Source: Kushneria konosiri (GTDB lineage Bacteria > Pseudomonadota > Gammaproteobacteria > Pseudomonadales > Halomonadaceae). From it: 64,000 bases of DNA. The position numbers were made by a program, and so were the translations under genes. Position 1 is the first letter of the stretch. Every line of letters starts with the position of its first letter. The stretch is from NCBI RefSeq assembly GCF_002155145.1, contig NZ_CP021323.1, positions 2,294,001-2,358,000 of the forward strand, read 5' to 3'. The notes beneath the pieces were generated by a model. The model had not been told where the DNA came from. It searched no databases and was given only the letters and a program-made list of their open reading frames with translations. Of this stretch, positions 1 through 64,000 are shown in pieces.

Positions 1-795
1 CGAGCCCTCCGTCACCTGGCTCTGCGCTTGGAGATCGGCCATCTGTTGACGGGCATGCTGTAACGAAGCCTGGGTATCAGCATCATCAGGCGCTGCGGCC
101 AGACGCTTTTCCAGCCGACGCACAGTGGCACTCAGGGCGGCCTTGCGTGCACGCGTGTTGCCGGCGGCGGGCGGTGTCGACGGCGTGCTGTTCGAGGCTA
201 CCTGCTCGGTCTGCATAGCCGGTTCGGCAGGCTCTCGACGAGCCTGCATGCGCGCGCGTCTGCGGGCTTCCTTTTCCAGACGCTGGCGTTCAAGACGGGC
301 GTTGCGGTTTTCAAAGCGGCGTCGGCCCTGCTCGGCGCGCCGAGCCAGCCAGAGGTTTTGTTCGTCTTCGGTATTGGCGGCCTGCCAGCCGGGATGAGCA
401 ATGATGTCGATGCAGTCGACCGGACAGGGGGCCACGCACAGCTCACAGCCGGTGCATTCGGCTTCAATGACGGTGTGCATCTGTTTGGCGGCACCCAGAA
501 TGGCATCGACCGGGCAGGCCTTGATGCACTTGGTGCAGCCAATGCATTCCTCTTCGCGAATGACGGCAGCCTTCGGGGATTCAGCGTCCATCTCCAGCGG
601 CACGATTGGCCGTGCCAGCAGGGTGGCGAGCTCGGCCACCGTGGCGTCACCGCCAGGCGGGCAGCGATTGATGGCCTCGCCCTCGGCAATGGCTTCGGCA
701 TAAGGGTGACAGCCGGGATGGCCGCATTTGCCACACTGGGTCTGAGGCAGCAGGCGGTCGATGTCGGTGACGGTAATACTGGCAGATGCACTCAT
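1..795 (-). CDS. rnfB: RnfB, electron transport complex iron-sulfur subunit (3' end outside window)
   Basis: Subunit B of the membrane Rnf/Rsx complex, which couples ferredoxin/NADH electron transfer to ion movement or keeps SoxR reduced. The start ATG at 795 gives a protein whose first iron-sulfur site uses C21, C24, C29 and C45 (motif CGKCGHPGC ... NRCPPGG), followed by two ferredoxin-type clusters ([14 protein letters not shown] and [14 protein letters not shown]). As in Pseudomonas, there is no N-terminal membrane anchor. Behind the ferredoxin domain is a long basic, Arg/Ala-rich tail, probably coiled-coil, that runs off the window edge. The largest open frame reported on this strand here is out of phase; the iron-sulfur frame is the real one. 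Family assignment is firm; the ion coupled is not knowable from this sequence. Confidence 0.93.
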
Positions 796-907
796 GCAGA
801 TTGTCGGCGGGCCCGGGCGTTATGATCAAGGAAAGTAGGTCGATTATACGCGTAATGAGACAGCGCTTCGAACACGGCCTCATGGGGCTTTGCCCGGCAT
901 GGGTGCC

Positions 908-2497
908 CTAAAGCGTGTCGATCTGGTGATGTGGCTCCCGATGGTGAGCATCGATCCGGTTGCGGCCCGCCTTTTTGGCACGATAAAGGCTTTCATCGGC
1001 CAGTCGCATCAGCTCGGCGGGTTGACAGGGCGCCTCTGGCAGGCTGATGGCCATACCCACGCTGATGGTGACATGCGGCGCAACCCTTGAATGCTCATGC
1101 GGCAGCGACATCGCCGCCACGGCCAGGCGCAACTGTTCGGCCAGACGCCAGGTGCGCTTGCGATTGGTTTCGGGGAGCACAACGACAAACTCCTCGCCGC
1201 CGGCGCGGGCCACGATGCCCTGATCATCCACGACACGATCCATCGTACGGGCCACTCGTGTCAGGCAGTGATCGCCTTCCGGATGGCCATAGTGGTCGTT
1301 GTAAGCCTTGAAATAATCGATATCGATAATGATCAATCCAACGCTGTGACGCGCCTGGTGGGCCTGCGTCAGGGCCTGGACCAGATACTCGTCGAGATAG
1401 CGCCGATTAAGCAGGCCGGTAAGGTGGTCGCGCTGGCTGAGGTGCTCCAGTGTGTCGGTACGCTGTTTTTGATGCATCAGTAGATGCTGAAACTCGCGTG
1501 CCAGGCTTCCGAGCTCATCGCGCCGGGCAATGAGGTTGACCGGCAGCGTCTCCGAAAAATGATCTTCCTGACGCTGCTCCCGGGTAAATCGGGCCAGGCG
1601 TCGGGTGGGGGCCAGAATAATGAATTCCAGCAGCCCCAGAATGACCATCACCACGGTGAACAGAACGCCGATCGTCCAGAGCATGGCGAAGTTGAACGAG
1701 GCGGTGTTGGCCATGAAATCCCGACGTGCCAGTGTGGCCTGCAGGGAAAGGATGTCGTCGTTGGGCTCGGCGTTCAGCCATCGGGTGGCCAGTAATTGAT
1801 CATCGCTGATGCGAATGATGGGGGGCGGTTTGACGATCAGATCGGGATGTAGGATCGGCTCGATGGAGACATTGACACCGGTCTGATGGCGAACGGATTC
1901 AAACCAGGGACGATCCATACTGCGCACAATGGCCAGCCAGCCCAGTGGTGGTTCGCTGCCACGCTCGGTTGGCACGATGGGGCTGGTGGCAATCATGGCC
2001 GGCGTCGGCACGCTCAGAAGCCATTTGTCCAGCTCGGGGGCCTGCTGGTGAACGTGCGCCTGTATCACGTTGAAAAAGGGCGACATCCAGCGACACTCAT
2101 TGGTGGCCGAGGTGCAGGTACTGTAGGTATCCGTATCGGGGTTGTAGCCGGCCATCCAGACGGGCGTGCCGTCCATGCGCATGAATACCATCATGAGATG
2201 GTCCATGTCTTCAAACATTTCCTGACTGAAATTGCTCTCTGCAAAGTCGGGTGCCTTGCCCTGCATGAAGTCGTAGGCATCGTCCCAGCTGGCCCAGTCG
2301 CGGGTATCTCCCCCCAGATTGTCCAGATCGTCCTTTAACGCACTCTCGACTCGCCCCATCTCCAGAGCTACATAGTCGTTTTCGCGCGCGAGCAGCTTGG
2401 GATAAACCAGAAAATGTGCAATTCCCCACAGCGCCAGCAGAGCGAGGCATGCCACCAGCACAATGGACAATAAAAAACGAAATCGTAATGAATGCAT
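908..2497 (-). CDS. Membrane diguanylate cyclase, CHASE4-GGDEF, I-site lost
   Basis: Makes cyclic di-GMP from two GTP in response to a periplasmic signal. The layout is an N-terminal membrane segment (about residues 6-30), a periplasmic CHASE4 domain with the hallmark WASWDDAYDF, a second membrane segment (about 270-295), a HAMP-like linker, and a GGDEF domain with the active-site loop GGEEF at 433-437. The inhibitory RxxD that should sit five residues before GGEEF is absent (DDQG occupies it), so product inhibition is probably lost. I chose the ATG at 2497; a TTG at 2542 would add 15 unlikely residues. It is a sister of the cyclase at 24749-26323. Signal unknown. Confidence 0.9.
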   Translation of the reverse strand: MHSLRFRFLLSIVLVACLALLALWGIAHFLVYPKLLARENDYVALEMGRVESALKDDLDNLGGDTRDWASWDDAYDFMQGKAPDFAESNFSQEMFEDMDHLMMVFMRMDGTPVWMAGYNPDTDTYSTCTSATNECRWMSPFFNVIQAHVHQQAPELDKWLLSVPTPAMIATSPIVPTERGSEPPLGWLAIVRSMDRPWFESVRHQTGVNVSIEPILHPDLIVKPPPIIRISDDQLLATRWLNAEPNDDILSLQATLARRDFMANTASFNFAMLWTIGVLFTVVMVILGLLEFIILAPTRRLARFTREQRQEDHFSETLPVNLIARRDELGSLAREFQHLLMHQKQRTDTLEHLSQRDHLTGLLNRRYLDEYLVQALTQAHQARHSVGLIIIDIDYFKAYNDHYGHPEGDHCLTRVARTMDRVVDDQGIVARAGGEEFVVVLPETNRKRTWRLAEQLRLAVAAMSLPHEHSRVAPHVTISVGMAISLPEAPCQPAELMRLADESLYRAKKAGRNRIDAHHREPHHQIDTL

Positions 2498-2647
2498 GCC
2501 GTCGGCGTTCCATGGCGACCTGACTTCGCCCGTAGCTTTCAAGGGGCAGATTCGTCAGCGTAAGGATATATCGGCGCCGCATTTGATTTATGAAGGTGTG
2601 AGACGTTTCAGGGAGGGAAGAAATGACGGGGGCGAAAGAGACAGAAA

Positions 2648-2674
2648 AACGCCAGCCTTCAGGAGGCTGGCGTT
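2648..2674 (-). terminator. Intrinsic terminator of metG
   Basis: An 11-bp perfect stem (AACGCCAGCCT / AGGCTGGCGTT) with a 5-nt loop lies about 25 nt past the metG stop. Read on the minus strand it is followed by a run of five T. Confidence 0.85.
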
Positions 2675-2699
2675 GGGAGAAGCACAGTAAACGTCGCGA

Positions 2700-4784
2700 T
2701 CAGCTCACGCGGCTTCCCGGCTTCGCACCGCTGTCGGGTGAGAGCAGGTAAATGCCATCGTCGTCGCCGGCGGCAAGCACCATGCCTTCCGACAGACCAA
2801 AGCGCATCTTGCGCGGGGCCAGATTGGCGATCATGACGGTCAGCCGCCCTTCAAGCGCCTCGGGGGCGTACTGAGCGCGAATGCCGGAAAAGACCGTGCG
2901 GGTCTCATTGCCGATATCGAGCGTCAGCTTCAAAAGCTTTTTGGCCCCCTCGACGTATTCGGCCTGTTCGATTCGAGCAATGCGCAGATCGACTTTTGCG
3001 AAATCATCGATCGCGATTTCCGGCGCGATGGGCTCGAGATCGGCAGTCGCTGAATCCGCCGCAACATCGCCCGGTGCGCTGGTCGCCTCCCCCTGGGCGG
3101 CTTTCGCATCGTCCTTGAGCTTTTTCTCGACGGCGAGATCCTCCTTTGAGGCTTCGATCATCTGATCGATCCTGTCGCTCTCGACGCGCGTCATCAACGG
3201 CTTGAATTTCTCGATCGCATGATCGGTCAGCACCGTGGTACGGCTGGCCCAGTTGAGGGTGTCGAGATTGAGGAAGCTGCGCGCGCCTTCGGCAAGCGTT
3301 GGCACGATGGGGGCCAGATAGACCACCAGCTGGCGGAAGAGGTTGATGCCCACCGAGCAGATATCCAGCACCTCCTGCTCGCGGCCTTCTTCCTTCGCCA
3401 GCGCCCAGGGCGCCTTCTCGGCGATATAGCCGTTGGCATCATCGGCGAGCGCCATGATGCGACGTACCGCACGGGCAAATTCGCGCGCCTCGAAATCGGC
3501 GGCGATCGCCTCGCCTTCATCGATGAAGCGCTGCACCAGTTCGGGCTCGGCGCAGGTGGCGGAAAGGCGCCCACCGGATTTTTTTACAAAGCCCGCACAG
3601 CGGCTGGCGATGTTGACCACCTTGCCAACCAGGTCCGAATTGACGCGGGCGGCGAAGTCCTCAAGGTTCAAGTCGAGATCATCAACGCCTGCAGTCAGCT
3701 TGGCCGCGAAGTAATAGCGCAGATACTCGGGATTGAGGAACTGCTCATAGGTCTCGGCCTTGATGAAGGTGCCGCGGGATTTCGACATCTTCGCGCCGTT
3801 GACCGTCACGAACCCATGGCAGTTGACCCCGGTGGGCGTGCGAAGGTTGGCGCCTTCCAGCATCGCCGGCCAGAACAGCGCATGGAAATAGACGATGTCC
3901 TTGCCGATGAAGTGATACAGCTCGGCGGTGCTGTCCTTTTTCCAGTAGTGGTCAAAGTCGATGCCTTCACGCTCGCAGAGCTGCTGAAAGCTCGCCATAT
4001 AACCGATCGGCGCATCCACCCAGACATAGAAATACTTGCCCGGTGCGTCAGGGATTTCAAAGCCGAAGTAGGGCGCGTCGCGGGAGATGTCCCAGTCGTT
4101 GAGGCCGGCTTCGAACCACTCCTGCAGCTTGTTGGAGATCTGCGGCTGCAGACGATCGGAGCGCGTCCATTCCTTCAGAAACGGCTCGAACTTGGGCAAT
4201 TCAAAAAAGTAGTGGGTCGAGCTCTTGACCACCGGTGTGGCCCCAGAGACGGCCGAGACCGGGTTGAGCAGTTCGGCCGGGGTGTAGGTGGCACCGCATG
4301 CCTCGCAATTGTCGCCATACTGATCGTCCGTGTGGCACTTGGGGCAGGTGCCCTTGACGAAGCGGTCGGCCAGAAACATGCCGCGCTCGGGGTCATACAT
4401 CTGCTCGACGTCGCGGGTGGCGATGAAGCCACCGTCACGCAGGGCGCGATAGATGCGCTCGCTGTGGACGCGGTTCTCTTCCGAGTGGGTCGAGTAGTAG
4501 TTGTCAAAGGCCACGCCAAAGCGGGCGAAATCGGCCTGGTGCTCGGCGTTGACCCGGTCGATCAGCTGTTGGGAAGTAATGCCTTCCTGCTCGGCGCGCA
4601 GCATGATGGCAGTGCCATGGGCGTCATCGGCGCAGACGTAGTGGCACTCATGGCCGCGGCTTTTCTGAAAGCGCACCCAGATATCGGTCTGAATGTATTC
4701 CAGCAAATGGCCCAGATGGATCGAGCCGTTGGCATAGGGCAGGGCACTGGTGACCAGAATCTGGCGCTTGGCGTTGTTCGACAT
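2700..4784 (-). CDS. metG: Methionyl-tRNA synthetase
   Basis: Charges tRNA-Met with methionine in the cytoplasm. It is a class I synthetase of 694 residues: the HIGH-type motif HLGH is at 23-26, a zinc knuckle has the spacing C-x2-C-x9-C-x2-C, and the KMSKS loop is at 332-336. A C-terminal EMAP/Trbp111-like tRNA-binding and dimerisation domain follows a charged linker (it starts near [11 protein letters not shown]). The frame is open upstream to 4913, but homologues begin at [20 protein letters not shown], so ATG 4784 is the start. A terminator follows the stop. It is divergent from the ASCH gene. Identification is secure. Confidence 0.98.
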
Positions 4785-4900
4785 GGTGGCTGGAAGATTC
4801 CCGTGACGAACCCGCGGGCGCCGGTATCGACTGCGCCCAGGGGTGGATAGACTGTAAACTCGACCGGCGATTGTAGCATCGATCATTGGAGGCGTTGAGC

Positions 4901-5365
4901 GTGACACCTGCACAGTGGCGGTTTTTCAAGCGTTATCGTGAGACCTGCGTTTCTGATGAGCGATCACGTGAAAGTGGCGTGATTGCAGAAGCGTTCGGTG
5001 ATACCCCTGAGTTGATCGATGAATGTGCTCGTTTGGTCAACGCCGGGATCAAGCGGGCCAGTTGCGGTTTGAAGGTGTCGTATTTGGCTGCCAATGAGCG
5101 GCTGCCGACAGTCGGGCAACTGACCGTCGTACTGGACAGTCTTGAGGCGCCGGTATGCATCGTTGCGCTGACGTCTGTCACCACCTGTCGATTCGATGAG
5201 GTGACGCCGGCCTTCGCTGCCCTTGAAGGCGAGGGGGATGGCACCTACGCCTGGTGGCATCGTGAGCATGTCCGTTTTTTTCAACACGAGGCGGCAGGGC
5301 TGGGTGTCGAGTTTACTGATGCCTCCGAGCTGGTGCTCGAGCGCTTCGAGAAGGTATTCCCATGA
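4901..5365 (+). CDS. ASCH-domain protein
   Basis: Encodes 154 residues of the ASCH fold, a PUA-related beta-barrel thought to bind RNA or nucleotides. The typical pattern is visible: a short helix, the strand [10 protein letters not shown], then [12 protein letters not shown] and the acidic/aromatic motif [13 protein letters not shown] near the C-terminus. The GTG start at 4901 is preceded by GGAGG with an 8-nt spacer, which makes it better than the upstream TTG at 4886. It overlaps the next gene by four bases (ATGA), so the two are translationally coupled. Substrate unknown. Confidence 0.88.
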
Positions 5366-5778
5366 CGCGCTGCACATCAAGACCCGCGACACGAGGCCAG
5401 CGCATCGGTCTTGCCGTTGTCTTCAGCTGGTTCTGTCTTGGCGGCATCGCCCACTTTGTCTGGCCGGCAGCGTTTGCCTCGATCATCCCGCCGGCGTTGC
5501 CTTTCAAAATGCCGGCGGTCTTCATCACGGGTGCTTTTGAACTGCTCGGGGCCTTCGGCATCCTGCTGCCGCGCTTTCGCCGAGCCGCCGGTATCGGGTT
5601 GATCGCGCTGACGCTGTGCGTAACCCCGGCCAATGTCTATATGTGGTGGCATGCCGAAAATTTTCCACACGTGCCCGAGATTTTGCTGCTGTTGCGCCTG
5701 CCGTTACAGGTGTTGCTGATCCTGTGCATTGCGTGGAGTACGAATCTGATCGGTGCTCGGCGTCATGATGTGTCGTAA
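5362..5778 (+). CDS. DoxX-family membrane protein
   Basis: A 138-residue inner-membrane protein with four predicted helices (about 17-38, 52-70, 75-95 and 108-130). The motif GAFELLGAFGILLPRFRRAAG between helices 2 and 3 is typical of the DoxX/DUF4267-like family. Its start overlaps the stop of the ASCH gene (ATGA). Members of the family are linked to respiratory or redox stress, but no reaction is established, and the neighbours do not narrow it down. Confidence 0.8.
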   Translation: MTRCTSRPATRGQRIGLAVVFSWFCLGGIAHFVWPAAFASIIPPALPFKMPAVFITGAFELLGAFGILLPRFRRAAGIGLIALTLCVTPANVYMWWHAENFPHVPEILLLLRLPLQVLLILCIAWSTNLIGARRHDVS

Positions 5779-5847
5779 ACAGGACCTTGGCTTGCCTGAC
5801 GGTGTGTACAATGGCCGGCCAATTTTGATCGATGATGGCCGTGCCTC

Positions 5848-6165
5848 ATGTCCGGTGATATCCACCTTGAAACCATCGAGACGCCCGACGGCGTCAGTTG
5901 TTTTAACTGCGAGGCGTGCTGCTGCCGGCTATTGGTGATGCTCGATGATGATGATCTGGCCCGCGGTGTCCCTCAGGGGCTGCTCGATGAAGATGAGTGG
6001 GGCGGTGTGGTGATGCGCCAGGATGAAGAAGGCTGGTGCGCGGCGGTGGATCGCAACACCATGCTGTGCAGCATTCATCCGCGTCGCCCGCAGGTCTGTC
6101 GCGACTTCGATGAGGCCAGCTTTGAGTGTCGTGAAGAGCGCGCGCTGTTCGGGCTGGTCGACTGA
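5848..6165 (+). CDS. YkgJ-family cysteine-cluster protein
   Basis: A 105-residue cytoplasmic protein of the YkgJ/UPF0153 type. An N-terminal cluster C18-x2-C21-x2-CCC (24-26) and later cysteines in MLCSIHPRRPQVCRDF and SFECREE form the conserved set expected to bind zinc or an iron-sulfur cluster. The sequence IHPxRPxxCRxF is the family signature. It lies 70 nt after the DoxX gene on the same strand. No biochemical role is established. Confidence 0.9.
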   Translation: MSGDIHLETIETPDGVSCFNCEACCCRLLVMLDDDDLARGVPQGLLDEDEWGGVVMRQDEEGWCAAVDRNTMLCSIHPRRPQVCRDFDEASFECREERALFGLVD

Positions 6166-6237
6166 CCCCTTTATATGGTGACCGGCGCCCAAAGAGACCG
6201 GACGTCGCTGTTTTCTCTTTTTTCTGACAGGTATGTC

Positions 6238-6912
6238 ATGGCCAAGCTGAGTGAAATTGATACCGCCGATATTCCCGGCGGGCGTGGGCAGCTGCGGCTG
6301 TTACAGCGTAACGACGAGTTCTCGATTCGTATCGCCGGCAAGCCCGGTGAGTTGATGAATACCCGGTTGCACGGCTCCGAGGACGCCCTGGCAGAGCTTG
6401 CCTGTGAGCGGGTGCGCGAAAACCCGAATGTGCGGGTGCTGGTCGGCGGGCTGGGCATGGGCTTTACCCTGGCAGCAGCACTGGCGACGCTCGGCGCTGA
6501 GGCGGAGGTCGTGGTGGCAGAGCTGGTGCCCGGCGTGGTCGAGTGGAATCGTGGTCCGCTGGGCGCAGCGGCCGGCTATCCGATTCGTGATTCACGCTGT
6601 CAGATTCTCGTTGAGGACGTCGCGGATGTGCTGGCGCGCAGCGAGGGCGGCTTTGACGCCATCATGCTCGATGTCGATAACGGCCCCGAGGGGCTGACCC
6701 AGCGTGACAATGACCGACTATATAGCGCCAGAGGGCTTGAAAGCATTCAGCGGGCACTGCGTCCTGACGGTGTGCTGGCGGTCTGGTCGGCAGGGATGGA
6801 CCCCGGTTTCAGCGAGCGGTTAAAGCGCGCCGGGCTATGTGTCGAGGAACACATGGTGCGCGCCCATCGCCCCGGCAAGGGCGCGCGCCATACCATCTGG
6901 CTGGCCTGGTAG
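6238..6912 (+). CDS. Spermidine-synthase-like methyltransferase-fold protein
   Basis: A 224-residue soluble Rossmann-fold protein. VRVLVGGLGMGFTLAAAL is the SAM/dcSAM-binding glycine loop, followed by VVVAELVPGVVEWNR (acidic end of strand 2) and FDAIMLDVDNGPEGL (acidic post-strand 4 motif). This resembles the spermine/spermidine synthase family, but the polyamine-pocket aspartates cannot be confirmed by eye, so it may be a class of unknown substrate. The frame is open from 6175, but ATG 6238 gives a compact start. An agmatinase for polyamine synthesis is elsewhere in the window (23.9 kb) but not linked. Confidence 0.82.
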   Translation: MAKLSEIDTADIPGGRGQLRLLQRNDEFSIRIAGKPGELMNTRLHGSEDALAELACERVRENPNVRVLVGGLGMGFTLAAALATLGAEAEVVVAELVPGVVEWNRGPLGAAAGYPIRDSRCQILVEDVADVLARSEGGFDAIMLDVDNGPEGLTQRDNDRLYSARGLESIQRALRPDGVLAVWSAGMDPGFSERLKRAGLCVEEHMVRAHRPGKGARHTIWLAW

Positions 6913-7071
6913 GGATCGATAAGGTGTCGTGGCTCGAGTTGGGTATGACGTTATTCATGCCTGAGCGCCTGGCTCACTGTCACGCGGTGAACTAATCTGA
7001 TGCCAACGCAGGAACGCGTTACCCATCGGCCTTCAGGGCGGCCGCCTTCATGACAACGCAAGGGGCAAGAC

Positions 7072-7146
7072 ATGCGCAATATCATCTATCTCATCGGTCT
7101 GGTGGTCGTGGTGCTTTTCATCCTGTCCTTTCTGGGGCTGCGTTAA
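7072..7146 (+). CDS. 24-residue single-helix membrane peptide
   Basis: An ATG at 7072, preceded by AAGGGG at a good distance, opens a 24-codon frame. It encodes MRNIIYLIGL followed by a run of valines, leucines and phenylalanine, ending LSFLGLR: one transmembrane helix with a basic residue at each end. It sits alone between two genes and is followed by a strong terminator, so it looks like its own transcription unit. Similar tiny peptides are found next to unrelated genes in gammaproteobacteria; function unknown. It is too short for ordinary gene callers. Confidence 0.7.
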   Translation: MRNIIYLIGLVVVVLFILSFLGLR

Positions 7147-7181
7147 ACGTCGATCGCTTTCGTCAATAACGCTGCACAAAA

Positions 7182-7210
7182 ATGCCCCGGGGAGTGACTC
7201 CCCGGGGCAT
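7182..7210. terminator. Strong terminator after the small membrane peptide
   Basis: A 14-bp perfect inverted repeat (ATGCCCCGGGGAGT / ACTCCCCGGGGCAT) around a single G, with A-rich sequence on the left and TTTGTTTGT on the right. It can work on the plus strand and possibly on both. Confidence 0.85.
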
Positions 7211-7272
7211 TTGTTTGTCTATTGGACTGTGGCATAACGAAAATACGCGGATTCCCGACAGGAGAGAGCAGC

Positions 7273-7734
7273 ATGCTGAGCACCATCAATGAGTTTTTCG
7301 AGCGCATGAGCGGACGCTCGCCGAGTGACCAGGATCATGAAATGACGCTGGAGCTGGCGGTGGCAGCGCTGATGTGTGAGGTCATGCGTGCAGATGGCGA
7401 GATGAAGGATGTTGAGCAGCAGACACTGCGCGACATGCTCAAGCGTCGATTTGATCTTGAGGAAAGCGCGGTGGAAACCCTGGTCGACATGGCTCGTCAG
7501 CAGGTCAGGGCGTCGGTGGATCACTACCAGTTTGTGCGCCTGATCCGGGATGAATATGACTATCCACAGAGGGTGGCGCTGATTGGCCGGCTCTGGCGCA
7601 TGGCCTATGCCGATGGTGAGCTGGATCCGCAGGAGGAGGGACGGGTGCGCAAGCTGGCCGAGCTCCTTTACGTCGATCATGCCGATTTCATCATGCAAAA
7701 GCTTGAAGTACAGCAGGCGCTGGGCCTTGAGTAG
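7273..7734 (+). CDS. TerB-like (DjlA N-terminal type) protein
   Basis: 153 residues, all helical, of the tellurite-resistance TerB superfamily. The repeated acidic motifs CEVMRADGEMKDVEQQTLRDML (about 37-58) and RMAYADGELDPQEEGRVRKLAEL (about 114-136) are the metal-binding EF-like loops typical of the family. The ATG at 7273 has GGAGAG six bases upstream, so I prefer it to the upstream alternative at 7222. No other ter genes are nearby, so a tellurite role is not implied; stand-alone members are common in proteobacteria. Confidence 0.88.
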   Translation: MLSTINEFFERMSGRSPSDQDHEMTLELAVAALMCEVMRADGEMKDVEQQTLRDMLKRRFDLEESAVETLVDMARQQVRASVDHYQFVRLIRDEYDYPQRVALIGRLWRMAYADGELDPQEEGRVRKLAELLYVDHADFIMQKLEVQQALGLE

Positions 7735-7886
7735 TATTCTCTCGCTTTGCAGTCCTTTCATCCGGCTGCACTGGTGGTGATGTCCGATAGCGTCACTGAT
7801 GCGAGAGCAAAAGCGTAAATCCGGCAGCGCTACGGTTTTTACAGGCATGCCTGCCGGTCGCCAACACCATTCGAGACACACAACGC

Positions 7887-8297
7887 ATGCAGATATCCCG
7901 TCACATTGCCATCGACGACAGCGAGTTCGAGATGCACGCCATCCGTTCTCAGGGCGCCGGCGGCCAGAACGTCAATAAGGTGGCCTCGGCCATTCATCTG
8001 CGCATGGACATACAAAACAGCAGTCTGGCGCAGGAGTACAAGGATCGGCTGCTGGCGCTCAATGATCATCGCATTACGGCCAGCGGGCTGATCATCATCA
8101 AGGCACAGTCCCAGCGCACCCAGGAACTCAATCGTCAGGAAGCTCAGGCGCGCCTTCGCGCGTTGATCAAGTCGGTGATCTACACCGCCAGACCGCGCAA
8201 GGCGACAAGGCCGACGCTGGGGTCCAAAAAGCGCCGTCTGGAAGGCAAGAAGCAGCGCGGTCAGAAAAAGGCCCTGCGCGGGCGAGTGGATCATTGA
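7887..8297 (+). CDS. arfB: Alternative ribosome-rescue factor, peptidyl-tRNA hydrolase ArfB
   Basis: Releases ribosomes stalled on mRNAs without a stop codon by hydrolysing the peptidyl-tRNA ester. At 136 residues it has the release-factor catalytic motif GAGGQNVNK (GGQ at 25-27). The C-terminal tail is very basic (RPRKATRPTLGSKKRRLEGK and onward) and is known in this family to enter the empty mRNA channel. It stands alone with roughly 150-nt gaps on each side. Identification is secure. Confidence 0.95.
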   Translation: MQISRHIAIDDSEFEMHAIRSQGAGGQNVNKVASAIHLRMDIQNSSLAQEYKDRLLALNDHRITASGLIIIKAQSQRTQELNRQEAQARLRALIKSVIYTARPRKATRPTLGSKKRRLEGKKQRGQKKALRGRVDH

Positions 8298-8464
8298 GTG
8301 ACTGTCTCACTGAGACGAAAGATGAAGACCTGAAGGGGCAGGTAGCGCCCATATCCGAGTGTTTCACCTGGGATTGTCGGTGGGTGAGGGTTTATACTGT
8401 CGCTCAATCATGACATCACAGGTATGACCCGGGGTGTCGGCAGGAAACGGACAGGAGACAGGTA

Positions 8465-9271
8465 GTGCTCGAAACAGTTAAACATGTGGTGGCCGTCGCC
8501 TCCGGCAAGGGCGGTGTGGGCAAGTCCACCGTCACCGTCAATCTGGCGCTGGCGATGGCCGCACAGGGCCATCGTGTGGGCCTTCTGGACGCTGATATCT
8601 ACGGCCCCAGCCAGGCGCAGATGCTGGGTATCAAGCCCGGTACTCGCCCGACCATGGTCGATGACAAGACCATGAAGCCGATCGAGGCGCATGGTCTGAA
8701 AATGATGTCGATGGCGGTGCTGGTCGATACCGAAACCGCCATGGTATGGCGCGGGCCAATGGTCGCCGGTGCCTTCCAGCAGCTTTTGACCCAGACCGGC
8801 TGGGGAGAGCTCGACTATCTCTTCATCGACATGCCACCGGGCACCGGTGACATTCAGCTGACCCTGTCCCAGCAGGTACCGGTGTCGGGTTCGGTGATCG
8901 TGACCACGCCGCAGGACATTGCGCTGCTGGATGCACGCAAGGGCATCGAGATGTTCCGCAAGGTCAACGTGCCGGTACTGGGCGTGGTGGAAAACATGAG
9001 TACGCACGTGTGCTCGAACTGTGGTCATGAAGAGGCGGTCTTCGGCGAGGGCGGTGGCGCGCGCATCGCGGCGCAATACGACACCGAAGTGCTGGGCCGT
9101 CTGCCCCTGACCATGAGTATCCGCGAGCAGGTCGATGGCGGTCGCCCGACCGTGGTCGCCGACCCGGAAAGCGACGCTACACGCGCCTTCATGGCGATCA
9201 GCGCGCGTATTGACGAGCAGCTGGGCGGCAAGACCCGCGAAAGCGGCCCGTCGATCAGCTTCGGCGAATAA
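8465..9271 (+). CDS. apbC: Iron-sulfur cluster carrier ATPase (Mrp/ApbC)
   Basis: P-loop ATPase that carries and delivers 4Fe-4S clusters as a dimer. It has the deviant Walker [11 protein letters not shown] (13-22), the switch DADIYGPS, Walker [11 protein letters not shown], and the cluster-ligand pair CSNC. At 268 residues it is the short form without an N-terminal DUF59/MIP18 domain. It starts with GTG at 8465 behind AGGAGA. Upstream of dcd, as in Pseudomonas, where metG, apbC and dcd are consecutive; here several genes separate metG from apbC. Confidence 0.95.
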
Positions 9272-9455
9272 CGCCGTAGCCGCCTCGTTTCTCGCGGGGC
9301 GGTGCATCCCGGGCTTTGGTTCGGCGGGGTGCGCCGGTATCATGGCCGATATCACTCGTCAGGGCGGTGTTCAATGTGATGACCACACACATTGGCGCCG
9401 CGCTGACGCTTCAGCGTTATCCCCCTCTTTCAGGCATTGCGACAGGACATCCCTC

Positions 9456-10022
9456 GTGAGCATCAAGGCAGACAAATGGATTCGCCGCATGGCGCAGGAA
9501 CACGGCATGATCGAGCCGTTCGAGTACGATCAGGTCCGCCATGCCGGTGATCAACGTGTCATCTCCTACGGTACGTCAAGCTATGGCTATGACGTGCGCT
9601 GCTCCGACGAATTCAAGGTTTTCACCAACATTCACTCGGCCACCGTCGATCCCAAGCACTTCGACGAGAAAAGCTTTGTGGACGTCAAGGGCGATGCCTG
9701 CGTCATTCCGCCCAACTCCTTTGCACTGGCGCGCACGGTGGAGTACTTCCGTATTCCGCGTAACGTGCTGACCATCTGTCTTGGCAAGTCGACCTATGCG
9801 CGCTGTGGCATCATCGTCAACGTCACGCCGCTGGAACCGGAGTGGGAAGGGCATGTGACGCTCGAGTTCTCCAATACCACCAATCTGCCGGCGCGCATTT
9901 ACGCCAACGAAGGTGTGGCTCAGATGCTCTTTTTCGAGTCCGATGAGGTGTGTGATACCTCCTACAAGGACCGTGGTGGTAAGTACATGGGCCAGCGCGG
10001 CGTGACCCTGCCGCGCACCTGA
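9456..10022 (+). CDS. dcd: dCTP deaminase
   Basis: Deaminates dCTP to dUTP, feeding thymidylate synthesis. It encodes 188 residues, the usual length, starting at GTG 9456 ([14 protein letters not shown]). Conserved stretches include [14 protein letters not shown], the [10 protein letters not shown] loop, and [16 protein letters not shown], which holds the catalytic glutamate. The frame is open much further upstream, but that part reads across the intergenic gap and is not coding. It converges with cadR. Confidence 0.96.
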
Positions 10023-10035
10023 ATTGCATGATTGT

Positions 10036-10069
10036 GCCCGGCTAGCCCAGATGGGTAGTGCTGCCGGGC
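10036..10069. terminator. Possible terminator between dcd and cadR
   Basis: GCCCGGC at 10036-10042 pairs with GCCGGGC at 10063-10069, with a smaller inner hairpin, just after the dcd stop and overlapping the 3' end of cadR. The downstream T content is modest (CTCTTCTTC). Confidence 0.45.
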
Positions 10070-10473
10070 TCTTCTTCCCGCGCCATCTCCTCCAGACCGT
10101 GCACGATGCCACAGTCATTCACGGGGCTGGTGTGTCCGCATTTCTCCCGCAGGTTTCTAAGCTGACCGTGTAGCTGGGAGAGCTCTTCCAGACGTACCTC
10201 GACGTGATGAATGTGTTCATCAAGCAGGCCATTGATGGCCTGACAATCTCCCCCCGGATTGTCCATCAGCGCCAGCAGTGCGTGAATCTCGGCATGACTC
10301 ATGGCCAGTGCCCGACAGTTGCGAATAAAGCTCAGCCGCTTGAGATGCTGCTGTCCGTAATGACGATAGTTGCTCTCGCTGCGATGCGGGGCCGGCAGTA
10401 ACCCTTCACGCTCGTAAAAGCGGATGGTCTGGCTGCTGCAGCCGGTTTCTCTGGCCAGTTCTCCAATCTTCAT
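10042..10473 (-). CDS. cadR: MerR-family Cd(II)/Pb(II)-responsive regulator CadR
   Basis: 143-residue metal sensor that twists the cadA promoter open when metal binds. It has an N-terminal winged HTH (MKIGELARETGCSSQTIRFYEREGLLP) and a dimerisation coiled coil. The metal-ligand cysteines are at 77, 112 and 121 (GGDCQAIN, EKCGH, NDCGI), matching the CadR/PbrR pattern rather than ZntR or CueR. The ATG at 10473 has AGGAG seven bases upstream. It is divergent from the ATPase it presumably controls. A short acidic, His-ending tail follows. Confidence 0.93.
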   Translation of the reverse strand: MKIGELARETGCSSQTIRFYEREGLLPAPHRSESNYRHYGQQHLKRLSFIRNCRALAMSHAEIHALLALMDNPGGDCQAINGLLDEHIHHVEVRLEELSQLHGQLRNLREKCGHTSPVNDCGIVHGLEEMAREEEPGSTTHLG

Positions 10474-10553
10474 GCGGCGCTCCTGTGTGGCAAGGGCTGA
10501 CGATGCGATGACATTGATGTGAATACTCAAGGGCCGTCGAGCGTCTGTCGGAC

Positions 10554-10584
10554 TTGACCTTATAGTCACTATAGGGTTTCGAAT
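10554..10584 (+). promoter_or_regulatory. MerR-type promoter/operator of cadA
   Basis: A -35 box TTGACC (10554-10559) is separated by 19 bp from a poor -10 (TCGAAT). The spacer carries a dyad, ACCTTATAGT-C-ACTATAGGGT (10557-10577), with 9 of 10 symmetric positions. The overlong spacer with a central dyad is the standard MerR-family activation geometry. Confidence 0.85.
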
Positions 10585-10631
10585 GTGTGCATTCCAGAGT
10601 GATCGGCATTTACGTTTTCAAGGGAGCGCGC

Positions 10632-13019
10632 ATGACACATCACCGTGAAACGTCACCGAGTAGTGCCCCTGTCTTTACCCCTGTTTCAAACCGCGAATCG
10701 ACGTCAGAGCCCTCGTCCTGCTGCACACCTCAATCGCCGTCCTGCTGCGGCGGCTCAAGCGATCATGTCGAGGCTGCGACCGGTTGTTGCGGCAGTGATC
10801 AGGGTAAGGTGCCGCATGATGCGGTGCTGGCGGACAGCGTGCTAGAGGGAGATCAACTGCGCACCAGCATGCGTATTGCGCAGATGTGCTGTCCGGTCGA
10901 GGAACAGATGATCCGCAAGCAGCTGTCCGCCAGAGACGATGTCGAGCGGCTGGAGTTCAACCTGTTGCAGCGTGTGCTGACTGTGGTGCATGCCCCCGAG
11001 GCGCTGGACAATATTCTCGACGCCATCCGCGAGCTGGGGTTCGTACCGGAGCTTGCCGACAATCAGGGCAGGTCTGGTCAGGAGGATGAAACGCCAGCGC
11101 CCTGGGGGCCGTTGATCTTCAGCGCTGTCGCTGCCTGTGCCTCCGAAGCAGTCGCGTGGATGTCCGGGCCGATATGGCTGGTGGCCGTGCTGGCGCTGGC
11201 GGCCATCGCCGGCTGCGGACTGGAGACCTGGCGCAAGGGCTGGATCGCGGTGCGTCATGGCAACCTCAACATCAACGCGCTGATGAGCATCGCCGTGACC
11301 GGGGCGCTTTTGATCGGGCACTGGCCCGAAGCCGCCATGGTCATGGTGCTGTTCAATCTGGCCGAGCGGATCGAGGCCCGCTCGCTGTCCCGGGCGCGAC
11401 ATGCCATCGAGGATCTGATGAAGCTGGCCCCCGAGGTGGCGACCGTACGCCAGGGGGATGGCCGCTGGGCGGAAAAACCGGTAGCGGAGATCGAGGTGGG
11501 GTCGCTGATACGCGTGCGTCCCGGGGCGCGCATCGGTCTGGATAGCGACGTGGTGGCGGGGACATCCAGTGTCAACCAGGCGCCGATTACGGGGGAAGGC
11601 CTGCCGGTCGATAAATCGCCGGGCGACAGCGTCTTCGCCGGTACCATTGTGGAGGCCGGTGAGCTTGAATGCCGGGTCACCCGCCCGGCCAGCGATTCGA
11701 CGCTTTCGCGCATTATCAGCGCTGTCGAGCAGGCGCAGAGTGAGCGGGCGCCGACACAGCGCTTCATCGATCGCTTTGCACGCGTCTATACCCCGGCGGT
11801 TGTGGCAATGGCAGCACTGCTGGCGGTGGTGCCGCCATTGCTGGCCGGGGGCGGCTGGCTCGACTGGATCTATCGATCACTGGTGCTGCTGGTGATTGCC
11901 TGCCCCTGCGCGCTGGTGATCTCCACGCCGGTCACCGTGGTGACCGGACTTGCCAATGCGGCCCGGCGCGGCATTCTGATCAAGGGCGGGGTCTATCTGG
12001 AAGAGGGGCGACGGCTTGGCTGGGTGGCGCTCGACAAGACCGGCACGCTGACCCACGGTCGGCCGCAGCAGACGCATGCCGAGGTGCTTGACGCGCAATG
12101 CCCTGAACAAGTGGCTTCGCTGGCGCTTGGGCTGGCCCAGCGCTCTGATCATCCGGTGTCCATGGCGCTGGCCCGTGCCGGCGAGTCCGCAGGCGTAACG
12201 CCGTCGTCCTTTGAGGCGATCGAGGCGCTGCCGGGACGCGGGATCACCGGCCTCAGTGAGGGCGTACGCTACTGGCTGGGTCATCAGGGACTGGTTCATG
12301 AACGGGGCCATCTGGATCAGACGCTCAAGGCGCGCATCGAAACGCTTGAGCGTGAAGGGCGCACGGTGGTGGTACTGATGGATGAGGCGCGGGCGCTCGC
12401 CCTGTATGCCGTGGCCGATACGCTCAGGGAGACCAGCCGCGAGGCGGTCGCCGAGCTTCATCGGCTGGGGGTGCGTACCCTGATGCTGACCGGTGACAAC
12501 CCGCACGCCGCTCAAGCCATCGGGCGCAGCGTCGGGATCGATCGCATCGAAAGTGGCCTGATGCCGCAGGACAAGCTTTCGCATCTCGAAGCGCTCGCCG
12601 GTGACGGGCGTGTGGCCATGATCGGTGATGGCATCAATGATGCCCCGGCGCTGGCGCGTGCTGACATCGGTTTTGCCATGGGCGCCATGGGCACCGACAG
12701 TGCCATTGAAACGGCCGATGTTGCCCTGATGGACGACGATCTGCGCAAGGTCGGGGCCTTTATTCGCCTGTCGCGGGCCACGCACCGTATCCTGATGCAA
12801 AATATTGCGCTGGCGCTGGGCATCAAGGCGGTCTTTCTCGCGCTTACCGTGGCGGGGCTTGGCACGTTGTGGATGGCTGTATTTGCCGATGTGGGGGCCA
12901 GTGTTCTGGTCGTTCTCAATGGGTTGCGGTTGCTGCGCCATGAGACAAAAGACGACGTGAAAACCTCTGACAGGACCACCCCGACCAAGGTCGCTGTAGG
13001 AGCAGGTGCCTGGATGTGA
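10632..13019 (+). CDS. cadA: Heavy-metal exporting P1B-ATPase (CadA/ZntA type)
   Basis: Inner-membrane pump exporting Zn/Cd/Pb. 795 residues: a Cys-rich tail with three CC pairs (30-31, 38-39, 52-53), a soluble metal-binding domain with the CCPVEE site (C86-C87), transmembrane helices, the transport motif CPC (424-426), the phosphorylation site DKTGT (D468), the HP motif (SDHPV) and the hinge GDGINDAPAL. CC-E at the domain entrance and CPC favour Cd/Pb/Zn over copper. Start ATG 10632 follows AAGGGAG. The promoter is the CadR-type operator. The extra CC pairs before the domain are unusual and may be a low-affinity metal trap. Confidence 0.95.
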   Translation: MTHHRETSPSSAPVFTPVSNRESTSEPSSCCTPQSPSCCGGSSDHVEAATGCCGSDQGKVPHDAVLADSVLEGDQLRTSMRIAQMCCPVEEQMIRKQLSARDDVERLEFNLLQRVLTVVHAPEALDNILDAIRELGFVPELADNQGRSGQEDETPAPWGPLIFSAVAACASEAVAWMSGPIWLVAVLALAAIAGCGLETWRKGWIAVRHGNLNINALMSIAVTGALLIGHWPEAAMVMVLFNLAERIEARSLSRARHAIEDLMKLAPEVATVRQGDGRWAEKPVAEIEVGSLIRVRPGARIGLDSDVVAGTSSVNQAPITGEGLPVDKSPGDSVFAGTIVEAGELECRVTRPASDSTLSRIISAVEQAQSERAPTQRFIDRFARVYTPAVVAMAALLAVVPPLLAGGGWLDWIYRSLVLLVIACPCALVISTPVTVVTGLANAARRGILIKGGVYLEEGRRLGWVALDKTGTLTHGRPQQTHAEVLDAQCPEQVASLALGLAQRSDHPVSMALARAGESAGVTPSSFEAIEALPGRGITGLSEGVRYWLGHQGLVHERGHLDQTLKARIETLEREGRTVVVLMDEARALALYAVADTLRETSREAVAELHRLGVRTLMLTGDNPHAAQAIGRSVGIDRIESGLMPQDKLSHLEALAGDGRVAMIGDGINDAPALARADIGFAMGAMGTDSAIETADVALMDDDLRKVGAFIRLSRATHRILMQNIALALGIKAVFLALTVAGLGTLWMAVFADVGASVLVVLNGLRLLRHETKDDVKTSDRTTPTKVAVGAGAWM

Positions 13020-13106
13020 CATTTTTATGACAGCGCCATGACACGGGTCTGCCCCTTTTGGGCAGGACGCCCGGTGGCGCGTCATGTCACAGACATCGAG
13101 GCATTC

Positions 13107-14441
13107 ATGTACGGAATCTTCAAGGCCGGGCGACCCGGCAAGCCGCTTCCCGAGGCGGAGATCGACAGCACCTACAAGCGCCTGCGCTGGCAGATCTTTG
13201 CCGGTATCTTCATCGGCTATGCCGGTTACTATCTGGTTCGAAAGAACTTTACCCTCGCCATTCCCAGTCTTGTGGAGCAGGGATACTCCCGCGGGGATCT
13301 GGGACTGGCGCTGGCCGGTGTCTCGATCGCCTACGGCATTTCCAAGTTTTTGATGGGGGCGGTGTCGGACCGCTCCAATCCGCGCTATTTCCTGCCCGCC
13401 GGGCTTTTGTGCTCGGCGCTGATCATGTTTTTGTTCGGCTTTTCCGAGTGGGCGACCTCCAGTATCGCCATCATGTTCGTACTGCTGTTTCTCAATGGCT
13501 GGGTACAGGGCATGGGGTGGCCACCGTGCGGGCGGACCATGGTGCACTGGTGGTCAAAGCACGAACGCGGCGGGGTAGTGTCGGTCTGGAATGTTGCGCA
13601 CAACGTGGGCGGCGGTCTGATCGGACCGTTGTTCATTCTGGGCATGGCCTGGTTCAATGACTGGCGCTCGGCCTTTTATGTGCCGGCGGCCGTCGCCGTG
13701 GGTGTGGCCGTCTTTGCGCTGTTGACCATGCGCGATACGCCGCAGACCTGCGGGCTGCCGCCGATCGAAAAGTACAAAAATGACTATCCGGAAGGCTATG
13801 ACGACAGCCACGAGCGAGAGTTTTCCGCGCGGGAAATCTTTGTCGAGCACATACTGAAAAACCGTCTGCTGTGGTGCATTGCCCTTGCCAACGTCTTTGT
13901 CTATCTGCTGCGTTACGGCGTGCTCGACTGGGCGCCGACCTATCTGCAGGAGGTGAAGCACTTTACGGTCGACAAGTCTTCCTGGGCCTACTTTCTCTAC
14001 GAGTGGGCCGGCATTCCCGGCACGCTTTTGTGCGGCTGGCTCTCCGATAAGCTGTTTCGCGGCAATCGTGGCGCGACCGGTATCTGCTTCATGGCGCTGG
14101 TCACGGTCTTCACCGTGCTTTACTGGTTCAATCCGCCGGGTAACCCGACCATCGACATGCTGTGTCTGATTGCCATCGGCTTTTTGATCTATGGACCGGT
14201 CATGCTGATCGGGCTGCACGCGCTGGAGCTGGTGCCCAAAAAGGCCGCCGGCACCGCTGCCGGCTTTACCGGGCTTTTCGGCTATCTGGGCGGCTCGGTC
14301 GCAGCCAGTGCGATGGTGGGCTATACCGTTGACCATTACGGCTGGGACGGCGGGTTTGCGCTGCTGGTGGGGGCCTGCATTCTGGCCATCCTGCTGCTGG
14401 CGCTGACGCTTCGTCAGGCCCCGGCCAGTCGCGCTGGCTGA
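13107..14441 (+). CDS. glpT: Glycerol-3-phosphate:phosphate antiporter
   Basis: Major-facilitator antiporter that imports sn-glycerol-3-phosphate in exchange for phosphate. It has 444 residues and 12 predicted helices and is very close to E. coli GlpT throughout ([58 protein letters not shown]). The substrate-binding arginines in YYLVRKNF and LLRYG are present. The frame is open from 13038, but homologues start at MYGIFKAG (ATG 13107) behind GAGG. No glpK or glpD is next to it. Confidence 0.96.
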
Positions 14442-14457
14442 GGCGAGCATGAGGCCT

Positions 14458-14494
14458 CCGACTGACCGGCGTGCCAGGCGGGCCGGTCAGTCGG
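14458..14494. terminator. Bidirectional hairpin between glpT and the esterase gene
   Basis: A 13-bp perfect stem, CCGACTGACCGGC / GCCGGTCAGTCGG, with an 11-nt loop. It lies in the convergent gap and overlaps the last codons of the esterase. No long T tract follows. Confidence 0.6.
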
Positions 14495-15464
14495 ACCCGG
14501 TAATCAGCGTCGCGCCACTGATGTCCGAGAGTGCCAGCTTGAGCGAGCGCACCAGCGCGGCGCCGTGGCCCATGCCTTCCAGCACTTCAAAGCGTGCATC
14601 AAGGCCTGGCATGTCATCCATTCGCTGTGCCAGCGCTCGTAGCTGGTTGTTGATCTGGCTGTCGCTGCCGCCGTTGGAGTAGGGGCCGCGGCGTTCGAGC
14701 TCGGCATCGCCACGCATCAACAGGGCGCTGCCATGGCGATCCTCCGGCCAGCGAAAGCGATCCGCTTCCTGCAGCACCTGATAGCCGTTCCAGTGAAGTG
14801 TCGGGCTGGCGGCATACCAGTGATCGAACAGTGAAGGGTGAGTGAAAAGCGCATGTAGAACAAACAGCCCACCAAAGGAGTGCCCCCAGATGGCACGCTC
14901 GGAGGTGTTGATGGGCAGGTCGCGTTCGGCCTCCGCCATAATGGTGTCATCGAGCAGCTTGATAAAGTCGTCGGCGCCGCCCCCGCGACGCTCGGGATGA
15001 CGATCGTCAACGATCGGGTCCTGCTTTGGATGTCTCGGGGTGTAGTCCCACTGACGTGCTTCGACATCAAAGCGGCGGTCCGTGTCGTAACCCAGCGCAA
15101 TCAGAACCGGCGGTGTGGCAGCATCCATCGCTTTTAGATGCTGCTCATTAAGCGCGGCCAGTGCGGCATTGCCGTCAAGTAGATAGATCGGCGCGTAGCC
15201 GGCCTCAGGAGGCGCCTTTTTGGGAATGGCCACGGTAATACGGTAGTGGCGCGCTCCATCGGGACTCGCCAGACGGTGTATTCGAAAATCGTAGACGCTG
15301 GAGCCTGTCTCGGCGATGCCCGGCGGCAGTGGCTGGTTGAAGTCATCGCTGGCGCTGGCCGGCAGGGACCAGAACGCACCGGGCAAAAGCGCCAGCAGGG
15401 CAGTGGCGCTGGCACCCTTGAGCAGCCGGCGTCTGGTGTCATCAAGGTCAGGGGGCAGTGTCAT
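14487..15464 (-). CDS. Siderophore esterase, Tat-exported alpha/beta hydrolase (IroE/Fes-like)
   Basis: A periplasmic esterase of 325 residues, probably opening catecholate siderophores to release iron. The N-terminus has a twin-arginine signal (TRRRLLKGASATALLALLPGA; RRR at 11-13). The hydrolase core has the nucleophile elbow GHSFGG (S196) and the terminal histidine in EGMGHG (H300). The closest family is IroE/YbbA-like esterases, annotated alpha/beta hydrolase-fold. It lies about 95 nt after the siderophore receptor on the same strand, so the two likely share the Fur-controlled promoter. Substrate is inferred from context. Confidence 0.88.
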   Translation of the reverse strand: MTLPPDLDDTRRRLLKGASATALLALLPGAFWSLPASASDDFNQPLPPGIAETGSSVYDFRIHRLASPDGARHYRITVAIPKKAPPEAGYAPIYLLDGNAALAALNEQHLKAMDAATPPVLIALGYDTDRRFDVEARQWDYTPRHPKQDPIVDDRHPERRGGGADDFIKLLDDTIMAEAERDLPINTSERAIWGHSFGGLFVLHALFTHPSLFDHWYAASPTLHWNGYQVLQEADRFRWPEDRHGSALLMRGDAELERRGPYSNGGSDSQINNQLRALAQRMDDMPGLDARFEVLEGMGHGAALVRSLKLALSDISGATLITGSD

Positions 15465-15559
15465 ATGGCCTCTTGTCGAATCATGGTCATCCTTGTGACC
15501 GCGCCGTCGCGCGTTTGCTCCGATGGCACGGTAATTGTCTGGCGGTTGAAATGAGGCTA

Positions 15560-17851
15560 TCAGAATGAAGCGGTCAGTGATGAATAAATTGCTCGGCCCG
15601 GTTCATTGTAGGTGGCGGCTCCGGCGCTGCTGCTGTTGCCCTCGCGGTAGAGGCGCTTGTCGAACAGATTTCTGACGCCAAAGCTGCCGCGCAGATGGTC
15701 GTTGAAGGTGTAGCCCACATTGGCGCCCACGATGCTGTAGGGCGAGACGCTATCATCATTGACCCCGGTACGCTCCTGAACGCGGGAGTTGGGCTGCGAG
15801 GGTGCTTCCTGTTTGCCATAGGCCGTCCAGTAGAGCTGGGTGTTGAGCCGCTCGCTGAGGGTCCAGTCCAGCGTCGAGTTGAGCGTAAATTCCGGAATGA
15901 TGGAGAGCGGGTCACCGGTCGCCTTGTCTTTGGACTCGATCATCCAGGTGACGTTATTGCTCCACAACAGGCTATCGGTCAACGGCACCTGAAGGTTGCC
16001 TTCAAGCCCCTGCACGACGGCACGCTCGGCATTGCGCCACTGAAGTACGTTGGTGCCGTTACCGGTCACGGCGACGGGGTCGAGCCCGGAGACGATCTTG
16101 TCCCTGTAGTCGTTGCGAAAATAGGTCAGTCCCGCTACCAGCTCATCCTTGCGATACTCGATGCCGATTTCTTTGTTGATGCTGGTCTCGGCGTCGAGAT
16201 CCTCATTGCCGACCAGATAACAGGCGTTTTGAGAACCGACCGGACAGCCGTTACCGCGGGAATAGAGCAGATAGTTCGGATTGGTCTGATAGAGATTGGG
16301 GGCCTTGAAGGCCCGTGCAACGCCGGCCTTGAGGGTGATGTGATGGCCGAGTTCCTGTGACGCATTCAGGCTCGGGCTCCAGTGTCTGCCGGCCTCGCTG
16401 TGATGGTCAAACCGCAGCCCGGGCGTAACGATGGTGCCCGGGCGCAGCTCGATGTTGTCCTCGATATAGACGCCGCCAAGTTCGACGCTTGCCCTGTCAT
16501 CTCCGTTGGGAGCAAACCCGGCCAGATTACCGGCTTCACCGAAGCTCTGGTTGGTATTGCCGGGGTCTTCCAGCGTATCCCGGTTCCACTCGCCGCCGAA
16601 GGTGATGACCTGTTCGAACACGCGGCTGGTGAAGTAATCGGCTTCGGCGCCGAGACGATAGGCGTTGAACTCACTGCTGGCATAATTGGCGTCGTCACTG
16701 CCACCACCGATGGTGCCTTCAAAGCGTCCGGCCGTTCCCTCGTTGAGGCGGGTATTTCGGGTGCGCTCATACTGTGCTGTCACTCGGGTGTCCATGTCCT
16801 CCCATTGACCGGTATGGGTCAACGCCACATTTTGTCGATAGAGGCGATTGGTCTCGGCGCCACCATTGGCAAGAGTTTCGGTCAAATCGTTGCGCTGGTT
16901 GTTTTGCGAGTCACCGGTATAGATATTGCCCTGGCGGGAATAGCCCATCTCGAGATCCAGCAGCTGATCGTCGGTTGCCTGCCAGGAAAGCACGGCATTG
17001 ATGTCCCGGTTGCGAACGCCCTCGCGGCCGGCCGATGTGTTCAACGTGCTGTCACCGGGGGCGTCTGCGTTGATGTCGGGGTCGTCAGCGTCGGTCCTGT
17101 TGGCGCTGCCATAAAGCCGGAGGCTCAGGTCGTCTGTCAGTGGACCTGCCAGGTTGAAGTTGGCGCGTTTGGTGGCACCTTCTTCACTGTTGGTGGGCGT
17201 GCTGGTAAAGGTGGTCACCGAGCCCATCCACTGTTCGGTCGGGCGTCTGGTGATGATGTTGACCACGCCACCTGCCGCACCGGAGCCATAGCGTGCAGCG
17301 GCCGGGCCACGCAATACCTCTATGCGCTCGACCATCTCCGGCGGCACCCAGTTGGTGTCGCCTCTGGAGTCTCGCTCACCGCGCCAGCCGTAGCGGACCG
17401 AGTTGCGCGAGCTGACCGGTTTGCCATCGATCAGGATCAGGGTGTTTTCCGGACCCATGCCACGAATGTCGATCTGACGGTTGTTGCCACGCTGCCCCGA
17501 GGCACTGTTGCCGGTGAGATTGACCCCCGGCATGCGGCGGATAATGTCGGAGAGGTCATTGGCCGGCGGGCGCTTTTCAATATCTTCACGAGTGATGATT
17601 GAAACGCCCGGGGCCTGCTTGAGCGTCTGTTCGGCGGTGCCCAGTACCACCATGTCTTCCAGATCGTCGGCATGGTCGACGGTGATCACCGGCGCAGGCG
17701 CATCAGCCGCGGTGGCCCTGCTCTCAAGCTGCTGACGCAGGTCGTCTGTAGATTGAGCCGTAGCCAGTGCCGAGCCTGCATAAAACATGGGCGCTGAAAC
17801 CGCCAGCGCAATGGCAACTGTCGTCGTATGACCTGACGTTGAACGTGGCAT
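15560..17851 (-). CDS. fepA: TonB-dependent catecholate siderophore receptor (FepA/PfeA)
   Basis: Outer-membrane import receptor for ferric enterobactin-type siderophores, 763 residues. A signal peptide (cleavage near AGSALA) is followed by a TonB box region (EDMVVLGTAEQ), a plug domain with blocks nearly identical to E. coli FepA (MPGVNLTGNS, GQRGNNRQIDIRGMGPENTL, IDGKPVSSRNSVR, VERIEVLRGPAAARYG), and a 22-strand barrel ending in the required terminal phenylalanine (LTASF). A Fur box is upstream and an esterase follows. Whether the native ligand is enterobactin or a related catecholate is not decided by sequence. Confidence 0.96.
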   Translation of the reverse strand: MPRSTSGHTTTVAIALAVSAPMFYAGSALATAQSTDDLRQQLESRATAADAPAPVITVDHADDLEDMVVLGTAEQTLKQAPGVSIITREDIEKRPPANDLSDIIRRMPGVNLTGNSASGQRGNNRQIDIRGMGPENTLILIDGKPVSSRNSVRYGWRGERDSRGDTNWVPPEMVERIEVLRGPAAARYGSGAAGGVVNIITRRPTEQWMGSVTTFTSTPTNSEEGATKRANFNLAGPLTDDLSLRLYGSANRTDADDPDINADAPGDSTLNTSAGREGVRNRDINAVLSWQATDDQLLDLEMGYSRQGNIYTGDSQNNQRNDLTETLANGGAETNRLYRQNVALTHTGQWEDMDTRVTAQYERTRNTRLNEGTAGRFEGTIGGGSDDANYASSEFNAYRLGAEADYFTSRVFEQVITFGGEWNRDTLEDPGNTNQSFGEAGNLAGFAPNGDDRASVELGGVYIEDNIELRPGTIVTPGLRFDHHSEAGRHWSPSLNASQELGHHITLKAGVARAFKAPNLYQTNPNYLLYSRGNGCPVGSQNACYLVGNEDLDAETSINKEIGIEYRKDELVAGLTYFRNDYRDKIVSGLDPVAVTGNGTNVLQWRNAERAVVQGLEGNLQVPLTDSLLWSNNVTWMIESKDKATGDPLSIIPEFTLNSTLDWTLSERLNTQLYWTAYGKQEAPSQPNSRVQERTGVNDDSVSPYSIVGANVGYTFNDHLRGSFGVRNLFDKRLYREGNSSSAGAATYNEPGRAIYSSLTASF

Positions 17852-17961
17852 CTCTTGAAGGGTTCCCTGTTATGTCGTGTCGATCGTGAAGGTTCGCTGG
17901 GCCGGTCGCGTTTATGGCGCCCTGGGAATTGTTGTTATCAGTGCATCTTTAGGAATCGCAA

Positions 17962-17976
17962 TGTTAATTATTATCA
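17962..17976 (-). promoter_or_regulatory. Fur box of fepA
   Basis: On the minus strand this reads TGATAATAATTAACA, matching the 7-1-7 Fur consensus (TGATAAT-N-ATTATCA) at 13 of 14 positions. Confidence 0.85.
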
Positions 17977-18209
17977 TTTGCAAGTAAAGGCTTTTCAGCT
18001 TTTCTTGAAAATCATTGGGTTAAGTTTGATAACAGTCGAAGCCGGGTAATTTTTGACAGGGCTGGCTGACGCCAGTGCCCTGGAAGAGAAACAGCATCAG
18101 TCGCTAAAAGTCGGTATCGCGCTTTGGATAACATCCATGGTGTTTCCATGACCGGCGGCGTTTCAGGAGGGCGCACCGCTCTGAAAGTCAGGGACATGAC
18201 GATGATGGT

Positions 18210-18224
18210 TGAGAATCATTTTCA
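18210..18224 (+). promoter_or_regulatory. Fur box of the yncE-like gene
   Basis: TGAGAATCATTTTCA matches the 7-1-7 Fur consensus at 12 of 14 positions, with both mismatches at symmetric positions. It lies 58 nt before the start codon. Confidence 0.78.
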
Positions 18225-18281
18225 TTCGTGTGCTAGTCTTCCGGGCACATTCAATACTGCATTTCATTGTGAGAGTCGTTC

Positions 18282-19415
18282 ATGCCAAAGACATCTTTTC
18301 GTCGCACTCGAATACTGCAGGGTGCGCTGATCGCGCTGGGGGTTGTGACCCTGTCGGCGCCCTGGGCGGTGGCGGGTGAGCCAGGTCAGCAGCAGGCCGG
18401 AACGCAGCAGCAAACGGCCGATCGTGTCGTGGCTCAAAAGGACATCGACGTGGGGCTGTATGAGCTGGTCTTCAGCCCCTCGCAGCAGTCGATCTATGTG
18501 GCAGCCACCGGCGGCTTCGGCCAGGGCGCCAGCGACAATTATGGTGAAGGTGAGGGGGGTAACATCTATCGCCTCGACCCGCAGACGCTTGAGATCAAGG
18601 ACACCATCAGGCTGGATCAAAAACCCTTTGGTCTGGCGCTCAACGAGAAAACACATACGCTGTTTGTTGGCCATACGCTCGATAAGAGCGTGAGTGCCAT
18701 CAATCTGGATGACAACACCACCCGCCATCTGGCGCTTGCTACCGACGCGGAAAAGGCCGAGGCGAAAAAGAACGACGTCTTTGGTCCCAATCCGCGTCAG
18801 CTCAGCGTTGATGAGCAGAGCAATACGCTTTATGTGACCGGCGTGGGCGACAAGAGCGTCTTGTGGGTCATCGACGGTGAAGACCTGACCCTTGACGATA
18901 CCATCGAAGGATTCGGGACCTGGGCGACCGGTCTTGCCGTGGATCATGACGCCGGTCGGATCTATGTTTCCACCATGAAGGACAACGCGGTGCGCGCAGT
19001 CGACATGGACAGTCACAGGATCCTTTCAAAGTGGTCCACCGGTGGCGAAGGCCCGCTGAATCTGGCCCTTGATAGCGACAGGCACCAGCTGTATGTCACC
19101 AATGCCAACAGCGGCAATGTGACGATTCTGGACACGCAAAACGGCAAGGTTGTCGATACGCTGAAAAGCGGCGAAGGAACACTGGCGTTGATGCTGACAG
19201 GTGATCGTCTCTATGTGACCAATCGCAAGGCGCAGACGGTGACGCTCTTTGATCGGGAGAGCCACAAACTGCTCGACACGATCACAACGCCGCTGATGCC
19301 CAACAGTCTGACGGCCATCTCGGATGTCTCCGGAGCCTATGTTTCCCTCAAGCAGAAGCTCGATGAGAATCATCAGACCGACAAGCCCGACAGCGTCATC
19401 CATATCAAGCCCTGA
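18282..19415 (+). CDS. Periplasmic YncE-like beta-propeller protein
   Basis: 377 residues with an N-terminal signal peptide (hydrophobic 12-30, cleavage near AVAG). The rest is a seven-bladed YVTN/YncE-type propeller: repeated units such as QSIYVAATGG, HTLFVGHTLD, NTLYVTGVGD, GRIYVSTMKD, HQLYVTNANS and DRLYVTNRKA. E. coli YncE is a Fur-repressed secreted DNA-binding protein of uncertain role; the Fur box here agrees with that regulation. It is divergent from fepA and is followed by a terminator. Function in iron uptake is inferred only. Confidence 0.9.
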   Translation: MPKTSFRRTRILQGALIALGVVTLSAPWAVAGEPGQQQAGTQQQTADRVVAQKDIDVGLYELVFSPSQQSIYVAATGGFGQGASDNYGEGEGGNIYRLDPQTLEIKDTIRLDQKPFGLALNEKTHTLFVGHTLDKSVSAINLDDNTTRHLALATDAEKAEAKKNDVFGPNPRQLSVDEQSNTLYVTGVGDKSVLWVIDGEDLTLDDTIEGFGTWATGLAVDHDAGRIYVSTMKDNAVRAVDMDSHRILSKWSTGGEGPLNLALDSDRHQLYVTNANSGNVTILDTQNGKVVDTLKSGEGTLALMLTGDRLYVTNRKAQTVTLFDRESHKLLDTITTPLMPNSLTAISDVSGAYVSLKQKLDENHQTDKPDSVIHIKP

Positions 19416-19449
19416 TACTGACGACGTTTAATGTCCGAAGCTTTTGTGA

Positions 19450-19477
19450 AACGGCCTCCCTGTGGGAGGCCGTTTTT
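19450..19477 (+). terminator. Intrinsic terminator of the yncE-like gene
   Basis: An 11-bp perfect stem AACGGCCTCCC / GGGAGGCCGTT with a 3-nt loop, followed by TTTTT. Confidence 0.92.
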
Positions 19478-19507
19478 AATGTTCTGACAAAAGCGCAGCC
19501 CTGTGGC

Positions 19508-19825
19508 TCAGCCCTTGCTGCCGGCACTGGCGCTGCTGTCGGTGCCCGATTTGCCATCTTCGCTGGCATCATCAGCGTCTGATGCGTTATCGGAGTCGCT
19601 TTCCGGGCTGGAAACGCTGGAAGAGCCGAAATCATCCGTATGCTGCTGATTATCGCCGCCCTGGGTATGGCCGTCAGGCTGTTTGCCCTGGCCGGGATTG
19701 ATGGCGTTGGGCGATACGCTGCCCTGTGTCTGGGTGGTTTGTTGATCATTGTTGCCGGTATCTGCTGCCAGCGCCGGAGTGGCGGCCAGTGCCAGAAGGA
19801 AGGGGGCAATCCATGCTGCTTTCAT
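19508..19825 (-). CDS. Small secreted acidic Ser/Asp-rich protein
   Basis: 105 residues: a clear signal peptide (MKAAWIAPFLLALAATPALA, cleavage before AD), then a low-complexity Gln/Asn/Gly stretch and a strongly acidic Ser/Asp/Ala tail with no cysteine. It is probably disordered and periplasmic. The signal peptide resembles that of the next small gene (20021-20308; shared LAATPALA), so the two may be diverged paralogues. No domain recognised. Confidence 0.65.
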   Translation of the reverse strand: MKAAWIAPFLLALAATPALAADTGNNDQQTTQTQGSVSPNAINPGQGKQPDGHTQGGDNQQHTDDFGSSSVSSPESDSDNASDADDASEDGKSGTDSSASAGSKG

Positions 19826-20020
19826 GCGGGTTCTCCTGTATCAGGATTGTGCTGCCAAGCCTTTAACAGTGGCTGCGACAGAGCCTGAGGGTATCGGTCA
19901 AACACACTATAGATCAGGGCCGTGAAAGCAGCCTGATGCCCGAGCGCCTCTTCAGCCCCGGGAAGGGGAGCAGACAGTGGGCGCTAGATGTCCTGTTGCG
20001 TCCAATGTCGGCCCATCACA

Positions 20021-20308
20021 TCAGGGGGTCTTGTCATCCTCCAGGCTCATGTCACCGTGACTGGACTCGGCACGCTCCTTTTGATCGATATCCAGACTCA
20101 TGTCATCGCTCTGTCGTGTCGTTCGCCCATCCTGATCCTTTTTGTCTGTCGTGGGTTCGGCTTCCGTGTTACTGGAAGGGGCACTTTGCTGGTGCTGTTC
20201 GTGTGCCTGGTTGCTCTGCATTTGCCCGTCATCGGCATCCATGTCACTGGCAAGTGCTGGAGTGGCCGCCAGTGTCAGTGCCACGGCGGCAAGCCATATC
20301 GCTTTCAT
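20021..20308 (-). CDS. Small secreted acidic protein, probable paralogue of the neighbour
   Basis: 95 residues with a signal peptide (MKAIWLAAVALTLAATPALA) and a hydrophilic, Asp/Gln/Ser/Lys-rich mature part in which MSLDI and MSLED recur. It contains no cysteine and no hydrophobic core, so it is probably disordered in the periplasm. It is not recognised as a known family. It precedes the similar gene at 19508 on the same strand with a 195-nt gap. Confidence 0.62.
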   Translation of the reverse strand: MKAIWLAAVALTLAATPALASDMDADDGQMQSNQAHEQHQQSAPSSNTEAEPTTDKKDQDGRTTRQSDDMSLDIDQKERAESSHGDMSLEDDKTP

Positions 20309-20555
20309 CGTGTTTTCCTTCCCCGGGTTGAGAGCTGGCAGGTCATTGACCTGCTGATAAAAGCCTGGTCCGTCTGATGGGGTAACACAACTCTCGGAAG
20401 ACCCCGCGTTCAGGCCCCGGTGATCCTATCGAGATCCATGACAGAAAAGTGAGCCTGTAGCGTGCCTTCTCAGGGGGCATGTCGGCATTGTCTGCAGCCC
20501 TTGAGGACGCGTGTTATAACAACTGCCCTGTTATTCCAGAGGAGATGGGATCGTC

Positions 20556-20930
20556 ATGACCATCAAGGTGTCCTGTCCCGAGACCAAGCTGCGTCTTGTA
20601 TTCGACAACGGTCTGATTCTTGGTCCTGGCAAGGTTGCCCTGCTGGAGGCCGTTCAGGAGACCGGTTCCGTCGCCGCCGCCGCCAGACAAACCAGCATCA
20701 GTTATCGCAAGACGCGACACCTGATTGATGCCCTCAACGGCGCCTTCGATCAGCCGCTGGTGCGCTCGAGCAAGGGAGGTGCGGCCCATGGCGGCGCCTG
20801 TCTGACACCGCTGGGTCTGGACATCATCGCGCGCTATCGCCGTGTCGAGCGGCAGACCCGCAGTGCGGTGGATGTTCATTTCGCCGATTTGCAGCACACG
20901 TCGATGCCTCCTGATGATGACGACATTTGA
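20556..20930 (+). CDS. ModE-like HTH-only transcriptional regulator
   Basis: 124 residues matching only the N-terminal LysR-type winged-helix domain of ModE: LILGPGKVALLEAVQETGSVAAAARQTSISYRKTRHLIDALN and LTPLGLDIIARYRR. The C-terminal molybdate-binding (TOBE/MOP) half of full ModE is missing, so it cannot sense molybdate by the usual route. It lies 160 nt before modABC and probably controls it. A GTTATAAC sequence (20513-20520) lies in its own upstream region and may be its -10 or an autoregulatory half-site. An acidic DDDD tail ends the protein. Confidence 0.88.
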   Translation: MTIKVSCPETKLRLVFDNGLILGPGKVALLEAVQETGSVAAAARQTSISYRKTRHLIDALNGAFDQPLVRSSKGGAAHGGACLTPLGLDIIARYRRVERQTRSAVDVHFADLQHTSMPPDDDDI

Positions 20931-21013
20931 CGCCTTGTGCCCTGTGGCGCCCCGCTGATGCCATTGCTTGCCCGGAGGCGGTACGAAGGAAGAACATTTG
21001 AGCTACGCTGTTT

Positions 21014-21037
21014 CGATGTGCAAGTATAAGCACATCG
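21014..21037 (+). promoter_or_regulatory. Palindromic operator candidate over the modA promoter
   Basis: Perfect 8-bp arms CGATGTGC / GCACATCG flank AAGTATAA. The loop includes TATAAG, a plausible -10, so a bound regulator would block it. It lies 57 nt before the modA start. A link to the neighbouring ModE-like protein is inferred. Confidence 0.6.
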
Positions 21038-21093
21038 GGAATCTTGCGGTGTCGCACGGATTTTCATTCCCCACCAAGGAAGATTTACATTTC

Positions 21094-21873
21094 ATGATCA
21101 GGCCTTTTATTACCCTCACGATGGTGACGATAGTCTGCTGTCAAACGGCAGGGGCTGCAGAGCGTATCGATGTTCAGGCGGCAGCTTCCCTGACCGATGT
21201 CTTGAACACCCTGATCGAGCGCTACGAGCAGCATCATGACGTGGACATCGTGCCGGTCTATGCCTCCTCGTCGACGCTGGCACGACAGATTTCCCAGGGG
21301 GCGCCGGCGGATGTCTATCTTTCGGCCAACGAGAAATGGATGGACTGGCTCGAAGCGCAGGGGGAGCCGATTCAGGCACGTCTTGATCTGCTCAACAATC
21401 GCCTGGCGCTGATCACCGCTGAAAAGAGTGATATCAAGGACTTTACGCCGGATGCCGAACACCCTCTGGTCGGGTATCTCAAGGACAATGACCGTATCGC
21501 GGTGGGGGACCCGGATCATGTGCCGGCCGGCATCTACGCCAGACAGGCCTTCGAGCACCTGGGGCAGTGGCAGGCACTCGAGCCCCGTCTGGCGCGCGCC
21601 AGCGACGTTCGTGGTGCACTGGCGCTGGTCGAGCGCGGCGAGACGCCACTGGGCGTGGTCTATGCCACCGATGCCATGGCCGGCGAGCACGTCCATCAGC
21701 TGGGCCTGTTCCCGGGCAACAGCCACGACCCCATTACCTATCCGGCCGCTCTGGTGGGCAAACACCCGAGCCCACAGGCTCGCGCCTTTCTGAAATGGCT
21801 GGGCAGTGAGGAAGCGGGGAGTACCTTCAGGCAGTACGGCTTTGAGGTGAATGACTCAAATGAGGCGCCCTGA
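21094..21873 (+). CDS. modA: Molybdate-binding periplasmic protein
   Basis: Captures molybdate/tungstate for the ModBC transporter. 259 residues with an N-terminal signal (FITLTMVTIVCCQTAGA, cleavage before AERIDV). Family blocks: VQAAASLTDVLNTL, VYASSSTLARQISQGAPADVYLSANEKWMDWL, and GVVYATDAM near the C-terminus. The frame is open from 20968, but ATG 21094 is the start that yields a normal signal peptide. It is first in a modABC operon. Confidence 0.95.
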   Translation: MIRPFITLTMVTIVCCQTAGAAERIDVQAAASLTDVLNTLIERYEQHHDVDIVPVYASSSTLARQISQGAPADVYLSANEKWMDWLEAQGEPIQARLDLLNNRLALITAEKSDIKDFTPDAEHPLVGYLKDNDRIAVGDPDHVPAGIYARQAFEHLGQWQALEPRLARASDVRGALALVERGETPLGVVYATDAMAGEHVHQLGLFPGNSHDPITYPAALVGKHPSPQARAFLKWLGSEEAGSTFRQYGFEVNDSNEAP

Positions 21874-21909
21874 TCGCTGCCCGTCAGGTCACAGCGCCGG
21901 GATGACACT

Positions 21910-22614
21910 GTGCTGACACCGCTTGAAATCGAAGCCCTTCGCATCAGCCTGCAGGTCGCCGGCACGGCCCTTTTGATCATCCTGGTGCCGGGGATTGCCA
22001 TGGCCTGGCTGCTGGCGCGCCACGAGTTTATCGGCAAGTCATTGCTTGATGGCATTGTCCATCTGCCCCTGGTGCTGCCACCAGTGGTGGTGGGGTATCT
22101 GCTGCTGGTCATCATGGGTCGTCGGGGCCTCGTGGGGAGCTGGCTCAATGAGCATCTGGGGATTTCGCTACCCTTTACCTGGCAGGGCGCGGCGCTTGCA
22201 GGCGGTGTCATGGCCTTTCCGCTGCTGGTGCGCGCCGTCAGGCTCTCGCTGGAAGCAGTAGACCCTCGGCTTGAGGCGGCCGCCCGAACCCTGGGGGCCT
22301 CAAGGCTGCGGGTCTTTTTCACCATCACCCTGCCCCTGGCGGTGCCCGGGCTGGTGACCGGCGCTGTACTGGCCTTTGCCCGGGCACTGTCGGAATTTGG
22401 CGCCACCATTACCTTTGCCTCCAATATTCCCGGTGAGACTCGAACGCTGCCGCTGGCGCTCTATTCCCTGATCCAGACGCCCGGCATGGAAGATGCCGCA
22501 GCGCGTCTGTGTGTCATCTCGATCGTGGTGGCCATGATCTCGCTGGTGGCCTCAGAGTGGCTGGCGCGTCGGACCCGTCGCCGCATGGCCGGGCGGGACC
22601 AACGGGCCACATGA
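21910..22614 (+). CDS. modB: Molybdate ABC transporter permease
   Basis: Inner-membrane permease of 234 residues with five predicted helices. The EAA loop that contacts ModC is seen as EAVDPRLEAAARTLGASRLRVFFTITLPLAVPG. LPLVLPPVVVGYLLL and GATITFASNIPGETRTLPLAL are typical ModB blocks. It starts at GTG 21910, 36 nt after modA; modC follows 24 nt downstream. Confidence 0.95.
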   Translation: MLTPLEIEALRISLQVAGTALLIILVPGIAMAWLLARHEFIGKSLLDGIVHLPLVLPPVVVGYLLLVIMGRRGLVGSWLNEHLGISLPFTWQGAALAGGVMAFPLLVRAVRLSLEAVDPRLEAAARTLGASRLRVFFTITLPLAVPGLVTGAVLAFARALSEFGATITFASNIPGETRTLPLALYSLIQTPGMEDAAARLCVISIVVAMISLVASEWLARRTRRRMAGRDQRAT

Positions 22615-22638
22615 TCATGACGTCAAAAGGTGATCGGC

Positions 22639-23703
22639 ATGCTTGAACTGTGCATCCAGCACCGGCAGGGCAATTTTGAGGTCGATGTCGACATCACCAC
22701 GCCCGGGTCGGGCGTGACGGCCCTGTTTGGCCATTCAGGCAGTGGCAAGACCACCCTGTTACGCATGCTGGCGGGCCTTGATCGTCCCGACCAGGGACGC
22801 GTCGTGCTCAATGAGCGCACCTTCGTCGATACCGAGCGTGGTGTCTTCGTTTCACCCCATCAGCGCCGCCTGGGCGTGGTCTTTCAGGAGGCGCGACTGT
22901 TTCCGCATTATCGCGTGCGCAGCAACCTGATCTACGCACGCCGGATCACTCGTGGCGAGGCGTTTGATCGAGTCGTGTCGCTGCTGGGTATCGAGGCACT
23001 GCTGGATCGCATGCCCGGGGCGCTGTCGGGAGGGGAGGCACGGCGGGTCGCGATTGGCCGGGCGCTGCTGGCCGAGCCGGACATGCTACTGATGGATGAG
23101 CCCCTGACGGGCCTGGACGGCGCACGCAAGCAGGAGCTTCTGGACTATATCCTGCGCCTGACCCGCGAAATCGACCTGCCCATTTTGTTTGTCAGTCACG
23201 ACCCGGAAGAGCTGATGGCTGTGGCCGAGCAGCTCGTGGTGATGGATCAGGGCCGTGTCATTGCCAGTGGCCCACTGGAGCGTCTGCTGTCGCGCGGTGA
23301 TTTGACGCCCTGGCTGGGCGGGTTCGAGGCCAGCTCGCTGTTACAGGCGCAGGTGAACTCGCACGATCAGCACTACCACGCCACACGGCTGACCCTCAGT
23401 GACGGTCAGCGCCTGACGCTTCCCCTGCTGACACAGCCCAAAGGCAGCATGCTGAGGGTTCGCGTACGCCGTCGGGATGTGGCCATTGCGTTGTCACCCC
23501 AGCACGACAGCAGTTTTCGCAACCAGCTTGATGTGGTGATTTCCTCATTGGCACCGGGCGCCCCGGGCACGCTTGAGGTGACTCTTGAGCTCGCGGGGCA
23601 GCAGCTCTGTTCACGCGTGACGCTCGAGGCCGCCGAGGCGCTCGGGCTACAGCCGGGCATGGCCGTGGTCGCGCTGATTCGAAGCGTTAGTCTGGCCGGC
23701 TAG
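22639..23703 (+). CDS. modC: Molybdate ABC transporter ATPase
   Basis: Energises molybdate import. 354 residues: Walker A GHSGSGKTT, Q-loop VFQEARLFPH, signature LSGGEARRVAIGRAL, Walker B LLMDEPL, H-loop FVSHD, then a C-terminal TOBE/MOP domain (about 285-354) that binds oxyanion and gives regulation. ATG 22639 has AAAAGG eight bases upstream and is preferred to GTG 22630. It is last in modABC. Confidence 0.95.
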   Translation: MLELCIQHRQGNFEVDVDITTPGSGVTALFGHSGSGKTTLLRMLAGLDRPDQGRVVLNERTFVDTERGVFVSPHQRRLGVVFQEARLFPHYRVRSNLIYARRITRGEAFDRVVSLLGIEALLDRMPGALSGGEARRVAIGRALLAEPDMLLMDEPLTGLDGARKQELLDYILRLTREIDLPILFVSHDPEELMAVAEQLVVMDQGRVIASGPLERLLSRGDLTPWLGGFEASSLLQAQVNSHDQHYHATRLTLSDGQRLTLPLLTQPKGSMLRVRVRRRDVAIALSPQHDSSFRNQLDVVISSLAPGAPGTLEVTLELAGQQLCSRVTLEAAEALGLQPGMAVVALIRSVSLAG

Positions 23704-23850
23704 CGTGGCCATTTTTGATCATTCCTGACTACCCTGAAAACAGTGCGATAACGTGCCCTTTTAAATCGTTGACCCGGTGCTGGGTCAGCCTCAGGATGCG
23801 CTCTTTCGTCATCACCTTTTGTGCGTTGTACGCCGGAACAGGGGAATGTC

Positions 23851-24747
23851 ATGTTTGGTCTGCCGTATCAGGGTATCGCCACCTTCTTGAAAGCGCCGCA
23901 GGACAGCTCGCGGCCCTTTGCCTTTCTGGGGCTGCCCTATGACTGCTCGGTCACCTTTCGTCCGGGTGCCCGTATGGCGCCCAATGCGCTGCGCCGGGCC
24001 AGCATGATGCTGACTGACGGGCGTCATCCCGAGTTCGAAACCGATCCCTGTGCGCTGGTCAGTGATCTGGGCGATCTCGATATCATGCAGGTGGGCCAGC
24101 ATGACGCGCTAAAGCGCATCGAGGCCGGCGTCATGGCTGCCTGCGAGCAGGCGCCCGGACAGACGCTTTTGTGCGCCGGGGGCGATCACATGACCACGCT
24201 GGGCGTGCTGCGCGCGCAGCGCCGCCTTCAGGGTCAGCCGCTGTCGCTGATCCATTTCGATGCCCACTGTGATACCTGGCCCAGCCATTTCGGCGACGAC
24301 ATTGGCCACGGTACCTTTTTGCGCAACGCCATCGACGAGGGGCTGGTCGCCCCTGAGCGTGTCCTGAGCCTGGGGCTTCGTTCACCGGTCGAGCCGAGTA
24401 CACGGGACTGGCTGTCCGAGCAGGGCGGGGAGTGGTTGAGCTCACGCGCGCTGATGCGACTCGATGGTGAGACGCTGGCACAAAAGGTACGCGAGCGGAT
24501 GGGGGGGTCCCCCATCTACATCACCTTTGATATCGATGTGCTGGACCCGGCTCATGCGCCAGGCACCGGCACGCCCGAGATCGGTGGCATTACCACCATG
24601 AAGGCGCTGGAGCTTCTGGAAGCCCTGCGAGAATTTAATCTGATCGGCATGGATGTGGTGGAAGTGTCGCCGCCCTACGATCCTCAGGAGATCACCTCGC
24701 TGGCGGCGGCTACGCTGTTGTGGACGTTTATCGCCATGCGCGGCTGA
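23851..24747 (+). CDS. speB: Agmatinase-family ureohydrolase
   Basis: Manganese enzyme of the arginase/agmatinase family, 298 residues; most likely splits agmatine into putrescine and urea. Metal ligands are in GGDHM, HFDAHCD and FDIDVLDPAHAPGTGTPE, all complete. The start ATG 23851 follows AGGGGA. It converges with the diguanylate cyclase with one base between the stop codons. No arginine decarboxylase is adjacent; guanidinobutyrase or a related substrate cannot be excluded. Confidence 0.9.
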   Translation: MFGLPYQGIATFLKAPQDSSRPFAFLGLPYDCSVTFRPGARMAPNALRRASMMLTDGRHPEFETDPCALVSDLGDLDIMQVGQHDALKRIEAGVMAACEQAPGQTLLCAGGDHMTTLGVLRAQRRLQGQPLSLIHFDAHCDTWPSHFGDDIGHGTFLRNAIDEGLVAPERVLSLGLRSPVEPSTRDWLSEQGGEWLSSRALMRLDGETLAQKVRERMGGSPIYITFDIDVLDPAHAPGTGTPEIGGITTMKALELLEALREFNLIGMDVVEVSPPYDPQEITSLAAATLLWTFIAMRG

Positions 24748-24748
24748 C

Positions 24749-26323
24749 TCAGCCGGGGCTGGCACATCCCACCGCGTTACGACTGCTTTTCTTGACCTGA
24801 TAGAGCGCTTCATCGGCCCGCTTGATCAAGGCCTCGCCCGCCAGCGGATGCTCGGGCGAGGAGATGGCCACGCCGGCGCTGATGGTGACGTACTTGTGGG
24901 TGGGTGAGGGCTCATGGGGCAGGCACTGGGCCTCCATGGCGGTACAGACCCCTCGAGCGATATCCATGGCGCGGTCGAGATCGAAATCGGGCAGCACGAT
25001 CACGAATTCCTCTCCGCCGATGCGGGCCACAAGATCCGATTCACGCTGAAAGATGTCACTGAGCGTTTCGGCAATGGTCTTGAGACACTGATCGCCTTCC
25101 GGATGACCGTAAAAGTCGTTGTAGAGCTTGAAGTGATCGACATCGATCATGATCAGCGCCACGGGGCGATCAAGCCGATGGGTCAGGGAGAGAATGCGTG
25201 GCAGCTGACGATCCAGCAGACGTCGGTTGCCAAGCCCTGTCAGCGCATCACGATTGGTCAGCGCCTTGAGATGTGCATTGCGGTCGTTGAGCTCTCTGAT
25301 GAGTGTTTGAAACTCGCGTGCCATGATCCCCAGCTCATCGCCACGCGCCTGTAGCCAGGGGGGTGGTGACTCCAGATGCTCGCCCGGAGATTGGCGCAGG
25401 GCCACGGCATAGCGGGAAAGCTCGGCGATCGGGCGCAGTACGATAGCGCGAAAGATCCACAGCATGAGCATCATGAGTCCGAGTAAAAGTCCCATGGCCC
25501 CCAGCATGGTCAGGTTGAAGCGTTCGATGCCGTTACGCAGGCCCTGACGGTCCAGACGTGTGGTCATCAGCACCTGATAGCCGGGCGTGGCACTGTCTCT
25601 GGCCAGCGTCAGGCGCAGACTGTCGTCGCTGGTAGAGTCAATGTCTACCCTTGTCTCACCATTGACGATGTCCGTGCTTTGGCGAGTGGCGGAAAGTGTC
25701 AGGGTCGAGGCGCTATTCTCGGCGTCAAGCTGCCATTGTCCGGGTAGAAAACGTACCAGGGTCAGCTTGCCGGACTGTACCGGGGTGTCCTGACGTGCGA
25801 TGGGCCAGGTGCTGAGCAGGGCAAACCCCGGAGTGATGCCAATGCGTGGAATGGTGTCGGCCATGGGCAGTTGCCGCTGGATCTGACGCACCTGTTCGAT
25901 GGTCCACTGGCAGGGGCCCTCCGGTGTGGCACAGGAGGTAAACCGGCCGTTGCTCGGGTTGCGTCCAGCCACCCAGACGACGCCGTCGTTGATGTTGGTG
26001 ATCACCATCATGTCGGCGTCGTGATCGGAGAATACGGCGGGGGTAATGTGGGTCTGAGGAAAATCCGGCAACCTGCCTTCCATGAACTCCCGGGTACTGA
26101 TCCAGCTTGCCCATTGATAGGCCATATCACCAAGTGCGCGGGCATTTTGATCGATGCCTTTTTGCAACGCGTTGGCGTACACGTGAGCGCTCTGGCGTTC
26201 CTCGCTGATCAGATTGGGAATCATCAACTGATGCAGAATGAAGACCAGAATGCCCATGACCAGCACCAGCATGATGGATAGCGTGATGATGAATCGGCTA
26301 CGCAACGAGTTCGGATAGGGCAT
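24749..26323 (-). CDS. Membrane diguanylate cyclase, CHASE4-GGDEF, I-site intact
   Basis: 524 residues: first membrane helix (about 10-33), periplasmic CHASE4 domain (YQWASWISTREFMEG is the signature), second helix (about 272-294), HAMP-like linker, then a GGDEF domain with the active loop GGEEF at 436-440. RESD at 427-430 is a proper inhibitory I-site at the canonical distance, so this copy should be product-inhibited. It has the same architecture as the cyclase at 908-2497 (shared DHFKLYNDFYGHPEGDQCL-like block). Trigger unknown. Confidence 0.93.
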   Translation of the reverse strand: MPYPNSLRSRFIITLSIMLVLVMGILVFILHQLMIPNLISEERQSAHVYANALQKGIDQNARALGDMAYQWASWISTREFMEGRLPDFPQTHITPAVFSDHDADMMVITNINDGVVWVAGRNPSNGRFTSCATPEGPCQWTIEQVRQIQRQLPMADTIPRIGITPGFALLSTWPIARQDTPVQSGKLTLVRFLPGQWQLDAENSASTLTLSATRQSTDIVNGETRVDIDSTSDDSLRLTLARDSATPGYQVLMTTRLDRQGLRNGIERFNLTMLGAMGLLLGLMMLMLWIFRAIVLRPIAELSRYAVALRQSPGEHLESPPPWLQARGDELGIMAREFQTLIRELNDRNAHLKALTNRDALTGLGNRRLLDRQLPRILSLTHRLDRPVALIMIDVDHFKLYNDFYGHPEGDQCLKTIAETLSDIFQRESDLVARIGGEEFVIVLPDFDLDRAMDIARGVCTAMEAQCLPHEPSPTHKYVTISAGVAISSPEHPLAGEALIKRADEALYQVKKSSRNAVGCASPG

Positions 26324-26649
26324 CGACAGTTCCGGCGGATGCAGGCAAAGAGCGCTTTATAAAAAGCCAGGCCTTGAAGTCTTCATTTTTAACGGCGCAG
26401 TTATCGCAAACTTTATGCCCCGTCTCGACGGGAGCGGCCGGTTTCGATACTGCGAGATCGCCGAAATGGCAGGGTAGGCCACCTGTCTGGAGAAATGAGA
26501 AGGTGCTTAATTATTAATTTTAATTAAATTGAATGGCGTTGTCACTGCGAGGATTCTGGTGGGCATCCGCCTATCCATCAAAGGGCATATTGCCCGGCGA
26601 GAGGATGTGAGATGATCCCTGCCATCTCGATGAAACAGCAGGTTATGTC
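26324..26649. other. 326-bp divergent gap
   Basis: Separates two divergent genes. Nothing gene-like is visible. There is a very AT-rich run (about 26508-26530) likely serving the plus-strand promoter, and a TTTGCG/TTAAAA-type promoter on the minus strand for the cyclase. I looked for a cyclic di-GMP riboswitch and did not find its core. Confidence 0.5.
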
Positions 26650-27966
26650 ATGATTGATCTCCGTTTGCTGGCAGCCACACTTCTGACCCTGCCGCTGTCC
26701 CTTCCTGCCCAGGCCGATGCACAAAAGGCCGATCAGGACAGCAAGGGTGCCGATGTGACGCAGGAGGCCGCGGCGAAGGGTGGAAAGGCGCCGTCGTCTC
26801 ATCCCGAGCGTGCCGAGGACGCGGCGTCTTCGAACGATAGCGATAACGACAGCGCCGATGAGAAGGCCGAGGATTCAAAGCCTCGCCATGTTCGGGCGAT
26901 GGTCATTACGACCTTTGGTCCCGAGCGCAAGGTCTGGGCCGAGAAGCTGGCGCCCACACAGGATATCGAAGTGCCCGGTCTGCACGGCTCGTTTGGCAGC
27001 GTCAGCTGCAACGATGACGACGTGTGTCTGATGACAACCGGCAAAGGCTATGCCAATGCCGCAACTTCCATTTCCACGCTGGCGTTTTCGCCGAAGTTCG
27101 ACCTCTCGGACAGCTGGTTTCTGGTGTCGGGGGTCGCCAGCATTGATCCGCACCAGGGGACGCTGGGCACGCCTACCTGGCCGCGCTATCTGGTGGATTT
27201 CGGCATTCAGTGGGAGCTGGATGCTCGTGATATCCCCGATGACTGGACGACCGGCTATCTGAGCATCAATACCCATACCCCCACCCAGAACCCGCATCAG
27301 GAGTACGGCACCGAGTTCTATCATCTCGATGATGCGCTTGTGGATCGGGCCGTTGAGCTTTCAAAGGGCGTCGAGCTCGCCGACAGCGATGATGCCGCAG
27401 CCTACCGCAGGCATTATGACTACGCGCCTGCCAATGAGGCGCCCACCGTTGTGCAGTGCGACAGCGTCTCCAGTGATACCTGGTGGTATGGCAACCGGCT
27501 CGCTGATCGCGCCGCCCAGCTGGGCAAGCAGGTGGCCGGTGACAAGGCCAGTATCTGCACCGGTCAGCAGGAGGACAACGCCATTCTGACAGCGCTCAAG
27601 CGTGCCGACGAGGCTGGCCGCCTTCAGCGCGAACGCACCGTGGTGGTCCGCGCCGGTGCCAGCTTTAACCGGCCTTATGAAGGGCTTTCCGATGCCGATG
27701 GCCTGACCGGCTATGCCAAGCAGGGCGGCTATCCGCCGGCCCTGGCCAACATGGTGCGTGCAGGCTATCCGTTGATTGAAGCCATCGTGAATGACTGGGA
27801 TGACTGGCAAAAGGGTGTGCCGAAAAAAACCTCAGAGGAGGCCGGGGATCAATCCTCGTCCAGCGATGAGACAGTCTCTTCCGAACAGGGCACGGCGTCT
27901 GAAGGTGGCGACAGCCAGGGGAGTGATACGCCGGCTGGTGATGACGCAGGCAGCGCTGCGAGCTGA
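26650..27966 (+). CDS. Secreted purine nucleoside permease (NUP) family protein
   Basis: 438 residues with a signal peptide (cleavage near AQA). The core (about 80-385) is the NUP/nucleoside-phosphorylase-like fold: VITTFGPERKVWAEKL, MTTGKGYANAATSISTLAFS, WFLVSGVASIDPHQGTLG, TWWYGNRLADRAAQLGK and VVVRAGASFNRPYEG. The founding member is a fungal purine nucleoside permease; bacterial copies are periplasmic and may bind or cleave nucleosides. The core is flanked on both sides by acidic, Ser/Asp-rich disordered tails (24-78 and 395-438), an unusual addition. Reaction not proven. Confidence 0.88.
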   Translation: MIDLRLLAATLLTLPLSLPAQADAQKADQDSKGADVTQEAAAKGGKAPSSHPERAEDAASSNDSDNDSADEKAEDSKPRHVRAMVITTFGPERKVWAEKLAPTQDIEVPGLHGSFGSVSCNDDDVCLMTTGKGYANAATSISTLAFSPKFDLSDSWFLVSGVASIDPHQGTLGTPTWPRYLVDFGIQWELDARDIPDDWTTGYLSINTHTPTQNPHQEYGTEFYHLDDALVDRAVELSKGVELADSDDAAAYRRHYDYAPANEAPTVVQCDSVSSDTWWYGNRLADRAAQLGKQVAGDKASICTGQQEDNAILTALKRADEAGRLQRERTVVVRAGASFNRPYEGLSDADGLTGYAKQGGYPPALANMVRAGYPLIEAIVNDWDDWQKGVPKKTSEEAGDQSSSSDETVSSEQGTASEGGDSQGSDTPAGDDAGSAAS

Positions 27967-27991
27967 ACCTGCTTTAATGTCAGGTTCTTCG

Positions 27992-28019
27992 ATAACGCCC
28001 GGTACTCGCCGGGCGTTAT
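27992..28019. terminator. Hairpin between convergent genes (NUP / PhoD-like)
   Basis: An 11-bp perfect stem ATAACGCCCGG / CCGGGCGTTAT with a 6-nt loop. No strong T run follows on either strand. Confidence 0.6.
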
Positions 28020-28052
28020 GCTGTCAGGGACATGGGCTGTGGGTGAGAATGT

Positions 28053-29984
28053 TCAATCATCGCGCTCGAAGCGCACGTCCTGATCATCACCACCCAGCTG
28101 AAGAATCTCCCGAGGCCGTCCCTGGTCATCCAGTCGCAAAAGGCCGATACCGGCCTTGTTGACCAGCCGCTCACCAGGCGAGCGATTATCGGGCTGGCGA
28201 GGTTTGATCCGCATGTGGCGGCGCTTGGTCAGCCAGTTCACAGGAGAGCGAGCGGCGAACAGCCAGCGGTTGATCCGGTCCAGGGTATCAAGCAGGGTGT
28301 CCGGAAACTCGTTGCGGATGCCGCTGCTGGTCACCTGCCAGATGCTGGGACGTTGATGCTGTCCTCGCAGCTGTACGTCATAGGCAAAGCTGTAGTGCAC
28401 ATCCCCTGACAACACGATGAAGTTCTGTGGGGTGTGGCGATGTTGAAAGATATTGAGCATGACGTAGGCCGCGCCGCGGTGGGACATCCAGTTTTCGGCG
28501 TCCACCAGCAGCGGGCGATTGAACCAGACAAAAACGCGCTGCACGGTCTCGATCAGCTTGACGCCAAATACCGGCGCGGCCGAGACCATGATGACCGCGT
28601 CATGCCCCATGAGCTCCTGCTGCAGTTCGGTCAGTGACTCCCAGTCCATCAGGCCCGAGGGCTTGTGCGGGGATCGCTCGTTCGGCCAGCGTCGGGTTCG
28701 TGTATCCAGCACCACCATGGCCGGCCGGGTCGGCAGGGTATAGTGCCAGCGATCAAACGCCAGTAGCGTATCGATCAGGGCGTTGTGTATTTCTTCTTCA
28801 CGGTGCAGGGCATGGGCCTGAAGCTGTGCCATGAGCTCATCGTCAAAGCGCTCGGGCGCGTTGCCCCAGCCCTGACAGATCAGATAACCGATCATGGCAT
28901 TGCCCATGATGCGGCGTGAAAAGGGGTGACCCAGCGCCGTCTCCTCCCACTGGGCGGTCAGGTTCCAGTCGTCGGTTACATCGTGATCGTCAAAGATCAT
29001 CCAGGTGGGCAGATGGGCCAGCACGCGGCGCACCGCAGGCAGCTCCTCGATAAAATGATCCAGTGCCTTGCGCTCCCTTTCAAAGCGCTCGGCCGCCTTG
29101 TCATCCAGTTCGGGAGGCTCGATCTCGATGAGCTGCCAGGCGACAGGCGACCAGACCAGTAGATACATCGCCAGAATTTCACTCAGGCTGATCAGGTGAT
29201 TATCAGCGCCCACCGCGGTAAAGATCGGTTTTTTCTTGCCGCGAAAGAAATAGCGCTGCAGCAGAGTGTTCTCCGGGGTGGCCGGCAGTAGCTGGTTACG
29301 CTGATAAAGCCACGGCTCCTGTAACAGGGCGCGACTGTCGCTGATTTCGGCCGACTCAAAGTGCTCGTGATAAAGCCCCAGTCGACTGACCAGCGCGGTA
29401 ATGGCCAAAAGCATGGGGCCTGCGACATCATCGGCGTAGATCTGGTCACCGCTCATCATCAAAAGCGAGGGCCACTGCTCGGGCGTGGTGCGCTGAGCCT
29501 GAAGTTCCCGGTCCAGCCGGGCCAGGCCATCGGGGGCATCGTGATGTGGCCGCCGACATGAGCCGTGTGCAATGGAGGCCAGCGTCATGGCATGGCGCAC
29601 GGTCGGGCAGGATTCCCCCTCATGACACAGCTGCGGCGCCCAGTCGGCAATGCCGTGATGCTGACCCTCGCTTTCAATGAGCAGGTCGTAGTGAAAGATC
29701 TCTCCTTCATCGAGCGCCGGTGAAAGGGCGACATCGATCATGTGAACCACGGCATGGGTGCCGATGGGCAGGCGACGGCAACGCTTCTCATCAAGCGGCA
29801 GGCGCGCGGAGCGCCCGTCCTGACGTTCAAGCACCAGTGTCAGTGACAAGGGTTTCGAGGCCACCAGCCAAAGCGTCATCCGCTCGGGCAGCAGGCGGCG
29901 CAGCATGGGCCCTGCAATCACAGCGGGCAGGTCGTGAAGGACCGTTTCTTCCGGTGCCACTCTTTCAAGTGCAGCTTTTGACAT
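28053..29984 (-). CDS. PhoD-like metallophosphatase
   Basis: 643 residues of the alkaline-phosphatase-D-like family: the motifs MSGDQIYADD and IFDDHDVTDDWN carry metal ligands, followed by VVLDTRTRRWPNE and VLSGDVHYSFAYDV. No signal peptide is evident, so unlike classic PhoD it is probably cytoplasmic. ATG 29984 (MSKAALERVAPEE) follows GGTGAG; the frame is open to 30134, but those 50 extra codons look non-coding. The substrate (phosphodiester or monoester) cannot be called. Confidence 0.88.
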   Translation of the reverse strand: MSKAALERVAPEETVLHDLPAVIAGPMLRRLLPERMTLWLVASKPLSLTLVLERQDGRSARLPLDEKRCRRLPIGTHAVVHMIDVALSPALDEGEIFHYDLLIESEGQHHGIADWAPQLCHEGESCPTVRHAMTLASIAHGSCRRPHHDAPDGLARLDRELQAQRTTPEQWPSLLMMSGDQIYADDVAGPMLLAITALVSRLGLYHEHFESAEISDSRALLQEPWLYQRNQLLPATPENTLLQRYFFRGKKKPIFTAVGADNHLISLSEILAMYLLVWSPVAWQLIEIEPPELDDKAAERFERERKALDHFIEELPAVRRVLAHLPTWMIFDDHDVTDDWNLTAQWEETALGHPFSRRIMGNAMIGYLICQGWGNAPERFDDELMAQLQAHALHREEEIHNALIDTLLAFDRWHYTLPTRPAMVVLDTRTRRWPNERSPHKPSGLMDWESLTELQQELMGHDAVIMVSAAPVFGVKLIETVQRVFVWFNRPLLVDAENWMSHRGAAYVMLNIFQHRHTPQNFIVLSGDVHYSFAYDVQLRGQHQRPSIWQVTSSGIRNEFPDTLLDTLDRINRWLFAARSPVNWLTKRRHMRIKPRQPDNRSPGERLVNKAGIGLLRLDDQGRPREILQLGGDDQDVRFERDD

Positions 29985-30157
29985 GCTCACCACGATAACG
30001 TTGGAAATTGAAGCGATTGGAATATGACAACGACAGGGGCCGTGGCGGTTCGCAACAAAAGACAACGATTTTGCGCGAGCCTGAATGGGAGTGGTAGCGC
30101 CTATACTCTGCCAATTAGAATTAATTTCAATCAAGTTTTGGTGTGGAGCAGCGGGGA

Positions 30158-30736
30158 ATGAAGATCATCCTGATGCGGCACGGGGCGCCGCGGGTGCGTT
30201 TTGACGAAAAGATGGCCGCTGCTGATTTCAGACACTGGGTGGCCCGCTATCAACTGGCGGGCCTGGATGAAGTCACGCGCTGCGACCGTGCGCTGTCGGT
30301 GGCCCGCGAGTGTGCCGCCGTGGCCTGTAGTGATCTGCCGCGCTCGCTGGAGTCGGCGCTGCGTCTGGAAGCCGGCAATATCGTCTACAGCGATCCCTTG
30401 ATGCGAGAGATTGAACTGCCCCACGGCAGCGGCCGCTGGCCGACCCCGTCACTGCCGACCACTTTCTGGCTGATCGCCTTTCGTGCGTTGTGGCTCGTGG
30501 GTTATCACGGCAATGCAGAAGGGCGTCGAGCCGTCTTTCATCGCGCCGATGCAGCGGCCAGTAAACTGATCGAGCTGGCCCGTGAGCACTGTTCGGTACT
30601 GTTTGTCGGCCATGGCATGATCAATCATCTGCTGGCGCGGGAGCTGATCTCCCGGGGCTGGCAGGGACCCAGAAGGCCTGGGCGTGCCCACTGGCAGTAC
30701 GGTGTATATGAATATCAGGGTCAGGCCATCGCCTGA
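30158..30736 (+). CDS. Histidine phosphatase superfamily protein
   Basis: 192 residues with the phosphoglycerate-mutase-like active site: LMRHGAPRV at the N-terminus (the RHG histidine takes the phosphate), a serine/arginine block CSDLPRSLESAL, and a second conserved histidine in VLFVGHGMINHLLA. Substrate unknown. ATG 30158 has GGAG eight bases upstream. It converges with the Cra gene 41 nt downstream. AATTAGAATTAATTTCAATC at 30113-30132 is a likely AT-rich promoter. Confidence 0.85.
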   Translation: MKIILMRHGAPRVRFDEKMAAADFRHWVARYQLAGLDEVTRCDRALSVARECAAVACSDLPRSLESALRLEAGNIVYSDPLMREIELPHGSGRWPTPSLPTTFWLIAFRALWLVGYHGNAEGRRAVFHRADAAASKLIELAREHCSVLFVGHGMINHLLARELISRGWQGPRRPGRAHWQYGVYEYQGQAIA

Positions 30737-30777
30737 CCCAGCTCCTGTCCACAGGCTCGCTGGCTGTCCTGAGGTGC

Positions 30778-31779
30778 TCAGTGTCGGCGGATCAGGGTGC
30801 GTTCGACCTCAACCGTGCCGGGACAAAGCCGACCGTTGATCCCCTCCAGTACGCTGGACAGTGCCAGTGTGGCGATGCGCTCAAGATTTTGCTGCATTGA
30901 ATTGACCTTCAGGGGCAGGAAGTCCAGCAGCCGGTCATTGCCGAAGGTCGCCATGCGCAGATCGCGCGCCTGCAGCGTCTCCATCGAATACTTCGTCAGC
31001 AGCACATCGAGGGCGCCTTCAAGCAGCGTGTAGGAGGCGGTCACCAGCGACTGGGGCATGTCGTGATGCTCAAGATGTTCACGCATGAGCGCCATGCCGG
31101 TTTCCCTGTCATAGCGTGCGCCGCAGCGATGGTAGGCGCGCGGTGTCTGCCCGTCACAGGCGTTGATCGCGGCCATGAAGCCCTCGCGCCGCTCAAGGGT
31201 ATTGGCAAGCCCGGGCAGGGCATCGAGCCACAACACCTCCTGCACCCGTGACGACAGCACCGATGCCGTCAGCGTCATGGCGGTCTGGCGGTTTTCACTG
31301 ATGATGCAGGGCATCAACGTGTCGTCGAGCGCCCGGTCCACCGCAACCACCGGCATGCCGGTGTCGATAAGACGCTGATAGCGGCTGTCACCCGGCGGCA
31401 GGCTTGATGCCACGATCAGGGCATCACAGCGTCTGGCCTGCAGGGCACTGAGCAGCTCACGTTCCGTGTCAGGGTCATCGTTGGAGCTGACCATCAAAAG
31501 CTGGTAGCCCGCGCTGCGCGAGCCCTGCTCCAAAAGCTTGGCCAGTCGGGCGTAGCTGGTGTTTTCCAGGTCAGGCAGAACAAAGCCCAGTGTACGGCTG
31601 ACCCCACGGCGCAGGGCGGCGGCTTGAGCATCGACTCGGTAGCCGTGCTCCTCGATCACTGCCATGACACGCTTGACCGTTGCCTCGCTGATACGGTGCT
31701 GGCGCGATTTACCGTTGATGACGTAGCTTGCCGTGGTTCTTGATACGCCTGCCAGGCGCGCAATCTCTGCAAGCGTCAT
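30778..31779 (-). CDS. cra: LacI-family fructose regulator Cra/FruR
   Basis: 333-residue repressor/activator of sugar metabolism that responds to fructose phosphates. N-terminal HTH (TLAEIARLAGVSRTTASYVINGKSRQHRIS) and a periplasmic-binding-protein-like sensor domain (RTLGFVLPDLENTSYARL onward). ATG 31779 follows GGGAAG. It is divergent from fruBKA, whose control region has a Cra-type operator. In pseudomonads the orthologue is a local fru repressor rather than a global regulator; the local layout fits that. Confidence 0.93.
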   Translation of the reverse strand: MTLAEIARLAGVSRTTASYVINGKSRQHRISEATVKRVMAVIEEHGYRVDAQAAALRRGVSRTLGFVLPDLENTSYARLAKLLEQGSRSAGYQLLMVSSNDDPDTERELLSALQARRCDALIVASSLPPGDSRYQRLIDTGMPVVAVDRALDDTLMPCIISENRQTAMTLTASVLSSRVQEVLWLDALPGLANTLERREGFMAAINACDGQTPRAYHRCGARYDRETGMALMREHLEHHDMPQSLVTASYTLLEGALDVLLTKYSMETLQARDLRMATFGNDRLLDFLPLKVNSMQQNLERIATLALSSVLEGINGRLCPGTVEVERTLIRRH

Positions 31780-31889
31780 GATGTGACTTCCCGATATGAA
31801 AGGTGGTGCCCTGTCAATACGACGTGGGTCCATGCCATTGGTGCTTGATTCACCGCTTAATCTCTTTCAGCATTACGGCAAGGAAAAGG

Positions 31890-31903
31890 TGACACGATTC
31901 AGC
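31890..31903 (-). promoter_or_regulatory. Cra/FruR operator upstream of fruB
   Basis: On the minus strand this reads GCTGAATCGTGTCA, a near-perfect match to the Cra consensus GCTGAATCGNTTCA. It lies between the divergent cra and fruB genes. A weaker half-site (GGTGAATCAAGC, minus strand) is about 40 nt away at 31845-31856. Confidence 0.8.
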
Positions 31904-32001
31904 CATGCTGTCATGCCTGTTTCATGCCGTTTTGCGTGTTGGCCTTCACTTGCTGATGTCGCCACCGGCGCAAATTTGCCACTTACAAGGATCAATACGC
32001 C

Positions 32002-34854
32002 ATGCTCACGCTGAAAAGTGATGCCGTTTTGCTCAATCAGCACGCCAGCGACTGGCGTGATGCGCTCAATCAGGCCGGTCAGGCGCTCATGGAAGGCGGG
32101 CTTGCCCGCGAAGGTTATCGCGATGCCCTGTTCGAACGTGAACAGCAGAGTTCGACCTGGCTTGGCAACGGCATCGCCATTCCGCATGGCACCCAGAAAA
32201 GTCGGGAGCACGTGCTGGCCACCGGCGTGCGACTTCTGCAGTTTCCAAAAGGCGTCGAATGGCACGATGGCAACCGTGTTCACCTGATCATTACCATTGC
32301 TGCGCAAAGCGATGAGCACCTCGACATCCTGCGCCAGCTCACCCATGTGCTCGACCGGGAAGGCGTGTCGGAAAAGCTGGCCCGCGCGGAAGATGCCGAG
32401 GAAGTGGTCAGTCTACTGTCAAAGGCTCCCGTCACGGCACGCATGGATGGCGACACGATCGTTCAGGGGGTGCCGGCCCGCTCGACGCTGGAACTTGCGG
32501 CGGCGGCCGCGGCGCGTCTTGAGCAGCTCGGCTGCGTTGAGCGTCGCTTTGTGGCCGATATTCTGGCTCAGCAGGCTGTCTCGCTGGGCCAGCAGCTGTG
32601 GCTGGTGCGCAGTGCTACCGGAGTGAAACAGCCAGCGCTGGGACTGGCGCTGCCGCAGGCGCATATCGATGGCGTCGCGGGCATCTTCTGTCTGGCCGAA
32701 AGCGGCAACGCCCATGATGTGCTGCTGGATCGACTGGTCAGCGTGCTGGAAGAAGGCAAGGGTGAGGAGCTGGCGAGGCTGGGGCGCGATGCGCTGCTCT
32801 CGCGTCTGTCCGGAGAATCCGCCAGTGCCGAAACGGTTCGCGTCCGGGTGCGTAACGCGCATGGCCTGCATGCCCGTCCGGCCAAGCAACTGGTTCAGGT
32901 CGCGCGTGCCCAGAGTGTGCCTGTCAGGGTAAGGCTTGCCGAGGGCGGCAATGAGGCCGTCTCGGCCGCCAGTCTGACCAAGGTAATCGGTCTGGGCGCC
33001 AGACGCGGCCAGATGCTGATCTTTTCTGCCGAAGGCGAGGGCGCCCGCGAGGCCGTCGAGGCCATGGCCGAGGCGCTGCGTGGCGGACTGGGTGAAGAGG
33101 TGACGCCGCTTGGGGATACCAGCGATGCGCGTCCGTCACGTAACCGCCAGACCCCGCGTGAACCGGTCGTTGCGCCGGCCGCCGATACGCCCCTGACCGC
33201 CGTGCCCGCCTCGCCCGGCATGGCGATTGCACCGGTGTTCGTGATGCGTCCTCCCGAGTTTCACTATGAGGAGACAGCGTCTGACCGTGAGGCACAAAAG
33301 GCGCGACTGAGCGAGGCGATTCGTGAAGCCGAGCAGCAGCTTGAGGAGATGATTCGTGCCGCGGGTGGAGAAGTGGCCGAGATTCTTTCCATGCATGAAG
33401 AGATGCTGGGCGACCCGGAGCTTCGCGAAGCCGCCTATGAGGCCATCAACGAAGGCAAGAGCGCCGAGGGCGGCTGGTGGCGCGCCATCGATGTGGCCGC
33501 TCGCGCTCAGGAAGCGCTGGCCGACCGGCTGCTGGCCGAGCGTGCTGCGGACCTGCGCGACGTTGGTCGTCGCGTGCTGGGCAATCTCTGCGGTGTGAAG
33601 ATGCCCGATCCGCCGACCCATCCCTATATTCTGGTCACCGATGATGTTGGACCTTCCGATGTTGCACGACTGGATACCTCGCGGGTGCGTGGCATTCTGA
33701 CGGCACGTGGCGGTGCGACCTCTCACAGCGCAATTCTGGCACGAGCACTGGGCATTCCGGCGGTCGTGGGCGCTGGCGAGACCATCATGGCGCTCGAGAA
33801 CGGCATCGACATGATTCTCGATGGCGAGCGCGGCCGCGTGATTCCAGCACCGGACCCGGAGCGTCGTGCGCGCACCGAACTGTCCATCCGCGAGCGTGAG
33901 ATTCGCGAACGTGAGGCCTTCGAGGTTCGTTTTGACCCGGCCGTTACCCGCGACGGGCATCGGATCGAGGTGGCCGCCAACCTGGGCAACACCGCTCACG
34001 CGGCAGACGCCGTGGAACGCGGCGCCGAGGCGGTGGGTCTCCTGCGCACCGAGTTTGTCTTCATGGCTCACCCGCAGGCGCCGGACATGGATACCCAGAT
34101 CGTCGAGTACCGCCAGGCCTTTGACGCCCTGGGTCAGGAGCGTGCGCTGGTGGCCAGGACACTGGACGTCGGCGGTGACAAGCCGCTGGACTACTGGCCG
34201 GTACCGGCAGAGGACAACCCCTTTCTGGGCCTGCGCGGTATCCGTCTGGCGCTGACTCGCCCGGACGTGCTGGAAACCCAGATCCGGGCGCTTCTGACCG
34301 CGGCCGGCGATCGACCGCTGCGCATCATGTTCCCGATGGTCAAGGATGTAGAAGAGTTTCACGCCGGCAAGGCGATCTTCGATCGTGTCCAGGCCGAGGT
34401 GCAGGCACCTGATGTACAGCTGGGCGTCATGATCGAGGTGCCCTCCTGTGCGCTGCTGGCGCCGAGTCTGGCCGAACACGTCGATTTCTTCTCGATCGGT
34501 ACCAACGATCTGACCCAGTACACCCTGGCGATCGATCGTGGCCACTCCCGTCTGTCGGCGCAGGCCGATGGCCTGCATCCGGCAGTACTGCGCCTGATCC
34601 AGATGACGGTCGACGCGGCCCATGCCAAGGGGCGTTGGGTGGGCGTCTGTGGCGAACTGGGCAGTGATCCGCAGGCCATCGGTGTGCTGGTCGGACTGGG
34701 CGTTGATGAACTGTCGGTGTCCAGTCGCCAGATCCCGCTGGTCAAGCAGCGCGTTCGCAGCCTGAATCTGGAAGAGAGCCGGGCGCTGGCACTGCGGGCG
34801 CTGGCCTGTCCGACGGCTGCCGAGGTGCGCGCCATGCTGGAGTCACTCACATGA
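32002..34854 (+). CDS. fruB: Fructose PTS multiphosphoryl transfer protein (EIIA-HPr-EI)
   Basis: One 950-residue protein combines the whole soluble PTS chain for fructose. Domains in order: EIIA-Fru (1-140, phospho-His62 in IAIPHGT), a degenerate IIA-like middle domain (about 150-270; PQAHIDG lacks the PHGT site), HPr (about 277-365, His290 in GLHARP), linker, and Enzyme I (about 400-950, His575 in GGATSHSAI, PEP-binding domain to the end). The system therefore needs no separate ptsI/ptsH. fruK overlaps its stop by four bases. Confidence 0.97.
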   Translation: MLTLKSDAVLLNQHASDWRDALNQAGQALMEGGLAREGYRDALFEREQQSSTWLGNGIAIPHGTQKSREHVLATGVRLLQFPKGVEWHDGNRVHLIITIAAQSDEHLDILRQLTHVLDREGVSEKLARAEDAEEVVSLLSKAPVTARMDGDTIVQGVPARSTLELAAAAAARLEQLGCVERRFVADILAQQAVSLGQQLWLVRSATGVKQPALGLALPQAHIDGVAGIFCLAESGNAHDVLLDRLVSVLEEGKGEELARLGRDALLSRLSGESASAETVRVRVRNAHGLHARPAKQLVQVARAQSVPVRVRLAEGGNEAVSAASLTKVIGLGARRGQMLIFSAEGEGAREAVEAMAEALRGGLGEEVTPLGDTSDARPSRNRQTPREPVVAPAADTPLTAVPASPGMAIAPVFVMRPPEFHYEETASDREAQKARLSEAIREAEQQLEEMIRAAGGEVAEILSMHEEMLGDPELREAAYEAINEGKSAEGGWWRAIDVAARAQEALADRLLAERAADLRDVGRRVLGNLCGVKMPDPPTHPYILVTDDVGPSDVARLDTSRVRGILTARGGATSHSAILARALGIPAVVGAGETIMALENGIDMILDGERGRVIPAPDPERRARTELSIREREIREREAFEVRFDPAVTRDGHRIEVAANLGNTAHAADAVERGAEAVGLLRTEFVFMAHPQAPDMDTQIVEYRQAFDALGQERALVARTLDVGGDKPLDYWPVPAEDNPFLGLRGIRLALTRPDVLETQIRALLTAAGDRPLRIMFPMVKDVEEFHAGKAIFDRVQAEVQAPDVQLGVMIEVPSCALLAPSLAEHVDFFSIGTNDLTQYTLAIDRGHSRLSAQADGLHPAVLRLIQMTVDAAHAKGRWVGVCGELGSDPQAIGVLVGLGVDELSVSSRQIPLVKQRVRSLNLEESRALALRALACPTAAEVRAMLESLT

Positions 34855-35789
34855 GCCGGGTGCTGACACTGACGCTCAACCCGGCACTGGATCTCTCCAT
34901 CCGCCTGACGACGCTGTCACCGGGCAGCGTCAATCGCTCCGAGGAGAGCTCGCTGACCGCGGCGGGCAAGGGCAACAATGTGGCCTGTGTGCTGGCACGC
35001 CATGACCATCAGGTGCTGGCAAGCGGTTTTCTGGGGCGTGACAACCAGGGGCCATTTGAACGGGCTTTCGTGGAGTGGGGCGTGGAGGATCGTTTCATTC
35101 GGGTCGCGGGAGAAACCCGCGTCAACGCCAAGCTCTCCGAAGCAGATGGTCGGGTTACCGACATCAACGGGCCGGGTGCCCGGGTCGATGACGCAGCCAT
35201 GACGCGTCTTCTGGACGATATCGAAGCCGGTGCGGGCGGCATCGATGCTGTCGTGATCTCCGGCAGCCTGCCGCCGGGTGTGACGCCCGAGTGGCTGGCC
35301 GCATTGATCGGCCGGCTGCGTACACAGGGGGTGCCGGTCTGGCTGGACAGCAGTGGTGAGGCACTGGTTCAGGGCGCGCGGGCATATCCCTCGCTGATCA
35401 AGCCCAACGAGCATGAGCTTGCCGAATGTGTCGGCCGTCCCCTGCCGGATGAGGCAGCACTGCTGGCCGCGGCTCGCGAGCTTCAGCAGGGAGGGATCGA
35501 TAATGTCCTGCTGTCGCTGGGCGCCGACGGCGCGGTGTGGCTGTTCGAGGGTGGCGCGCTGCGCGCTCGTCCGCCTCGGGTCGAGATTGTCAGTACCGTG
35601 TGCGCGGGCGACACGCTGTTGGCCGGGGCAATGCACGGGGTACTGGAAGGGTGGTCGCAGGACAGGGCGCTGCGCTTTGCCACGGCCCTGTCAGCGGATG
35701 CCGTACGCCGGGTCGGCGTGGGGCGCTCGGATGTCGAAGACTTTGCCGCCTTGTGCGATGCAGTCTGCGTGGAGACGTTAACGATATGA
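34851..35789 (+). CDS. fruK: 1-phosphofructokinase
   Basis: Phosphorylates fructose 1-phosphate to fructose 1,6-bisphosphate. PfkB-family sugar kinase of 312 residues: TLTLNPALDLS, the GKGNNVACVLA loop (AGKGNN), ISGSLPPGVT and the catalytic VCAGDTLLAG (aspartate in CAGD; Gly is replaced by Cys at the first position of the usual GAGD). The start overlaps fruB (ATGA), giving coupled translation. fruA follows after 91 nt. Confidence 0.96.
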   Translation: MSRVLTLTLNPALDLSIRLTTLSPGSVNRSEESSLTAAGKGNNVACVLARHDHQVLASGFLGRDNQGPFERAFVEWGVEDRFIRVAGETRVNAKLSEADGRVTDINGPGARVDDAAMTRLLDDIEAGAGGIDAVVISGSLPPGVTPEWLAALIGRLRTQGVPVWLDSSGEALVQGARAYPSLIKPNEHELAECVGRPLPDEAALLAAARELQQGGIDNVLLSLGADGAVWLFEGGALRARPPRVEIVSTVCAGDTLLAGAMHGVLEGWSQDRALRFATALSADAVRRVGVGRSDVEDFAALCDAVCVETLTI

Positions 35790-35880
35790 CAACGTCCCGA
35801 ATTTCTTTTGACCTGCCTGCTGATGACAGGCGCGGTCAGCACGGCGACCAGTGGTTGGCACTGGCACAGGAGTGGTTTTC

Positions 35881-37647
35881 ATGAATATTGTTATCGTCAC
35901 GGCCTGCCCCAGCGGTACGGCGACGACCTATCTGGCAGCGCGCCGGCTCGAGCAGGCCGCCCAGCGACTGGGCTGGCAGTCATCGATCGAAATGCAGGGC
36001 CAGTTTGACGCGTCAACGCTTGATGAGGCGCAGATTGCCGACGCCGACCTGGTGGTGGTAGCGGCCAGCCGACCGATCGCCCTGTCCCGATTTACCGGCA
36101 AGCCGCTGTATCGCGAACGGCTCGAGGCGGCGCTGCCGGACCCGGATGGCTTTTTGAAGCGTGCCCGCGAGCAGGCCAGTCCCTGGCAGGGCGAGGATGA
36201 TCGCCAGGAAGAAACCGATGCCGCGCCGAAGGCCGCCGAGGCCTCTTCGGCCAAACGCATTGTCGCCGTGACGGCCTGTCCGACCGGTGTGGCGCATACC
36301 TTCATGGCCGCCGAGGCGCTGGCCGAAGCCGGACGTGCGCTGGGTCACCAGATCAAGGTTGAAACACAGGGGTCGGTGGGTGCGCAGAATCAGCTCACCG
36401 ATGATGAGATTGCCAGTGCTGACATCGTGCTGCTGGCCTGTGACATCGAGGTTGATGACGAGCGCTTTGCCGGCAAGCCGGTTTATCGCACCTCGACCGG
36501 GACGGCACTGAAGAAATCGCAGCAGACCATCAAGGACGCCCTGGCCAACGCCACGGTCGAGAGTGCGGGCAGTGCGCCGGCCGGTGGGGGCGAGCGCAAG
36601 AAGAGCATCAAGGAGCGGGGTGTCTACAAGCATCTGCTGACCGGGGTCTCCTTCATGCTGCCGATGGTGGTGGCCGGTGGCCTGTGTATTGCGCTGTCGT
36701 TTGTATTCGGCATCGAGGCGTTCAAGGAAGAAGGGACGCTGGCTGCGGCGCTGATGCAGATCGGCGGTGGTACGGCCTTTGCCCTGATGGTGCCGGTACT
36801 GGCGGGCTATATTGCCTACTCGATTGCCGACCGGCCGGGGATTGCACCGGGGATGATCGGCGGGATGCTGGCAAGCACTCTGGGAGCGGGCTTTATCGGC
36901 GGCATCATCGCCGGTTTCCTGGCCGGCTATACCGCGAAGCTGATCGCCAAAAAGCTGAAGCTGCCGGCCAGTGTTGAATCGCTCAAGCCGATTCTGGTCA
37001 TTCCGCTGCTGGCGAGTCTGGTCACCGGTCTGGTCATGATCTATCTGGTGGGAACGCCGGTCGCCGGCATGCTCTCGGCGCTGACCGATTTTCTCAACAA
37101 CATGGGCTCGACCAACGCCATTTTGCTCGGACTGCTGCTGGGCGCGATGATGTGCGTGGACCTGGGCGGACCGATCAACAAGGCGGCCTATACCTTTGGC
37201 GTTGGCCTGTTATCGACCCAGACCTACGCGCCGATGGCGGCGATCATGGCCGCCGGCATGGTACCGGCGATCGGCATGGGGATTGCCAGCTTTCTGGCGC
37301 GTTCAAAGTTTGCCGACACCGAGCGTGACGGTGGCAAGGCGGCGTTCGTGCTGGGACTTTGCTTTATCAGTGAAGGCGCCATTCCCTTTGCCGCCAAGGA
37401 TCCGCTGCGCGTCATCCCGATCTCCATCGTGGGCGGCGCGATCACCGGGGCGCTGTCGATGTATTTCCAGATCAAGCTGATGGCGCCGCACGGTGGGCTG
37501 TTCGTGCTGCTGATTCCGGGGGCGGTCAACCAGGCGCTGCTGTATCTGCTCTCGATTGCGGTGGGCTCGCTTTTCATCGGCGTGGCCTATGCACTGCTCA
37601 AGCCGTCTCAGCAAAAGCTTGAAGTGCCGGAGGGCGCTTCTGCCTGA
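35881..37647 (+). CDS. fruA: Fructose PTS permease, EIIB'-EIIB-EIIC
   Basis: Imports fructose as fructose 1-phosphate. 588 residues: an N-terminal EIIB' half-domain (C9 in TACPSGTATT), linker, functional EIIB (phospho-Cys133 in TACPTGVAHTFMA), then the eight-helix EIIC (about 240-575; GGPINKAAYTFG, GLCFISEGAIPFAAKDP). ATG 35881 follows AGGAG. It closes the fruBKA operon; a strong terminator lies 30 nt after the stop. Confidence 0.97.
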   Translation: MNIVIVTACPSGTATTYLAARRLEQAAQRLGWQSSIEMQGQFDASTLDEAQIADADLVVVAASRPIALSRFTGKPLYRERLEAALPDPDGFLKRAREQASPWQGEDDRQEETDAAPKAAEASSAKRIVAVTACPTGVAHTFMAAEALAEAGRALGHQIKVETQGSVGAQNQLTDDEIASADIVLLACDIEVDDERFAGKPVYRTSTGTALKKSQQTIKDALANATVESAGSAPAGGGERKKSIKERGVYKHLLTGVSFMLPMVVAGGLCIALSFVFGIEAFKEEGTLAAALMQIGGGTAFALMVPVLAGYIAYSIADRPGIAPGMIGGMLASTLGAGFIGGIIAGFLAGYTAKLIAKKLKLPASVESLKPILVIPLLASLVTGLVMIYLVGTPVAGMLSALTDFLNNMGSTNAILLGLLLGAMMCVDLGGPINKAAYTFGVGLLSTQTYAPMAAIMAAGMVPAIGMGIASFLARSKFADTERDGGKAAFVLGLCFISEGAIPFAAKDPLRVIPISIVGGAITGALSMYFQIKLMAPHGGLFVLLIPGAVNQALLYLLSIAVGSLFIGVAYALLKPSQQKLEVPEGASA

Positions 37648-37674
37648 GCCGGTGAATCCTGGCATGCATCCTTC

Positions 37675-37698
37675 AGGGGCCCGACAGGGCCCCTTTTT
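37675..37698 (+). terminator. Intrinsic terminator of fruBKA
   Basis: An 8-bp GC-rich stem AGGGGCCC / GGGCCCCT with a GACA loop and a T5 run. Confidence 0.92.
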
Positions 37699-37814
37699 GA
37701 TGATTTCTGGTGGAAAATCGAGCCGGATTCGGGCCAAAAGAGGGGCGAGCCCATTACAATGCGCCTCTGATCGACAAGAGGGCCGAGCAAGGCCGACAAC
37801 CGATAGGGACGCAC

Positions 37815-39278
37815 ATGACAACAAATAATGGCACCGGTGGTGTGCTCTGGGCCGGGCGCTGGGGATTCGTGCTGGCCGCAACAGGCTCCGCCGTAGGGCT
37901 TGGCAACATCTGGAAATTCCCCTACATGACCGGTGAGTATGGCGGCGGCGCCTTTGTGCTTGTCTATCTGCTGTGCATTGCCGCCATCGGGGTGCCCCTG
38001 ATGATGACCGAAATCGCCTTTGGTCGACGCGGCCGCGGCAGCCCGGTCGAGGCCGTCAAGCGCGTGGTGGCAGAGTCCGGGGGTGGCGCCGGATGGTCCA
38101 TCCTGGGCTGGATGTCGATGATCTGCGGTTTCATGATCCTGAGTTTTTACGTGGTAGTGGCCGGCTGGTCGCTCTCCTATCTCTGGAAGGCGCTTACCGG
38201 TGGACTGGTCGCCGACAGCGTCGAGGGCATGGCGGCGATCTTTGAAGCCAACAACGCCAATCCGCTCAATCTCGGCTTCTGGAGTACGCTGGTCACGCTG
38301 CTCACCATGCTGATCGTGGGCAAGGGCGTGCAGGAAGGGATCGAGCGCAGCGTGCGCTGGATGATGCCAGGCATGGTGGTCATGCTGGCCATCCTGATCG
38401 GGTTTGGCGTGTTCTCTGGCGGCTTCGGCCAGGCCGTGCATTTCATGTTTGCCTTCGAGGTCGGTCAGCTCTCCGGTGAAGGACTGCTGGCCGCGATGGG
38501 GCATGCCTTTTTCACCCTGTCACTGGCGGCCGGTGCGATCATGGCGTATGGCGCCTATCTACCGGCCGGCAAGTCCATTGCCCGCACGACCTTCATGGTG
38601 GCGATCTGTGACACTCTGGTGGCGCTGATGGCGGGGCTTGCCATCTTCCCGGTCATTTTCGCCAACGGCATGGATCCGGCCAGCGGTCCGGGGCTGATCT
38701 TCATGAGTCTGCCACTGGCCTTTGCCCAGATGCCCATGGGCACGCTTTTGGAGGTCATCTTTTTCGTGATGCTGACGATGGCCGCACTGACCTCGGCCAT
38801 TTCAATGATCGAGGCTACCATTGCCTGGCTGGTAGAGAGCCACGGTATGGTGCGCAATCGTGCGGCCTGGGGCACGGGCATCGTGCTGTGGCTGGTCAGC
38901 ACGCTGGCAATGCTGTCCTTTAATCTTGGCGCGGGCTGGACGCTTGGCGGGCGGACCGTCTTTGACTGGCTGGACTATCTGACATCGCGATTTTTGATGC
39001 CACTGGGCGGGCTCGGACTGGCGCTGCTGGCGGGCTTTGTGCTCAAGGACCGTCTACTGCGCGATGAGCTTGGACTTCCCGACATTGGACATGCCCTGTG
39101 GCTGTTCATGATTCGCTATGTGTGTCCGCTGGCGATCGTGGTGATCTTTATCGATGCGCTGGGAATCATGAATCTTGACGTGTCCACGCAGTGGCCCTGG
39201 GGAGCAGGAGCACTGGTGCTGTTTGTGGTCATTGGTGAGTGGGCAAGCCCGCGACTGCGTCGCCAGCCCGCGCGCTGA
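37815..39278 (+). CDS. Sodium-dependent symporter, NSS (neurotransmitter:sodium) family
   Basis: A 487-residue inner-membrane transporter with about 12 helices. The family signature WGFVLAATGSAVGLGNIWKFPYMTGEYGGGAFVLVYLL forms the sodium and substrate site in helix 1; the unwound region GNIWKFP is intact. Bacterial relatives (LeuT, TnaT, MhsT) carry amino acids, but the substrate cannot be read from sequence. ATG 37815 follows AGGGA. It sits after the fructose terminator and ends in its own hairpin. Confidence 0.93.
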   Translation: MTTNNGTGGVLWAGRWGFVLAATGSAVGLGNIWKFPYMTGEYGGGAFVLVYLLCIAAIGVPLMMTEIAFGRRGRGSPVEAVKRVVAESGGGAGWSILGWMSMICGFMILSFYVVVAGWSLSYLWKALTGGLVADSVEGMAAIFEANNANPLNLGFWSTLVTLLTMLIVGKGVQEGIERSVRWMMPGMVVMLAILIGFGVFSGGFGQAVHFMFAFEVGQLSGEGLLAAMGHAFFTLSLAAGAIMAYGAYLPAGKSIARTTFMVAICDTLVALMAGLAIFPVIFANGMDPASGPGLIFMSLPLAFAQMPMGTLLEVIFFVMLTMAALTSAISMIEATIAWLVESHGMVRNRAAWGTGIVLWLVSTLAMLSFNLGAGWTLGGRTVFDWLDYLTSRFLMPLGGLGLALLAGFVLKDRLLRDELGLPDIGHALWLFMIRYVCPLAIVVIFIDALGIMNLDVSTQWPWGAGALVLFVVIGEWASPRLRRQPAR

Positions 39279-39314
39279 AACGCCGGGTGCAGGATCGCTC
39301 AATGCATGACCGAC

Positions 39315-39342
39315 AAGGGCCGCCCGGTGGGGCGGCCCTTTT
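39315..39342 (+). terminator. Terminator of the NSS symporter gene (convergent with FIST gene)
   Basis: An 11-bp stem AAGGGCCGCCC / GGGCGGCCCTT with a GGTG loop, followed by TT. Confidence 0.8.
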
Positions 39343-39357
39343 CAGGTCAGGAGTCGG

Positions 39358-41217
39358 TCAGGCGTGCTGGCCTTCGGCGTACTGACTCAACCGAATGATC
39401 TCTTCAAGATGTCGGGCATCTTCCTGCATGCGTTCATGCATCTTCGCAGTGCTGGTCAGCATGCGTGCCAGATCGCTGCTTGAATGCGCTGCCTGTGATC
39501 TTGAGGCGTCAATGGTGGTCTGTAGTTGAAGGCCCTGGCTTGAAAAGGCCGAGACCATCTGTGTCATGGCTTCGAGACGCGCGTTGACAGACTCTACCGA
39601 GTCCTGAACGCTGGCGATGACCTTGCTGATCTGGTCGAGACTTTCCTGCGTGCGTCCGGCCAGTGAACGAACCTCTGCGGCCACGACCGCAAAGCCGCGT
39701 CCCTGGTCACCGGCGCGTGCGGCCTCCACGGCGGCATTAAGCGCCAGCAGATTGGTTTGCTGGGCGATGGCGCCAATGGTGCTCAGAAGGGTTCTGGCCT
39801 GAAGGGCGCTATTGTTGAGCTCACCGATTCTTGCACCCAGATCGCTGGTGGTTCGGCTGCTTTCTCCCATGTCGCTGGAAAACTGTGTTACCAGCCCCGT
39901 GACGTCCTCGATCATGGTCGTGAAGGTGCCCATGGAGGACTGCAGGCGAGGGAAGTCCGTCATGACCGTTTCGGTAAACCGCCGATAATCATCGAGACTG
40001 TCGATCAGCTGCGATTTCATGGTGTTCATCATCTGCAGCCGCTTGATCTCTGCTTCCCTGAAATAGGTCACGAAGCTGGCATAGCGAATCGGGAAGAGGT
40101 CGACGTAGTCATCGCGAAACCCTGATGCAGGCCGATAGATCAAAAGCATCGACAGGGTCTGATTGACGTTGACGCCCAAAAGCTCGCCAAAGGTTGAAAA
40201 GCCGCCGACCGGCAGTCCCTTAAAGGCATCGACCCGGCCAAGCTCATCGGCATTGTTGAGTCGGCGCAAAATGCAGTCATTGAGAAGACCGGCGACCAGA
40301 CGCCCCTTGCCCTGATGATGGCGGCTGAAATCTTCGGCCGTACGTGTGCTGAAATGCTGGGATTCCACCAGTTCCAGCACGTCACCGCAGGAAATGTCAC
40401 AGGCAAAATGCGCCTGACGCTTGCTGAAATCGAATTTGAGAATCGAGCGCACGAAATGCTCGCCATTGATGCGAATGGCAAAGGTATAGCGCTTGAGCTG
40501 TTCTTCCAGATGAGATTCATCACAGTCGAAATGACGACACAGCGCGCCGATGAAATCGACAAGCCGGTCACTTTGACCGTCGATGACGCTGTGCAGGGTG
40601 CGAAGTTCAGGTCGACATTCGCCGGCAATGAACGAGGTGCCGGTCGCCTTGAAGTTCTGTGTCTTGAAAATGGAGTAGCGATAGGGTTTGCGGATTTTGA
40701 CAAAGGCAATCAGTGCATGGCTGTCAAAGGTGCCGCTTCTGTCGCCCAGAAGCGTGTGTGAAAAATCCAGCGGGCCACCGGAGGAGCCACCAATGAAGAC
40801 CAGCGGAAAGCGAGCACTTTCATAGATGGCGCGCATCAGAAAGTTTTCGCTGTTGGAAAGGCCATCTACCAGCGTAATGGCCACCGTATCGCGATGATCC
40901 AGTACGAAGGGCAGTGTCATCCGGTCAAGCGACTGACGAATCCTTCGCACGCGCTCTTCCATGTCGATCAGTGGCTGACCGGCGCGCAAGTCTTCGCAAT
41001 AAAGAGGCACCCGCACCACGTGTACGGCCTCGACCAGCACCCTGCTCCAGCCCTGCAGTACGATGGTATCTCCGCCTGTTGGCAGATACAGCGGCTCTCC
41101 GCCAAGGCTGCAAAGCTCGCCGGCGGTCAGGCTCAGGGCCAGCTCTGCCTGTGGCGCGAGGCTTGAGAGCGTGCGTTGTACACGGCCCATGTCGACGGCT
41201 GCAGAGACAAATCCCAC
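39358..41217 (-). CDS. FIST-domain soluble methyl-accepting chemotaxis protein, 5' end disrupted
   Basis: Cytoplasmic chemoreceptor. Residues from the GTG at 41217 onward form FIST_N (starting FVSAAVD), FIST_C (about 210-360), then an MCP signalling domain with the tip [35 protein letters not shown]. No membrane helix; FIST domains are thought to sense small ligands such as amino acids. The coding frame clearly continues upstream of this GTG with family-like sequence ([20 protein letters not shown]) but meets TAA at 41311-41313 and has no ATG. One missing A would restore [12 protein letters not shown]. So translation either starts at a rare codon or the gene is frameshifted. Confidence 0.88.
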
Positions 41218-41304
41218 GATGAAGGCAGCGTTTCGAAGCTGAGCAGCGTCCTGCGCCAGCCTTTCGCTGCTGGTACGTACCAGCCAGGCTTCCTTGCTCG
41301 AGCG

Positions 41305-41318
41305 AATCTTTTAAACAT
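41305..41318 (-). other. A-tract frameshift site at the start of the FIST chemoreceptor
   Basis: Minus strand reads ATGTTTAAAAGATT. The ATG (41316-41318) is one base out of phase with the receptor frame; a fifth A in the run would join them. This can be a sequencing error, a true mutation, a slippery site or a phase-variable tract. Confidence 0.6.
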
Positions 41319-41437
41319 GTTTGCGTACCATAAAATCTGCTTGATGAGAGGCGATAAACACCTGCATTACGGCCGCGTCAGGGGTTACTTGATGCTATGG
41401 AAACCATAGGGGTGGGCTATTTCTGAAGGTGCCATCA

Positions 41438-41465
41438 AAAACGCCGCCCGGAAGGGCGGCGTTTT
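41438..41465 (-). terminator. Intrinsic terminator of betT
   Basis: A perfect 12-bp stem AAAACGCCGCCC / GGGCGGCGTTTT with a 4-nt loop, about 20 nt past the betT stop. The T-run is on the minus strand. Confidence 0.92.
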
Positions 41466-41485
41466 CAGGCAGGAACAATCAATGT

Positions 41486-43555
41486 TCAGGGCGCCGGTGG
41501 CATGGTCGGATCATCCGGAATGTTGGCGCCATGACCGGGCGCTTCGCGCGTCATGTGCAGAAACTGCAGATGGTGCTCATATTGATCGAGGATGTCATTG
41601 ATCACCTGCTCACGACTGAAACCGATCAGGTTGTAGCCCTGACTGCCTTCCAGCAGATAAACCTCAAGACGGTAGTAGCGCGAGCGGGGCTCACTGGCTC
41701 TTCTGGCAAATGAAGGCATTGAAAAGGCGCGTGGCCAGATCTGATAGGTAAAGTTCTGCTCGTTGCCCAGCGCGACGTTGAGTTCAAGGTGCAGCTCATT
41801 ACCCTCGGCCTTGATGACCTCTGCCTCAAGCCCCTGCTCGGCAAGCTCCTGTGCCACGGCTTCCATGGCAGGTCTGGCGGTTTCATTGATGAAGGCGCTG
41901 GCCTGGCGCTGGCTGGGGAAATGCATGGCGCGATTGAGGCGCTGGCGCCAGTGTCGGGTGCCGCGCTCACCGCCTGCTCCGGTGCGACTCGACAGCCGCC
42001 CGGCCAGACTGGCGCGATGGCTGTCTTCCTTGAAGGCCTCGCTTTTAAAGGAGCGGTAAAGCCCGGCCATGACAAAAAAGATCACGAACGAAAAAGGTAG
42101 ACCCATGATGACGACCATGCCCTGAAGCGCCGAGACGCCACCGGCCATCAACAATGCCAGAGTGAGCAGCCCGATCGTCACCGACCAGAAAACGCGCAGC
42201 CAGGCCGGAGCATCGTGGTGCACGCTGGAAAGGCGCGAGGTGAAGTTACCCAGTACCAGCGCGCCGGAGTCGGCCGAAGTGACGTAGAACAGCATGCCCA
42301 GAAGCGTTGCCAGCGATGCGGTCCACAGTACGCCCGGATATTGCTCGAGCAGCCCATAGATGGATTGCTCGGGGCTTTGCATCGCAATCTGACCGAACTC
42401 GGTGGCGCCATTGAGAATGCTCTCGATCGCACTGTTGCCGAAAATCGAGATCCACATCAGGGTAAAGATAAAGGGAATGGTCAGGGTGCCGACCACAAAT
42501 TCACGAATGGTGCGCCCTCGGGAAATACGCGCCAGAAAAAGACCCACGAAGGGCGCCCAGGCCACCCACCAGGCCCAGAAAAAGAGCGTCCAGGTATTGA
42601 GCCAGTCGGTCGGACGATCAAAGGCGAAGGTGTTGAGCGTCATGCCCATGAAGCGGTTGACGTAGTCACCGACGTTAAGCACCAGAGCATTGAGCAAAAA
42701 GACCGTGTCGCCGGCCAGCAGTACATAAAGCAGCAGCACCACGGCCAGAATCACATTGAATTCAGAGATTCGTCGAATGCCCTTGTCGACGCCTGAAACC
42801 ACCGAAATGGTGGCCAGAATGACCGACAGTGCAATTAGCGCGCCCTGAACAAGCAGGTTCTGAGGCAGGTCAAAAAGATAGGTCAGGCCGTAATTGAGCT
42901 GCACCACACCAATGCCAAGACTGGTGGCGATGCCGAACACCGTACCGATGACAGCGGCAATATCGACCGTATGCCCTATCGGGCCTTCCACGCGCCGGCC
43001 AAACAGCGGGTAGAGGGCACTGCGAATGGTCAGTGGCAGATTGTAGCGGTAGCTGAAGTAGGCCAGTGCCATGCCCATCAGGGCATACATGCCCCAACCG
43101 GTAATGCCGTAATGGAACATGCCCCAGACCGTGGCCTGGCGAGCGGCTTCCAGCGTGCCCCCTTCACCGACCGGTGGTGCCAAAAACTGGGTCACCGGCT
43201 CGGCCACACAGAAAAACAGTAGATCGATACCGATACCGGCTGCAAAGAGCATGGCCGCCCAGGAACCCAGGCTGAATTCCGGGCGCGAATGCTCGGGGCC
43301 AAGCCGGATGCTGCCAAATCGTGAGGCGGCCACAAAGATCACGAATCCCAGATAAAGGGTCGCGGCCAGAAAGTAGTACCAGCCGAAGGTATTACTGATC
43401 CACTCAAGGGCGGCAAAAATAACGGTGTTGGCGGTGTCAGTGAAAAACATTCCCCACAGGGAAAACATCACGATGCCAAATGCGGAGCCGTAAAAGACGA
43501 TCGGGTTTAGACCATCTCGGGTCTGTTCGGGCGTATCAATGGAACTGACGCTCAT
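41486..43555 (-). CDS. betT: BCCT-family choline transporter BetT
   Basis: High-affinity sodium/proton-driven importer of choline or betaine for osmoprotection. 689 residues, 12 helices; the BCCT Trp-rich segment FFWAWWVAWAPFVGLFLARISRGRTIREF is intact, as is GWGMYALMGMALAYFSYRYNLPLTIRS. A long cytoplasmic C-terminal domain (about 510-689) is typical of BetT and is used for osmosensing. ATG 43555 follows AGGGAGA. A BetI-like palindrome and a leader hairpin lie upstream. The bet genes for choline oxidation are not in the window. Confidence 0.94.
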   Translation of the reverse strand: MSVSSIDTPEQTRDGLNPIVFYGSAFGIVMFSLWGMFFTDTANTVIFAALEWISNTFGWYYFLAATLYLGFVIFVAASRFGSIRLGPEHSRPEFSLGSWAAMLFAAGIGIDLLFFCVAEPVTQFLAPPVGEGGTLEAARQATVWGMFHYGITGWGMYALMGMALAYFSYRYNLPLTIRSALYPLFGRRVEGPIGHTVDIAAVIGTVFGIATSLGIGVVQLNYGLTYLFDLPQNLLVQGALIALSVILATISVVSGVDKGIRRISEFNVILAVVLLLYVLLAGDTVFLLNALVLNVGDYVNRFMGMTLNTFAFDRPTDWLNTWTLFFWAWWVAWAPFVGLFLARISRGRTIREFVVGTLTIPFIFTLMWISIFGNSAIESILNGATEFGQIAMQSPEQSIYGLLEQYPGVLWTASLATLLGMLFYVTSADSGALVLGNFTSRLSSVHHDAPAWLRVFWSVTIGLLTLALLMAGGVSALQGMVVIMGLPFSFVIFFVMAGLYRSFKSEAFKEDSHRASLAGRLSSRTGAGGERGTRHWRQRLNRAMHFPSQRQASAFINETARPAMEAVAQELAEQGLEAEVIKAEGNELHLELNVALGNEQNFTYQIWPRAFSMPSFARRASEPRSRYYRLEVYLLEGSQGYNLIGFSREQVINDILDQYEHHLQFLHMTREAPGHGANIPDDPTMPPAP

Positions 43556-43604
43556 CGAAGGATTCTCCCTGGTGGCGATGCGATCATTAATGATTCATGA
43601 ACGT

Positions 43605-43642
43605 CGCCCTCGTCACCCGGAGATGACCGGATGACGAGGGCG
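43605..43642 (-). promoter_or_regulatory. Long leader hairpin upstream of betT
   Basis: Perfect 11-bp arms CGCCCTCGTCA / TGACGAGGGCG enclose a second small stem (CCGG...CCGG). It lies 50-87 nt before the betT start, inside the probable 5' leader. No T-run, so it is not a plain terminator; an osmotic or translational control role is only a guess. Confidence 0.5.
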
Positions 43643-43657
43643 CTGATCCAATTTTTA

Positions 43658-43677
43658 TTAATTGGTTGTTCAATTAA
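43658..43677 (-). promoter_or_regulatory. BetI-like palindromic operator upstream of betT
   Basis: Perfect 7-bp arms TTAATTG / CAATTAA around GTTGTT, containing the ATTG-N6-CAAT core of BetI operators. It lies in an AT-rich region about 100 nt before betT. Confidence 0.6.
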
Positions 43678-43823
43678 AATACATGCTTTACGGGAGGGCT
43701 TCAACCGAAGGTCCCGGAACCGGTTGCGGCCCTGGACCATGGCTGGGGGCGCAAGGCGCCCGAAAAGGGTGGGCATCGACCATACTGAAGATCGGTTTCA
43801 TTGAAGACTTCTGGAGAGACGCC

Positions 43824-44384
43824 ATGACCACGGCCATGACCTGGATGAGCGGCAAGTTACGGGTGATTCAGGGTGACATCACCACTCTGGAAATGGACGC
43901 CATCGTCAATGCGGCCAATCACTCCCTGATGGGAGGGGGCGGGGTAGATGGCGCCATTCATCGTGCGGCGGGTGCCGAACTCAAGACGGCCTGTCAGGCT
44001 CTGCGGCGCGAACAGTGGCCGGACGGACTGCCGGATGGAGAAGTGGCTTTAACGCCCGGGTTCAACCTGCCGGCACGCCATGTTATTCACACCGTGGGGC
44101 CGGTGTATGCCAAAACGATCGACAAATCAGAGCTGTTGGCGAACTGCTATCGCAAGTCATTGGCACTGGCCGAACAACAGGGGTTGCATACGATTGCCTT
44201 TCCAGCCATTTCCACCGGGGTCTATGGCTATCCCTTTGATCAGGCCTGCGACATTGTGATCAGGGTCATGGCGGAGAAGCTGCCCCATAGTGCGCTGACC
44301 GTGACGCTTTGTTTTTTCAGTCAGAAGGATATGGAAGCGTTTCGACACGTGGCCAGCCGGCTCGGATATCAGCGTGATCGTTGA
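43824..44384 (+). CDS. ymdB: Macro-domain O-acetyl-ADP-ribose deacetylase (YmdB type)
   Basis: 186 residues, a stand-alone macro domain that hydrolyses O-acetyl-ADP-ribose or mono-ADP-ribose and, in E. coli, modulates RNase III. The motifs IVNAANHSLMGGGGVDGAIHRAAG and FPAISTGVYGYP (ADP-ribose binding) are complete. ATG 43824 follows GGAGAG. It lies divergent from betT with about 270 nt between; no functional link is obvious. Confidence 0.92.
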   Translation: MTTAMTWMSGKLRVIQGDITTLEMDAIVNAANHSLMGGGGVDGAIHRAAGAELKTACQALRREQWPDGLPDGEVALTPGFNLPARHVIHTVGPVYAKTIDKSELLANCYRKSLALAEQQGLHTIAFPAISTGVYGYPFDQACDIVIRVMAEKLPHSALTVTLCFFSQKDMEAFRHVASRLGYQRDR

Positions 44385-44643
44385 TAAAACGCGCCCTTGA
44401 ATCAATGCCTTGCAGGCATCAGCCGTAAGCGGAAAAGAAAGGGTGGCAGGGCCAGACCATGCCGTTTCTTCGAGGGCCTGCCGAGAAGGCGCCGACTCGA
44501 TCGAGAAAATAACTTGGACGAAGGTCTCATGTGCGGAAGTCGCCCCGTGACCATGGTTTGGTTGTAACCCCATGATGCCTTTGCAAGAATGCTGCTTCGG
44601 TACGCACAATGACGGCCTTACTCCGCAACAAGAGAGCCCCAGC

Positions 44644-45174
44644 ATGGTAAAACAGTTCGATCAGCGTCATCGGCAATCACGACGCATCCTGATCATGGGG
44701 GTCTCCGGATCCGGCAAATCGACCATTGGGGAAGCCGTGGCCGAAAGAACGGGGTGTGAGTACATCGACGGCGATCAGTACCACCCGCCGGAAAATATTG
44801 AAAAGATGACCAACGGTGAAGCACTGACCGATGAGGATCGTCAGGGCTGGCTGGAAGCGCTCGCCGAGCTTTTTGCGCAACATCGCCGGGCCGATGAAAG
44901 CGTCATGATCGGTTGTTCCGGGCTCAAGAGGTCCTACCGCGATATCCTGCGCCAGGGCGATCCTGAACTGGTCATTCTCTTCCTGGACGGGGATTACGAC
45001 ACCATCCTGCAACGCATGGAAGAGCGTCAGCACTTCTTCTCGCCGCAAATGCTGCGCACCCAGTTTGATACGTTGCAGACGCCGGGCCCGGATGAAGCCA
45101 TCAGCATCGATATTTCCAAATCCTTTGATAACGTGATCGACCAGTGCGTCAGCGAGCTCGAAGCGCTCGACTGA
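44644..45174 (+). CDS. gntK: Gluconokinase
   Basis: Phosphorylates D-gluconate to 6-phosphogluconate. 176-residue P-loop kinase: Walker A GVSGSGKST, YIDGDQYHPPENIEKMTNGEALTDEDRQGWL and CSGLKRSYRDILR, all typical of GntK. The start is ATG 44644; the frame is open from 44572, but no family-like residues precede it. An interesting neighbour is the aldose-oxidation gene set just downstream on the opposite strand. A GGTTGTAACC palindrome (44560-44569) lies about 75 nt upstream. Confidence 0.95.
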   Translation: MVKQFDQRHRQSRRILIMGVSGSGKSTIGEAVAERTGCEYIDGDQYHPPENIEKMTNGEALTDEDRQGWLEALAELFAQHRRADESVMIGCSGLKRSYRDILRQGDPELVILFLDGDYDTILQRMEERQHFFSPQMLRTQFDTLQTPGPDEAISIDISKSFDNVIDQCVSELEALD

Positions 45175-45196
45175 TCATTATGCACTGAAAGCCAAA

Positions 45197-45240
45197 ACAG
45201 GGGCCCCGGCTGCATCTCTGCAGTCGGGGCCCCTGTCATT
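45197..45240 (+). terminator. Intrinsic terminator of gntK
   Basis: An 18-bp stem with one G-U pair (ACAGGGGCCCCGG... / ...CGGGGCCCCTGT), TCTC loop, then CATTTT. It probably also serves the opposite-strand dehydrogenase gene. Confidence 0.88.
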
Positions 45241-45272
45241 TTCAACCGGTCAGGATGATGCGGTGACCGTAA

Positions 45273-46193
45273 TTACTCGATAAAGGCCTCAACGCTCTGA
45301 CGCCGCCCCAGCAGGAAGGCGTCTGCCACGTGACGAAAGGGCGCCACGTCAACATCACTGCGACCCTCACGGATCAGTTCGGCAAAGCGCTGGTAGAGGC
45401 CTGCATACTCGATATCCTCGCCGTCGATGATGCACTCGCCATTGATGCTCAGCTGGCTGCCGCCGCTGTCGAGTATCAGCGTGCCATCGTCGGTTTCGAC
45501 CGTGATCTGCCAGGTCTGCGGTCCGGTCTGGCGCCAGTCGAAATCGGCATGAATGGGCGTGTCGTGAACGTCGGTGAACTCGAGCGTTGCGCCAATCGGT
45601 GACTGACAGTTTTCCGGCACCTCAAGTGTGGCCTTACGCAGGAAAAAGGCCTCGGGCAGAATTCGAGTGACAATCGAAAGGGCATTGATGCCGGGGTCGA
45701 ACACGCCCAGACCGCCCGGTTCCCACACCCATTGCTGGCCGGGGTGCCACTGACGCACGTCTTCACGCCACTGGATGTCGACACCGGTGACACGGCGCGT
45801 TGACAGCCACTCGCGTGCCTTCTCGACGCCGGCGGCCTCACGGGCATGCCAGGTGGCGTAGAGTGTGACGCCCTTTTGTTCGGCGCGCCGTGCCAGATCC
45901 TCGACTTCGCTGAGGCTGACGCCCGGCGGCTTTTCCAGCAGCACATGCTTGCCGGCCTCAATGGCTGCCACGGCCTGGCCGTAGCGAACCTGAGGCGGCG
46001 TGCACAGTGCCACGGCGTCCAACGCCGGTACGGCTGCCAGCAGCGATTCAAGATCCTGATGATTGTCGACGCCTTCAAGCGTGGCATTGCGACTGGCGAT
46101 GGCGGTCAGCTCAAACTCGCGGTTATCCCTCAGGGCCGGCAGGTGCTGGTCTTTGGCGATCTTGCCGAAACCGGCAATGGCAATGGTGGTCAT
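45273..46193 (-). CDS. Aldose 1-dehydrogenase, Gfo/Idh/MocA family (D-galactose / L-arabinose type)
   Basis: 306-residue NAD(P)-dependent oxidoreductase turning an aldose into its lactone. Very close in length and blocks to the bacterial L-arabinose/D-galactose 1-dehydrogenases: GFGKIAKDQHLPAL, CTPPQVRYGQAVAAIEAGKHVLLEKPPG (catalytic lysine in EKPP), WHPGQQWVWEPGGLGVFDPGINALSIVTRILP. The neighbouring mutarotase and SMP-30 lactonase support the pathway. Galactose or arabinose cannot be separated by eye. Confidence 0.92.
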   Translation of the reverse strand: MTTIAIAGFGKIAKDQHLPALRDNREFELTAIASRNATLEGVDNHQDLESLLAAVPALDAVALCTPPQVRYGQAVAAIEAGKHVLLEKPPGVSLSEVEDLARRAEQKGVTLYATWHAREAAGVEKAREWLSTRRVTGVDIQWREDVRQWHPGQQWVWEPGGLGVFDPGINALSIVTRILPEAFFLRKATLEVPENCQSPIGATLEFTDVHDTPIHADFDWRQTGPQTWQITVETDDGTLILDSGGSQLSINGECIIDGEDIEYAGLYQRFAELIREGRSDVDVAPFRHVADAFLLGRRQSVEAFIE

Positions 46194-46248
46194 GCGGTGT
46201 CTCTTTCCAAAAGAGGCCGGGCCGCCTTGATGGCCGCCCGAACCAGGA

Positions 46249-47304
46249 TTAAAACGTCAGGCGATAGCAGGTGTGCTGTCGATAACGCTCGCCCGGATCG
46301 AGCCGGGTCGAGGGGAAATGCCCATGGTGCGGCGCATCGGGGAACTGCTGTGCCTCCAGCGCCAGACCACCAAAGGCTTCGATTGGGCGCCCCTCGTGAT
46401 CGTTCAGGGTGCCATCCAGGCCGATGCCGGTATAGATCTGCAGTGAGGGCTGATCGGTAAAGACCTCCAGGCATCGGCCGCTGTGCGTTTCGGTCACGGT
46501 CGCCTGAGGGCTTGCGGAGGGCGTTCGGTCCAGCACCAGCGCAACATCGTGTCCACCGGCACGTTTTAGCTGCTCACCGGGTATCTGCTCGCGCGAGCGC
46601 AGGGTCGCAGGTGCTTGAAAGTCGTAAGGGGTATTATCTACCGAGGCGATCGTGCCGGTCGGGATCGACGCTTCATCGAGCACCAGATAGTGGCCTGCGG
46701 CACACTCGAGCTGATGGTCTCGCACGTCACCGCTGCCGCGCAGGTTGAAATAGGCATGGTTGGTCAGGCTGATCACGGTCGGTTTTGAACTCTGTGCTTC
46801 ATAATCGATGGTAAGCCGATCGTCTTCATCCAGGCTGTAATGCACGGTGACTTCCAGATCGCCCGGAAAGCCCATGTCGCCATCGGGTGAGAGGTGGGTC
46901 AGACTGACACCGACCCGGTCCGCCTCTTCAAACAAGCTGCCCTTGAAGCGCTGAAAGCTCAAGCCTTTCGGTCCGCCATGCAGGGCGTTTTGGCCCTCGT
47001 TGGGCGGAATCTGAAACGTCTGGCCATCGAGCTCAAAGTTCGCCCCTCCGATGCGATTGGCATAGCGACCGACCAGCGCTCCGAAGTAGGGGTGCGGCCC
47101 GAGATACTGCGTTGGATCGGCAAACCCGAGAATCAGATTGATCGAGGTTCCGGTCTCCCGATCCGGGATACGCATGGCCTGAAGGGTGGCGCCGTAATCG
47201 AGAATATCCACCTGCATGCCAGCGCTGTTGCGCAGCCTGAACTGTTCGAAGGGGGTGCCATCATCGTGCTGACCGATCCGGTTGCTTTCACAGTGCAAGG
47301 GCAT
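46249..47304 (-). CDS. galM: Aldose 1-epimerase (mutarotase)
   Basis: 351 residues; interconverts the alpha and beta anomers of aldoses, feeding the dehydrogenase next door. Family motifs: NRIGGANFELDG, NEGQNALHGG, LTNHAYFNLRG and the catalytic Glu in FGGLALEAQQFPDAPH. ATG 47304 follows GGAG. It is 55 nt upstream of the dehydrogenase on the same strand, so the two are co-transcribed. Upstream is a 362-bp gap with a palindromic candidate operator. Confidence 0.95.
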   Translation of the reverse strand: MPLHCESNRIGQHDDGTPFEQFRLRNSAGMQVDILDYGATLQAMRIPDRETGTSINLILGFADPTQYLGPHPYFGALVGRYANRIGGANFELDGQTFQIPPNEGQNALHGGPKGLSFQRFKGSLFEEADRVGVSLTHLSPDGDMGFPGDLEVTVHYSLDEDDRLTIDYEAQSSKPTVISLTNHAYFNLRGSGDVRDHQLECAAGHYLVLDEASIPTGTIASVDNTPYDFQAPATLRSREQIPGEQLKRAGGHDVALVLDRTPSASPQATVTETHSGRCLEVFTDQPSLQIYTGIGLDGTLNDHEGRPIEAFGGLALEAQQFPDAPHHGHFPSTRLDPGERYRQHTCYRLTF

Positions 47305-47666
47305 GAATCACTCCACGGTTTCTGGGCGACAAACGCGGTTTGTCGTCATGGTTGCAGGGCAGTATAGGACCTGGCGCTATTGCAGGTCGGGCCTGGCTGT
47401 CTCACTCGGCAGCATGAGTGTGGCATATAGCCTGACACTCCAAGGGATGGCCCTGCGAGCATGCACATGAGAAATTCACTGCCGGGCTTATATGTTGAAC
47501 ATTTATCGAAAATGATCAACATGAACTTTGGACGGGTAAACATTGTTGGCGTCATTCGGTCAACAGGGAAAGCGGCAAATGGCCTCTCATGACGTCATTT
47601 CGGAGAACCGCTGGCCGGGATGATGTCCATACGCCGCAGCAAGAACCGCCATGGCGCCGGGAGAGG
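47305..47666 (-). promoter_or_regulatory. 362-bp gap holding the galM control region
   Basis: No gene seen. It contains ATGTTGAACAT, a short palindrome (47492-47502), and its half-site again in reverse as TCAACAT (47516-47522), forming 7-bp arms ATGTTGA / TCAACAT. It is AT-rich there and lies about 190 nt from galM. A GntR-type operator is a reasonable guess. Confidence 0.45.
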
Positions 47667-48422
47667 CTAGCGGTCAGTGGCGATATTGATGGGCATGTGA
47701 GCCGGCACTGATGCGGTGTGAATATCGACATTCAGTGCCCTGGCGGTATTTTCCAATACAGAGACGGCGGCGTGATAGGCCTCATCAGACTGGCGCATGC
47801 GAATGGCGTCCATGAGTCGACGATGGCTCTGAAGGCTGTGGGCCGGGTCGAGCGTGCGGGTATTGCTGTGGGAGACCAGTAGATGAATCGAGGGGCGCAG
47901 TACGTGGGAGAGCTGCGACCAGACAATGTTGTGGGTGGCGTAATAGATGGCGACGTGAAAGGAGACATCGCAATGGTCGTGCTGGGTAGTGTCTTCGTCA
48001 AGATGGTGATGGCGCATGCCCTCAAACGCCTCCTCCATGGCCACCAGGTCCCGGGCCGTAGCGCTGCTGGCGGCCATCATGGCCACCCAGGGTTCGACCG
48101 TCAGGCGAAAGCTCAGGATTTCACGCTGAATTTCCAGATGCGGGCCGGCAAAGCGGGTGATCCAGTCCGTAACGGCAGGATCGAGAATGTGCCACTGCGA
48201 AAATTCGCGCACCCGTGAGCCATAGCCGGAAATACGCTCGATGATGCCGCCATTGACCAGCGCCCCCAGATGACGCCGGACCACGTTGCGGCTCAGGCCG
48301 AAATGCCGGCAGATTTCCAGCTCCTTGGGAATGAAATCGCCTGGCTGATAGCGCCCGTCAAGAATGTCCTTGATCAGCTGATCGGCCACATGGTGTGCGT
48401 CTGGGGCGGCGGTATCGTTCAT
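47667..48422 (-). CDS. GntR-family (FadR subfamily) transcriptional regulator
   Basis: 251 residues: N-terminal winged HTH (ADQLIKDILDGRYQPGDFIPKELEICRHFGLSRNVVRRHLGALVNGGIIERISG) and an all-helical FCD effector domain (about 95-220) with the metal-type histidines in DVSFHVAIYYATHN and SHRRLMDAI. It likely controls the aldose-oxidation genes on either side; FCD regulators often bind sugar acids. ATG 48422 follows GAGGATC. Effector not known. Confidence 0.9.
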   Translation of the reverse strand: MNDTAAPDAHHVADQLIKDILDGRYQPGDFIPKELEICRHFGLSRNVVRRHLGALVNGGIIERISGYGSRVREFSQWHILDPAVTDWITRFAGPHLEIQREILSFRLTVEPWVAMMAASSATARDLVAMEEAFEGMRHHHLDEDTTQHDHCDVSFHVAIYYATHNIVWSQLSHVLRPSIHLLVSHSNTRTLDPAHSLQSHRRLMDAIRMRQSDEAYHAAVSVLENTARALNVDIHTASVPAHMPINIATDR

Positions 48423-48514
48423 GTGATCCTCGGTGACAGCGGCATCATGATGCAACCTGTCACATTGCATGTTCGGGCTCCGAGACGCCGATGGTGTCCC
48501 GGAGCCGGTGGGGG

Positions 48515-49387
48515 TCAGGCCGTGTGACGATAGCGATGGCCGGGCAGGCCGGGAGTATCCACTCGCGTGGAAAAGAGCGAGCCGGCATCAGGATATTGAT
48601 CCAGTGTGGCCTGCTCCAGTCCCTGGCGTGCGCAGGTAACGTAAAGCGTGCGCAGGTCGCTGTCGCCGAAGGTGACCTTGGTGGGATTGGGGGCCAGCAG
48701 CGGCAGGGTTTCTACCACGTTGCCGCGATCGTCAAAGTGCACCACGACTCCGCCGCCATACATGGCAATCCAGTAATGGCCGGCCTCATCAATGGCAGCA
48801 CCATCCGGTGACCCCGGCAGGGCCAGAGCTCTCGTATCAGCAAAAAGCTCGGGCTCGCCCAGCGTGCCCTGCTCGATGTCCAGCGGGTAGCGATAAATCC
48901 TGTGGGTTGGCGTGTCGCTGAAATAGAGCCAGCGATGATCGGGGCTGATGGCGATGCCATTGGCGATGGTCACGCCCTCGAAATGCGTGGTGAGTGCTTC
49001 CTGGTAGCTGAACAGGGCACCGGTAGGATGGGTTTCTTCGGCATTTTTGGTGCCAAACCACAGCCGGCCATGAGCATCGCAGTGGCTGTCGTTGCACCAG
49101 CTGATCTCCGGATTCTGGGGACCTTCGACCAGGTGATGCTGTTTTTGCCCCTGATGATCCAGCTGCCACAGGCCGGAACGAAAGGCGGCCAGGTACCCGC
49201 CCTGATCGTCGGGAACGACGTAGGCCAGCGGCTCATCATAACGCTGAACCTGGTGCTGATTGCTTTCGGGGTCGAGCTGATGACATTCGCCGCTCAGGAT
49301 ATCGACCCAGTAAAGACGCTGCTGGTCGACGTCCCAGTGCGGACCTTCTCCCAGCGCCATGGTCAGTGTCAGGTGCGGTTCCAGCAT
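48515..49387 (-). CDS. SMP-30/gluconolactonase family sugar lactonase
   Basis: 290-residue six-bladed propeller lactonase hydrolysing aldonolactones. Metal ligands: E14 in GEGPHWD, N in SWCNDSHCD and D in SPDGAAID, and the loop IANGIAISPDHRWLYFSDT. ATG 49387 follows AGGAGG. First gene of the same-strand group lactonase - GntR - galM - dehydrogenase. Together the group can oxidise an aldose to the aldonate; the dehydratase is not present in the window. Confidence 0.92.
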   Translation of the reverse strand: MLEPHLTLTMALGEGPHWDVDQQRLYWVDILSGECHQLDPESNQHQVQRYDEPLAYVVPDDQGGYLAAFRSGLWQLDHQGQKQHHLVEGPQNPEISWCNDSHCDAHGRLWFGTKNAEETHPTGALFSYQEALTTHFEGVTIANGIAISPDHRWLYFSDTPTHRIYRYPLDIEQGTLGEPELFADTRALALPGSPDGAAIDEAGHYWIAMYGGGVVVHFDDRGNVVETLPLLAPNPTKVTFGDSDLRTLYVTCARQGLEQATLDQYPDAGSLFSTRVDTPGLPGHRYRHTA

Positions 49388-49443
49388 GTTCCCTCCTGGA
49401 TCATTCGTGTTGTATGGACATGACCGACAAGCCTGCCCCGGGG

Positions 49444-50100
49444 CTATGGTGTGTCGAATCCTGTGAGCTGAAGACGTGCGCTCAGTTTGCCATCGCGGAA
49501 ATAGTCCGTCTGCACGAGAAGCCCCGGATCGCGTGAGGTGAAATAAAAATGCAGCTGCCGATCAGGCTTGTCTTCATCCCAGACCTCCACATGGCGTGTC
49601 TTCCAGTGGCCCTGGGGCACGGTCATTTCGGGATCATCAATGACCCGCCAGACCATGTCATGCTCGCGTGCCTTGTGATCGACATAGGCGAAGGTACAGG
49701 GCGTTGACTGACGGCCGCGACACGATGGGGCGTCGAACGCCTGACGACTGAGCGCAAACAACGCTGCCTGGCGGTCGGGCAGGTTCGAGAGCTGCTTTTC
49801 GTCAAGCCGATAGGTATCACCAAACCCGAATAGGCGATAGCGGCTGTAAAAGCTCCAGGGCGATACCTCGGTGTCATGGCTGACATGAAAGCGGCTGTAT
49901 TCATAGCCGGTGGCGATCTTGATCGAGGCGTGCATGGTGGCGCGCCAGCCATCACCATCATGTTCGAGCTGATGGGTCATGTCGGCACTGGGCCAGCCAT
50001 CCATGGTGAGATGGTACTGGGCCGTGAAGGGATGAATCTCCTCGGCCTGCGGCGAGGTGGAGACTATCAGGGCGGTCAGCGCCAGAAAAAGGCGAAGCAT
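49444..50100 (-). CDS. DUF3108 periplasmic protein
   Basis: 218 residues with a signal peptide (MLRLFLALTALIVSTSPQA). The remainder is the beta-rich DUF3108 fold: IHPFTAQYHLTMDGWPSADMTHQLEHDGDGWRATMHAS and SRYRLFGFGDTYRLDEKQL. Two cysteines (SCRGRQSTPC) may form a disulfide. ATG 50100 follows AGGAGA. Family function is unknown; some members are near purine-synthesis or outer-membrane genes. Here it is near ghrA with a 49-nt gap. Confidence 0.88.
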   Translation of the reverse strand: MLRLFLALTALIVSTSPQAEEIHPFTAQYHLTMDGWPSADMTHQLEHDGDGWRATMHASIKIATGYEYSRFHVSHDTEVSPWSFYSRYRLFGFGDTYRLDEKQLSNLPDRQAALFALSRQAFDAPSCRGRQSTPCTFAYVDHKAREHDMVWRVIDDPEMTVPQGHWKTRHVEVWDEDKPDRQLHFYFTSRDPGLLVQTDYFRDGKLSARLQLTGFDTP

Positions 50101-50149
50101 GGCGTCTCCTGTTTATGAAGTACAAGGCGCATGACGCCGGGCGGGCGTC

Positions 50150-51079
50150 TCAATAGCCTGTGGCTCGATCAACAGTATCGATGGGCTCGCCCTGCGTCAG
50201 CGCCAGAAGGTCGGCGGCGAATTGTCGGGCGCCCGCGTTCACATCGGTAGGTGCAGCAATATGCGGCGTTATGATGACTCCGGGGGCCTGCCAGAGCGGA
50301 TGCTGGGGCGACAAAGGCTCTTCCGGGAAAACATCCAGCATCGCACCGCGAAGATGGCCGCTATCGACAAGCGCGAGCAGGGCGTCCGGGTCCAGCGTGG
50401 TTCCCCGTCCGACATTGATGACCACGGCGCCTTCGGGCAGCTGGGCCAGGCGCTGTGCGTTGAGCAGCCCGCGCGTCTCGGGCGTGTCCGGCAGCAGGCT
50501 GACCATGATCCGGGAAGTGTTCAGGAAAGTGGTCAGGCCATCGTCACCATGATGTGTATCGATCCCTTCAAGATGCTTGGGGGAGCGGCTCCAGCCCTGA
50601 ACCTCAAACCCCTGGGCACTGATGCGCTGGGCACAGACCTGGCCGAGGGTGCCCAGCCCCAGGATGCCCACGCGCCAGTTGCTGCGATCGGCCAGCGGCT
50701 GCTCCTGCCAGTGCTGATCGGTCTGCTGTCGGTGATAGCGATCCATGTCCCGATAAAAGTGCAGCACGCCATAAAGCGCATAGTCGGCCATCAGCATGCC
50801 CATGCCGGCGTCACGCAGGCGAACGATGGGGACGTCCGGCAGATCCGGCAGGTTCAGCAGTGCGTCCACGCCGGCGCCGGCGTTGAAGATCGCCTTCAGA
50901 GAGTCATCCTGACACGCCAGCAATGAGGCCGTCGGTTTCCAGACGATCAGCAGATCGGCAGGCCCTTCACCGACGTCCTGCGTGGTCACGATGTCGGCCT
51001 CGGGCAATATCGGGTGCAGCTCTCGCGTCAGCGCTGCCTGCCAGCGTTTTGCCTCGGGGGCGTGAATCAAAATGCGCAT
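50150..51079 (-). CDS. ghrA: Glyoxylate/hydroxypyruvate reductase A
   Basis: 309-residue D-2-hydroxyacid dehydrogenase reducing glyoxylate and hydroxypyruvate with NAD(P)H. NAD-binding GILGLGTLGQVCAQ, catalytic Arg in VVINVGRGTTLD, Glu in FPEEPL and His in TPHIAAPT. The short form without a long N-terminal domain, GAGVDALLNLPDLPDVPIVRL, identifies GhrA. ATG 51079 follows AAGGGGA. No glyoxylate-metabolism gene is next to it. Confidence 0.93.
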   Translation of the reverse strand: MRILIHAPEAKRWQAALTRELHPILPEADIVTTQDVGEGPADLLIVWKPTASLLACQDDSLKAIFNAGAGVDALLNLPDLPDVPIVRLRDAGMGMLMADYALYGVLHFYRDMDRYHRQQTDQHWQEQPLADRSNWRVGILGLGTLGQVCAQRISAQGFEVQGWSRSPKHLEGIDTHHGDDGLTTFLNTSRIMVSLLPDTPETRGLLNAQRLAQLPEGAVVINVGRGTTLDPDALLALVDSGHLRGAMLDVFPEEPLSPQHPLWQAPGVIITPHIAAPTDVNAGARQFAADLLALTQGEPIDTVDRATGY

Positions 51080-51127
51080 CTCATTTCCCCTTCATTGAAC
51101 CCGACGAAATTGACCGGCGTGGCACGA

Positions 51128-52075
51128 TCAGAGCCAGCCGCGATGTTTAAAGTACAAAAAGGGCGTCAGGCCTGACAGGAACATGACAAAAATGGCAAAG
51201 GGATAGCCCAGCGGCCAGTGCAGTTCGGGCATGACATCAAAGTTCATGCCATAAATGCTGGCGATCATGGTCGGGGGGAGAAACACGACCGAGGCGATCG
51301 AGAAGATCTTGATGATCTGGTTTTGCTGGATATTGATAAAGCCCTGGGTCGTATCCATGAGGAAGTTGACCTTGTCGGACAAAAACGTGTTGTGCGACAT
51401 CAGGGCGTCCACGTCCTGAAGCACCTCACGGGCCTGTTCCTGAAGTTCCGGGTGGCGGCGCAGGTGGCGCAGCAGGAAATGGAGCGAGCGCTGGGTATCC
51501 ATCAGGCACAGCCGGATCTTGCCGACGCTGTCCTCGACCTTGGCCAGTCGATCAATGGCGTCCTCGAGATCCGAGTCTTCGACCTCGAGAACCTGATGGC
51601 TGACCTGCTCGAGATCGCGGTGCATGTCCTCGACGCTGTCAGCAAGGTTTTCCACCTTCTGCTCGAAGATGGTCACCATCAGCTCCTGGGGCGAGCCGGC
51701 CTCAATCTGACCGCGCCGTGCCCGCAGACGCAGCAGCCTGAAATCTGCCAGATCCTCTTCGCGCAGGCTCAGGAGCCGCTGTGGCTGAAGGATGAAGGCC
51801 ACCGTGGTGTTCTGGTGCTTGCCTTCGTTGCGGGTCAGAAACAGCGAGTGAACGTGAAGGCCGTCGGCATCCGAGAAATAGCGTGCCGAGGATTCGATCT
51901 CTTCGACATCGGTGCTTCCGGGCAGTTCTTCGGCAAGAAAGGGGGCCAGTGCCTCTCGCTCACTGTCACTGGGTTCCTGCGCATCGATCCAGGTCGCCTG
52001 CGACAGGCGCGCTTCAAGCGCGTCGTCTGCCAGTTCGTGAATGGTCTGCTGCTCAAGGCTGTAGGTCCTGATCAT
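51128..52075 (-). CDS. corA: CorA-family Mg2+/Co2+ channel
   Basis: 315-residue pentameric inner-membrane divalent-cation channel. It has a large N-terminal cytoplasmic funnel with long coiled-coil helices (VENLADSVEDMHRDLEQVSHQVLEVEDSDLEDAI) and two C-terminal helices, the first ending in the selectivity motif YGMNF, with a short loop (DVMPELHW) and the basic end FKHRGWL. ATG 52075 has only a weak ribosome-binding sequence. It may belong to the ZntB-like branch, which also keeps the GMN motif. Confidence 0.92.
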   Translation of the reverse strand: MIRTYSLEQQTIHELADDALEARLSQATWIDAQEPSDSEREALAPFLAEELPGSTDVEEIESSARYFSDADGLHVHSLFLTRNEGKHQNTTVAFILQPQRLLSLREEDLADFRLLRLRARRGQIEAGSPQELMVTIFEQKVENLADSVEDMHRDLEQVSHQVLEVEDSDLEDAIDRLAKVEDSVGKIRLCLMDTQRSLHFLLRHLRRHPELQEQAREVLQDVDALMSHNTFLSDKVNFLMDTTQGFINIQQNQIIKIFSIASVVFLPPTMIASIYGMNFDVMPELHWPLGYPFAIFVMFLSGLTPFLYFKHRGWL

Positions 52076-52188
52076 GATGGCATTCCGGCACGGTATAAAT
52101 GGTCCTCATGATCCCAGAGCAGGGGGGGATTGCCAAAGACTTTAGTACCAACCGTGCCATGGCGGGTCTGACGCAGCCTTCTCCGATC

Positions 52189-53712
52189 TCAGGCGGACGC
52201 TACCTGAGAGGCTGCATCGATCATGGTGCAGTGATGTTCAGCATTGATATCCACCAGCAGTGTGGCCAGCGTTTCCAGACACAGCACCGACATGACTTTC
52301 TTGTTGGCCCCGGTGCCGACCACGATCAGACGCTTGCACTGTTCGATGGGCGGCGTGTCGGGTTCCTGCTCCCCTCGCCAGCGAATGATTAGGCTGTTGG
52401 CCGGGGCGTCGAGATACTCGATATGACGGGCGTTATCGATCATGAAGCCGACCCGGTAGTCGCCGCAGGCCACGATGAGAACATCGGTGGCCGGCGTGTT
52501 GTGGGGCGTGTTCAAAAGCCTGCGCAGATCAATCAGCGATACGGCGTGATCACGATGGGGCAGGGTGCCAGCCCAGCCTTCCTGTGCATTGGTGCTGGGC
52601 GTGAAACCTTCGGGCATGGCGATGACTTCATCGAGCTGCTCCAGCGGGGTCACATACTGGCCAAAGGCGTCATAGTGCACAAAGGCGAAGCGGCGATAGA
52701 CCTCGCCTTGCGTATGGCCTTTCTCCTGCTGGCCGGCATACATGGCCGCAATGGTGAGAAAGTCCTGGTCGGTGGCAAAGCGGCTTTCATCGAGCAGCAG
52801 CGAATCGCCCAGTTCGGGATGCGTCATTATGCCGGCGACGGTCGCATTGGCATTGTCGTGATTGTCGGCCAGCGGCATGACGCCTGCCGGGTCGTAATCA
52901 ATCATGCGCAGCACTCGAGTGGCCGCCAGCCCCATCAACTGGCCGCGAACGGTCACCACGACCATCAACCCGGCACTGGCTTTGCACCTTTTCTCGAGGC
53001 GGGCCAATATCAGCGGACAGAACACCGCCATCTGGCTTTTACGCAGTGGCGCAGTGCCCATGTACCCATCGATCTCGATCACCGGTGGGGCGAGCTTTTC
53101 CAGCGGCTGAATTTCACGCACCATCGCGGCCGGAAGACTGAGATGAACCCCCAGACATTCAATCACGAGGGCTCTGTGGCGTTGACGGGGCGTGCGCGAG
53201 TGCTCCAGGTCGTTCACGCCGATATCATTAACGGTGCCGGCCGAGAGTGAGCGCATCACGCCATCAAGAGCAAAGAGCGCCTCGAGCTCCAGCACATAGA
53301 CCAGTCGATCCTCGCCGTCATTAGAGAAGTTAAAGGCGGCCGGAATCAGGGCGGTGGTGCGCGCATCATGGTGCTCCAGCGTCTGAAGGCGCTCTCTCGC
53401 GACAGGCATGATGCCGTGAATGGCATCCACACGCAGGCCGACAACGCCTGACTGCCAGTGCACGATGGCCACCCGATCACCGGCATTTCGCGTGCCGGTG
53501 CCGTCATCAAGCTGCAGTAGCCGTGCCAGATCGATCACCGGAATCATTTCATCGCGCAGCATGAAGGCGCCGAGCGACCAGACCGGTGCCAGCGGCGCCG
53601 GCGTTAGCGCCTCAGGCAGATCGGCCACTTCCCGCAGTGTGCTGATGGGCAGGGCGACATTGCTGCCGCCGATGCCTAAAACGCCATAGGTGCTGGTGTC
53701 GTGATGGCTCAT
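52189..53712 (-). CDS. Triple-CheW-domain scaffold protein
   Basis: 507 residues built of three CheW-like folds: 1 (about 5-150; GSNVALPISTLREV, LGAFMLRDEMIPVIDLARLL), 2 (about 175-315; RALVIECLGVHLSLP, divergent) and 3 (about 345-490; YVTPLEQLDEVIAMPEGF, AGTLPHRDHAVSLIDLRRLL). CheW domains couple chemoreceptors to the CheA kinase. No catalytic domain. It begins one base after the stop of the 4xPAS receptor (TGA-C-ATG), so the pair is translationally coupled and the CheW protein likely serves that receptor. Single-protein CheW triplets are uncommon. Confidence 0.9.
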   Translation of the reverse strand: MSHHDTSTYGVLGIGGSNVALPISTLREVADLPEALTPAPLAPVWSLGAFMLRDEMIPVIDLARLLQLDDGTGTRNAGDRVAIVHWQSGVVGLRVDAIHGIMPVARERLQTLEHHDARTTALIPAAFNFSNDGEDRLVYVLELEALFALDGVMRSLSAGTVNDIGVNDLEHSRTPRQRHRALVIECLGVHLSLPAAMVREIQPLEKLAPPVIEIDGYMGTAPLRKSQMAVFCPLILARLEKRCKASAGLMVVVTVRGQLMGLAATRVLRMIDYDPAGVMPLADNHDNANATVAGIMTHPELGDSLLLDESRFATDQDFLTIAAMYAGQQEKGHTQGEVYRRFAFVHYDAFGQYVTPLEQLDEVIAMPEGFTPSTNAQEGWAGTLPHRDHAVSLIDLRRLLNTPHNTPATDVLIVACGDYRVGFMIDNARHIEYLDAPANSLIIRWRGEQEPDTPPIEQCKRLIVVGTGANKKVMSVLCLETLATLLVDINAEHHCTMIDAASQVASA

Positions 53713-53713
53713 G

Positions 53714-55813
53714 TCAGACGCTCTTGCGAGAAGCGCTGCGGGTACCGCCGTCGGCGTGAGTCGTGCCGGTGGCGGCATTCAGGGCCAGAATCGAGCGTTC
53801 GACATGCTCGGCCGTTTCAAGTTGCGCGCGCGTGGCGTGAGTGATTTCATCAACTGACGTGCTGGTTTTTTCAATGCCCTCCATGATCTTGTCAAAGGAG
53901 GCTCTGGCATCGTGTGAGACGATGTTGCCTTCTTCAATGCGTCGGCTGGATTCTCCCAGCAATCTGTTGATCTGGCGTGTGGCGTCGGAGGATTTTTCGG
54001 CCAGTTTCCTGACCTCATCGGCGACAACCGAAAAGCCCAGTCCATGTTCGCCGGCACGGGCCGCTTCGATGGCGGCGTTGAAGGCCAGCAGATTGGTCTG
54101 ATTGGCAATTTCGCCAATGACCTTGACGATGGCATCCACGTCCTCGGAAGCCTTGCGAATGGCGGCCATGACCTCGACCGAATGCTTTAGCGTATCGCTG
54201 CCGCGCTGCGCCTCTTCCCGGGTAAAATGGGCCAGTTGTTGCGTGAGCTGCGCATTTTCGGCAATGGCGTTGATTGACGCATTCAGTCCCGTAACGCTTG
54301 AGCTCATTGAGGCGGCCTGATCCCTGATGCTCTCCTCGAGCTTCACCTGATCGGTAATGTCGGTAGCAAATTTGATGATCTTGTAGGGGACGCCCATGGC
54401 ATCAAGAATCGGGTTATAGGTGCCCTGAATCCAGACGCGACGCCCAAACTTGCCCAAACGGCTGAAACGGCCGCTGAACAGTTCGCCCTGACCGAGTTTT
54501 TGCCAGAAATCGCGATATTCGGTGCTGACGACGTGGTCATCTTCACAGAAAATTCGATGATGCTGACCCAGCACTTCATCCAGGGTGTAGCCCATGGTGT
54601 GAAGAAAGTTCTGGTTGGCCGCAAGAATGTTGCCCTTGAGATCAAACTCGATCACGGCCTGGGCGCGATCGATCGCCTTGAGACGGCCTTCGAGTTCGGC
54701 GCTCTCGCGTTTTCTGGTCGTGATGTCGGTGGCAAACTTGACCACCTTGAAAGGGCGACCATCCATGTCGAGGATCGGATTGTAGGTCGCCTGCAGCCAG
54801 ACTTCGCGACCATTGCGTCCAATACGCCGGAACTCGCCGCTCATGGTCTTGCCACGATTGAGTTCATCCCAGAAGTGGTGATAGTCATCGCTGCTGACGT
54901 CGGCCGGGTCACAAAACATTCGGTGGTGCTGGCCGCGAATATCGTCGATCCGGTAACCGATGGCGCTCAGGAAGTTGGCATTGGCATCGAGGATATGGCC
55001 TTCAAGATCGAACTCGATCACCGCCTGAGCATGGCTGATGGCGTTGACCTTGCCTTCAAACTCGGCGTTGGTCAGCTTGCGGGTGGTAATGTCGGTGGCG
55101 AACTTGACCACTTTATAGGGCCGGCCAACGGCATCCAGAATCGGGTTATAGGTGGCCTGTAGCCAGACTTCGCTACCGTCCTTGCGAAAACGCTTGTATT
55201 CGCCCTGGGCAAATTCACCCTGCGCCAGTTCCTTCCAGAAATTGCGATATTCCGCCGTCCTGATGTAGGTCTCGTTACAGAACATGCGGTGGTGTTCACC
55301 GATAACTTCGCTGGCCCGGTAGCCCATGGTGGCCAGAAAGTTGTCGTTGGCGGCCAGGATATTGCCCTTCAGGTCGAACTCGATGACGGCCTGAGCGCGG
55401 TTGATGGCCTCCACCTTGCCTTCAAACTCGGCGTCGTGCTGCTTTTGAGCGGTGATGTCGGAGGCAAACTTCACAACTCGTACGGGCTTGCCGGTGTCAT
55501 CGAAAATGGGGTTATAGGTGGCCTGCAGCCAGATTTCGCGACCGTTGTTACCGATACGTCGATATTCGCCGGCATCAAATTCGCCACGCCCCAGCTTTTG
55601 CCAGAAAGAACGATATTCGGCAGAGGCCGCTTCTTCCGGGTCGCAGAACATGCGGTGATGCTTGCCCTTGATATCTTCGAGGGTATAGCCCACTGCCTTC
55701 AGAAAGTTTTCATTGGCATCGACAATGATGCCTTCGGTGGTGAACTCGATGACGGCCTGAGCGCGATCAATGGCGGCTCGGAAATAATCTTCTCTGCTAG
55801 TAATGTCGGTCAT
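53714..55813 (-). CDS. Soluble chemoreceptor with four PAS domains
   Basis: 699 residues, no membrane segment. Four PAS domains repeat every 122 residues exactly (RAQAVIEF or HAQAVIEF at 17, 139, 261 and 383; each has an HHR-FC motif and W-Q-TYNPI). Then a short MCP domain with the tip [27 protein letters not shown] and a Ser/Arg tail. PAS pockets of this type can hold haem, flavin or a small ligand; cofactor unknown. ATG 55813 is preferred over 55831, where no ribosome-binding sequence is seen. Coupled to the triple-CheW gene. Confidence 0.92.
54302..55765 (-). repeat. Four tandem 366-bp PAS-coding repeats
   Basis: The coding sequence is a direct repeat with an exact 366-bp period, so PAS units arose by internal duplication. 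The last three share the block [15 protein letters not shown] or close variants; the first has diverged most. Confidence 0.8.
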
Positions 55814-56168
55814 GTGACGGCAATCTCTCATGGAGGCGACCTGATCATTCGCAGCTCAGGGCGTCATGACAACGAGCGCAACGATGGTGCGCATTCTGAA
55901 GCTCATATCGACCTTTCCCCGAGCGGCCTTTAGCTCAAATCAATAATCGCCCGGGGCCTGTTACGATGATTCATGGCCAGGCGTGTCAGGAAATACTGTC
56001 CAAAAAGACATGCGGAAAGCTTTTGACCCCGGCGATCGGACAAGGGCAGACTGACACGGGGCATGGCGGCGGCATGGCAGCCATTGATGCCCATGTCTTA
56101 TGCTTGTTTTCGGGACGTCGTTGAATACAACAAGTGCCCGGTTTGTGGACCGGGAAAAGCGAGCGCCA
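55814..56168. promoter_or_regulatory. 355-bp divergent gap, doeA leader with hairpin
   Basis: No gene seen. A perfect hairpin CCCGGT-TTGTGG-ACCGGG (56137-56154) ends 14 nt before the doeA ATG, so it lies in the leader next to the ribosome-binding region. CTTGTT (56104-56109) and AACAAG (56129-56134) form an inverted repeat around TTGAAT, a possible -35/operator area for DoeX. Confidence 0.45.
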
Positions 56169-57356
56169 ATGACCGACATTGCACTTCCCTTTACGCGCGA
56201 GGAATATGCTCAGCGCCTGGCCCGGGTAAGAGCGGCGATGGCGCGTGCCGAGCTGGATCTTCTGATCGTTTATGACCCTTCCAACATGGCATGGCTGACC
56301 GGCTATGACGGCTGGTCCTTCTATGTTCACCAGTGTGTGCTGATCAGTCTTGATCAGGATCCGGTCTGGTATGGTCGACGCCAGGACAGCAATGGCGCGA
56401 TACGCACCTGCTACATGAATCCCGAAACGCATGTGACCTGGTATCCGGACTATTACGTCCAGAACCCCGACATGCATCCGATGGAGTATCTGTCCCAGTC
56501 AATTCTGCCCCAGTGGCAGTGGCATCGCGGGCGCATCGGCGTCGAGATGGACAACTACTACTTCTCGGCAAAGGCCTATACCAGCCTGCTGGCAAACCTG
56601 CCCGAGGCGACGCTGGTTGATGCCAATGGACTGGTCAACTGGTGCCGGGCGATCAAGTCGCCGACCGAGATCGAGTACATGCGGGTGGCCGGTCGCATCG
56701 TGGATGAAATGCATGCCCGCATTCTGGACATGGTCGAGCCGGGCCTGCCCAAGAGCCGGCTGGTGGCGGAAATTTACCGGGCCGGTGTTGAAGGCGTGGA
56801 AGGCCATGGCGGTGACTACCCGGCCATCGTGCCGCTGTTGCCCACTGGCAAGGACGCGGCCGCGCCGCATTTGACCTGGGATGATGCGCCGTTCAAACAG
56901 GACGAAGGCACCTTTTTTGAGATTGCCGGTGTCTACAAGCGCTATCACGCGCCGCTGTCGCGAACGGTATTTCTCGGGCGCCCGACACGAGACTTCCTGC
57001 GTGGGGAATCTGCCCTGCTGGAGGGCATCGAAAACGGGCTTGAGGTCGCCAAACCCGGCAACCGCTGCTGCGATCTGGCCATGGCGCTGGGGGCTGCGAT
57101 GGACAAGTGGGGCTTCGACCGGGGCGGTGCTCGCTGTGGCTATCCCATCGGTCTGAGCTATCCGCCCGACTGGGGCGAGCGCACCATGAGCCTGCGTCCC
57201 AGTGACACCACCGTACTCGAACCCGGCATGACCTTTCACTTCATGCCAGGCATGTGGATGGATGACTGGGGGCTCGAGATCACCGAGTCGATCCTGATCA
57301 CCGAAACCGGGGTGGAAACCCTCAGCAACTTTCCTCGTCAGCTTTTCGTTAAATAG
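56169..57356 (+). CDS. doeA: Ectoine hydrolase
   Basis: First step of ectoine breakdown: opens the ring to N-acetyl-2,4-diaminobutyrate. 395-residue creatinase/aminopeptidase-P-like protein with the N-terminal domain (YDPSNMAWLTGYDGWSFYVHQCVL) and pita-bread C-terminal fold (EIEYMRVAGRIVDEMHARIL, GYPIGLSYPPDWGERTMSL, EPGMTFHFMPGMW). ATG 56169 has a weak ribosome-binding site. It is followed by doeB and doeX, as in Halomonas elongata. Confidence 0.96.
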   Translation: MTDIALPFTREEYAQRLARVRAAMARAELDLLIVYDPSNMAWLTGYDGWSFYVHQCVLISLDQDPVWYGRRQDSNGAIRTCYMNPETHVTWYPDYYVQNPDMHPMEYLSQSILPQWQWHRGRIGVEMDNYYFSAKAYTSLLANLPEATLVDANGLVNWCRAIKSPTEIEYMRVAGRIVDEMHARILDMVEPGLPKSRLVAEIYRAGVEGVEGHGGDYPAIVPLLPTGKDAAAPHLTWDDAPFKQDEGTFFEIAGVYKRYHAPLSRTVFLGRPTRDFLRGESALLEGIENGLEVAKPGNRCCDLAMALGAAMDKWGFDRGGARCGYPIGLSYPPDWGERTMSLRPSDTTVLEPGMTFHFMPGMWMDDWGLEITESILITETGVETLSNFPRQLFVK

Positions 57357-57427
57357 TGCACCTGTCCCTGGTGGCCCGAGTGAATTCGGGCCGTCGGTCG
57401 CACTCACCATAGGGAGCAGTACTGCCC

Positions 57428-58435
57428 ATGCGTCCAAGTCCGATCTCTGCCACTGTCGATTTTGATGCCGATGGCGTCCAGCACGGCTTTCTCAAACTAC
57501 CGGTCTCTCATGATGAATCCGCCTGGGGGGCGGTGATGATTCCGATTACCGTGGTCAAGAACGGAGAGGGGCCCACCGCGCTTCTGACCGGCGGCAATCA
57601 CGGTGATGAATATGAGGGCATCACGGCGCTTTTGAAACTCGCCAGACGCCTGACGGCGGAAGAGGTTCAGGGGCGTGTGATCATCGTGCCGATGATGAAT
57701 CAGCCGGCAGCGCAGGCCGGCAGACGCACCTCGCCGATGGATCGCGGTAATCTCAATCGCAGCTTTCCGGGGGACCCGGATGGTGGCCCGACAAGACAGA
57801 TTGCCGACTACTTTACCCGCTACCTGGTGCCGATGTGCGACTACGCACTGGATCTACATTCAGGCGGGCGCACGCTGGATATCCTGCCGTTTGCTGCCGC
57901 TCACCGACTTGATGATCTCGAGCTTGAACGCAAAAGCCTCAAGGGCGCCATCGACTTTGGCGCCTCGACCGCCATCATGATGTATGAGCTTGATGCGGCA
58001 GCGCTCTACGACACGGTGGTGGAAAATCAGGGCAAGGTGCTGGTGACCACCGAGCTGGGCGGTGGCGGTACTTCGACGCCGGCCAGTATCGAGATCAGCG
58101 AGCGCGGCGTGCGCAATTTCCTGATCTTTGCCGGTATTACCCAGGGGGAAATTCAGCGCCCGGCGCGCCAGCAGCATGTCGAGATGCCGGACGCCTCCTG
58201 CTACGTGCAAAGCGAGCACACGGGGCTTCTGGAAATGACCTGCGCACTCGGCGGGCTGGTCAGGGAAGGCGAAGTAGTCGCACGTATCTGGGATATCACG
58301 CGTACCGGTGCCGACCCGGTGGAATATCGCGCCAGCCGTGACGGCCTGGTGCTGGCCCGGCGCTTTCCGGCACGCGTTGAAATGGGCGATACCCTGATCG
58401 TCATTGGCGAGGTGGTCGAAACGCTTGAGCGCTAA
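57428..58435 (+). CDS. doeB: N-acetyl-L-2,4-diaminobutyrate deacetylase
   Basis: Second step of ectoine degradation, removing acetate to give diaminobutyrate. 335-residue zinc enzyme of the succinylglutamate desuccinylase/aspartoacylase type: GGNHGDEYEG (His/Glu ligands), MDRGNLNRSFPGDPDGGPTRQIADYF, LDLHSGG (third ligand) and a C-terminal beta domain. The preferred ATG is 57428. It sits 71 nt after doeA. Confidence 0.95.
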   Translation: MRPSPISATVDFDADGVQHGFLKLPVSHDESAWGAVMIPITVVKNGEGPTALLTGGNHGDEYEGITALLKLARRLTAEEVQGRVIIVPMMNQPAAQAGRRTSPMDRGNLNRSFPGDPDGGPTRQIADYFTRYLVPMCDYALDLHSGGRTLDILPFAAAHRLDDLELERKSLKGAIDFGASTAIMMYELDAAALYDTVVENQGKVLVTTELGGGGTSTPASIEISERGVRNFLIFAGITQGEIQRPARQQHVEMPDASCYVQSEHTGLLEMTCALGGLVREGEVVARIWDITRTGADPVEYRASRDGLVLARRFPARVEMGDTLIVIGEVVETLER

Positions 58436-58504
58436 AGTCGTCACGACAAGTGGCAGCGAACGTCTGCCGGTCGGCATTCGGTATCCATGCGACGGGAGAT
58501 CATG

Positions 58505-58987
58505 ATGAAGCTCGATCAGTACGATTTTCGTATTCTCGAGATCCTGTCGCGTGACGGGCGCATCACCAAGTCGCGACTGGCCGAGGCCATCAACCTGTCG
58601 GTGAGCCCCTGCTGGGAGCGGGTCAGACGCCTTGAGCGTGAGGGCATCATCGAGGGCTACAGTGCCCGAATCAGCGACCGGGCTCGGGTAGCGTTGACGT
58701 CGGTATGGATTCAGATCGAGCTTGAGAACCACAGCGTCAGCGTCTTCGAGCGCTTTGAGCGAGTCATGCGCGACACGCCGCAGGTCAGTGAATGTGTGGC
58801 CGTGGGGGGCGGTGTGGATTATCTGGTACTGATCGAGGCCGAAAGCATCGATCAGTACCAGCGCCTGATCGATCGCTGGCTGATGGAGGATCTCGCCATT
58901 CGGCGCTACTTCACCTATATCGTGACCAAGTCCATCAAAAAGGCATCATCGCCGTTGATCCGGCTCAGGGCGGACAATGCAAATTGA
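58505..58987 (+). CDS. doeX: Lrp/AsnC-family regulator of ectoine degradation DoeX
   Basis: 160 residues: N-terminal HTH (MKLDQYDFRILEILSRDGRITKSRLAEAINLSVSPCWERVRRLEREGIIEG) and a RAM ligand-binding domain (VSECVAVGGGVDYLVLIEAESIDQYQRLI). Known in H. elongata to control the doe genes in response to ectoine-derived ligands. ATG 58505 has GGGAG six bases upstream; two more in-frame ATGs (58487 and 58502) lie ahead of it. Third in a doeA-doeB-doeX unit. Confidence 0.93.
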   Translation: MKLDQYDFRILEILSRDGRITKSRLAEAINLSVSPCWERVRRLEREGIIEGYSARISDRARVALTSVWIQIELENHSVSVFERFERVMRDTPQVSECVAVGGGVDYLVLIEAESIDQYQRLIDRWLMEDLAIRRYFTYIVTKSIKKASSPLIRLRADNAN

Positions 58988-59044
58988 GCGCGACGACGCT
59001 TTCGCGTAAACTGATCTCCCATCCTGGTCTGCCTTTCTGGCTGA

Positions 59045-61601
<2,557 letters not shown>

Positions 61602-61605
61602 TCTC

Positions 61606-61638
61606 AAAACGCCGATCATCATGATCGGCGTTTTTATT
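61606..61638 (+). terminator. Intrinsic terminator of pyrG-kdsA
   Basis: A 14-bp inverted repeat AAAACGCCGATCAT / ATGATCGGCGTTTT around one C, then a T-rich tail. Confidence 0.9.
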
Positions 61639-61804
61639 GGTGGAGGCGTCGATGATGTCGGCAGGGTTTTGACTTTAGTCTAACAATGGCGGCGAGTGCG
61701 CCGGCATGGCAGGCAAATGAGTCGCTTTCTATGCTTTCATGGTGCGTTCATTCGAGTCCGGTCCGAAGAAGGGACCGGAAGTTTAATCAGTGAGGATGCT
61801 TTAG

Positions 61805-63100
<1,296 letters not shown>

Positions 63101-63124
63101 TTCCTGACCCGAATCACTAAAATT

Positions 63125-63156
63125 AATCCGGCTACCCATGGTAGTCGGATTTTTTA
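63125..63156 (+). terminator. Intrinsic terminator of eno
   Basis: An 11-bp stem with one G-U pair (AATCCGGCTAC / GTAGTCGGATT), CCATG loop, then T6. Confidence 0.88.
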
Positions 63157-63363
63157 TGCCCGCCCTATATATTTGACGAATCCTGGACGATTACCTTGAC
63201 CCGATGGGGGGGCAGAACCCACCATATGGATATTCGAAGCGGCCCGATAACGGGCCTGAAGTTACCTTCCCTCTTAAAATATTGATTCGCCTGGTTTTTT
63301 TGCCAAAAGAAAACAAGGCGGTCGCTACTTCTCTCGATTAGCGCTTTTTTCAAAATCTTTTAA
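63157..63363. other. Non-coding eno-sRNA spacer
   Basis: No gene seen. It has two small hairpins: GGCCCG-ATAA-CGGGCC (63241-63256) and a weak one, CGCTA/TAGCG (63323-63343), followed by TTTTTT, which might end another short plus-strand RNA. A 62-codon minus-strand frame here does not look like protein. Confidence 0.4.
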
Positions 63364-63384
63364 TCGATCAGATATTCTGATCGA
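63364..63384. promoter_or_regulatory. Perfect 21-bp palindrome upstream of the sRNA candidate
   Basis: TCGATCAGA-TAT-TCTGATCGA, with perfect 9-bp arms. It sits where the promoter of the downstream RNA should be; TATTCT (63373-63378) could be its -10. It does not match the GacA consensus TGTAAG-N6-CTTACA. Confidence 0.55.
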
Positions 63385-63568
63385 GACTCAACTGACGGCG
63401 GCAAATGGATGGCCCCGCTCAGAACACCAACGACAAACTTGATTGATGGCGCGCTGGGTATCGGATGGATTCGATTTCTCCGCATGGATGCCGCCGATGG
63501 ATAGAGAGCCAACGAAATGGCTCAAGGACGCAGGATGCAAGGGCGGCCCCTATGGGCCGCCTTTTTTT
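63385..63568 (+). ncRNA. Candidate CsrA/RsmA-sequestering small RNA (RsmZ/CsrB-like)
   Basis: A gene-free stretch beside fdxA that ends in a strong terminator. It has exact ATGGAT at 63405, 63465, 63484 and 63497, and further GGA at 63463, 63526 and 63533: seven GGA in all. Three of the ATGGAT copies sit in short hairpin loops: ATCG-loop-CGAT (63460-63475), CGC-ATGGAT-GCCG (63481-63493) and GGC-loop-GCC (63400-63414). A fourth hairpin, GAGCC/GGCTC (63506-63523), lacks GGA. Repeated A-N-GGA in loops is the CsrA-binding signature; in Pseudomonas rsmZ also lies next to fdxA. The 5' end is an estimate. Confidence 0.6.
63540..63568 (+). terminator. Intrinsic terminator of the sRNA candidate
   Basis: A GC-rich stem AGGGCGGCCC / GGGCCGCCT with a CTAT loop and a T7 run. 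No coding gene on this strand precedes it within 400 nt. Confidence 0.9.
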
Positions 63569-63688
63569 ATGCGTAAAAGACAGCAATGCTGGCGCCAGGA
63601 TGCCACAAAAGCACGTGCGGCAGCCGCAGCAGGTGACATGAAAATCAGAGGGGGGAGCGGTCGGGGCAGCTTGGCCCCGATCCGAATA

Positions 63689-64000
63689 TCAGCGCACCAG
63701 CTTGTCGATCTTGCCGGGAACACCGTTCCACTCGTCGGCATCGGCCGGCGGATCGCTGCGCTCGTTGATGTTGGGCCACTGCTCGGCGAGATCGGCGTTG
63801 ATCTCGATAAACTTTTCCTGCCCTTCGGGCAGTTCGTCTTCCGAAAAAATGGCCTCGGCCGGACATTCCGGTTCGCACAGGGCACAGTCAATGCATTCGT
63901 CTGGATGAATGACCAGAAAATTGGGACCTTCATAGAAGCAGTCAACCGGGCAGACTTCCACGCAGTCCGTGTATTTACATTGAATGCAGTTCTCGGTGAC
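63689..64000 (-). CDS. fdxA: 7Fe ferredoxin FdxA (5' end outside window)
   Basis: Small electron carrier with a 3Fe-4S and a 4Fe-4S cluster. The window shows 103 residues, running from [27 protein letters not shown] to KIDKLVR; only about four N-terminal residues are cut off. Cluster ligands in [16 protein letters not shown] and [16 protein letters not shown] are complete. It converges on the small-RNA candidate. A hairpin (TCGGGGC/GCCCCGA, 63661-63680) just past the stop could end its transcript. Confidence 0.95.

Follow-up and report, generated by a model that had tools for sequence, protein, structure and literature searches.

The interval between the enolase gene eno and the ferredoxin gene fdxA of Kushneria konosiri very probably encodes an RNA of the CsrB/RsmZ type, at the place that rsmZ occupies in Pseudomonas. 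We consider it highly likely that this is a CsrA-sequestering small RNA, homologous to the GacA-box RNA that most genera of its family carry near eno and fdxA, and that Kushneria has lost both the GacS/GacA pair and the box and uses a GacA-independent promoter instead. Each A-N-GGA motif can bind one side of a CsrA dimer; RNAs rich in such motifs titrate CsrA. Control by GacS/GacA is typical of RsmZ, and this sensor pair switches such RNAs on. In the mechanism we propose, the RNA would present several A-N-GGA motifs, partly in hairpin loops, to CsrA dimers; CsrA would be sequestered and its mRNA targets freed, and the terminator would stop the RNA ahead of fdxA. In Kushneria, GacS/GacA would have been lost and the GacA box along with them. 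Because of this loss of GacS, GacA and the box, the RNA would be transcribed from a promoter that does not need GacA, most probably the conserved TTGACC-N18-CACCAT element at 63196-63225, to a length of ~335 nt. Without Gac, CsrA activity would be set by the strength of the new promoter, with the RNA acting either as a steady buffer or in response to some other signal.

A probable RNA gene with repeated ATGGAT motifs and a terminator between eno and fdxA

The window is the whole stretch of 64,000 nt of the K. konosiri genome that was analysed, and all coordinates refer to it. The locus contains the following features.

61805..63100, + strand: eno (enolase), the upstream neighbour; open reading frame of 431 aa, named as in the sequence-only reading, relatives by tblastn
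63125..63151, + strand: probable eno terminator, from a consensus scan
63388..63569, + strand: conserved core, probably of a CsrB/RsmZ-type RNA; match of covariance model R1, 58.3 bits
63405..63502, + strand: four ATGGAT (63405, 63465, 63484 and 63497), proposed CsrA-binding motifs, from a motif scan
63526..63535, + strand: two further single-stranded GGA (63526 and 63533), kept in 10/10 Kushneria genomes
63539..63567, + strand: Rho-independent terminator of the RNA, an 11-pair stem (63539-63564) plus T run, from a consensus scan; conservation drops sharply 3' of it
63689..64000, - strand: fdxA (ferredoxin), the convergent neighbour, extending beyond the window end; open reading frame with relatives in 119/121 family genomes

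A sequence-only reading of this DNA had proposed an RsmZ/CsrB-type RNA at 63385-63568 on the basis of four ATGGAT motifs, three further GGA and a strong terminator, with no gene on the same strand. The motif scan recovered all four ATGGAT and, besides them, GGA at 63463, 63526 and 63533. The terminator is likewise real, and the sole + strand open frame over the RNA, which starts at 63443, is mechanical, since it continues through the terminator and across fdxA. The 5' end given in that reading, 63385, is uncertain, and a fifth ATGGAT lies outside the interval, at 63226-63231. The RNA does adjoin fdxA, as claimed, and runs convergently with it, its terminator lying ~120 nt before the fdxA stop.

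Dinucleotide shuffles of the 184 nt separate the motif from its bare core. At least four ATGGAT were reached in 0/5000 shuffles, five A-N-GGA in 51/5000 and seven GGA in 2117/5000; thus the ATGGAT repetition is far above chance and the bare GGA count is not. When both strands were scanned, the locus was the sole place in the window with more than two ATGGAT per 150 nt.

Covariance models and Rfam

Two covariance models were used, namely R1, built from an alignment (A2) of 36 GacA-positive relatives with no Kushneria member, and R2, built from Kushneria itself. R1 matched the window at 63388-63569 (+) with 58.3 bits (genome-wide E 1.7e-13), and the next listed R1 match in the window genome scored 20.2 bits and covered the terminator part only. 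All ten Kushneria genomes had R1 matches. In 5/10 of them the match takes in the model only from position 57 or 66 onward, which leaves the homology between the 5' part of their core and that of the relatives less than firm. Across the family, R1 reached at least 45 bits in 87/121 genomes, the next lower score being 30.4. R2 at E 0.01 found a single place in the window genome. With one place for R2 and one strong place for R1, the idea of another such RNA in this genome was rejected, although a diverged sibling may exist.

The sequence-only reading had also looked to the PrrB_RsmZ model of Rfam (RF00166), and here it fared less well. At the gathering score no Rfam model matched the locus, PrrB_RsmZ included, and up to E 10 the locus drew nine weak matches, each falling far short of its threshold and none belonging to the CsrB/RsmZ group. 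RF00166, whose threshold is 44 bits, scored 32.9, 26.3 and 24.8 bits in three relatives, each time where the RNA is expected and on the expected strand; the last of these is another Kushneria genome (G001). As a control, the RNA beside fdxA in Pseudomonas guariconensis, on the strand opposite to it, scored 141.1 bits with RF00166, which bears out the earlier statement that rsmZ adjoins fdxA in Pseudomonas; the fdxA-rsmZ gene order is also reported in PMC9788540. In the same Rfam scan of 20 loci, the other pseudomonad locus, from Stutzerimonas (L124), gave no RsmZ match and a weak CsrC score of 19.9 bits. By Rfam's own threshold the locus RNA is outside RF00166, and by place and covariance model it is the counterpart of the GacA-box RNAs of its relatives. 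As far as sequence tells, the proposed class is supported by an RNA that is structured, conserved, GGA-displaying, terminated and found by a covariance model.

Distribution in the family

The sample comprised 121 family genomes from 24 genera, and 60 fdxA-downstream regions were fetched and combined with 30 from the search to give 90 loci. The fdxA gene was found in 119/121 genomes. A spacing of about 470-620 nt between eno and fdxA occurred in at least one fetched genome of 13/24 genera, and such gaps usually carry a GGA-rich stretch ending in a terminator. A GGA-rich core was located by a terminator finder in 61/90 loci; the finder missed L021 and L080 and misplaced L024, all three of which R1 went on to locate, and it found no core at several contig ends. 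No such RNA was found beside fdxA in the fetched genomes of genera g3, g4 (Salinicola), g14, g16, g17, g18, g22 and g24, or in G016 (g8), G036 (g5) and G066 (g19).

Several genera depart from the common arrangement. In g16 (L245/G024 and L246/G065), which has neither GacA nor the box, the RNA stays behind eno and fdxA lies 16-22 kb away. At four g5 loci (L054, L056, L088 and L100), the 700 nt leading up to the fdxA stop contain 16-32 GGA, and a GacA box and a terminator are present; eno is not adjacent and R1 scores poorly, at best 22.6 bits among g5 genomes, on these GGA-dense RNAs, which we read from their sequence as diverged RNAs of the same class. Larsenimonas suaedae (L061, G060) and the g8 genome G074 (L244), both GacA-negative, each carry four tandem R1 matches, of 53-68 and 47-63 bits, respectively; at L061 a good terminator follows only the last of the four units. 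These loci may encode CsrA sponges concatenated into one RNA, possibly some 870 nt long. In Cobetia (g7; L059, L060, L099 and L283-L285) a single GacA box lies ~916 nt before the terminator, with 40-41 GGA between the two in three genomes, possibly an unusually large CsrB-like RNA. The eno-fdxA gap of Salinicola (L050-L053, L092 and L093) is just 86-398 nt long and lacks the RNA; the Salinicola GacA is below the curated cut-off in 13/13 genomes and GacS was not found in the two tested, so that this genus may represent another route of Gac/Rsm circuit decay. At L077 (G026, g18), a TGCCACC tandem repeat fills most of the gap.

Joint absence of GacS/GacA and of the GacA box

The GacA family model matched 102/121 genomes at E 1e-50, 69/121 passing the curated cut-off and the other positives falling short of it while still reaching E 1e-50. 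At this level gacA was found in 0/10 Kushneria genomes, and it was absent also from g8 (Larsenimonas and kin, three genomes), g16 (two) and g10, g14, g17 and g18 (one each). Gene order gave the same picture. In Gac-positive relatives gacA precedes uvrC; uvrC was present in 30/30 compared genomes, and gacA stood beside it in 17/17 Gac-positive family genomes and 2/2 outgroups, and in 0/11 Gac-negative genomes, four Kushneria among them. BarA/GacS was found at E 1e-100 in 28/41 genomes and in 0/3 tested Kushneria, a loose test in which the curated cut-off was reached in 0/41. The csrA gene was present in 12/12 genomes tested, and the window genome has one copy (122 bits to NF002469) about 10 kb from the RNA.

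For the GacA box, we searched upstream of the RNA for TGTARG-N6-CYTACA (TGTAAG-N6-CTTACA) with at most two mismatches. The first set held 79 of the 87 R1-positive genomes plus 4/6 g5 genomes, which were taken for their GGA runs, that is, 68 Gac-positive and 15 Gac-negative genomes; the remaining eight R1-positive genomes, all Gac-positive, were added later. The other 30 genomes lay outside the test, namely the Gac-positive ones of g3 (8), g4 (13), g5 (2), g22, g24 and G066 of g19, and the Gac-negative G016 (g8), G022 (g14), G025 (g17) and G026 (g18). The upstream lengths searched vary by genome (257-1302 nt in the Gac-negative ones). A box was present in 76/76 Gac-positive genomes (68/68 in the first set, 8/8 added) and in 0/15 Gac-negative genomes that keep the RNA, where the best match had 3-5 mismatches, like most shuffles; 65/1660 shuffles held a box with at most two mismatches. 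In the window itself the best match had four mismatches. The distance from box to RNA 3' end was mostly steady, with a median of 364 nt and a range of 338-917 nt (63 genomes, at most one mismatch), the long ones being Cobetia.

The association has limits on both sides. R1 at 45 bits or more is missing from 4/19 Gac-negative genomes (G016, G022, G025 and G026), three of them without a match even at E 0.1, and G016 belongs to the same genus as Larsenimonas suaedae. Nor, as the Gac-positive genomes outside the box test show, does the presence of gacA guarantee an R1-visible RNA. A quick eno tree of 58 rows, made with no bootstrap, without g14 and g17 (no eno near fdxA there) and with two g16 rows dropped as too short, set the Gac-negative genera it included (g1, which is Kushneria, g8, g10 and g18) apart from the Gac-positive ones. 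In a uvrC tree of 30 rows the Gac-negative genera were early branches with moderate support, not one clade, and g14 fell among Gac-positive genera, so that at least three changes are needed. Because the Gac-negative genomes are kin, as these trees indicate, the association of box and gacA does not amount to 15 independent cases; box and activator vanished together in few evolutionary events.

Could GacA still control the RNA in Kushneria, with the response regulator and its site both so diverged that these searches missed them? A 110-bit LuxR-type paralogue, matched by the GacA model in G001 at E 1e-20, and a conserved element at 63176-63192, upstream of the promoter-like site in 7/10 Kushneria genomes, would suit such a scheme. 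We nevertheless regard it as unlikely, given that the window genome (G000) still had no match at E 1e-20, that gacA is missing beside uvrC in every one of the 11 Gac-negative genomes tested, and that the best box in 15/15 is no closer to the pattern than in most shuffles.

A candidate GacA-independent promoter

Our preferred reading, in which Gac control has been replaced, draws on the region upstream of the core.

63176..63192, + strand: ACGAATCCTGGACGATT, conserved element just 5' of the promoter-like site; possible binding site for a new activator
63196..63225, + strand: promoter-like TTGACC (63196-63201), 18 nt, CACCAT (63220-63225); candidate GacA-independent promoter, a conserved pattern
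63226..63387, + strand: probably transcribed as the 5' part of the RNA if the promoter-like site is used; pairwise identity 55-79% per 20 nt among seven close relatives
63365..63383, no strand assigned: inverted repeat CGATCAG-ATATT-CTGATCG, a possible RNA hairpin or operator

The pattern TTGACC-N17/18-CANNAT occurs in 10/10 Kushneria genomes, 373-400 nt before the RNA 3' end, and in both RNA-keeping g8 (Larsenimonas) genomes, ~905 nt before the 3' end and ahead of the four tandem R1 units. The pattern did not turn up in g10 or g16. Among the Gac-positive genomes, TTGA-N18-CACNNT was present in 26/68, with TTGAGA as its first block in 24 of these, at a distance of about 203-211 nt from the 3' end; none lay within the stretch allowed in the other 42/68. 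As a promoter, the site at 63196-63225 has a poor -10, and the consensus scan did not report it. If it is used, the transcript may start near 63232 and be about 335 nt long. With at most one mismatch, ACGAATCCTGGACGATT occurs once each in 7/10 Kushneria genomes, always at the RNA locus, and is absent from the other three; a new activator may bind there, or the element may simply belong to the promoter.

The 5' part carries motifs of its own in some species. GGA occur there in K. aurantia (L020) and in G001 and G007 (L043 and L044), and G001 has a hairpin, GGCGA-ACGGGA-TCGCC, soon after the promoter-like site. The inverted repeat was also tried as a genus-wide operator and rejected: CGATCAG-N5-CTGATCG has 2-7 sites per genome at no more than one mismatch, it is at the RNA in 5/10 Kushneria, and no regulon was shown.

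Taken over the family, we think it probable, if less firmly so than the role of the Kushneria RNA itself, that the main CsrA-sponge RNA outlived GacS/GacA and the box in Kushneria, in two Larsenimonas-group genomes, in g10 and in g16. It would have acquired a new promoter and a longer leader in Kushneria and Larsenimonas, and four tandem units in Larsenimonas, and the Csr circuit would answer a different input, perhaps through a regulator reading ACGAATCCTGGACGATT.

Structure and conservation of the RNA core

Two hairpins display or border the GGA motifs of the core.

63447..63496, + strand: two-level hairpin whose apical loop (ATCGG-ATGGAT-TCGAT, at about 63460-63474) displays one GGA and whose 3' internal strand displays another
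63506..63523, + strand: third hairpin, GAGCC/GGCTC; loop GGA in 9/10 Kushneria genomes, absent from the window copy

The minimum free energy fold of 63385-63568 had a z score of -2.38, and the longer form, 63230-63568, lay further below its shuffles (z -4.13). The A2 alignment folds into three helices plus the terminator. Of its 24 pairs, 19 show changes on both sides, that is, compensatory ones, and 97.2% of the paired cells can pair, compared with 81.4% in shuffles and 35-52.0% in slid controls. Both-side changes affect 11/11 pairs of helices 1 and 2 of the relatives and 6/6 pairs of helix 3. The sequence-only reading had looked to covariance in the eno-fdxA gaps of the family, and the 36 relatives supply it. 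Ten Kushneria genomes share the same architecture, with 3/32 pairs compensated; covariation within the genus says little, because most pairs are invariant there. That reading had also placed several GGA in hairpin loops, and this holds in part: the minimum free energy fold puts just some of them there, and the structure shared with the relatives has one in the apical loop and one in an internal strand, the others being single-stranded.

Across Kushneria, GGA is kept at four alignment positions in 10/10 genomes, at a fifth in 9/10 and at a sixth in 8/10. In seven close relatives, pairwise identity per 20 nt is 55-92% from 63158 to the terminator and 74-92% over 63438-63577, and it falls to 18-35% past the terminator (63578-63657). 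The window copy has seven GGA in the core, which is the lowest number, tied with G009, in a Kushneria range of 7-11, and its third-hairpin loop reads ACGAAA, the GGA having been lost there. This loss would fit a decaying relic, weakly or not transcribed since Gac was lost, whose CsrA sites are eroding, as would the four of 19 Gac-negative genomes without R1 at 45 bits or more, which suggest that some lineages have lost the RNA along with Gac. The steep drop in identity past the terminator, the four invariant GGA positions with hairpins and terminator kept, and the four tandem units in each of two g8 genomes all speak against decay, and we give the relic a slim chance, slightly below that of a diverged Gac system.

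Slimmest of all is the chance of a structured small RNA with another job, such as mRNA base-pairing or acting as a 3' partner of fdxA expression, in which the GGA would be incidental: its convergence with fdxA, the terminator so close to the fdxA stop and a bare GGA count no higher than in shuffles would suit it, but the ATGGAT repetition is matched by none of the 5000 shuffles, the GGA columns are among the most constant whereas the stems change by compensation, and the GacA boxes upstream in Gac-positive relatives tie the locus to the Csr/Rsm circuit.

Comparison with known systems

A CsrA-sequestering RNA that is independent of Gac fits into a literature that has partly anticipated it. In a 2017 prediction paper (PMC5568370), all species with a validated RsmA-regulating small RNA are said to have Gac, and RNAs of the same class are predicted in species without it. 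A 2020 review (PMC7366521) has a table in which the CsrA-mimic RNA is entered as unknown for Halomonas anticariensis, and a 2026 preprint modelling CsrA targets in Halomonas hydrothermalis leaves sponge RNAs to future work (PMC12889724). Literature pairing Kushneria with CsrA, or Halomonadaceae with CsrB, was not found in a search that most subscription journals lie outside. Gac-less predictions and the Gac-independent RsmV and RsmW are thus already known; what is new, as far as searched, is the loss of Gac beneath a conserved RNA across related genera. The locus offers, together with a covariance model, a candidate for the missing CsrA-mimic RNA in most genera of a halophile family. Related genera in which this RNA occurs alongside Gac or in its absence form a natural experiment, one that makes the rewiring of a sponge RNA after the loss of its activator directly testable, and in harmless bacteria.

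With CsrB and CsrC of enterobacteria (CsrC is RF00084), the RNA shares the logic of a CsrA sponge with multiple GGA. One relative (L065) scores 28.8 bits with RF00084, below its threshold of 61; unlike CsrB and CsrC, the window gives no match and its core holds fewer GGA (7). CsrR2 of Alcanivorax dieselolei, a CsrA-related small RNA adjoining a ferredoxin gene, is alike by its description in PMC9788540.

The closest parallel in arrangement is RsmZ/PrrB of Pseudomonas (RF00166), which is likewise adjacent to and convergent with fdxA, has several GGA in hairpins and linkers and ends in its own terminator; the Gac-positive relatives of Kushneria also have an upstream GacA box, like the rsmZ box described in PMC4353343. 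The Kushneria RNA differs in scoring below the Rfam gathering threshold, in having eno as its other neighbour, and in lacking the GacA box and GacS/GacA. If transcribed without GacA, it would resemble RsmV and RsmW of P. aeruginosa, RsmA-binding RNAs whose transcription, according to PMC7366521, is GacA-independent. Those RNAs, by the same source, are specific to P. aeruginosa and probably of independent origin, and their host is Gac-positive, whereas the RNA that would have been freed from Gac in Kushneria corresponds to the Gac-controlled one.
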